DNA of 28,700 bases. Origin: a virus. The DNA lies in the IMG/VR virus record IMGVR_UViG_3300025598_000127, positions 1 to 28,700 of that record; one strand, written 5' to 3'. The position numbers and the translations under genes are program-made. The first letter of the stretch is position 1; the number at the start of each line of letters is the position of its first letter. This document shows positions 1 to 28,700 of the stretch, piece by piece. The notes below the pieces were generated by a model, which searched no databases, had not been told where the DNA came from, and saw nothing but the letters and a program-made list of their open reading frames with translations.

Positions 1-73
1 GTGGTTCCCATCCAAGGGTATGCCAAGCGACAGTGGCGGCTTCTATTCCAGAACAGACCGATAAATATCTCAT
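1..73 (-). CDS. DNA cytosine-C5 methyltransferase, N-terminal fragment (cut by window edge)
   Basis: Only the first 24 codons are visible, read leftwards from an ATG at 73. They contain SVCSGIEAATVAW, which matches motif I (the SAM-binding segment following the first strand) of phage and bacterial cytosine-C5 methyltransferases of the Dcm type. The enzyme would methylate cytosine C5 in a short target, usually to protect phage DNA from host restriction. The gene lies just beyond a strong terminator, so it is probably transcribed separately or by readthrough. No strong Shine-Dalgarno is seen, and an upstream in-frame alternative start was not found. The catalytic PC motif and target-recognition domain lie outside the window, so activity cannot be judged. 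Confidence 0.75.
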   Translation of the reverse strand, partial: MRYLSVCSGIEAATVAWHTLGWEP

Positions 74-87
74 ATCATTCTCATGGT

Positions 88-113
88 AAAAAAAAGACTC
101 CCCGAAGGGAGCC
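88..113 (-). terminator. Rho-independent terminator of the leftward small-gene operon
   Basis: On the minus strand the RNA forms a 7-bp stem (GGCTCCC / GGGAGTC, one G-U pair) closed by a UUCG tetraloop, followed by eight U residues. This is a canonical intrinsic terminator, placed right after the last small gene (118-246). Confidence 0.93.
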
Positions 114-117
114 TAAG

Positions 118-246
118 TCATGGGAGGCGCGCCACAGGAACGGACGCATTGATCATTTTACGGATTTTTTTCACACGCGCAACATTATTATTACGCATAG
201 CGTAAACAAGGGCGACAAATAGCTCGGCTAAGGATGGCTGTCTCAT
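118..246 (-). CDS. Small hypothetical protein, 42 aa, last gene of the leftward operon
   Basis: The start codon overlaps the stop of the preceding gene in an ATGA arrangement, which suggests translational coupling. The product is a short basic protein (MRQPSLAELF...) with an alanine/valine-rich helix followed by a lysine/arginine-rich stretch (residues about 20-35). A longer reading from 321 is possible, but it would overlap the upstream gene by 79 bases, so the short form is preferred. It ends 5 bases before the terminator stem. Function is not recognised. Confidence 0.55.
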   Translation of the reverse strand: MRQPSLAELFVALVYAMRNNNVARVKKIRKMINASVPVARLP

Positions 247-491
247 TGTAAGGTTACTCTGTGCAAACGATAATCGGTTAGTGGATCGAATTGATATACG
301 GTGAAAGCAACATCGGCGCACTGCTGCGCGTAGTCTGATTTATATTGCCCACATACAACACCAACGAACGCTAAAGCTTCTTCAACGTGTTTTAACCGCA
401 TAATGGTGAGGCGTAAAAGATCTTTATCAACCTCATCCTCGTTGGAAGCTTTGGCCGTCAGTTGTTGTATGAGGGCATCGCTACTCATCAT
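243..491 (-). CDS. Hypothetical phage protein, 82 aa
   Basis: No family is recognised. The first half is strongly helical and acidic (residues about 5-45, with heptad-like leucines). The second half contains two cysteines (in VVCGQYKSDYAQQCADVAF) and aromatic residues. The start overlaps the stop of the HTH gene (ATGATG: the first ATG overlaps by 4 bases, the second by 1). AAAGG lies 4 bases before the first ATG and 7 before the second, so the true start may be 488. It sits in a tightly packed leftward operon of small accessory genes, consistent with host takeover or anti-defence roles, but this is inference. Confidence 0.7.
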   Translation of the reverse strand: MMSSDALIQQLTAKASNEDEVDKDLLRLTIMRLKHVEEALAFVGVVCGQYKSDYAQQCADVAFTVYQFDPLTDYRLHRVTLQ

Positions 492-670
492 AAGACCTTT
501 CGGGGTAACTTTCCTTGTAGCTTAAATGCCCTATGAAGAGCTTGTCGGTGAACACCTAACTCTCTAGCCACTTGGGACATTGACTTGCCAGTGTAAACCA
601 TTTGTAGGGCGTCATCTAGATATTCAGGAGTATATTTGTGGCTTGCGCCCTTCTTCCGGCCTCGTGGCAT
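488..670 (-). CDS. Small helix-turn-helix DNA-binding protein, 60 aa
   Basis: Residues 28-53 (SKM-type core SMSQVARELGVHRQALHRAF) form a helix-turn-helix of the Psq/resolvase-C-terminal type: a hydrophobic first helix, the turn ELGV, then a recognition helix rich in R/H/Q. The N-terminus PRGRKKG resembles an AT-hook-like basic arm. At 60 residues it is only a DNA-binding unit with no catalytic domain, so it is probably a regulator. The start is supported by AGGA seven bases upstream. It lies 11 bases after the alpha-CTD-like gene, suggesting that the two are co-expressed and may act together on transcription. Confidence 0.8.
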   Translation of the reverse strand: MPRGRKKGASHKYTPEYLDDALQMVYTGKSMSQVARELGVHRQALHRAFKLQGKLPRKVL

Positions 671-681
671 GATGTTTCCTA

Positions 682-1206
682 TCAGTATGCTTCTTTTGCG
701 AATGTAAGGTCAATTTCTTGTAATACTTCTTTAAGCTCGTTTAATCCTTTTCTACCAAAACCATTTAGACGTAACATATGGCGTTCTGTTTTGCTTATCA
801 AATCTCCTATGGTTTTAATGTTATTATTATCAAGAACCCTACGTGTCCTAACCGATAATTTTAAATAATCCATAGTTATATCTTCCAACAACAATCCAAG
901 GCGACCATCATCTATAAAATCTTGGCAATCTGCGATAAAAACTTTTTGTTTTTCAGTATATTCCATTTCATTTGCAAGCGACTCGTTTTCTTTAACCATA
1001 CGGGTGTAATCTTGTACCAATTTTTCGTGTTTGGCAGTTAATCGCTGAAATTCATTACGAATATATAACAGCCCATCGGTAAATCCTGCATGCCAAGCAG
1101 CAAAGAACTTATGTGTATAGGGATATGGGTTACTAGAAATGTTTTTGCCCGTACGAGAGGCGTAATGACCTTCGGCGTAGCAGGTTTTTAAATCTTCATT
1201 AATCAT
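682..1206 (-). CDS. RNA polymerase alpha-CTD-like protein with coiled coil and RMF-like N-terminus, 174 aa
   Basis: Residues 111-170 align along their whole length with the alpha subunit C-terminal domain. [11 protein letters not shown] matches [21 protein letters not shown] matches YIGDLVQRTE, and [14 protein letters not shown] matches NLGKKSLTEIKDVL of E. coli RpoA. Arg120, Gly151 and Lys153 fall at the E. coli R265, G296 and K298 DNA-contact positions; N268, C269, K271 and S299 are not conserved. Residues about 50-95 are a charged coiled coil. Residues 10-46 (G..AS..G....NPYP....AW..GF.DG) resemble ribosome modulation factor. The start at 1206 is chosen because GGAG lies 7 bases upstream; an in-frame ATG at 1221 has no such site. 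It is likely a transcription modulator; the RMF resemblance is weaker. Confidence 0.85.
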
Positions 1207-1207
1207 T

Positions 1208-1402
1208 TTAGATCTCCACATTGTTAAACAGGTTTTGGACAGCGTCTTCTATTGATGCTCCTTCGCCATAAGGGTGGCACTCTTCACAAACATCTTCAGC
1301 ATATATGGCCATATAATCCCAATGACGAACTGGGACAGGTGGGAATACATGAAACACAAGAAGCTCTTTGCCGTTTATGGTAAGTTTGGTTTCTGCGTAC
1401 AT
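1208..1402 (-). CDS. Hypothetical phage protein, 64 aa
   Basis: This is the first gene after the promoter at 1442-1474, in an operon with the alpha-CTD-like gene 2 bases downstream. The product looks like a small alpha/beta protein: two beta strands ([15 protein letters not shown]), a segment with two cysteines in [10 protein letters not shown], and a final helix [10 protein letters not shown]. The strand-then-(S/T)IE(D/E)A..NL layout recurs in the product of 1764-1997, so the two may be distant relatives. The arrangement recalls HicB-like antitoxin folds, but no specific assignment can be supported. Confidence 0.7.
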
Positions 1403-1441
1403 CTCTCATCTCCATCTAGCGGAGCACCGCGCCCCGAACAA

Positions 1442-1474
1442 TGTCAACAATAAACCTTTCTCACGCGGTGTCAA
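1442..1474 (-). promoter_or_regulatory. Sigma70-type leftward promoter with repeated TTGTTGACA boxes
   Basis: Read on the minus strand, TTGACA (1474-1469) is followed after 16 bases by TATTGT (1452-1447), giving -35 and -10 elements about 45 bases before the first gene at 1402. A second TTGTTGACA copy overlaps the -10 (TTGACA at 1447-1442). The same TGTTGACATT string occurs in the divergent control region at 6277-6286, so the boxes may double as operator sites. Confidence 0.6.
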
Positions 1475-1480
1475 CAACAA

Positions 1481-1588
1481 TTACAGATTTTCTTTTAATT
1501 TATCGAAGTTTTTTATTGCCCTATAAAGATCGTAATACAATGTCTCATACGTATGGCCTCCTATATGCGGGTAAGTGTTAAGTAACAT
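1481..1588 (-). CDS. Possible small protein, 35 aa
   Basis: An uninterrupted frame from an ATG at 1588 encodes a peptide rich in tyrosine and lysine (core HTYETLYYDLYRAIKNFDKL), which reads as an amphipathic helix rather than random translation. There is no convincing Shine-Dalgarno, and an alternative 10-residue reading from an internal ATG has a better one (TAGGAGG). It lies in a 361-base stretch (1403-1763) that otherwise holds the promoter and a decayed cassette. It may be a remnant of a gene that lost its original start. Confidence 0.3.
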   Translation of the reverse strand: MLLNTYPHIGGHTYETLYYDLYRAIKNFDKLKENL

Positions 1589-1636
1589 TATACGGTTACT
1601 TGTATGCTGAAAATGGCGCTAAGTGATATAATAGGA

Positions 1637-1764
1637 TCACTCACCCTCCTTCAGTATTTGCGATATCTTGGCCTTGTGCGCCTCGTCCAATTTCCAATCC
1701 TATTGAATATCCGCCACATCACAGGATCTCTTATGCTTGCAGTTCCTTTGAGTTGAAAACACAT
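1637..1764 (-). pseudogene. Decayed small-gene cassette with the LKEGE tail
   Basis: The frame ending in DEAHKAKISQILKEGE has the same C-terminal signature as its neighbours, but is interrupted by TAG at codon 21 and lacks an ATG (only a GTG at 1762). The ATG at 1764, which has a perfect ribosome binding site, instead opens a different frame giving 37 arginine-rich residues that end at 1651. This looks like a gene broken by a frameshift plus a stop. The shared junction sequence at its end (1636-1654) has the next start codon changed from ATG to ATC. A real 37-residue peptide cannot be excluded. Confidence 0.55.
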
Positions 1765-1997
1765 CACTCACCCTCCTTCAATGCGGCAGTTAAAACAACA
1801 ATCAAATTTTCAAATGCTTCTTCTATTGTTTTTCCCTTAGCCACATAATCACCATCAGCCTCCCCTAATCTGACGCAATGTGCTGCACCATTACAAAATT
1901 CTACTCTCCAATGCGGTTCTGGGTAAGTGTCATAAAATAATGCCAGGCTGTCATCACGTACAGGGAAAGACATTATCTTTTTAATAAGATTATCCAT
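1764..1997 (-). CDS. Small cassette protein, 77 aa, AALKEGE tail
   Basis: The ATG at 1997 is preferred over a GTG three bases earlier because GGTGAG is correctly spaced and the TGATG stop/start overlap matches the other cassettes. The product looks alpha/beta: strands around LALFYDTY and WRVEFCNG, then a helix KTIEEAFENLIVVLTAAL. The (T)IEEA..NL helix resembles that of the 64-residue protein at 1208-1402. The last residues AALKEGE are the shared junction peptide and are likely imposed by the DNA repeat rather than by function. No family is recognised. Confidence 0.75.
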   Translation of the reverse strand: MDNLIKKIMSFPVRDDSLALFYDTYPEPHWRVEFCNGAAHCVRLGEADGDYVAKGKTIEEAFENLIVVLTAALKEGE

Positions 1998-2227
1998 CAC
2001 TCACCTTTCTTTAGTGCGGCTACACGGATAATTTCATGTTCTGTTTGTATCATTGAATTAAGAAGCATAATCTCTTGCCTTTGACGGGCGTTTTCTTCTC
2101 TCAGGTGGTTGATTTGATCGCTTAAAAAACCCGCAGTTTTTCCGCTGATTTCAAAATATAAACCTTGATTAGCGCAATCGTCCAAAACGTCAATCCATTC
2201 GCCCAATGTCCATTCTTCCATCACCAT
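1997..2227 (-). CDS. Small coiled-coil cassette protein, 76 aa, AALKKGE tail
   Basis: Residues about 30-65 (SDQINHLREENARQRQEI and following) form a heptad-patterned coiled coil preceded by a tryptophan-containing helix (EEWTLGEWIDVLDDC). It ends in AALKKGE, a variant of the shared junction peptide. The start is uncertain: ATG at 2227 lies only 4 bases after GGAGG, while ATG at 2221 lies 10 bases after it and would give 74 residues. Either start overlaps or touches the end of the preceding gene. Function is unknown; oligomerisation is suggested by the coil. Confidence 0.75.
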   Translation of the reverse strand: MVMEEWTLGEWIDVLDDCANQGLYFEISGKTAGFLSDQINHLREENARQRQEIMLLNSMIQTEHEIIRVAALKKGE

Positions 2228-2472
2228 TGCACCTCCCCGATCACGCCCATAATATCTTTTGCCATATCCAATCGCCCAGCTTGTCTCCCAACAAAATACG
2301 CTTCGTTAATCGCTTCTGCTGAAATGCCGTGTTGGTCAATAAAATACTTTGGAACATTACCATCTGCGGCTTTTAACCGTTCGCTTGTCCAGTGAGCAGA
2401 ACTGCAAATTTTGCGAATGTCGTCTTTTATAAACTTAATCCGCATTTGTAGTTTTTCATAATCAGTTTTCAT
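2221..2472 (-). CDS. Small hypothetical protein, 83 aa, in the cassette array
   Basis: Its start codon at 2472 lies within the shared junction repeat, with good ribosome-binding-site spacing. Its own end (EVQW) does not carry the LKEGE signature, so the cassette boundary downstream is different. The protein is predicted helical: a lysine-rich N-terminal helix (residues 1-22), a middle segment SSAHWTSERLKAADG, and a C-terminal helix with AINEAYFVGRQAGRLDMAKD. No family is recognised. It is the only intact member of this sub-run that receives the repeat at its start but does not pass it on. Confidence 0.72.
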   Translation of the reverse strand: MKTDYEKLQMRIKFIKDDIRKICSSAHWTSERLKAADGNVPKYFIDQHGISAEAINEAYFVGRQAGRLDMAKDIMGVIGEVQW

Positions 2473-2714
2473 CACTCAGCCTCCTTCAGTGCGGCACGAT
2501 GCTGCTCAATGCACTCTTTTAGTTTCCATTTCTCTTGAAAGTACTCTGAAGCGTATGCCCCCCACTCTTCAATGTCGTCAATGGCTTCTTCATATTTCTC
2601 CCGCAACCGTTCAATTTCATCGGCGGCTTCATTTTGCAATCCAAGGCGAAACGTGTAGCCATCTTGGTGGTAAACAGTATTTGCGGATTTACGCAACCGT
2701 TCAACAATATCCAT
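2472..2714 (-). CDS. Small coiled-coil cassette protein, 80 aa, AALKEAE tail
   Basis: It begins MDIVERLRKSAN and contains LQNEAADEIERLREKYEE, an N-terminal architecture common in many unrelated phage early proteins (DIVERLR ... EAADEIERLR). The rest is an acidic helix with several tryptophans. The final AALKEAE is the junction peptide with one substitution caused by a G-to-C change in the DNA repeat. The ATG at 2714 is used rather than the GTG at 2717 because of the 7-base spacing from GGAGG. Molecular function is unknown. Confidence 0.78.
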   Translation of the reverse strand: MDIVERLRKSANTVYHQDGYTFRLGLQNEAADEIERLREKYEEAIDDIEEWGAYASEYFQEKWKLKECIEQHRAALKEAE

Positions 2715-2854
2715 CACTCACCCTCCTTCAGTGCGGCTGCGGAAAGCATTAACGGTATCGCCAATATTAACACAACAAATATCGGCAATCCTATTAACAT
2801 CGTTAGACCGAAAGTCTGTGCGTCGTATAAAAAATTATTAAAGAATTGATACAT
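2714..2854 (-). CDS. Small membrane protein, 46 aa, AALKEGE tail
   Basis: This short gene is flanked on both sides by the junction repeat: it starts at the ATG of one copy (2854) and ends in AALKEGE from the next. Residues about 18-41 (TMLIGLPIFVVLILAIPLML) are a single strongly hydrophobic membrane span, preceded by a short aromatic N-terminus (MYQFFNNFLYD). It could be an inner-membrane effector such as a superinfection or lysis-timing modulator, but nothing in the sequence fixes the role. Stop and start overlaps (TGATG) on both sides imply translational coupling. Confidence 0.75.
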   Translation of the reverse strand: MYQFFNNFLYDAQTFGLTMLIGLPIFVVLILAIPLMLSAAALKEGE

Positions 2855-3120
2855 CACTCACCCTCCTTCAGTATAGCTTGCAGCTGATCCCTTACTTGCG
2901 GCCAAATGTTTTTCAGCACGTAATCCCGAAACCGTTCACTCCCATCGGCGACTTCAACTTGAATACCAATGTTTATCAATCTTCTTATTACGGCAATTTT
3001 GCTTGGACCCGCAGAGGTTTGTGATTTTACATAATTAATTTGTTTTGCGGTAAGCAATAATTCCATAGCACTTAAAACTTGTTCTTTTGTCGTTGTTTTG
3101 ATTGGTTGCCATTCAGTCAT
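2854..3120 (-). CDS. Small cassette protein with DUF551-like N-terminus, 88 aa, AILKEGE tail
   Basis: The start at 3120 overlaps the upstream stop (ATGA) and has GGAG 8 bases upstream. The first residues MTEWQPI nearly repeat the MTDWQPI start of the DUF551-type protein upstream, and the DNA there is also similar. The rest is unrelated to DUF551: helical, with a lysine-rich middle (TAKQINYVKSQ), an IAVIRRLINIGIQVEV segment, and the motif SERFRDYVLKNIWPQVRDQL before the AILKEGE junction peptide. It looks like a chimera of a copied N-terminus, a new body and the array tail. Function is unknown. Confidence 0.72.
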   Translation of the reverse strand: MTEWQPIKTTTKEQVLSAMELLLTAKQINYVKSQTSAGPSKIAVIRRLINIGIQVEVADGSERFRDYVLKNIWPQVRDQLQAILKEGE

Positions 3121-3338
3121 TTTGGCGGCTCCGGTAATGGCATCCAATGGGTGGGTAAAGGCAATGCTTCATTGCACATATTTGCTTGGGTTTCTTCTTG
3201 AAAAAACGCAACACTTGAACACATTTGCCAACCGCCAAATATAGAAGGATTGTGCATGGCAATGCCAATTTGATGCAATTTCCTAATCAAAATAGGTTTA
3301 TCTTTTGGCGCTGTTTCTATTGGTTGCCAGTCAGTCAT
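3117..3338 (-). CDS. DUF551-type small phage protein, 73 aa
   Basis: It has both hallmarks of the DUF551 family: the N-terminal WQPIETAPKDKPILI segment and the C-terminal THWMPLPEPPK. The start at 3338 is chosen because it gives the usual family N-terminus and follows a GGGGG-containing ribosome binding site; a longer reading to 3365 adds an unrelated leader. DUF551 proteins are common in phages and prophages of Gram-negative bacteria. Their biochemical role is unknown. Confidence 0.85.
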   Translation of the reverse strand: MTDWQPIETAPKDKPILIRKLHQIGIAMHNPSIFGGWQMCSSVAFFQEETQANMCNEALPLPTHWMPLPEPPK

Positions 3339-3348
3339 AATGCCCCCA

Positions 3349-3525
3349 TCAAAAAGTTGACCCAAACAAAATTACGGAAATAAGTTCCAGCAACATTGTC
3401 CATAAGATAAAAATTCCAAGAGCGGCTGCGGGAACCACAATTCCAATAAATACTATAGTGACAAAAATCGCTTCTGGTTTGTCCTCGCAAAACTCTTTCA
3501 GGAAGTATTGGTAAACAGATTTCAT
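3349..3525 (-). CDS. Small membrane protein, 58 aa
   Basis: The product begins MKSVYQYFLKEFCEDKPEA and then has a long hydrophobic region (residues about 20-55, AIFVTIVFIGIVVPAAALGI and beyond) able to form one long or two closely spaced membrane spans, the bend perhaps at the proline. The ATG at 3525 overlaps the stop of a 12-codon minigene (ATGA); an in-frame TTG at 3543 is a less likely start. The role is not recognised. It is the second tiny membrane protein of this operon. Confidence 0.65.
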   Translation of the reverse strand: MKSVYQYFLKEFCEDKPEAIFVTIVFIGIVVPAAALGIFILWTMLLELISVILFGSTF

Positions 3526-3560
3526 GACCGCACCATCCCGCAATAGCCGTGGGTTTTCAT
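3522..3560 (-). CDS. Possible 12-residue minigene or leader peptide
   Basis: The reading MKTHGYCGMVRS starts at an ATG behind a good Shine-Dalgarno (AGGGGAATAAA) and ends in a TGA that overlaps the start of the membrane-protein gene. It may serve only to couple translation. Its GYCGMV resembles the GYCGFV near the end of the cysteine-rich protein immediately upstream, so it may be a remnant of a duplicated 3' end. Confidence 0.35.
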   Translation of the reverse strand: MKTHGYCGMVRS

Positions 3561-3561
3561 T

Positions 3562-3786
3562 TTATTCCCCTACAAAACCGCAATAACCTTGCACTAAACT
3601 ATATTGAAGAAGCCACGTTTCCGTAGTCTCATCCCACTCATCTTTCTCGGTTTCCCAACGCCAACCGGCGCAACGGCGGCCAATACAGGCTTTACCAACT
3701 GGTACACCACTAAGGTGTATTGCAGACCCGCCAATGCCCATGGGGCAAACAGTCTTTTCGCATTCTGCTTCAATAATGTAGTTCAT
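3562..3786 (-). CDS. Cysteine-rich small phage protein, 74 aa, possible zinc binder
   Basis: Cysteines occur in ECEKTVCPMG, ACIGRRCAGWRW and GYCGFVGE, a spacing shared by a conserved family of small phage proteins (CP...CIG..C..WRW...GYCG). The pattern suggests that one metal ion is held by four of the cysteines. The start overlaps the stop of the primase gene (ATGA), so it is translationally coupled to it. Function is unknown; the family resemblance is from memory. Confidence 0.72.
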   Translation of the reverse strand: MNYIIEAECEKTVCPMGIGGSAIHLSGVPVGKACIGRRCAGWRWETEKDEWDETTETWLLQYSLVQGYCGFVGE

Positions 3787-6056
3787 TTTAATTTAAACCT
3801 TTTCACTTTGATTTTGCGGCGTGGATGAATAGATTCCTCAAGGACGGCACGGCCGCTACGTAGCATATCCTCAAGGGTACGTTCGATATCTTCTTTTTTA
3901 AATGCTCTCAACTTGTTAACAATAACCCCAAATGTCTCGCCATCTTCGCGCAACAATAAACTTTCCAACTTACTAACAAGGGCAGTTTTGGGGGCATCTT
4001 TCACTCGATCATTACCAACAACAAGACGGGTTTTTTCTTCGGCATCTCGACGAACGAGGGCGTAAGCCCAACGAACATGTTCAACGGTACGGATCCCTTC
4101 CGGAACGGCTAAAATAAATGATATCTTGGCAATTAACTCTTTTGCGCGAAGAAAAAGTGATGACATGCCAGACTTTTCGGTGTGGTCTTCAGCGAGGCTG
4201 TGCATAATATCCATTGCGGTATCAAGCATTCGTTCAGCCTCTGGTGTTGTTGAAATCGGCGTTTTTGGTCCGTAGTTTTCTATGCGTGTCTTGGTGTGGT
4301 CAAAATTGCCTAACAAAAATAATTGCTGTAGGGCAATGGATAAATCGTCCGGCATAGGTCGTTTCCGGAATGGCTTCTTTTCTGTTGGCACATCATCTTT
4401 CTCTTCAAATATTAAAGCGCGGCCGAAAAACCCGTTAGCCGCAGTCTCTTGGGTAACCAAACCACTAAACGTGATGCCAGTAGTAAACCCTAAAAGAGAT
4501 AAGAAGGGCTGTCGTAAACCCGACTTTAATTGATTTAAAGACGACTCAAGTTCATCACGTTCGCGTTGAAGAGTGGGATTTGCGCCATCATCTAGTTTGC
4601 GATCGATTTGGGATATTTCTTTAAGAAGTATCGCACGAACTGATTCTCTGACGTCACCGGACAGGGGCATCCACCCGTTCGCCTTGGAATAGACGGACAT
4701 CAGGATACCGATAACGCCTTCCAAATAAGCCGCACCGCCACGCTTTTGAGCGTTTTTTACTTTATCCAGAAAAATACCAACTTCATCAATCTGATAGAAA
4801 GACGGCTGATGACGGGTCAGGTTGCGGACGACTTCCTGTTCGGATTTGATGGTGGAATAGACTGGTTCTTGTATCCCTGCGACTTGGTGAATTTCGAAGG
4901 CGGCTTGTTGGATTGATTCTTTACCCGTGCCGGACGCTGCAACGCAGAAGGCAAATACGTTAGAGGTTACATCACTGACGTCATCGGAGTAGCGCAAACC
5001 AATAATATTTCCAATGGAAACAAGAGCCGCGGCAACGGCAAGATTTTCTCGTTTATAGCGGCATTGATCATGGATCCACTCAGCGACAGTCCCGACAAAC
5101 CCAGGGGGGCGTTTAAGATCTACGTTGGAAATATCGATGTCGACAGAGTCTGTTAGAAAAACATGCGAATCTTCTGACATTTCATTTGGTTCAAACGTAA
5201 CGGGTTGGACCCATCCTGCGCTTTCGGCGTAATGGACAAGAGTTCCAAGCGTAACAGGGTTGACGGCTTTACCAAAAGAGTGCCAACGGCGCTCAAGGGC
5301 GTCACGGCCGGGGTATTTAGAACCTTTAGCAGACCATGCATCCCAAATATCAAACCCAGTCCCAAGCGAAGCATGATGAACGGCCATACCGCACCGTATC
5401 CAAGTCTCGTGGTCTATATCGAAACTGATATAAGTTAGCATATCTGCTAACTCGGAGTGGGATACGTCAACGGTTCCTGTATTGGTTTGGGCGCGGTAAC
5501 GATCTGGTTTGGATAAACCAAAAATAAGTTCATCAGGAGCAACGTCGATATCGGCCGGAGAACCGGATAAAGTAACATATCTGTTACCAGTTACATGTAA
5601 CGAGCCAGGGCCAACGACGAATCCAGAAGATTTAAAGTCGATACCAGGATAGTCTGGGTGATGCTGTACAAGGGCCAAACCTTCATCGCATTTAAAGTAA
5701 AGATGGCGGGAACCTCCACCTGATCCTGTCTGTACAATAAGTCCTGCACCAGCGATTGAAGGAACATCTTCTACAAGGCGCTCATATGATTCGACCCCAC
5801 CGTTGCGGGCATCAACGTCAATAACAAGTAGGCCGCGGACTAAAACGCCATAACCGGTTTCAAACTGCCCAACCTCTTCCATAACGGATAGCTGATCTTC
5901 GGACCAATGAGGGGTGTGTTGCCAATTCGATGCTACGGGATGTTTGCCTGGGGCATTACATTTAGGGTTTCCGCAACCGCAAGAACCGTTCTTACGAATC
6001 GGATGCAATCCAAAGACGCGATAACCCGCATCCCAAAAATCTCTGAAATTCGACAT
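3783..6056 (-). CDS. Primase-helicase: PrimPol plus PriCT and DUF3987-type helicase, 757 aa
   Basis: This protein would synthesise primers and unwind the replication fork. Residues 26-40 have a cysteine cluster (CGCGNPKC ... GKHP) typical of prim-pol N-termini. The archaeo-eukaryotic primase core shows motif I VIDVDAR (78-84), motif II GGSRHLYF (114-121) and motif III GIDFKSSG (138-145). Residues about 203-262 (WIRCGMAVHHA ... FDIWDAWSAKG) fit a PriCT-2 domain. From about 318 onward is a DUF3987-like ATPase with Walker A ASGTGKES (374-381) and Walker B YQIDEVGIF (421-429). Full length for this phage family. It is second in the leftward operon, 2 bases after the Cro-like gene. Confidence 0.92.
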   Translation of the reverse strand: MSNFRDFWDAGYRVFGLHPIRKNGSCGCGNPKCNAPGKHPVASNWQHTPHWSEDQLSVMEEVGQFETGYGVLVRGLLVIDVDARNGGVESYERLVEDVPSIAGAGLIVQTGSGGGSRHLYFKCDEGLALVQHHPDYPGIDFKSSGFVVGPGSLHVTGNRYVTLSGSPADIDVAPDELIFGLSKPDRYRAQTNTGTVDVSHSELADMLTYISFDIDHETWIRCGMAVHHASLGTGFDIWDAWSAKGSKYPGRDALERRWHSFGKAVNPVTLGTLVHYAESAGWVQPVTFEPNEMSEDSHVFLTDSVDIDISNVDLKRPPGFVGTVAEWIHDQCRYKRENLAVAAALVSIGNIIGLRYSDDVSDVTSNVFAFCVAASGTGKESIQQAAFEIHQVAGIQEPVYSTIKSEQEVVRNLTRHQPSFYQIDEVGIFLDKVKNAQKRGGAAYLEGVIGILMSVYSKANGWMPLSGDVRESVRAILLKEISQIDRKLDDGANPTLQRERDELESSLNQLKSGLRQPFLSLLGFTTGITFSGLVTQETAANGFFGRALIFEEKDDVPTEKKPFRKRPMPDDLSIALQQLFLLGNFDHTKTRIENYGPKTPISTTPEAERMLDTAMDIMHSLAEDHTEKSGMSSLFLRAKELIAKISFILAVPEGIRTVEHVRWAYALVRRDAEEKTRLVVGNDRVKDAPKTALVSKLESLLLREDGETFGVIVNKLRAFKKEDIERTLEDMLRSGRAVLEESIHPRRKIKVKRFKLK

Positions 6057-6058
6057 TG

Positions 6059-6250
6059 TTAGTCTTTCTGGCGAAAGAGATAATCTATCAGCCTATCAAG
6101 GGTGGCGAGGGTAGGGTTTACGTTTTTTCCAGACGCGATCGATCGTATCGTGTTTTCATGTAGACCAGTCTGTGCAGCCACCTTAGCAAAATTTCTATCC
6201 GCAAGGGCGCGACGTATACGCTCCATGGGCACAATATCGGTGTTTTCCAT
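6059..6250 (-). CDS. Cro/CI-type helix-turn-helix regulator, 63 aa
   Basis: It is a compact XRE-family fold: RNFAKVAAQTGLHENTIRSI forms the helix-turn-helix, followed by the typical GKNVNPTLATLDRLIDYL helices. At 63 residues it has only the DNA-binding unit, as in Cro proteins. It is the first gene leftward from the divergent control region 6251-6336 and probably binds operators there, controlling itself, the primase operon and the rightward replication operon. No partner CI-type repressor is visible in the window, so whether it marks a lysogenic switch is open. Confidence 0.88.
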   Translation of the reverse strand: MENTDIVPMERIRRALADRNFAKVAAQTGLHENTIRSIASGKNVNPTLATLDRLIDYLFRQKD

Positions 6251-6276
6251 TTTGTTGTCCTAATTCCGCATTACGC

Positions 6277-6311
6277 TGTTGACATTTCCACAATGAAATA
6301 TATTTTGTCAA
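6277..6311 (+). promoter_or_regulatory. Rightward promoter with overlapping inverted repeat in the divergent control region
   Basis: TTGACA (6279-6284) and TATTTT (6301-6306), 16 bases apart, form a sigma70-type promoter reading into the ATPase gene. The TTGACA also pairs with TGTCAA (6306-6311) as an inverted repeat that brackets the promoter, a plausible operator for the Cro-like protein encoded next door. TTGACA on the minus strand could serve leftward transcription, but no good matching -10 was found. Confidence 0.65.
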
Positions 6312-6336
6312 GTGTCGAAGCAAGAGGAGTAGCTCA

Positions 6337-7125
6337 ATGAGCGTTCTAAGTAGTATATCTAAACCCGCAGATCGTCCGATAATCGCAACAATTTTTGGCA
6401 ATGCCGGTATGGGCAAGACCACCCTCGCGGTGACTTTTCCTGATCCAATTGTGATTCGGGCGGAAGATGGCCTTCAGGCTATCCCAGCCAATATGAGACC
6501 AGATGCATTCCCGTTGTTAACGAATGTTGATGATTTATGGGATCAGTTAAAAGGTCTCATTAACGAGCCGCATGAATATAAAACGTTAATTGTAGATAGT
6601 GTCACAGCATTAGAGCGCATGTTCGCGCAGCACGTTGTCGACAATGACCCAAAAAAGCCAAAAGGTATTCAGCAAGCACTTGGTGGATATGGAGCAGGGC
6701 GTGATGCGGTTGCAGCTATGCATGCTCGTCTTAGAAAGGCGGCCGGTTTATTGGCAGATAAGCGTGGAATGCATACCGTGTTTATTGCTCATAGCGAAAT
6801 CGGAAACGAGAACCCACCGGATGATGAAGCATTTTCTAAATGGGGACTGCGCCTTCATATTAAATCTGAACCATCTTACGTTGATGATGTTGATTTGGTC
6901 GGGTATCTCAAGTTGGAAACCTTTACAACTGGTGAAGGCGACAAGAAGAAGGCCATTTCCGATGGCACCCGTGTGTTAATTTGCCATGCATCAGCGGCGA
7001 ATGTTTCCAAAAACAGGTTCGGTATTTCAGAGCAACTTCAGGTTGAGTTGGGCGTTAACCCATTAGTGGAATATGTTCCTGCATTGCGAGCAAATTTGAA
7101 TAAGAAGGAAAAAGCAAATGGATAA
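6337..7125 (+). CDS. RecA-like AAA ATPase (Sak4-type single-strand annealing ATPase), 262 aa
   Basis: Walker A is GNAGMGKTT (21-29) and Walker B is KTLIVDSVT (82-90). The layout fits the phage AAA_24/Sak4 group, which are short RecA-core ATPases that promote annealing or strand exchange together with a phage SSB. The HTVFIAHSE strand near residue 150 is the expected sensor strand. The gene is first in the rightward operon, with Shine-Dalgarno GAGGAG, and overlaps the SSB-like gene by 8 bases, fitting a shared role in recombination and replication. Confidence 0.88.
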   Translation: MSVLSSISKPADRPIIATIFGNAGMGKTTLAVTFPDPIVIRAEDGLQAIPANMRPDAFPLLTNVDDLWDQLKGLINEPHEYKTLIVDSVTALERMFAQHVVDNDPKKPKGIQQALGGYGAGRDAVAAMHARLRKAAGLLADKRGMHTVFIAHSEIGNENPPDDEAFSKWGLRLHIKSEPSYVDDVDLVGYLKLETFTTGEGDKKKAISDGTRVLICHASAANVSKNRFGISEQLQVELGVNPLVEYVPALRANLNKKEKANG

Positions 7126-7660
7126 TTTTTGGGGACTTTCAGACGGTGATGATATCACTAAAACTGGCGGTCAGTTTGAGGTGGGTGGGGGCGAAATTGA
7201 GCCTATTCCTAATGACACAACGTGCACAGCCATTATTGATGAAGCAAAGTGGGATCAAACGCGCAATGGCGAGAATTTAATTTCATTGCGTTGGGCAGTT
7301 GTGGCACCGACCGAATATAAGAATCGCAAGATTTTCCAGAAGCTTTGGGTTACTGATTCGGACCCACGCGCAAAGAACGCAAACGCAAAGCGTGATAAAG
7401 CCAAGCGTATGTTGGCGGCGATTGATACGAACGCAGGTGGCAAACTGTTAAAAAGCGGCAAGATGCCTACGGACGAATCAATGTCTTTATATCTCACCAA
7501 CACTCCTATGTTGATCAAGGTAAACACTTGGGAGATGGAGGGGGAAAACGGCGAAAAGATGCGCGGTAATTGGATTGCATCGGTGGCTCCAAAAGGAGGC
7601 GCTAAAGCCGCACCGAAACCTTCTACGCCAGCAGAAGTAGACGACGAGGTGCCGTTCTAG
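7118..7660 (+). CDS. Single-stranded DNA-binding protein (DUF669-like), 180 aa
   Basis: The body (residues about 20-150) is a beta-rich OB-like fold with LRWAVVAPTEYKNRKIFQKL and a helical insert KNANAKRDKAKRML, as in phage DUF669-type proteins. The C-terminus is a low-complexity linker (KGGAKAAPKPSTPAE) followed by DDEVPF, the acidic tip typical of SSB proteins that recruits partner enzymes. It overlaps the ATPase gene and precedes the exonuclease by one gene, forming an SSB, annealing-ATPase and exonuclease set. The family name is inferred from pattern; the SSB role is well supported by the tail. Confidence 0.83.
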   Translation: MDNFWGLSDGDDITKTGGQFEVGGGEIEPIPNDTTCTAIIDEAKWDQTRNGENLISLRWAVVAPTEYKNRKIFQKLWVTDSDPRAKNANAKRDKAKRMLAAIDTNAGGKLLKSGKMPTDESMSLYLTNTPMLIKVNTWEMEGENGEKMRGNWIASVAPKGGAKAAPKPSTPAEVDDEVPF

Positions 7661-7680
7661 AGGGGGAACGGTACTACGTG

Positions 7681-7726
7681 GGGAGGGCGGTTGTTTTCGC
7701 CTCGGTTTGGACCGTCCTCCCTTTTT
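7681..7726 (+). terminator. Intrinsic terminator or attenuator inside the replication operon
   Basis: An 11-bp stem (GGGAGGGCGGT / ACCGTCCTCCC, one G-U pair) with a 19-base loop is followed by five U residues. It lies between the SSB-like gene and the next gene on the same strand, with no obvious new promoter after it, so it probably lowers transcription of the downstream recombination genes rather than ending the operon. Confidence 0.85.
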
Positions 7727-7750
7727 AAAATGAAGATTTAGGAGATTTAG

Positions 7751-8128
7751 ATGCAAGATTTATTATATGTAGAAGCCACCATCACACTGAATGATATCAT
7801 ACACGAATACATGAAAGAGTTTGGGTTGTTGCCGAAAGTTCGAGAAGTTGGAGTTCCAGCTAGTCGGGCAGAAAAGCGCGGCGAAGAGTTAATGAAAGTA
7901 TCTTATATAGATGAACCTAACCTTGATTCCGTTATTAAAGCTTGCCGCAAAACGGTAAGTAAACTTGAAGATTTTGAGAATGAAATCGTCACGAGTGATT
8001 TAAGTGAACAAAGGGAACGTCGGCGCAAAATAGAACAGATTATTTCTATCATGCATATTAGTCGGACGTTTCCAGAAAAAGCGATCAAACGATTAAAAGG
8101 GCTGCGGCCCAAAATGGAGAAGGCATAA
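7751..8128 (+). CDS. Hypothetical phage protein, 125 aa, upstream of the exonuclease
   Basis: No family is recognised. The protein is mostly helical and charged, with a VPASRAEKRGEELMK segment (about 35-50) and a C-terminal basic region SRTFPEKAIKRLKGLRPKM. It starts behind GGAGAT, and its stop overlaps the start of the YqaJ exonuclease gene, so the two are translated together. A role in recombination, for example as an exonuclease partner, is suggested only by position. Confidence 0.75.
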   Translation: MQDLLYVEATITLNDIIHEYMKEFGLLPKVREVGVPASRAEKRGEELMKVSYIDEPNLDSVIKACRKTVSKLEDFENEIVTSDLSEQRERRRKIEQIISIMHISRTFPEKAIKRLKGLRPKMEKA

Positions 8129-9003
8129 TGGAACAGCGTAGTGAAGAATGGTTTGCCGCAAGACGAGGCCGCGTAACAGGATCCGCCGTAGGCGCTATTC
8201 TTGGATTGTCTCCGTATATGTCCGCAGATGACGTATTGCGCCGTATGGTACGCGAAAAGTTTAATGCGCCATCTGAGTTCGTGGGCAACGTAGCTACAGA
8301 ATGGGGTATCGCCAATGAGCCTGGGGCCATTAAAGAATACGAAATGGAAACGGGGATTACGGTAAAGCCGGCAGGATTTTATACGCACCAAGAATGGTTA
8401 GGAGCGTCACCCGATGGTTTGGTTGGCGAAGAGGGTCTGATTGAAGTTAAGTGTCCCTACAGCCTACGCCATGAAAAAGCGCCCGTGCCGTTCAAGCCAT
8501 TGGCGATGCAGATGCATTACTATGCTCAAATACAGATCCAATTGTTTATTACGGGGCGGCCGTGGTGCCATTTTTATCAGTGGACGCCGGCAGAGTCTCG
8601 GAATGAGATTGTTGCGTATGATAATCATTGGATTGAATCCAATATGCCAACGCTTCTCGCGTTTTATCAACGGTATATTGTTGAAACTACCCATCCTATG
8701 TTGGCCGAACGGCATTTAAAGCCACGGAAACAAGAAAACGATAAGCCAGAGTTGCGCCAATTGGCTGCTGAATATTTTGATGTAGTCGCGGATATAAAAG
8801 CGGCTGAAGAACGCAAGGCGGAATTGTTAGACAAGATCGTTTTAGGTGCTGGCGGTGAGCCTTGTTATATTGCAGGGCATACACTGACTAGGGTCGATCG
8901 CGAAGGATCTATCAGTTATTCTAAAGTTGTTAAAGAACATATTCCGCATGTTGATCTTGAGCCTTACCGCGGCAAGCCAACCAGTTATTGGACGTTTAAA
9001 TAA
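8128..9003 (+). CDS. YqaJ-type viral recombinase, lambda-exonuclease fold, 291 aa
   Basis: This is a 5'-3' double-strand DNA exonuclease that would produce single strands for annealing. The N-terminal QRSEEWFAARRGRVTGS is the family signature. Catalytic residues are visible: Glu64 in EWGIANEP, Asp96 in GASPDGLVG, and Glu106 with Lys108 in LIEVKCP, followed by the Gln-containing helix YYAQIQIQ (131-138). Length is normal. Neighbours on both sides overlap it by a base or a few, and the SSB and annealing ATPase lie upstream. Confidence 0.95.
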   Translation: MEQRSEEWFAARRGRVTGSAVGAILGLSPYMSADDVLRRMVREKFNAPSEFVGNVATEWGIANEPGAIKEYEMETGITVKPAGFYTHQEWLGASPDGLVGEEGLIEVKCPYSLRHEKAPVPFKPLAMQMHYYAQIQIQLFITGRPWCHFYQWTPAESRNEIVAYDNHWIESNMPTLLAFYQRYIVETTHPMLAERHLKPRKQENDKPELRQLAAEYFDVVADIKAAEERKAELLDKIVLGAGGEPCYIAGHTLTRVDREGSISYSKVVKEHIPHVDLEPYRGKPTSYWTFK

Positions 9004-9527
9004 TGGGAAAGCGGTCGGAGTTTGAACGCAATCCAATGGATTACTACCCGACACCTAAAGAGGCGGTAATACCGCTTCTTAAAAATCTTCCCGAATGCGT
9101 GTGGTTTTGTGAACCGTGTGCTGGAGCTGGCGTTTTATCAGCTCATTTAGAAGCGGCCGGTCATTTGTGTGTTGAGGCTTATGATGCGGAGCCACAAGCA
9201 GATTGGATAGGACGTAAAGATGCGTCATTTCTTGCGGAAGAAGACGTCCAAGGTTGTAGATATATCATTACGAACCCGCCTTGGGAGCGTGTGGTACTGC
9301 ATCAGATCATCGAAAGGTGCGCGGCTTTGCGACCGACATGGTTGTTGTTTGACGCGGACTGGATGCATACAAGGCAGTCAATACCGTACATGTTAATGTG
9401 TGAGATGATCGTATCCATTGGTCGGGTCAAGTGGATTGCCGACAGTGAAGGCGCAGGGAAAGATAATTGCTGCTGGTACAAGTTTGATCGGCGCAATAAA
9501 AAACCGACAGTATTTGTAGGACGTTAA
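9003..9527 (+). CDS. Small DNA amino-methyltransferase-like protein, 174 aa
   Basis: A class I SAM-dependent methyltransferase core is seen: motif I EPCAGAGVLS (37-46), an acidic second strand AYDAEP (59-64), and catalytic motif IV TNPPWE (90-95), as in N6-adenine or N4-cytosine methyltransferases. The N-terminus DYYPTPKEA is typical of small phage versions. At 174 residues there is no room for a separate target-recognition domain, so specificity may be low or the substrate unusual. It sits between the exonuclease and the helicase, with start/stop overlap at both ends. Confidence 0.82.
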   Translation: MGKRSEFERNPMDYYPTPKEAVIPLLKNLPECVWFCEPCAGAGVLSAHLEAAGHLCVEAYDAEPQADWIGRKDASFLAEEDVQGCRYIITNPPWERVVLHQIIERCAALRPTWLLFDADWMHTRQSIPYMLMCEMIVSIGRVKWIADSEGAGKDNCCWYKFDRRNKKPTVFVGR

Positions 9528-11309
9528 ATGTTAAGACCATATCAACAGGCGGCGCACGACGCGATTGTGCAATGGATCCGCATATCTAAAACAGCGTGTA
9601 TGATTGAGGCCGCCACGGGTGCGGGTAAAAGTCATATCATTGCGGAACTGGCACAGACGGTCCATGAGGTGTCAAAGGGTAAGCACGTCTTGTGCCTTGC
9701 ACCTAGCGCAGAGCTAGTGATCCAGAATAGTGAAAAATATGGAGCTACGGGGAACCCTTACTCATTGTTCTCCGCCAGTGCGGGAAAGATATCGCTACGC
9801 CATCCGGTAGTTTTTGGTACGCCGTTGACAGTTGCCAATCGGATCAAGAAGTTCGGTTCTAAGTTTGCCATGGTTGTGATTGATGAGTGCCATGGGATTA
9901 CGCCTACGGTTAAAAGCATTGTTGATGCCATGAAGGAGCAGAACCCGCTATTGCGCGTGGTGGGTATGACAGCAACTCCTTATCGGTTTGGTACAGGGTA
10001 CATTTTTAATCAATGGCCAGATGGCACACCTGTAGCCGAACGAGAAAAGAAAGATCCTTATTTCGCGGCATGCGTGTATCGGATTACGGCTCGGGAGTTG
10101 ATTGATCAGGGTTTCTTGACACCACCAACGGTAGGGTCAATTAGAGCCGAATCATACCATACGCTTGCCATGGAATTAAATAGCAGGGGCCAGTTTGACG
10201 CGGCCGACGTTGATAAGGCGTTTATTGGTCAGGGCCGTAAAACAGCGGCCATTATAGCGGATGTGGTGGCGCAGTCTCGTGATCGGCAGGGAGTTATGAT
10301 CTTTGCCGCAACAGTGCAGCACGCTAAGGAATGTTTAGAAAGTCTTCCGCCTGGGCTATCGGCAATCGTAACCGGAGAAACGCCGCGGGAAGAAAGAAGC
10401 GATATTATTTCAAGGTTTAAAGCTCGGGAAATTAAATACATCGTGAACGTGTCAGTTTTGACAACAGGGTTTGATGCACCGCACGTTGACGTAATAGCAA
10501 TGCTCAGAGCGACCGAATCAGTGGGGTTGTTGCAACAGATCATTGGTCGTGGGTTGCGTAAGAGCGAAGGTAAGGATGATTGCCTTTTGCTAGATTATGC
10601 CGAGAACGTAGAGCGCCACTGCCCAGACGGGGATGTGTTTGACCCGCGCATTAAGTTGTCGGGCCACCAATCCGAAGGGGTTACCGTTAAATGCACTTGC
10701 CCATCGTGCGGCAGATTAAATGAGTTTAAAGCACGGGTAAACGATGATGGTTATAATATTGATGAGGAAGGTTACTTCTGCGATTTAGATTTTAACCGTA
10801 TTCCATCGGAATTTGGAGACATACCGGCGCATCATGGCCGTCGCTGTGGGGCTACCTTACAAGTAAAAGGTGGAGATTTAGAACGGTGTAGCTATCGTTG
10901 GACGTTTAAAGAGTGCCCACATTGTAATGCCGAAAATGATATAGCGGCACGGTATTGCGTGGAATGTAAGGGTGAAATTGTTGACCCGAATGAAAAGCTT
11001 AGGATCGAATTTAAGGCCATGAAGGCCGACCCTACGAGACGCCAGACGGATGAGGTTATGGCATGGGTTGCAAAGCCCACGATGAGCCGCGCAGGGCGTC
11101 CTATGATTAAGGTGGATGTTACCACGCCGTATCGATCGTTTGCTTTCTGGGTTCCGCAAGAACCTAATTGGGATAAGGGGAAACAGGAAAAAGGACTATA
11201 TGATAGTCTAAAAGGTCACGAGCCAACTACCATAACTTATCAGAAGGATGCGAACGGCTGGTACAAGGTCTTCGCTTACAATAGGAAAGCCGATGAAATT
11301 CCCGGATGA
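9528..11309 (+). CDS. SF2 DEAD/DEAH-type helicase with C-terminal zinc ribbons, 593 aa
   Basis: It has motif Q/Ia LRPYQQAAHDAI, Walker A ATGAGKSH (29-36), DECH (119-122), TATP (148-151), motif V TGFDAPHVD, and motif VI QIIGRGLRKS (337-346). The layout matches RecG/UvsW/type III Res-like phage helicases that remodel forks or recombination intermediates. The C-terminal part has cysteine pairs at 389/391/394, 440, 454, 463/466 and 477/480, consistent with two zinc ribbons for DNA contact. Its 3' end overlaps the VRR-NUC gene. Confidence 0.93.
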   Translation: MLRPYQQAAHDAIVQWIRISKTACMIEAATGAGKSHIIAELAQTVHEVSKGKHVLCLAPSAELVIQNSEKYGATGNPYSLFSASAGKISLRHPVVFGTPLTVANRIKKFGSKFAMVVIDECHGITPTVKSIVDAMKEQNPLLRVVGMTATPYRFGTGYIFNQWPDGTPVAEREKKDPYFAACVYRITARELIDQGFLTPPTVGSIRAESYHTLAMELNSRGQFDAADVDKAFIGQGRKTAAIIADVVAQSRDRQGVMIFAATVQHAKECLESLPPGLSAIVTGETPREERSDIISRFKAREIKYIVNVSVLTTGFDAPHVDVIAMLRATESVGLLQQIIGRGLRKSEGKDDCLLLDYAENVERHCPDGDVFDPRIKLSGHQSEGVTVKCTCPSCGRLNEFKARVNDDGYNIDEEGYFCDLDFNRIPSEFGDIPAHHGRRCGATLQVKGGDLERCSYRWTFKECPHCNAENDIAARYCVECKGEIVDPNEKLRIEFKAMKADPTRRQTDEVMAWVAKPTMSRAGRPMIKVDVTTPYRSFAFWVPQEPNWDKGKQEKGLYDSLKGHEPTTITYQKDANGWYKVFAYNRKADEIPG

Positions 11310-11718
11310 TATAGCGATTTACGGAAACGTGGATTATCGGGGCGATTGCCCACCAGAAGCCATTGAACAAGTTACATTTTTTAACCGAATCAGGATGCGT
11401 TATCCCGATACATGGGGACGGATTGCGGTTCACCCAAGAAATGAAGGAGCTCGAGGATATCGGCAAGTTGCAAAAGAAAAGGCAGAGGGCATGACGCCTG
11501 GCGCGGCAGACGTTATTATTCCGGGAAACCCAACATTTATTTGCGAGATTAAACGGCGGGATCATACTAAATCAAAATGGCAGCCAAATCAGTTGGAGTA
11601 TTTAAATGTCGCGCAAGAAGCGGGAGCGTTCGTCTGCGTCGCCCTCGGGGCAGATGCGGCTATTCACGCCTTCGAAGACTATTTGGAAGACAGGTCAGAT
11701 GCCAAGCCAATTGATTGA
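11293..11718 (+). CDS. VRR-NUC domain nuclease, 141 aa
   Basis: The core of the VRR-NUC (PD-(D/E)XK) fold is present: Glu25-Gln26 at the start of helix one, GMTPGAADVIIPG (Asp73), FICEIKRRD (Glu85, Lys87) and the QPNQLEYL helix (Gln97, Gln100). Stand-alone phage VRR-NUC proteins often accompany SF2 helicases and may cut branched DNA. The start at 11293 (AGGAAAG, spacing 3) gives the usual family length; a frame extension back to 11248 is coding for the helicase in another frame and is discounted. Confidence 0.9.
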   Translation: MKFPDDIAIYGNVDYRGDCPPEAIEQVTFFNRIRMRYPDTWGRIAVHPRNEGARGYRQVAKEKAEGMTPGAADVIIPGNPTFICEIKRRDHTKSKWQPNQLEYLNVAQEAGAFVCVALGADAAIHAFEDYLEDRSDAKPID

Positions 11719-11926
11719 TGATGTAATGAGCGGTAAGACAAAATTAACTGACCAGTCTGGTCCGATTCAGTCAGCTTGTTCGCTATATATATACCAAGAT
11801 GCTTATAAGATTTTAAAGTTACCCACGAAAGAAGAGCGGCGATTGGCGTTGGATAGGGTTCCAGAATTATTGCGGCCACACATTGAAGAGGAAGTAAAAA
11901 GGTTATGGTTAATTGGCAGGAAATAG
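11699..11926 (+). CDS. Hypothetical phage protein, 75 aa
   Basis: The start at 11699 overlaps the end of the nuclease gene by 20 bases; longer frames start inside the nuclease gene without a ribosome binding site. The C-terminal half reads KEERRLALDRVPELLRPHIEEEVKRLW, a pattern (R..ALDR.P..LR..VE..V..LW) that recurs in small phage proteins next to replication genes. It may be a helical adaptor for the replication module. Function is unknown and the family resemblance is from memory. Confidence 0.7.
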   Translation: MPSQLIDDVMSGKTKLTDQSGPIQSACSLYIYQDAYKILKLPTKEERRLALDRVPELLRPHIEEEVKRLWLIGRK

Positions 11927-12111
11927 CGGAATGGGTGGCTCTTTTATGGGGTCTTTTAATAATGAGCGTCATTATAGTTTTTATTATTGAAGGGCACATT
12001 CAAAATGAAAAGTTCAAAAATTTATTACAAAGGAAAATTAATCGTTTCCTACATTGTGAAGTTGAGTATGCCGTATGGCGGAACCGTAAGAAGAAGGCCG
12101 AAACTCCATGA
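11905..12111 (+). CDS. Small single-span membrane protein, 68 aa
   Basis: Residues 10-30 (WVALLWGLLIMSVIIVFIIE) form one membrane span; the C-terminal part is very basic (NRFLHCEVEYAVWRNRKKKAE), so the tail is probably cytoplasmic. The start overlaps the previous gene by 22 bases and follows AAAAAGG. It occurs in the replication operon, not the lysis region, so a membrane-associated early role is more likely than lysis. No family is recognised. Confidence 0.68.
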   Translation: MVNWQEIAEWVALLWGLLIMSVIIVFIIEGHIQNEKFKNLLQRKINRFLHCEVEYAVWRNRKKKAETP

Positions 12112-12323
12112 TCCGTATAGATCCACCCCTTCCCTTGGACACACCAAAAGGGAAATCCATGGCGCACTTTCTAATAGATTACGGCGTGGAGCACCACCTA
12201 TTTTGGGTTTGTTTTCAAAATGATACGGGAGAATGTTGGACATGGTCTAACAAGGATATTCGCCTAGAAGCCAACCCAACGATGGGGCGCCCTAAAAATA
12301 ATTTTAAAAAAAATGAAGAATAG
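12108..12323 (+). CDS. Conserved small phage protein, 71 aa
   Basis: The pattern PPxPLDTPKGK ... HFLIDYGVEHHLFWVCF, then TGECWTWSN and NPTMGR, matches a widespread small phage protein family that I recognise by sequence but for which no function is known. It may be a small beta-rich protein. The start overlaps the previous stop (ATGA). The C-terminal NNFKKNEE lies just before the gap that may hold a promoter. Confidence 0.75.
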   Translation: MIRIDPPLPLDTPKGKSMAHFLIDYGVEHHLFWVCFQNDTGECWTWSNKDIRLEANPTMGRPKNNFKKNEE

Positions 12324-12326
12324 GGG

Positions 12327-12362
12327 TTGCAACATTAATTCAGATATGGTTTATAAATGTTG
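12327..12362 (+). promoter_or_regulatory. Possible promoter with inverted repeat
   Basis: The 77-base gap between genes contains TTGCAA (12327-12332) and, 17 bases later, TTTATA (or TATAAA at 19 bases). A 7-base inverted repeat CAACATT / AATGTTG (12330-12336 and 12356-12362) frames the -10 region. This could be an internal promoter with an operator for the small genes that follow; evidence is only the motif match. Confidence 0.4.
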
Positions 12363-12400
12363 TCAGCGACGCGGTGTTGCTGCCCAGATGGAGATTAGAG

Positions 12401-12724
12401 ATGAACACGAACCTCACCCTTGCAGACCAATATGCAATTCAAGCCCTTGAGATTAAGGCAGGTGAAGATAACCTTAAAGTTCTTAAAAAGGCCGTTGTTG
12501 ATACTGGCGTTGATACCCTTGAAGGTGAAATGTACGATCTTTCTATCCATTTACGCGCCAAGAAGGTTATCGACGAAGAACTCCTGTTCAATACGCACGG
12601 TGTAACGCTCAAGGACGTTGAGGCTTTGGAAAAGCTTTTGAAGTCCTACAAGGCTTGCACCAAAGACGATATGGAAATGACCACAGTGGTCAATGTCAAA
12701 GCTAAACTAGCGATCGCGGCGTGA
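12401..12724 (+). CDS. Hypothetical phage protein, 107 aa
   Basis: The ATG at 12401 has GGAG seven bases upstream, which fixes the start; the open frame upstream to 12374 lacks such a site. The protein is acidic and fully helical (DQYAIQALEIKAGEDNLKVL..., KAVVDTGVDTLEGEMYDLSI), with an apparent coil in its second half (KDVEALEKLLKSYKA). No family is recognised. It is the first gene after the possible promoter and the best-translated-looking member of this small-gene block. Confidence 0.75.
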   Translation: MNTNLTLADQYAIQALEIKAGEDNLKVLKKAVVDTGVDTLEGEMYDLSIHLRAKKVIDEELLFNTHGVTLKDVEALEKLLKSYKACTKDDMEMTTVVNVKAKLAIAA

Positions 12725-12734
12725 GGAGGGGAAA

Positions 12735-12959
12735 ATGCGTACAATTTGGACAATATTAGTAGAATATCAAATGCCAGACCGCACCATGCGACGTAAAAAT
12801 TACATGATGTGGGACACAATGCAAATTGTAGCTCTTGAGCGACACTTAAAGCGCGTTAACGGTAAAATTTTGCACCGCGTAGTAATGCCGGTCATGACTT
12901 TTGATGAAGTTATGGATCAGATTGACGATGAGATTAACTATTTAGAAACGTTATCATAA
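12735..12959 (+). CDS. Hypothetical phage protein, 74 aa
   Basis: It follows a strong ribosome binding site (GAGGAGGGGAAA). The protein begins MRTIWTILVEYQMPD, an amphipathic beta-strand pair, and continues with a methionine-rich helix region and an acidic C-terminus (FDEVMDQIDDEINYLETL). The high methionine count is unusual. No family is recognised. It is separated by 10 bases from the next gene. Confidence 0.72.
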   Translation: MRTIWTILVEYQMPDRTMRRKNYMMWDTMQIVALERHLKRVNGKILHRVVMPVMTFDEVMDQIDDEINYLETLS

Positions 12960-12969
12960 GGAGATAAAG

Positions 12970-13230
12970 ATGACACGCAATCAAGTAGACTTTTTAAAGC
13001 AAAACACCGCCTATGAATTGGCTAGTTCAATCAAACAATATTGGGGTTTAAGAGGGTATTATGTGAATACCAAGGTTGTAAAAATGAACTGGAGAGGAGT
13101 TCGAGTAAATAAAGTTTCAGATAATGAAAAGTCGGAAACAACATACATTTATGAAATTAAGTCAGATATGATCAATGGTTTTCCAAAAGACCATCCACAT
13201 TTAAAAGGGGTTAAGGATGAACAAGGTTGA
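12970..13230 (+). CDS. Hypothetical phage protein, 86 aa
   Basis: The start is set by AAGGAGATAAAG before the ATG. The protein has an N-terminal helix (NQVDFLKQNTAYELASSIKQ) then a beta-rich segment (GYYVNTKVVKMNWRGVRVNK and TTYIYEIKSDM), a layout seen in small DNA-mimic or regulator proteins, but nothing specific is recognised. It overlaps the next gene by 14 bases. Confidence 0.68.
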   Translation: MTRNQVDFLKQNTAYELASSIKQYWGLRGYYVNTKVVKMNWRGVRVNKVSDNEKSETTYIYEIKSDMINGFPKDHPHLKGVKDEQG

Positions 13231-13471
13231 CGTGGAAGTCAACGATATGGTTCCAATTGAAGGGGTTGATTTCCTTGTTCGCGGGCAGATCACCATTGAA
13301 TATTATGACCCCTTTAATTGGAGAGTGTGTAGTATAGGATTAGATATCTTTGAGGATGAAATTCGCCATAATGGGTCCTCTATACAAATAGGAACTTTAT
13401 GGGGAAAAATAGTACCGACCTTATCTAATCAGATAGAAGATCGCATTCAAACAGCAATTATGGAGAAGTGA
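13217..13471 (+). CDS. Hypothetical phage protein, 84 aa
   Basis: It starts with GGGG seven bases upstream of the ATG, inside the end of the previous gene. It is an acidic, beta-rich protein (VDFLVRGQITIEYYDPFNW, VCSIGLDIFEDEIRHNG) with a short C-terminal helix (SNQIEDRIQTAIMEK). The net negative charge and size fit many phage inhibitor proteins, but this is speculation. No family is recognised. Confidence 0.68.
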   Translation: MNKVDVEVNDMVPIEGVDFLVRGQITIEYYDPFNWRVCSIGLDIFEDEIRHNGSSIQIGTLWGKIVPTLSNQIEDRIQTAIMEK

Positions 13472-13472
13472 A

Positions 13473-13862
13473 ATGACGGATGCAGAAAAGAAACCTCGGG
13501 GCCGCCCTCGTAAAGAGAAAAGCCAAATTGATATAATTGATGCCGAAGTTTTTAAACTACAAACAAAAGTTGACGCAATACACAGGTTAATCCCGATGCG
13601 GGAAGCCGACCTGAAGTTAAATCTTGATGTTAAGTTCAAAGCTAGAGAAAAAGATCTGTACAATTATATTAGTAAAGAGTTCAATCGCTTCTTAAAGTCA
13701 GAGGCATTGTCTGAGGCCATAAAAATGCGCCTTAACGAATACGCGCCGCGGATCGCAGAAGCAGAATTTAACCGCATGATTAACATCATTGAAAGTCAGC
13801 CAAAGCTTACACTTGGTCAACGGATTAGCGCAGCGATTGATGTTTTGAGGACAGGTCGATGA
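13473..13862 (+). CDS. AT-hook protein with helical body, 129 aa
   Basis: The N-terminus PRGRPRKEK (residues 8-16) is a textbook AT-hook, which inserts in the minor groove of AT-rich DNA. The rest is helical, with IIDAEVFKLQTKVDAIHRL as a probable dimerising coil, a charged middle (DLKLNLDVKFKAREKDL) and a final helix. It begins one base after the preceding stop and overlaps the next start (ATGA). It may be a DNA-architectural or regulatory protein; the target is unknown. Confidence 0.78.
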   Translation: MTDAEKKPRGRPRKEKSQIDIIDAEVFKLQTKVDAIHRLIPMREADLKLNLDVKFKAREKDLYNYISKEFNRFLKSEALSEAIKMRLNEYAPRIAEAEFNRMINIIESQPKLTLGQRISAAIDVLRTGR

Positions 13863-14053
13863 CAGAAAAAGAACTCCACGATGAGCTATTAGCGGCCGAT
13901 ATGCGGTTCCTATGGGCTATGCGGGAGTTTGAGAAATACAGGATTGAAAATGAAAGACTTAAAGAAGAGGTGGCCAAGCTTCGCGGGGCCCTCAGAGAAC
14001 TATCAAGAGAACGATTTGACGATGCATATATCAAATATTACGGAGAAGACTAA
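13859..14053 (+). CDS. Small coiled-coil protein, 64 aa
   Basis: Nearly the whole protein is a charged heptad coil (EKYRIENERLKEEVAKLRGA), with leucine and aliphatic residues at a/d positions. It is translationally coupled (ATGA) to the AT-hook protein upstream, so a complex of the two is possible. No specific family is recognised. Confidence 0.72.
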   Translation: MTEKELHDELLAADMRFLWAMREFEKYRIENERLKEEVAKLRGALRELSRERFDDAYIKYYGED

Positions 14054-14054
14054 T

Positions 14055-14357
14055 ATGATTATTACTAAGCGCCAACGCACCCACGGTGTGTACAAGGACC
14101 AATCAACACTGACCCAAGCCATCAAGACAACTTTTAGGACTGGCAAAAACTGGAATTTTTTAAATGATGGCCAGCGGGAAGCTTTAGAAATGATTGCGGT
14201 CAAAATTGCCCGTACGCTATCAGGAGATCATAACTACCGCGACCATTGGGATGATATTGTCGGCTACGGCCAATTAGGCACTGATTCGTGCGCTCTTAAT
14301 ATGCCAACGATAGAAACTGATATCGCGGAGGCAATCCATGACGGACAGCAAAACTAA
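14055..14357 (+). CDS. DUF6378-like phage protein, 100 aa
   Basis: The central region REALEMIAVKIARTLSGDHNYRD followed by HWDDIVGYGQL matches the pattern of DUF6378 (helix M.A.KIAR ... DH..DI.GYG). A helical fold with conserved acidic residues (DHWDD) resembles MazG-like nucleotide pyrophosphohydrolases in outline, but DUF6378 has no established activity. The start at 14055 follows GGAGAAG; a longer open frame begins within the upstream gene and is discounted. It overlaps the next gene by 20 bases. Confidence 0.68.
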   Translation: MIITKRQRTHGVYKDQSTLTQAIKTTFRTGKNWNFLNDGQREALEMIAVKIARTLSGDHNYRDHWDDIVGYGQLGTDSCALNMPTIETDIAEAIHDGQQN

Positions 14358-14505
14358 AGAACACAAGTTAAAGATTGAATTAGCCAAACACGCTTCCCGC
14401 ATTCAGAAGATTAAACAGGCTCAAGGTGGGGAAGAAACCAAAATGAAAATTACATTGCCACGTTTTTCATGGGACAAGGAAAAAGATGTCGGGCTTTCAA
14501 AGTAA
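14338..14505 (+). CDS. Small basic protein, 55 aa
   Basis: A short gene with a strong Shine-Dalgarno (GGAGG, 6 bases before the ATG) inside the end of the previous gene. The product is lysine-rich (SKTKEHKLKIELAKHASRI) with a helical first half and a tryptophan-containing tail (LPRFSWDKEKDVG). It overlaps the following gene by 20 bases. Function is unknown. Confidence 0.65.
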   Translation: MTDSKTKEHKLKIELAKHASRIQKIKQAQGGEETKMKITLPRFSWDKEKDVGLSK

Positions 14506-14719
14506 ACGGGAATTGTCTAAAGTGCGTTGGTTGGGGCCTTATGCCCCTTTCGACCGTTATGCTGATGATGTAACTGTTGCCGAAATAGTTCGGTTGCGTA
14601 AACTTTGTGACGGATATCGAGAGGCCCTGATAAAAGTTACGCAATCTCTGTATAATGCAGATTCTAAGGATATTGCTAATGCTGCATTAGAGGCAGGGTA
14701 TAAAGTGGCATTAGAATAA
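14486..14719 (+). CDS. Hypothetical phage protein, 77 aa
   Basis: The start follows AAGGAAAAAG. The protein begins MSGFQSKRELSKVRWLGPYAP and continues as a helix-rich chain (VTVAEIVRLRKLCDGYREAL ...) with an A/L-rich final helix. The EIVRLRKLCDGYREAL stretch resembles the coil segments found in many phage early proteins. No family is recognised. Confidence 0.65.
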   Translation: MSGFQSKRELSKVRWLGPYAPFDRYADDVTVAEIVRLRKLCDGYREALIKVTQSLYNADSKDIANAALEAGYKVALE

Positions 14720-14732
14720 TCAACGGATAAGG

Positions 14733-14957
14733 ATGATGTATCAACTGCTAGGACGATCAAGGATTGATCCACACTTAAGCTCTCGTGTTATTGATCGAGA
14801 TGATGACTTGGATACAATGAAAAGAGAACTTCGTCTTATGATGAGGGATCATCCTTTATGGATTTTTTGGATAGAGTTAGAACAAGAGGAAGATGAAGAT
14901 TATGAGGAAATACGATCGAGTATTTGTATGCAATCCGTCATTCAAACTGAATCCTGA
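14733..14957 (+). CDS. Hypothetical acidic protein, 74 aa
   Basis: It has two adjacent start codons (14733 and 14736) after a GGATAAGG site. The middle is a helix with DDDLDTMKRELRLMMRDHPLW, followed by a run of glutamates and aspartates (EQEEDEDYEE). The 65-base overlap with the next gene is larger than others here; the C-terminal residues after the acidic run may be incidental to that overlap. No family is recognised. Confidence 0.5.
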   Translation: MMYQLLGRSRIDPHLSSRVIDRDDDLDTMKRELRLMMRDHPLWIFWIELEQEEDEDYEEIRSSICMQSVIQTES

Positions 14958-15261
14958 TGAGTTAGCGCAATTAGCGGAACAAGTAGTCTACGTTTGCGAT
15001 CGACCAATGTTCGATAATTTGTCAACGGATGCATATATTGCTGATTTTGAAGGTCGTGTTTCAGAGCGTATGGCTGACTTTGACCCGAACAAAGACGTTA
15101 TCGCTTATTACGGCGACAGCATGATCCTTGCCATGATGGTTATGTGGATTGCAGGCGAATGGGATTCGTTTGATATAGCCAGATATTCAGCAAAGAAGTC
15201 CGGCTATATCATCCGACGAATTTCTTACGACAATTTTACTGAGGCTCAGATTCAGTCGTAG
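14893..15261 (+). CDS. Conserved hypothetical phage protein, 122 aa
   Basis: The region FDPNKDVIAYYGDSMILAMM, ending in the IRRISYDNF strand, resembles a conserved protein family found near the end of phage early operons (FDP..DV.AYYGD...A). It appears alpha/beta with a glycine-aspartate turn that could be an active-site loop, but no activity is known. ATG at 14893 and 14902 are both possible; neither has ideal ribosome-binding-site spacing. It is last in the rightward operon and its end overlaps the converging gene by 26 bases. Confidence 0.75.
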   Translation: MKIMRKYDRVFVCNPSFKLNPDELAQLAEQVVYVCDRPMFDNLSTDAYIADFEGRVSERMADFDPNKDVIAYYGDSMILAMMVMWIAGEWDSFDIARYSAKKSGYIIRRISYDNFTEAQIQS

Positions 15262-15427
15262 GAGCAGGTTCAGCAGCTGGAGTAGCGGCATCAATTTGAC
15301 CACGGGCTTGCCCATGCAATACTGTAATCAAATCCGCTACTTCAGAATAAATGCCTTGACCAAGGTGCTTTAATAGCGTGTTAACATGTGCAACTGTCAA
15401 TTTAAGATCAAGCTCAAGATTGTCCAT
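15236..15427 (-). CDS. Small phage protein, 63 aa, last gene of the virion block
   Basis: It follows GAGGGAAAA and is only 7 bases after the preceding gene. The first 40 residues (LELDLKLTVAHVNTLLKHL then IYSEVADLI) match a pattern common in a small protein at the end of podovirus structural blocks (LTV..VN..L..LG...Y..V..LI). The tail is a low-complexity alanine/proline stretch (AATPAAEPAPTTESE). Function is unknown. It overlaps the converging early gene. Confidence 0.72.
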   Translation of the reverse strand: MDNLELDLKLTVAHVNTLLKHLGQGIYSEVADLITVLHGQARGQIDAATPAAEPAPTTESEPQ

Positions 15428-15434
15428 TTTTCCC

Positions 15435-17459
15435 TCAAATATGTTGGTTAGCGACTGCTAGTGCCTTGGCGACCGTTGTGTCGTCGAGGTTCAATAAGGG
15501 CTCTGTTTGTTTACCCTGTTTCTTTTTAATATGTTCGGCCATTTCAATCAACTGGTTGGCCTTGGATAATGCGGAATTGTTAGTTCTCCCACCTGAAGCG
15601 CGGGGAAGAGGCGTCAATCCCATTTTACGGATTTCATCGTCAATAGTTGTTTTGTTTTTTATTGCATTATCCTGAGCCGTAAAATAGTCAGAAACGGTAG
15701 GCTTTTTAGGTGCGCCATAAGACTTCTGCATTTCCTCTTCAAACTGCCTTGTAAACGGATTGGAAGATGGTTGAGGAGGCGCAGATTTGTCTCCTTCAAG
15801 TTGTGAAAGAGTACCAGGAAGCGTTGCCCCAGGCATAGTAGCAAGTTTGCTACCTTTGCCTGCGTAATATGCCGTTTCCCCTAAAGCGCGAGGAGATTTT
15901 AACAACATTGTTGGCGGAATTGCCAACGCGGCATAACCAGGATGCGCCCCCGCAAGTGTTGTTCCATAGTAACCAAGCGCCCCACCGCCCAATAAATCTT
16001 GGATGGTAAATTTAGGGGAACGAGATAAATCAGCGCCAGATATCATTTTTGGAATAGAAGGATCTATCTCGCCCAATTGATCAATAAGCGATTGCTTTTG
16101 CCCTTTGTTACGAGCAGACAATATTTTTTGAGCTTGCTGCTCAGGCGTCATATTGCGATTACCAAGGCCGCGGGCAATATCAGACAACTGATCACTGGCG
16201 GAACCATATTGTTCCATAATGTTTGAATAGTTTGGATCTATCTTGCTAATCGTCCCCTTGGCTGCATCAGCAACATCTAACGCAAGCTTTCCCCCTGGCG
16301 TTGTTGGGTCTTTAGCAACATCACGAATAGCGCGTTTTAATAAATCAAGTTCGTGAAGAGTATGTTGCCCAGGAGTAAACGAATAGGCAGGGCCGATCTT
16401 CCCTTGTTCGAACGCGTCAACCATACCGCTAACTTTTTGAGCTAGTGGATAATTAACTGGGCTATGGGCGGTATCCGCAAGCAATTTGTCGGACGCAGAG
16501 CGTATTGCGCTTATGTCAGCGCCTGTTCCGTTTTGTAAAGTGCTCATACCAGAAAGGTAATCTTGCGAACGTTTATTGGCTAAACTATCAACGGCCGATC
16601 TTACCCGATCGACAATATCCGTCTGCGGCGCCGTACCGCGCATTTGTCCCAAAAATTCTTTATCACCAGAAAGTATTCCACCTTCACGGCCTGCAGAAAA
16701 AGCATCGCCAAGGGATTTCGTGGATGTTCCTGTTAGACCTTCAAAGGCAGCACTTGGTACATCGGCAACGCCCTGAGCAATCCCACCAACCACCGGAATT
16801 TTAGAAACAACGTTACCGGCACCGCGGGCTAAACCAACACCAGCAGCAATAGGATTTGTCGCAGCAGCCAATACGCCTTTACCGGCTACACGGCCAACAA
16901 GGCCAGGCGCGCGCGCCAAAGCAGATTCACCGCCAGTTAATGGAACCGACAAGTCCATCAAAACACTTGCAGGATCTTCTGCGAGGGCGTGTTGAAAACC
17001 GGCTTTGGTACCATAACGGTTAGCATAATAATCACCGATCGCATTTACGACGGCTTCATTGCGGGCTTTTTCTTCCGCAGGCTGTTCATATCCAAGAGCG
17101 CCTTGAGCTTTTGAATATAACCCTTGGCCTATACCCTTTAAAGCTGTTCCAGTCTGCTCCCAATTGGAAGGCAGAAAAGGTTCAACCATGCCATAGGCGG
17201 CCTTACCTGCACTGCTAGGAAAATTTGTTACCGCCTGTTTTCCAACATCCATCCAAGCCATAGGTGCCTGAGTTTGCTCAGGTTGTTTTTGAACATACTC
17301 CTGTTTTGCTTCTTCAGCGCCAGCCTTAAACAAAGGGTTGTTTTGCCCATATTGAGGAGTTGCTGCCGTAGGGGCGGGGGTTGCCATAGGAGAGCTTACT
17401 TTACCCGCCTGTAAAAGTTCATCGGCAAATGGATTAGATGGTTTTTGAACAGGATCCAT
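15435..17459 (-). CDS. Virion protein, probable DNA-ejection protein, 674 aa
   Basis: There is no catalytic motif. The N-terminus is disordered (residues 1-70, P/A/Q-rich, starting PSNPFADELL), a helical glycine/alanine-rich part follows (about 165-240, hydrophobic runs GVLAAATNPIAAGVGLA and KIPVVGGIAQGV) and a second hydrophobic stretch lies at about 485-540. A short repeat of the N-terminal NPFADE signature occurs near residue 570 (NPFTRQFEEEM), and RASGGRTNN (620-628) precedes a helical end. Long, alanine-rich proteins of this type, last in podovirus virion operons, are usually internal or ejection proteins that reach the host membrane; this is inferred from position and composition. Confidence 0.65.
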   Translation of the reverse strand: MDPVQKPSNPFADELLQAGKVSSPMATPAPTAATPQYGQNNPLFKAGAEEAKQEYVQKQPEQTQAPMAWMDVGKQAVTNFPSSAGKAAYGMVEPFLPSNWEQTGTALKGIGQGLYSKAQGALGYEQPAEEKARNEAVVNAIGDYYANRYGTKAGFQHALAEDPASVLMDLSVPLTGGESALARAPGLVGRVAGKGVLAAATNPIAAGVGLARGAGNVVSKIPVVGGIAQGVADVPSAAFEGLTGTSTKSLGDAFSAGREGGILSGDKEFLGQMRGTAPQTDIVDRVRSAVDSLANKRSQDYLSGMSTLQNGTGADISAIRSASDKLLADTAHSPVNYPLAQKVSGMVDAFEQGKIGPAYSFTPGQHTLHELDLLKRAIRDVAKDPTTPGGKLALDVADAAKGTISKIDPNYSNIMEQYGSASDQLSDIARGLGNRNMTPEQQAQKILSARNKGQKQSLIDQLGEIDPSIPKMISGADLSRSPKFTIQDLLGGGALGYYGTTLAGAHPGYAALAIPPTMLLKSPRALGETAYYAGKGSKLATMPGATLPGTLSQLEGDKSAPPQPSSNPFTRQFEEEMQKSYGAPKKPTVSDYFTAQDNAIKNKTTIDDEIRKMGLTPLPRASGGRTNNSALSKANQLIEMAEHIKKKQGKQTEPLLNLDDTTVAKALAVANQHI

Positions 17460-17461
17460 TA

Positions 17462-20400
17462 TTAAACTCCGCGAACAAAGTAACGGCTGAGACCTTTAAT
17501 ATGATAGGCCTGTTGTAAAGCATCTTCAATTTGTTCTGGCGTTAAGCGTTCACCATTTGAAGTACGCCCATTCATCATTTGCGTAAATTGTTTAGGCCGG
17601 TGGGCGATCAAGTCAGAAAGGGCATTTTGCTCATCAACATAACGCTGCGATGTTTTGCGTTCAAAGTCGCGTCCAGCATTAACAAAAGAATTGTTAGATG
17701 TTTCACCCCATTGTTTTAAATGGCTATCAGCATCTGCGGCCCGCATATTTTGCGTCAACATCATTGCCGTTAAGTCAGAGAATGCCTCTTTCGACATATT
17801 TGGATTTGGTTGCAAGCTGGTCAGTGTATTAAAGGCCGCTAAACTATTTTGGCTTGCGTTATGAGCGCGAAGCGCGCCTTGAATAGCCGAGACCTTATCA
17901 GAAATAGCAGACTGTGTTTCGCCGCCTTGTACCTGCCATTCAGGATGGCCAACCATGCGAGCTGCCGTATTAAGCATATTGGTAATATCAGCACGTTGAT
18001 TGAAGCCAAAACCTGTTGCACCAAATTTTTCTAACCCAACTGCGTTTGCCAAGTTTGAAGACATTTCACGCAATGCGGCGGCCTCTTCGCGAGAAGCAGC
18101 GGCTTGAGCCATAACATTTTGACGGTACTTGTTAGATTCATTCCAAGCCGATTGAACACCCGGCCCGCCAACCATTGGATCAAGAGCGTCAGAATCTTTT
18201 GTTGCAGCTAAGTGTGAATTTTCGTCAAAGTTAAAGTCGGTCGGTATTTTACCAAACTCTTGTTGAGCGGCAGGATCTTTAGTCGGTGATCCAACGTTTG
18301 GTTTAGGAGCACCCGTAGCGGATGAAGTTGTTTCAGGCGATGCAGAATTTCCGCCATACATAGTTTGAATGATTTGACTGCCATTTGGCGGCTGGAAAGC
18401 AAGTTGAGGTTTTTGCGCGTCTGGGATCTTATTATAGTCAAAAACCTTCATTGGCATAATTTTGCCAGTTTGATCCTTGACCCAATAGAAATTCCCAGCC
18501 GGAGTTTGCTGGAACGAAAGTCTAAATGTATTAGCACGTGTTGCGTCCGTCTCTGCCTTCGTCTGCTCAATACCAGCAAGTGATTTTTGAGTTCCAAGGT
18601 AAGAGCCGGCACCTGCGCCAAGACCCTCAAGAAGAGCTGCGCCAAGATACGGACTACGCGAGGATGCCATTGCGCCTAAACCTGTTAAAACAGGAATAAC
18701 GTTTTCTGCTTTAAATAAATCCCCAAGACCGCCCTGTTGTTGCGATGTTTTTGTGGGTGTAGCCCGCGGGAATGCAGGCAGATCAGATCCTTGTGTTGGG
18801 GCACCTGCTGGAACGGCATTTTCCACCGGCATATCGGCAGCACCAAGGCCTTTATTAAACATTGAAACGTATTTAGGAACGGTTGTTTGGTTTACATCTT
18901 GAGCGTTGCCCGCTTGCGCGCGGGGCCTTCCTGAAAACCATACCGATGCCGCATCTTGCGGATTACCATATTGATTTAATGCTTTACCAAAGTGGTGGGC
19001 AAACACTTTATCTTGAGCATCGGTATTAGCAAGAAACTCATCAGGCGACATCTTTTTGCCAAGGGCTTCTTCTGTCCAAGATGGAACGTTTGCACCCATG
19101 ACTTGATATTTGCCATATCCACGATCGCCAGATTTTGTTACTGGACCAAGAGCATCGTATTTATTGCTGCTTTCAATGCCACCTATTACTGGTCCATATT
19201 TTGTTAATACATCGTCAGGCTCAACCGTGCCATCGGTAGCATAACCCGCACGCCCCCCTCTTGCAGCAAACATAGCCATTATTGCAGGGATATCTTCTGC
19301 AGCCGTTTTACCCGCATTTAAAAGAGTCATTGCATCGCCAAGAGTGCTCGATCCAAGACTTCCAGGTGTTTGATTCTTTTGGATAAATTTTTGCGATAAA
19401 AGATCTTTTTCGCCTTGTTTGATGACGTCAGCCATTGGATCATCTACGCTATAGGGTTCGGCGTCGCCTCCACTAGCGTACCCAACAAGCCCTCCGCGTG
19501 CATTTTCTGAAGGAGTTTGAGCCCCGGCGTCCGCATCTTCTTTTTGCTTTTGTTTAGCAAACATATCTTGAACCCAAGCTAAACCCTTTCCTTGGCCAGC
19601 GGGGTCAATTGCTTTATCAAAATTAGCAAGTTTTGTAGCGTAATCTATTCCTTGAGAAAGTTCGCTATCAGGAAGTCTAGGAGCCGCGCCTGGAGTACGG
19701 AGTTGAGCTGTTTGTAAAGATGCTTCCGGAACTCTGCTATGTTTTCCTATGCCACCAGAAAACGTTCTTGCCATTGGGACGGGATGAGAATCCGTATTAG
19801 CAAACATAGCCTGTTGGCGCGCAATAATGTTTTGCAAGCTATTTGGATCATAATCAGAACCAACGGCATCACCATAAGCATGATGTTCCCGACCACCTAA
19901 GCCGAAACCCATACCTTCATGTTGAGGTCCCACTAAGCCGCCTTGGGCTCGAGCGGCGCGATCGTAATCAACCGTCTTGTAGCCACCCGCCAAACCAACC
20001 GCTTCTGGATGAACCTTTTCAACCTCATCGGCCATAAAACCAATATGTGTTTGTTCAGTCGGGTCTCCTTTGTACTTAAACTTATAAATTGGAAGACCGT
20101 TTTTAGCTTTTCCAACTTGTTTAATATCTTCTTTAAGACGGCGGTCAGAGAAGAAAGACATAGGTTGGGTTGTAGTAGTTGTAGACCCAGAATTTGGACC
20201 AGTAATACCCGCAATCCCCGCCAAGAATTGGGCTGTTTGGAAAGGATAAGCCTGTTGCTGCAAGAACTGGTTGTAAAGAGCTGTCTGACCGGCCTGTTGG
20301 GTTTGTTGTTGCAACGTACCAGCGCCAAGTTGGGCTTGAGCACCCTGTAATCCCGCGGCCTGTGCGCCAGCACCAAGATTCCCATATTGCGCGCCAGCCG

Positions 20401-21334
20401 CCAAAGATAAGGGGACTCCTTGCAATGCGGCATTTTGAGCTGCAGTCCCCAAAGCACCGTATTGAGTAGCACCTTGCATGCCTTGGCCGGCGATGTTGGC
20501 AATATTGCCAGCACCTTGTTGTTGCGCCAAACCGGCATTGATAAGAGCTTGCTGAGATTGACCGCCCAACTGACCGTATTGATTGGCCAAAGCGCCCTGA
20601 GCGCCAAGCCCTTGCATATAATTTTGAGCAGCCTGTTGATAGCCCTGATTAGCCATTTGGCCAAGCGTTTGCCCCATTGCAAGGTTTTGCTGACCCATAA
20701 GAGCGGCCTGAGCAACGCCCGAACGATCCCCACCAAAAGCGCCTTGGCTAATGGCGTTACCCAATAACTGTTGTTGCTGTTGTTGGTTTTGATTTTGCAG
20801 CATAGCCGCAGTCGAACCCATGGCGTTTTGTAAATATGGATTCATGTAACCTTGTACGCCAGCGGCGTAGTTTGGCGCGTTATAACCTTGTGATGCAGCT
20901 GCAGTTCCGGCTAAAGCTTGATTGTATGCAGGTTGAGCAGCGTAAGTGGCTTGCATCAAAGGAGTCATAGCAGCACCCGCAAGCCCTGCAGCTTGTTGGT
21001 ACCCAGGCATTGCAGCATTAGCTTGTTGTTGAGCTTGCGTAAAATAAGGCTGGGCTACGTTTTGGCCTGCACCAATTTGGCTCATTGCGGCGTTTGTGGC
21101 GCCATATCCGGCTTGGTATCCAGGTTGGGCCGCATTTGCATATTGATTAGTAGCGTTAATGCCGCCTTGCTGCTGTGCGTTTATTTGTGCAACAAATGCA
21201 GATGGATCGGTGCTGTATTGTTGAAATGGTTGAGCGGCCGCTTTATCAGCAGCAGCGTTAACGGTGTTATACCGGGCCAAGACCTCTGGAGGTATGGATG
21301 TCGTCTGGGTCGTGGTACCGGTTTTTCCGCCCAT
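17462..21334 (-). CDS. 1290-aa virion protein with mid-chain S74 domain and lysozyme-like domain
   Basis: Residues 1-390 are low-complexity Q/A/G-rich helical sequence. Residues 393-462 (FFSDRRLKEDIKQVG ... KTVDYDRA) are an S74 intramolecular-chaperone/auto-processing domain, with Ser396 and Lys401 in the usual SD.RLK context. Residues 713-825 are lysozyme-like: GPVIGGIESSNKYDAL (Glu721 as likely catalytic acid), DRGYGKYQVMG, WTEEALGKKMS and ASVWFSG, as in soluble lytic transglycosylases. The remaining 460 residues are alanine-rich and helical. The start follows GGAG. It is probably an internal virion protein that opens peptidoglycan during DNA entry. S74 domains normally sit at the C-terminus, so the mid-chain position is odd. 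Confidence 0.8.
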   Translation of the reverse strand: MGGKTGTTTQTTSIPPEVLARYNTVNAAADKAAAQPFQQYSTDPSAFVAQINAQQQGGINATNQYANAAQPGYQAGYGATNAAMSQIGAGQNVAQPYFTQAQQQANAAMPGYQQAAGLAGAAMTPLMQATYAAQPAYNQALAGTAAASQGYNAPNYAAGVQGYMNPYLQNAMGSTAAMLQNQNQQQQQQLLGNAISQGAFGGDRSGVAQAALMGQQNLAMGQTLGQMANQGYQQAAQNYMQGLGAQGALANQYGQLGGQSQQALINAGLAQQQGAGNIANIAGQGMQGATQYGALGTAAQNAALQGVPLSLAAGAQYGNLGAGAQAAGLQGAQAQLGAGTLQQQTQQAGQTALYNQFLQQQAYPFQTAQFLAGIAGITGPNSGSTTTTTQPMSFFSDRRLKEDIKQVGKAKNGLPIYKFKYKGDPTEQTHIGFMADEVEKVHPEAVGLAGGYKTVDYDRAARAQGGLVGPQHEGMGFGLGGREHHAYGDAVGSDYDPNSLQNIIARQQAMFANTDSHPVPMARTFSGGIGKHSRVPEASLQTAQLRTPGAAPRLPDSELSQGIDYATKLANFDKAIDPAGQGKGLAWVQDMFAKQKQKEDADAGAQTPSENARGGLVGYASGGDAEPYSVDDPMADVIKQGEKDLLSQKFIQKNQTPGSLGSSTLGDAMTLLNAGKTAAEDIPAIMAMFAARGGRAGYATDGTVEPDDVLTKYGPVIGGIESSNKYDALGPVTKSGDRGYGKYQVMGANVPSWTEEALGKKMSPDEFLANTDAQDKVFAHHFGKALNQYGNPQDAASVWFSGRPRAQAGNAQDVNQTTVPKYVSMFNKGLGAADMPVENAVPAGAPTQGSDLPAFPRATPTKTSQQQGGLGDLFKAENVIPVLTGLGAMASSRSPYLGAALLEGLGAGAGSYLGTQKSLAGIEQTKAETDATRANTFRLSFQQTPAGNFYWVKDQTGKIMPMKVFDYNKIPDAQKPQLAFQPPNGSQIIQTMYGGNSASPETTSSATGAPKPNVGSPTKDPAAQQEFGKIPTDFNFDENSHLAATKDSDALDPMVGGPGVQSAWNESNKYRQNVMAQAAASREEAAALREMSSNLANAVGLEKFGATGFGFNQRADITNMLNTAARMVGHPEWQVQGGETQSAISDKVSAIQGALRAHNASQNSLAAFNTLTSLQPNPNMSKEAFSDLTAMMLTQNMRAADADSHLKQWGETSNNSFVNAGRDFERKTSQRYVDEQNALSDLIAHRPKQFTQMMNGRTSNGERLTPEQIEDALQQAYHIKGLSRYFVRGV

Positions 21335-21335
21335 T

Positions 21336-21851
21336 TTATTGCTCCGTCACATGCTCTTCATGCCCAGTTTGGGCGTTATATAGAAAGAAAGCTCCTGAGG
21401 GAGCGCCGAAAGACTTTTCATAAAGCCGGATTTTAGCCTCTGTGCGGTGCTTGGAAAGTACACCAATCAACAAAGGAAGACCCAACTGTTCAGCGGTCCG
21501 TTTGGAGAACTCGCATAAAGTACGAGCATGACCGAGGGTTTGCCCTGAACGTATCCCCTTCATGATCCGAAACTCGGGATCAACAAAAATTGCTTTTTCC
21601 TCAAGTATCCATTCATCAGAATACCACATCTGTGACGTTCGGAGAAGGACCGCCGCTTCAATCTTTTCACCGGGTTCCCCAATGATCCCGACTAAGCCCT
21701 GCCAAAGATAAAGAGCAGGTTTTATCATGCCTAACATCTTTTCAGGGTTTACGCTTTTAATCCCGTTTTCTTCCCAAGCTTTAAGCGCCAGTTGAAGCAT
21801 CCCCTCTTCGTCCGCTGGCGTTCCAAGGCGTATTTTAAGTCCTTCTGCCAT
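21336..21851 (-). CDS. GNAT-family N-acetyltransferase, 171 aa
   Basis: The N-terminus KIRLGTPADEEGMLQLALKAWEENG is a GNAT beta1-alpha1 motif. A core strand EKAIFVDPEFRIMKG is followed by the acetyl-CoA-binding helix region SGQTLGHARTLCEFSKRTAE, and the end LYEKSFGAPSGAFFLYN fits the final strand. The usual Q/R-x-x-G-x-G/A loop is not clear, so binding may be altered. It sits among virion genes, as in some podoviruses, which suggests a virion or host-protein target; the substrate is unknown. Its stop lies 1 base before the next gene. Confidence 0.8.
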   Translation of the reverse strand: MAEGLKIRLGTPADEEGMLQLALKAWEENGIKSVNPEKMLGMIKPALYLWQGLVGIIGEPGEKIEAAVLLRTSQMWYSDEWILEEKAIFVDPEFRIMKGIRSGQTLGHARTLCEFSKRTAEQLGLPLLIGVLSKHRTEAKIRLYEKSFGAPSGAFFLYNAQTGHEEHVTEQ

Positions 21852-22519
21852 TAATCCCTCTTAGGTCCTGGTAATTTTTTAAGTGTTTCTATCGTTTTTT
21901 TGCGATACCCTGTTACAAAATGGTCAAGAATTTCATGACCGTGATCAATATCCCCACCGCCCAAATGTGTAACATCATCTGGATTAATAACATATTCTCC
22001 GCCTGCGGCCACTATCTCTACAGGGGTTTCACCGCCTGATGCCCGCGCGCCGTAAGGTTTTCCTTTGGTGTAAGGGGTTCCTTCGGCGGAATATGGCATT
22101 TTGGACGTTTGAAAGTATGGTTTTGATGAAAACATCTGCCGAGCTATCTTAAACCCAGCCATTGTATTGCCTTCGCCCATAGATGAAATGATATCTGCAG
22201 GGATTACATAAGATCCGGATTTTACGTTCATTGGCAAATGGTCTGTGCGACCTGCCACGGGGCTATGAATTGGGCCTTCATGAAGCATATGCTGCCCCGC
22301 CAAAGGATAAGACGGCATTGGAATAGACATATCGGGTTTGCGGTAATCCAAAGGACCGGTAGTTGTGGTAGTGGACTGATTCGCCCCACCAATTGCGCGG
22401 GAGTGTTTAGCCGTGTTTAAAGCGGCCGCTATGGATTGATCCAAAGTATGCCCAGCATGAACCATTTCGGAGATATTGTGGCTAATTGTTTTTTGTGATG
22501 ATCCATGTGCGAGCGGCAT
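21851..22519 (-). CDS. Conserved virion-operon protein, 222 aa
   Basis: Three conserved parts are visible. The N-terminus MPLAHGSSQKTISHNI followed by a helix ending LDQSIAAAL matches a small phage motif (MPL..G.S.K.I..NI...G....QAIAIAL). The middle holds SGSYVIPADIISSMGEGNT (101-119). The end has RASGGETPVEIVAAGGEYVI (159-178) and GGGDIDHGHEILDHF. This is a recurrent family in phages with short tails; its function is not established. It overlaps its neighbours by one base on each side, in the virion block. Confidence 0.75.
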   Translation of the reverse strand: MPLAHGSSQKTISHNISEMVHAGHTLDQSIAAALNTAKHSRAIGGANQSTTTTTGPLDYRKPDMSIPMPSYPLAGQHMLHEGPIHSPVAGRTDHLPMNVKSGSYVIPADIISSMGEGNTMAGFKIARQMFSSKPYFQTSKMPYSAEGTPYTKGKPYGARASGGETPVEIVAAGGEYVINPDDVTHLGGGDIDHGHEILDHFVTGYRKKTIETLKKLPGPKRD

Positions 22520-22863
22520 TATGAGTACCCCACTGAAATTACCGAACTTGTGCCCGGAATAAAAACCAACCCCGATGAAAACGGTACTTGTATCTGATAT
22601 ATTCCCAGAGTATTTGGAACTGCATATATTCGTTTTCCTGTTGTTGAAGATGTGCTTGTAGAATCATAAAGGTAACCTTGTGTGGAACCGGCCACAAGGA
22701 CGCTTACACTGGCCAACCAACCGGAAGATGTTTTGATAACTGAGCTTGCTGAAAGTTCTTTAGTATTATTTTGACCCGCAAGAAAATTTAAAGCATTAAC
22801 GTAAGAGTTAATTGCGATAACACCATTTTTTTGTGTAGTTAAAATATCATCTAAACTAGCCAT
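22519..22863 (-). CDS. Small virion-associated protein, 114 aa
   Basis: It begins MASLDDILTTQKNGVIAINS, a helix, and continues as beta-rich sequence (SGWLASVSVLVAGSTQGYLYD, PNTLGIYQIQVPFSSGL). This is a conserved family next to gp10-like proteins in podoviruses. The beta segment (G.L..VSVL.AG...G.IYD) resembles phage receptor-binding or adaptor beta sandwiches. The start/stop overlaps the gp10-like gene by one base. Function is unconfirmed. Confidence 0.72.
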   Translation of the reverse strand: MASLDDILTTQKNGVIAINSYVNALNFLAGQNNTKELSASSVIKTSSGWLASVSVLVAGSTQGYLYDSTSTSSTTGKRIYAVPNTLGIYQIQVPFSSGLVFIPGTSSVISVGYS

Positions 22864-25157
22864 TAGAATTTCCCATCTACCTGATAACGATATTTAATTC
22901 CACCCAACCGCCAGAAAGTGCCCAATTCATCGGGGGCATAGGACAACGAGAAAGACATGTATCGAGCGCGAATGCGACAAGAAATATATTCGGTGGCCTG
23001 CGTCATGGGAAATGTTTGGAAATTGAATGACGAAGTATTGGATGAACTTACACCTGAATATGCGCTTGTAGTAGGCGAAGTGGCGGCAACAGTTGCATAA
23101 TTGGTATAATAGACGGTCAAATATACAGTAGCATTTTGATTGCCAGAATAGGTTCCCCATTTCATATCGGGCCATATCTGATCCACGAATACTATATTGT
23201 CCGCTTCGTTTAATTGAAAATACCCTGTCGAGAATGCTGTCTGCATAGCAGTAGGCGTTTGACCGGAATAAGCATCATTGCCTACTTCATGTTGATATAA
23301 CCAATTATCAGAGCCAGCACCAATGGGAGGCCCAAGAACAGATTGATCAATCCAAGCAGTACGGCCAAGAGTACCGTAGTCCCACTGTTGTAGGACGTAG
23401 TTATATTTGACATAGCTATCGTTCTCAGTCGATGAGGCGGATGGGTAAAACCATGAAATTTCATTAAATTGAGAATTGACAGCGCAGCAAACTTTATAAA
23501 GATAAGATTGGTTAAGATTTTGAAAAATCACATCCCAAATCGGGCAAGGAATTGGTTGAGGGCCGGACCCCATAGACATAAAAAATTGGTTTTGGCTCAT
23601 CCAATAAATGGCGCCGTTTGCTTGTCCCATGCAATGTTTGCTGATGGCTCCGCAGTTAGAACCAATTTTGTTGAACCCATAAACAAGCGGCGGCCCAACA
23701 TATTGCATCGCCCATAAATCAAGGTCAGTCCAAAGAAGTCCTTGCTGCGGCCCCTGAAAACCAGCGACAATTCTTGAGCCAGTAGGAATGCGGAACGACC
23801 CTGCCTGATTTGTTACGGTCGCAATCCAAGTAGTTGGATCGTTAACGTCGGACCAGCGGACTAAGAGAGGATCTGCCTGTAAAGTAAATGATGAACCATA
23901 AGCTATGACTTGTCGTTCTGGCATAGCGACAAAAATACCAGACGATAGCAAAGGCGCATTTCCGCCAATATACTGTGCAGTTTGTAGAGATCCTGATGGA
24001 TTGTAATAGTAAATAGGACCTCCAGAAGAGCCCGTTAAAACAGGGCATGCAACAAGGTAAGAACCAAAGTTATCTAAGGTCCAATCGGTTGCTGTAATTG
24101 GTGTCCCAGGAACTTGTGGTTGAGCCGTACCAGAACCGTAGCCACCTGTACCGTAACCACCAACACCATAACCTGTTCCAGTATTCGATGGGCCAATTGC
24201 TATATAAAAAACAGAATTAACGTTTCCGCTATTTATAGCAGTAGGGCCAGCAGAGGATGAAGCAGTATTGGCTGCAGTAAATTGGAATGTTCCGCTATTT
24301 ATGATTTTGTTTACAATATACAACCCAAAAAGAGTAACACCGCCGATGGTCGTCGAGACACCGACATAAAATGATGCGCCAACAGATAAGCCGTGGTTAT
24401 CTAAATAACATGTAACAACAGCACTTCCGCTTGAAACTTGGAAAGATGGTACTGCTACTAATTTGGCTGTTCCGGTACCGGTTCCAACGCCAGTAGCATT
24501 AAAAATTACACCGACTGTGTTGGCAGAGGCACCAATAGCCGTAAAGTCTGTGGTCCCAACGCTCGTTATTTTATATGTTTGATTGATAATAAACGAACCG
24601 GCAGTAATTGTTGCGCTTGTATCAACCGCACTTGTAGCGCTCGTTGGGACTTGAATTGAATATGTATTGTTGAATGCGGAGTATATCGCATAGGGACCAT
24701 ATAAGACTAAACCACCCACTGAAACAGGTGTAACGTAATTTACATAGTCAAAGGTAGATACTTGGATATTGCTATCTGTAACGGTGACAATTTGTGAATC
24801 AGATCCTGTGCTTGTTACGAAAACAGGCGGAGTATTGGTTACAGATGTCTGTGGTGTAATATCAAGAGGCGTTGAATTGATACTAGGCGTTAAAATATCA
24901 AGAGAAGATTCCGCGCCGATACCAAGGCGATTAACCCCGTTAAGGTCAGACCAACCTTTTAGAGCGCGTACTTTTGAATTAATTGGTGAAGTTGTACTTG
25001 CGTAGTTAACCCACCCGCCAAGCTTTTGAGCTAACCCAAGGCCATTTCGTTCTGGCAAAAAGCGAATTAGTTGCGATGAAGAATAAGCGGCTTGGTTTAA
25101 TACCGGAGTATTAGTGGTTTCTACGCCTGGCTTTAAATTTATTGTTGCGTGAGGCAT
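22863..25157 (-). CDS. gp10-like packaged-DNA stabilisation / tail hub protein, 764 aa
   Basis: The N-terminus (GLGLAQKLGGWVNYAS, VRALKGWSDLNGVNRLGIGA) and the region with WSDVNDPTTWIA, IPTGSRIVAGFQGPQQGLLW and GAIYWMSQNQFFMS match the beta-propeller pattern of P22 gp10-like tail proteins. Between are two diverged copies of a beta-domain (residues 111-179 and 237-303) with an inserted GT-rich domain (183-233) and a Gly/Tyr-rich run (322-346). The start follows GAGG. It lies after the adaptor gene, as in P22-like tails. The exact family assignment is inferred. Confidence 0.75.
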   Translation of the reverse strand: MPHATINLKPGVETTNTPVLNQAAYSSSQLIRFLPERNGLGLAQKLGGWVNYASTTSPINSKVRALKGWSDLNGVNRLGIGAESSLDILTPSINSTPLDITPQTSVTNTPPVFVTSTGSDSQIVTVTDSNIQVSTFDYVNYVTPVSVGGLVLYGPYAIYSAFNNTYSIQVPTSATSAVDTSATITAGSFIINQTYKITSVGTTDFTAIGASANTVGVIFNATGVGTGTGTAKLVAVPSFQVSSGSAVVTCYLDNHGLSVGASFYVGVSTTIGGVTLFGLYIVNKIINSGTFQFTAANTASSSAGPTAINSGNVNSVFYIAIGPSNTGTGYGVGGYGTGGYGSGTAQPQVPGTPITATDWTLDNFGSYLVACPVLTGSSGGPIYYYNPSGSLQTAQYIGGNAPLLSSGIFVAMPERQVIAYGSSFTLQADPLLVRWSDVNDPTTWIATVTNQAGSFRIPTGSRIVAGFQGPQQGLLWTDLDLWAMQYVGPPLVYGFNKIGSNCGAISKHCMGQANGAIYWMSQNQFFMSMGSGPQPIPCPIWDVIFQNLNQSYLYKVCCAVNSQFNEISWFYPSASSTENDSYVKYNYVLQQWDYGTLGRTAWIDQSVLGPPIGAGSDNWLYQHEVGNDAYSGQTPTAMQTAFSTGYFQLNEADNIVFVDQIWPDMKWGTYSGNQNATVYLTVYYTNYATVAATSPTTSAYSGVSSSNTSSFNFQTFPMTQATEYISCRIRARYMSFSLSYAPDELGTFWRLGGIKYRYQVDGKF
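24459..24611 (-). other. Inserted TAGSF...GTGTGTA beta-domain within the gp10-like protein
   Basis: Residues 183-233 run from ITAGSFIINQTYKITSVGTT through FTAIGASANTVGV to GVGTGTGTA. The same motif is widespread as a mobile module in many phage tail and structural proteins. It separates two copies of a different beta-domain, so it looks like an insertion. Confidence 0.7.
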
Positions 25158-25160
25158 GGA

Positions 25161-25874
25161 TTACCTCGTAGGCGATGCGACAGGCGCAGGTGAATATGAT
25201 GTCCATGCAGCGGATTCAAACTTCTTACGATTTTCTTCAATCATCGCACTAGCCTTCAAAGCTTGGTACTGAGATTCGTAAGTTTGAGCCATTTGCGGGT
25301 CATCGTTCATGCGGCCAAAGTTGCGTTGATATGCGGAGATATAGATCATGGATGCCATGATAAACAAATCCGGCAAATAGGTAGATATAAAGGTTGTTGT
25401 ATTAGTAGCAGACAGCGGAGCCGATCGAACAGTGCCTGTTAAACGAACTGTATAATTTGTGCCTGGCGTTGGTCCGACGATAATATTTTGAGATGTATTA
25501 CCCGTGGTTGCGGTATCGCCACCGTAGACAGCAAAATATTGAGGCAATCCCGTGGCAGACCCAGAACCATAAACGTTTTGAATATATTCTTTTGCTACTG
25601 GAACAAGTGGAGTAGAGTTTCCAAAATCATCAAGAACTTCAAAGGTTTGCGGCACTATAAATTGGGACGTTGGAATAGTTAAAGTATTGTTGTTAACGGT
25701 AAATGAGTAAGCTGTCGTGCTTATTTGTGTAGACAAGAAGTCCAAGTCGCGTTGAATACGAAGTTCCGCATAGTCAATCATGCTAGGCAAAATAATCGTG
25801 TAATTGGGATCCGTTACGGGGATAACGGCCATTGTCGCAATTTGTTGGACGTAACTTGAATAAGTAAGCGACAT
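25161..25874 (-). CDS. Head-tail/tail adaptor protein, 237 aa
   Basis: It begins MSLTYSSYVQQIATMAVIPV, then ILPSMIDYAELRIQRDLDFL, an architecture of the P22 gp4-like/phage adaptor family (N-terminal helix, LP..I..AE.RI.RDL). Beta-rich parts follow and a helical C-terminus contains SAYQRNFGRMNDDPQMAQTY ... ALKA. The protein would join the portal to the tail hub, encoded next door with 3 bases between them. The start is supported by GGGTGATCT just after the endolysin stop. Confidence 0.78.
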   Translation of the reverse strand: MSLTYSSYVQQIATMAVIPVTDPNYTIILPSMIDYAELRIQRDLDFLSTQISTTAYSFTVNNNTLTIPTSQFIVPQTFEVLDDFGNSTPLVPVAKEYIQNVYGSGSATGLPQYFAVYGGDTATTGNTSQNIIVGPTPGTNYTVRLTGTVRSAPLSATNTTTFISTYLPDLFIMASMIYISAYQRNFGRMNDDPQMAQTYESQYQALKASAMIEENRKKFESAAWTSYSPAPVASPTR

Positions 25875-25877
25875 AGA

Positions 25878-26393
25878 TCACCCAACCATATTGAAAGAAA
25901 CGGTTTCTACTTCTGAAACGCGCTTAGACCACCCCTTGCCAAATGTACCATAGGTCGAGAGAGATTGTAAGAAGGCTAATCTTGCTTCACAGACGGCTGT
26001 AGCAACTTCGCGAGGGTTTGACGTTTCAAGAGCGCGTAGCGTGGCGGGCCCGATTTGTCCGTCGACATTAACACTGAGTACCGACTGAAGGGCTTTCGCG
26101 GCCCTCGAGGGGCCCGAGTTGATTGCAAAATCAAAGACGGCATAATCTACACCTTCAGGTAAAAGGTCGCCTTGAATTTTATCCCAATACTTAGCTTTGT
26201 ATAGAGGCATGACATCGTTAGGTTTTAAATCCTTAATGTCATCTTTAGTTACCTCATGACCTACCCATTCTTCCCAAGCTGCTTTTGTGCATCCAAGGTT
26301 TGTAGCCCCGCCGGGATCTTTTGGGTTGTCAACGTAACCACCTTCGTTTTTAAGAACAAGGGCAAAGCATTGAGGAAAATTAGCAGCAGTCAT
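25878..26393 (-). CDS. GH108 endolysin (N-acetylmuramidase) with C-terminal peptidoglycan-binding domain, 171 aa
   Basis: Residues 10-80 are glycoside hydrolase family 108: ALVLKNEGGYVDNPKDPGGAT with catalytic Glu17 in NEGGY, then LYKAKYWDKIQGD. Residues 81-170 are the PG_binding_3 domain (DYAVFDFAINSGPSRAAK, VDGQIGPATLRAL, RLAFLQ). There is no signal peptide, so release depends on a holin. The start at 26393 overlaps the lipoprotein stop (ATGA); a longer reading to 26417 lies inside the lipoprotein gene. It is last of the four lysis genes, which is an unusual order. Confidence 0.95.
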   Translation of the reverse strand: MTAANFPQCFALVLKNEGGYVDNPKDPGGATNLGCTKAAWEEWVGHEVTKDDIKDLKPNDVMPLYKAKYWDKIQGDLLPEGVDYAVFDFAINSGPSRAAKALQSVLSVNVDGQIGPATLRALETSNPREVATAVCEARLAFLQSLSTYGTFGKGWSKRVSEVETVSFNMVG

Positions 26394-26584
26394 TTTGCAC
26401 CACAGAATTGTTTCCACTTGTCATCATGAGATAGGATTTGAGTGGCTGTCTTATTAGTTAATTTATCGTCTTTATTGACATAGATGGGTTTAACCCAGTT
26501 GCAAGACGTATCTACAATTTTGGTTTCTGGTTTTGGCATACAGGCTGCTACAGGCAATAATGTAATCAAAAAAAGGCGTTTCAT
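26390..26584 (-). CDS. Lipoprotein, o-spanin (Rz1-like) candidate, 64 aa
   Basis: The signal peptide MKRLFLITLLPVAAC ends in a lipobox (VAAC), giving a lipid-anchored mature protein of about 50 residues that begins CMPKPETK. The mature part contains DTSCNWVKPIYVNKDD and ends KWKQFCG; two cysteines could pair. It lies after the i-spanin candidate and before the endolysin, with four-base overlaps. A short outer-membrane lipoprotein in this place fits an o-spanin; it is less proline-rich than classic Rz1. The start is chosen by GGAG six bases upstream. Confidence 0.78.
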   Translation of the reverse strand: MKRLFLITLLPVAACMPKPETKIVDTSCNWVKPIYVNKDDKLTNKTATQILSHDDKWKQFCGAK

Positions 26585-26838
26585 GGCTGGCTCCATTGTT
26601 TTTGAAGGGTATCTTGGGGCGTAACATCCTTGGCCACGGTTTGGTCGACAACGACCGCCTCAGCCTCTACCTTTTGTTCATGTTCAATAGCTACAATTTC
26701 TTCCTGAGCCTTTTCATTGGCGGCGCCAATCGTTTTTTCCCGTCCGGCCCAATATGCATAGCCAATGATAAGTGCGGCACTTATGGCTAAAACAATTCCT
26801 ATATTTCTGACCCAAAGATTAAAAAGAAGAAAAAACAT
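26581..26838 (-). CDS. Membrane-anchored i-spanin (Rz-like) candidate, 85 aa
   Basis: The N-terminus is a single span (VRNIGIVLAISAALIIGYAY, residues about 10-29) followed by a periplasmic helix with heptad-like charge pattern (GAANEKAQEEIVAIEHEQKV) and a short acidic linker. This topology, together with the lipoprotein encoded immediately after it with a 4-base overlap, is what spanin pairs look like. The 55-residue periplasmic part is shorter than in lambda Rz. It could alternatively be an unrelated membrane protein. Confidence 0.72.
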   Translation of the reverse strand: MFFLLFNLWVRNIGIVLAISAALIIGYAYWAGREKTIGAANEKAQEEIVAIEHEQKVEAEAVVVDQTVAKDVTPQDTLQKQWSQP

Positions 26839-27062
26839 TAGTTTGGCTCCGTTTTAGATTTCAATGCTAGACCGCCACCGCCACCCGCAAGAATAGCTGA
26901 AGCGCCAATTGCCCAGTTTTGAGGATCAAAATTACCATGTATTACAGCATGATAGGCGCTAACACCGCAATAAACGATGGACATTTTGGCCCAAAGGATA
27001 CGACCAATATCCCAAGTTGTGTTGTCTACGCCCGTAAACATATGTTTTAATGCTTGCAGCAT
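26838..27062 (-). CDS. Small membrane protein, holin candidate, 74 aa
   Basis: Two hydrophobic spans are separated by a short loop: ILWAKMSIVYCGVSAYHAVI (residues 22-41) and NWAIGASAILAGGGGGLALK (49-68). The N-terminus LKHMFTGVDNTTWDIGRIL is a conserved phage pattern. Position at the head of the lysis group and the size fit a class II type holin, but holins cannot be proven by sequence. It starts one base before the coiled-coil protein gene ends. Confidence 0.65.
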   Translation of the reverse strand: MLQALKHMFTGVDNTTWDIGRILWAKMSIVYCGVSAYHAVIHGNFDPQNWAIGASAILAGGGGGLALKSKTEPN

Positions 27063-27063
27063 G

Positions 27064-27531
27064 TTATTTCACCGTTGCCATAAGGATTATACCGATTACA
27101 CCAATACCGATTACCAGAAAACCGACAATACTGCTAACCATAATCAAATCCTTGCGATTTTCTTCTTGCTCTTTCAAAGCTGCTGCCGCCTGTCTAGCCG
27201 CCTCTTTCCGCATTTCAATAATTTGCCGTTGTATACCTTCCCATGCGGCGGGACCGTATTGTCCAACAAAAAGGTTTTTTACCTGCAACTGCATATCAAG
27301 GGCTTTGGCTTTGGCGGCGTAAACCTTAATAGCTTCGGCTTCGTATTCGGCTTGGCTTTGAAATAGCTTCTTTTTACGCGGGGACGAAGCAACCGTAACA
27401 ATTTGGGCAACTTTACTAAAAAGGTTACCAACCTTCTCAGCCGTCTCCATCATGTCCCGCCCTTGGTCCACAGCCGACTTGATTGAGTTAAAAATGGCTG
27501 TAGCGCCTAGAACAAGACTAACAGGATCCAT
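27064..27531 (-). CDS. Membrane/coiled-coil virion-region protein, 155 aa
   Basis: The layout is an N-terminal glycine-containing helix (MDPVSLVLGATAIFNSIKSA), a coil with YEAEAIKVYAAKAKALDMQL and YGPAAWEGIQRQIIEMRKEA, and a C-terminal span (LIMVSSIVGFLVIGIGVIGI). The motif (EA..AFAAK...E.Q...L..F....YG..AW......I.K.R.EA) recurs in structural regions of T7-like marine podoviruses. The span suggests a membrane-facing role such as DNA entry or lysis timing. Family and function are inferred. Confidence 0.7.
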   Translation of the reverse strand: MDPVSLVLGATAIFNSIKSAVDQGRDMMETAEKVGNLFSKVAQIVTVASSPRKKKLFQSQAEYEAEAIKVYAAKAKALDMQLQVKNLFVGQYGPAAWEGIQRQIIEMRKEAARQAAAALKEQEENRKDLIMVSSIVGFLVIGIGVIGIILMATVK

Positions 27532-27538
27532 GGCACCC

Positions 27539-27832
27539 TCAAGATTGATTGATAGGCCGCGACAATTGACTTATTTGCGAAGCTATCTGGCTTTCAACAG
27601 CTATTGTATTGATGCTTTGCGACACCCATTCAAAAGCTTGAGCGTATGTAATTTCACTGTAGGGCACAAAGTTAGACAGATCAGGGGCACCCAAATGGAC
27701 AGTGCCAGATAAAGACGTTGAAACGTTCCCGTTAGTACCCGTGCAAATCCAATTAATGGCCGCAACTACATTTGGTGGGTCATTATAAGAGAAGTTGATG
27801 ACGAATTGAGGAAATGACCATGTAAATTTCAT
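27539..27832 (-). CDS. DUF7936-like small phage protein, 97 aa
   Basis: The protein has a beta N-terminus (MKFTWSFPQFVINFSYND), VVAAINWICTGTNGNVSTSL and a helical end (YAQAFEWVSQSINTIAVESQ). The arrangement (VV....W..TG..G..S...G....L....F.PY..IT......WV) matches small proteins (DUF7936) seen in phage tail regions. It starts in a 4-base overlap with the tail-fibre gene upstream. No function is established. Confidence 0.62.
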   Translation of the reverse strand: MKFTWSFPQFVINFSYNDPPNVVAAINWICTGTNGNVSTSLSGTVHLGAPDLSNFVPYSEITYAQAFEWVSQSINTIAVESQIASQISQLSRPINQS

Positions 27833-28700
27833 GATCTGCCTTCAAGGCGGTCAACTTTGTCAGAAAGTTCTTTAACGGCTTCAATCAAAAGGGCAACAAT
27901 TCGATCGTATTTAACCGCTTTATAGCCGTCTTCTCTTGTAGCAACCACTTCTGGCAAGACCGATTCGATTTCTTGGGCAATAACGCCAACATCGTGTTTG
28001 CGGATAAAGTAACCGTCTTCCCCGCCGGCTTCGGCAATAAACTCATCGGACCAATCAAACTCAACGCCGTTAATTGTGTTAACCTTTTTCAAAGCGTCGG
28101 TGATTTTTGATACGTTATTTTTAAGGCGTTCATCGGAAGAATAGTATCCAGTGATGTTGTTAGTAGCGCGGATTTCACCAGTAACCCCAGAGGCGGGGGT
28201 ACCAACGCCAAGTGAGTTAACTTGAAGAGACCCAGAAATAGTTTCACTTGAAACGCTAAGGTTGCTAATAGACGCACTAGGAACAGATAAGCTGCCGCTT
28301 AGTACTTCATTAACGCCATAAATGTTGCCAGAAAAGTTGCCGGTTGCGGCATTTAAAGTCGTGCAGTTGACGGTTCCAAAATTTACTGTGGCGCTTGAAT
28401 CGCCAAGAATGCCGTCATCAGATTTATTAACGTTTCCACCTGATGCATAAAGAAAAATACTATACCCCTGAGGGACGACAACGACTGTTCCTGCGGCCGA
28501 GTTTGATCCGCTATTGGATCCTATTGATACGTTATAAGAACCAGTAGTCGCGTTACTAACCACCCACGAGCCGGAAATGCCTTGTGGTAGCAAAACAAGT
28601 TGGTTAGCGTTCAATGAACCAGTCAACAAAATTCGAAAACACTGCGACGTATTGGCAGTAGGGGTGGCGGTTGGCGCCGAAATCAACGTATAAGTTGGAG
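27829..28700 (-). CDS. Tail-fibre-like protein with C-terminal S74 chaperone domain, 5' end beyond the window
   Basis: The frame stays open to the right edge with no convincing start codon (only TTG at 28686), so the gene is cut by the window. The visible N-terminal part is a beta repeat (FRILLTGSLNANQLVLLPQG, WVVSNATTGSYNVSIG). A low-complexity shaft follows (ISNLSVSSETISGSLQVNSL), then from about visible residue 183 a full S74 domain (SSDERLKNNVSKI ... HDVGVIAQEIESVLPEVV ... GYKAVKYDRIVALLIEAVKEL) with a terminal coil. S74 domains fold trimeric fibres and then cut themselves off. This is probably a receptor-binding fibre or spike component. Confidence 0.85.
   Translation of the reverse strand, partial: PTYTLISAPTATPTANTSQCFRILLTGSLNANQLVLLPQGISGSWVVSNATTGSYNVSIGSNSGSNSAAGTVVVVPQGYSIFLYASGGNVNKSDDGILGDSSATVNFGTVNCTTLNAATGNFSGNIYGVNEVLSGSLSVPSASISNLSVSSETISGSLQVNSLGVGTPASGVTGEIRATNNITGYYSSDERLKNNVSKITDALKKVNTINGVEFDWSDEFIAEAGGEDGYFIRKHDVGVIAQEIESVLPEVVATREDGYKAVKYDRIVALLIEAVKELSDKVDRLEGRS

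Follow-up and report, generated by a model that had tools for sequence, protein, structure and literature searches.

A fused ejection-type virion protein with an internal, helix-less S74 domain predicted to cut its own chain

The window analysed here, a virus record of 28,700 bases taken at its full length, carries a gene for a fused virion protein (P0001) that has an S74 domain with an intact Ser-Lys dyad in its middle. It is fairly probable that this is a fused ejection gene whose S74 domain is still an autopeptidase, predicted to cut before Ser396 and to give two ejection proteins. The cutting residues do not vary across many relatives; this suggests, at the level of sequence, that two infection proteins are produced by the phage as a single chain, which is split afterwards. 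The reading frames and segments concerned are as follows.

17462..21334, minus strand: the whole fused ORF of P0001 (1290 aa), an open frame with many relatives of the same architecture
20150..21334, minus strand: Q/A/G-rich ejection-type part, residues 1-395, assigned from its match, together with S74, to phiM5 gp27, its composition and its modelled helices
20147..20152, minus strand: predicted scissile bond F395|S396, placed by homology with P586|S587 of MyRF
19955..20149, minus strand: helix-less S74 domain, residues 396-460, with Ser396 and Lys401, identified by Pfam, our own HMM (395-460), the invariant dyad and pN/pS
19226..19954, minus strand: fast-changing linker with GG motifs, residues 461-703, recognised from pN/pS and a low-confidence model
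19226..19294, minus strand: residues 681-703, the place of the second S74 domain of some relatives, empty in P0001, located by alignment with L181 and L189
18797..19225, minus strand: transglycosylase/lysozyme-like domain, residues 704-846, assigned from phrog_24990, the separate gene in L086 and a GH23-like model match
17465..18796, minus strand: C-terminal region, residues 847-1290, with a conserved LxGLGxMASSxSPYLGxA motif in alignments with relatives
21336..21851, minus strand: 171-aa ORF immediately upstream of the fused gene, in the position of annotated acyltransferases in related phages
15435..17459, minus strand: 674-aa ORF 2 nt downstream of the fused gene, a candidate further internal virion protein by position only

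The coordinates 17462-21334 given in the first-pass annotation were correct, and the gene was assigned to the minus strand, where the 1290-aa translation is unbroken; the plus-strand translation of the same interval is full of stops. As an identical protein recurs in two contigs (L003 and L004) and the architecture is common to dozens of relatives, a misassembly or other artefact was rejected. The same record encodes an SU10-type adaptor (25161-25874) and a phrog_3287 virion protein (22863-25157), with small ORFs between the latter and the fused gene. The 171-aa upstream ORF showed no family match of its own, and the 674-aa downstream ORF showed none in Pfam or PHROGs. A second S74 domain on the record (27829-28698, minus strand) is of the ordinary fibre type with a coiled-coil tail, in a protein cut by the record end.

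The sole Pfam match in P0001 was Peptidase_S74 (PF13884) on residues 396-446, scoring 48.2 bits where the cut-off is 22 (E = 1.3e-12). As this score is far above the cut-off, the hexamer SDRRLK at residues 396-401, which provides the dyad S396/K401, is not a chance occurrence, and the proposal of an SD.RLK motif in a mid-protein S74 domain was borne out. The motif had been described as followed by about 890 residues, and 889 were counted beyond K401; 830 residues lie beyond the domain as a whole, so that S74 is not C-terminal. A profile built from 12 S74 domains matched the solved S74 structures 6f45 (8e-8), 3gud and MyRF 7dc3; in the alignment, Ser396 and Lys401 coincide with the known dyad residues, and F419/Y421 with Y615/Y617 of MyRF. 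This profile search succeeded where phmmer with a single S74 sequence against the PDB gave chance matches only. In the predicted model, residues 400-460 reached a pLDDT of about 90-94, and a second structure aligner matched the S74 model weakly to 7dc3 (Z 3.9) and 3gud (Z 3.3), both low values. Foldseek with the whole N-terminal plus S74 model gave no significant match, probably being swamped by the low-confidence helices.

A C-terminal coiled coil is absent after the S74 domain of P0001. The sequence following VDYDRA is ARAQGGLVGPQHEG, and the chain beyond the domain, where a helix would be expected, reads VDYDRAARAQGGLVGPQHEG. No coiled coil was seen in any of the ejection-type S74 domains collected, whether internal or terminal. 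Upstream of the P0001 domain there was no sign of a fibre stalk in the helical model, which is of low to moderate confidence. Judged by these sequences, the S74 domain of P0001 belongs to a subclass that is helix-less and associated with ejection-type proteins, and is not a displaced fibre chaperone.

The conservation of the dyad was followed in 43 clusters of helix-less S74 domains, no two of which are above 80% identity (mean pairwise identity, 49%). The S, D and K of SDxxxK were invariant in all 43, while only 6 of the 67 columns were invariant and the middle letters varied to give 25 different hexamers. For a census, relatives were fetched with patterns from the N-terminal part, outside S74, to avoid retrieval bias, and earlier loci were added; the counts drop only sequences identical over the first 200 residues, and near relatives remain in them. 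S74 lay in mid-protein in 77 proteins, at the terminus in 14 and in one protein cut by the contig end, all with SDxxxK. Thirteen fused relatives were without S74, and the remaining seven were cut short or, in L074, split without S74. A degenerate S74 domain with a lost dyad was not seen among the more than 90 S74 domains of the census. Although the S74 HMM was derived from domains with SDxxxK, its scores were so high (mostly E 1e-20 to 1e-30) that a domain lacking these three columns should still be recognised. The catalytic residues are thus intact in P0001 and far beyond it; the first-pass annotation had named relatives with the same architecture and lost catalytic residues as the observation that would count against its proposal, and relatives were found either to keep an intact dyad or to be without the whole domain. 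Against eight relatives, the relative pN/pS was 0.12-0.20 in S74, the most constrained segment of P0001, versus 0.57-0.69 in the adjoining linker; only the contrast between the two counts, as synonymous sites are near saturation.

The N-terminal part of about 395 residues, called Q/A/G-rich from the letters alone, indeed consists of 21% A, 19% Q and 14% G, with charged residues nearly absent, and residues 16-378 were modelled as helices with low to moderate confidence. Trypsin would find no K or R site from residue 331 to residue 397. Its PHROGs matches were phrog_6121 (2.9e-16, residues 174-463) and phrog_4287 (2.5e-13, residues 267-459), both of them S74-ended families, and both matches include S74. 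Gp27 of Sinorhizobium phage phiM5 (468 aa) aligned end to end with residues 5-483 of P0001 (E = 1e-23) and terminates 12 residues beyond S74; it matched phrog_4287, the PHROG 'DNA ejection protein', at 6.5e-91, and its GenBank note reads 'detected in phage particle proteome'. From the PHROG names, this proteome note and the gene order, the N-terminal part of P0001 is probably of the DNA-ejection type. Homology of this part to P22 gp7 was unsupported, as profile comparison detected no similarity.

Beyond the linker, the unnamed family phrog_24990 matched residues 713-846 (E = 8.6e-18), and tblastn aligned residues 703-843 with phage tape-measure and minor tail proteins. E721 stands at the expected position and motif of the catalytic Glu and is likely the catalytic residue. 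These results agreed with the earlier assignment of a transglycosylase-like domain to residues 713-825. Pfam gave no match over this region, and its model bore a weak resemblance to the GH23 chitinase 3w6b (prob 0.91, E 0.57). Little weight was put on the modelled C-terminal half, as its mean pLDDT of 47.6 is poor.

The two halves of P0001 also occur as separate genes. In the IMG/VR contig L086, an S74-ended protein is 60% identical to P0001 over 67 residues of S74, and 5 nt after its gene begins that of a separate 559-aa protein, the first 208 residues of which match residues 704-915 of P0001 (42% identity, E = 8e-39); this match included no counterpart of the linker 461-703. In phiM5, the next gene, gp28, starts 3 nt after the gp27 stop, is annotated as internal virion protein/exolysin and is likewise detected in the proteome according to its GenBank note. 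As direct comparison of gp28 with P0001 or with the profile of the C-terminal part gave nothing significant, gp28 was taken as a positional counterpart of the C-terminal part, and it is L086, not gp28, that by its sequence is the direct evidence for the split form. A tblastn match of P0001 residues 395-577 to phiM5 had seemed to continue past the gp27 stop into gp28, which this comparison did not bear out. In most split loci for which the downstream ORF is available, a few bases at most separate its start from the stop of the S74-ended gene. The first-pass annotation had regarded the protein as a fusion of an S74-ended protein of about 470 residues with an ejection or lysozyme protein and had proposed a search for relatives with the two parts as separate genes; the length of gp27 and the adjacent genes of L086 supported this view. 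In an unrooted tree of the N-terminal parts, a branch supported at 99/98 had the fused forms on a single side. The direction, fusion rather than fission, is inferred from the wide spread of the split forms.

Within the fused proteins, S74 behaves as an optional and sometimes repeated domain. In a tree of 65 N-terminal parts, the absence of S74 corresponded to at least seven changes on well-supported branches, and the state with two S74 domains was scattered, with at least five changes. Seven proteins carry two domains (L053, L138, L152, L171, L180, L181 and L189), all with intact dyads. The second domain of L152 and L171 was closest, or nearly so, to the first S74 within its own protein, whereas in L053 and L181 each copy was closer to copies elsewhere; both duplication and exchange of S74 are therefore likely. 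In the aligned group of L181 and L189, the second S74 is cleanly inserted as a cassette, flanked by a hydrophobic stretch and a GG motif.

These observations are best explained by the following course of events. Two neighbouring virion genes, one for an S74-ended ejection-type protein (the counterpart of gp27) and one for the peptidoglycan-cleaving protein normally next to it, would have fused, and a terminal S74 would thereby have become internal. The P0001 chain would fold and oligomerise during assembly, some other oligomer presumably replacing the coiled-coil trimer, and Ser396, with Lys401 as the base, would then cut the chain immediately ahead of Ser396. The predicted products are an N-terminal ejection protein of 40.0 kDa and an S74-transglycosylase piece of 95.4 kDa (computed masses), which would be made one-to-one, carried to the particle together and freed for separate action. 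Both pieces would remain in the particle until they are ejected into the host.

The chief objection to the predicted cutting, and a real one, comes by analogy from MyRF, the cleavage of which needs trimers formed chiefly via a C-terminal coiled coil, where single changes abolish cleavage (PMC8326128); P0001 has no such coiled coil. Because the trimerising helix is missing, a lesser but appreciable share of the weight was given to the reading that S74 is folded and useful but non-cutting, serving the particle as a module for oligomerisation or docking while the protein stays at its full length of about 135 kDa. Although we hold this to be unlikely, the S74 fold is predicted confidently without a coiled coil, and the 13 fused relatives without S74 show that an uncut chain is evidently workable and that separation by S74 is not generally required. 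A non-cutting module, however, offers no evident reason why Ser and Lys should be invariant amid 25 hexamers, or why none of over 90 domains should have lost the dyad. That S74 is merely an idle remnant of the fusion, kept through recent ancestry, is very improbable and already largely refuted: its dispensability in the same 13 relatives would agree with such a remnant, but its low pN/pS, the invariance of the dyad across deep divergence and the repeated presence of a second copy would not.

A further reading is that S74 acts as a chaperone and timer that cuts during assembly, the purpose being to expose the new C-terminus of the upstream part and not to separate the two parts. The mean Kyte-Doolittle hydrophobicity of the 15 residues before Ser was strongly raised in the terminal S74 domains of split forms (1.05 versus a background of -0.41, n = 43) and in second copies (1.39, n = 7), and split forms gain nothing by separation, as their S74 is already terminal. 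In fused proteins, P0001 among them, the stretch ahead of the first site was in contrast not unusually hydrophobic (-0.13, n = 64), and we regard this reading as improbable. A cut at a terminal or second S74 would leave a hydrophobic C-terminus that, speculatively, might be relevant to membrane insertion, which does not extend to the P0001 domain itself.

With self-cutting of P0001 as the preferred reading, a broader proposal can be made more tentatively. In internal virion polyproteins, one or two helix-less S74 domains per chain may have been inserted as separators that cleave themselves; they would be optional cassettes and leave the domain on the downstream part, so that ejection proteins with different tasks would be co-packaged and cut apart without a separate protease. 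S74 is mainly known as a disposable end-piece for fibre folding. If it cuts ejection proteins, internal virion proteins would be processed without a separate protease, and the labels 'chaperone of endosialidase' and 'tail fiber domain' on non-fibre genes would be explained. It would also pose the biochemical question of which oligomer activates an S74 domain without a coiled coil; nature supplies a series of relatives in which to probe it, with fused, split, S74-less and double-S74 forms.

In phage fibres and tailspikes, S74 domains are terminal, with a triple beta-helix before them and a coiled-coil tail at their end. The ejection-type S74 domains differ from these in being helix-less and either internal or at the end of an ejection-type protein. 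Those of endoNF, the T5 L-shaped fibre and the GA-1 neck appendage (3gud) are nevertheless homologous to that of P0001 and share SDxxxK. The earlier statement that S74 domains normally end a fibre contrasts with the domain of P0001, which does lie in mid-protein; such a position is not unprecedented as such, MyRF having one, and the helix-less domain of P0001 is not a displaced fibre chaperone. According to a review, S74 serves in tail fibres and tailspikes as well as in other proteins of low complexity (PMC7824862). Internal self-cutting by an S74-type domain is already known from MyRF, while the literature searched yielded no paper that describes S74 in ejection proteins or internal virion proteins, which is not proof that none exists.

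In MyRF, an S74-type domain in mid-protein cuts and stays on the downstream part, and the double mutation of Y615/Y617 blocks the normal cut (PMC8326128). In an S74 fibre of Bdellovibrio, replacement of Ser by Ala blocks the cut (PMC10769870). The ICA domain of MyRF (7dc3) resembles P0001 in its mid-protein position, a Ser-Lys dyad at equal spacing and an aligned aromatic pair. MyRF differs in having a beta-helical stalk before the domain and a trimerising coiled coil after it, neither of which was seen in P0001, and it is a eukaryotic membrane transcription factor whereas P0001 is a phage protein. Among phages, phiM5 has a homologue of residues 5-483 in gp27 but keeps gp27 and gp28 as two separate genes, and L086 has the same two halves as P0001 in two genes instead of one. 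The P22 system of gp7, gp20 and gp16 is linked through PAE2_13, an S74-ended relative that matches the PHROG of P22 gp7 (phrog_598) at 5.7e-30. P22 gp7 has no match to any S74 family and is itself processed, its N-terminus being removed by the host protease OpdA. The ejection genes of the P22 type come after the adaptor and head-closure genes, and this order is shared.

Two internal S74 domains per protein were detected in relatives of the fused protein on the contigs L053, L138, L152, L171, L180, L181 and L189, and the Ser/Lys dyads of both copies were intact in all of these proteins. A hydrophobic stretch was located directly ahead of the second S74 copy, and the alignment of the L181/L189 group showed a GG motif after it. 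A split relative of 285 aa on the contig L074 (5932-6789, +) carried no S74, and its end was close to the expected S74 start. The short motifs RGG/ASGG occurred repeatedly in the linker of the fused protein (residues 461-703), and were also found in two neighbouring proteins (window 21851-22519 and 15435-17459, both -).

The contigs L053 and L052, each encoding a relative of the fused phage protein, are genome-bin contigs titled as Candidatus Paceibacterota MAG and Chloroflexi MAG, respectively. As both may be wrongly binned phage contigs, the hosts in these titles were not regarded as reliable.

Two S74 subclasses are present on one contig, because the record encodes a fibre-type S74 protein besides the fused protein:

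27829-28698, -, S74 protein of the ordinary fibre type, ending in a coiled coil and truncated by the record end

The muralytic module was exchanged among the relatives, being Phage_lysozyme, SLT or Glyco_hydro_108 (L010, L013, L014, L021, L028, L171, L180 and L181). The window also encodes Glyco_hydro_108 as a separate gene, which is not the same as the virion transglycosylase-like domain:

25878-26417, -, Glyco_hydro_108 endolysin (Pfam, 92.8 bits)

The putative muralytic version in the fused protein (18797-19225, -) also occurs in tape-measure proteins of Rhizobium/Sinorhizobium phages and in minor tail proteins of Streptomyces phages.
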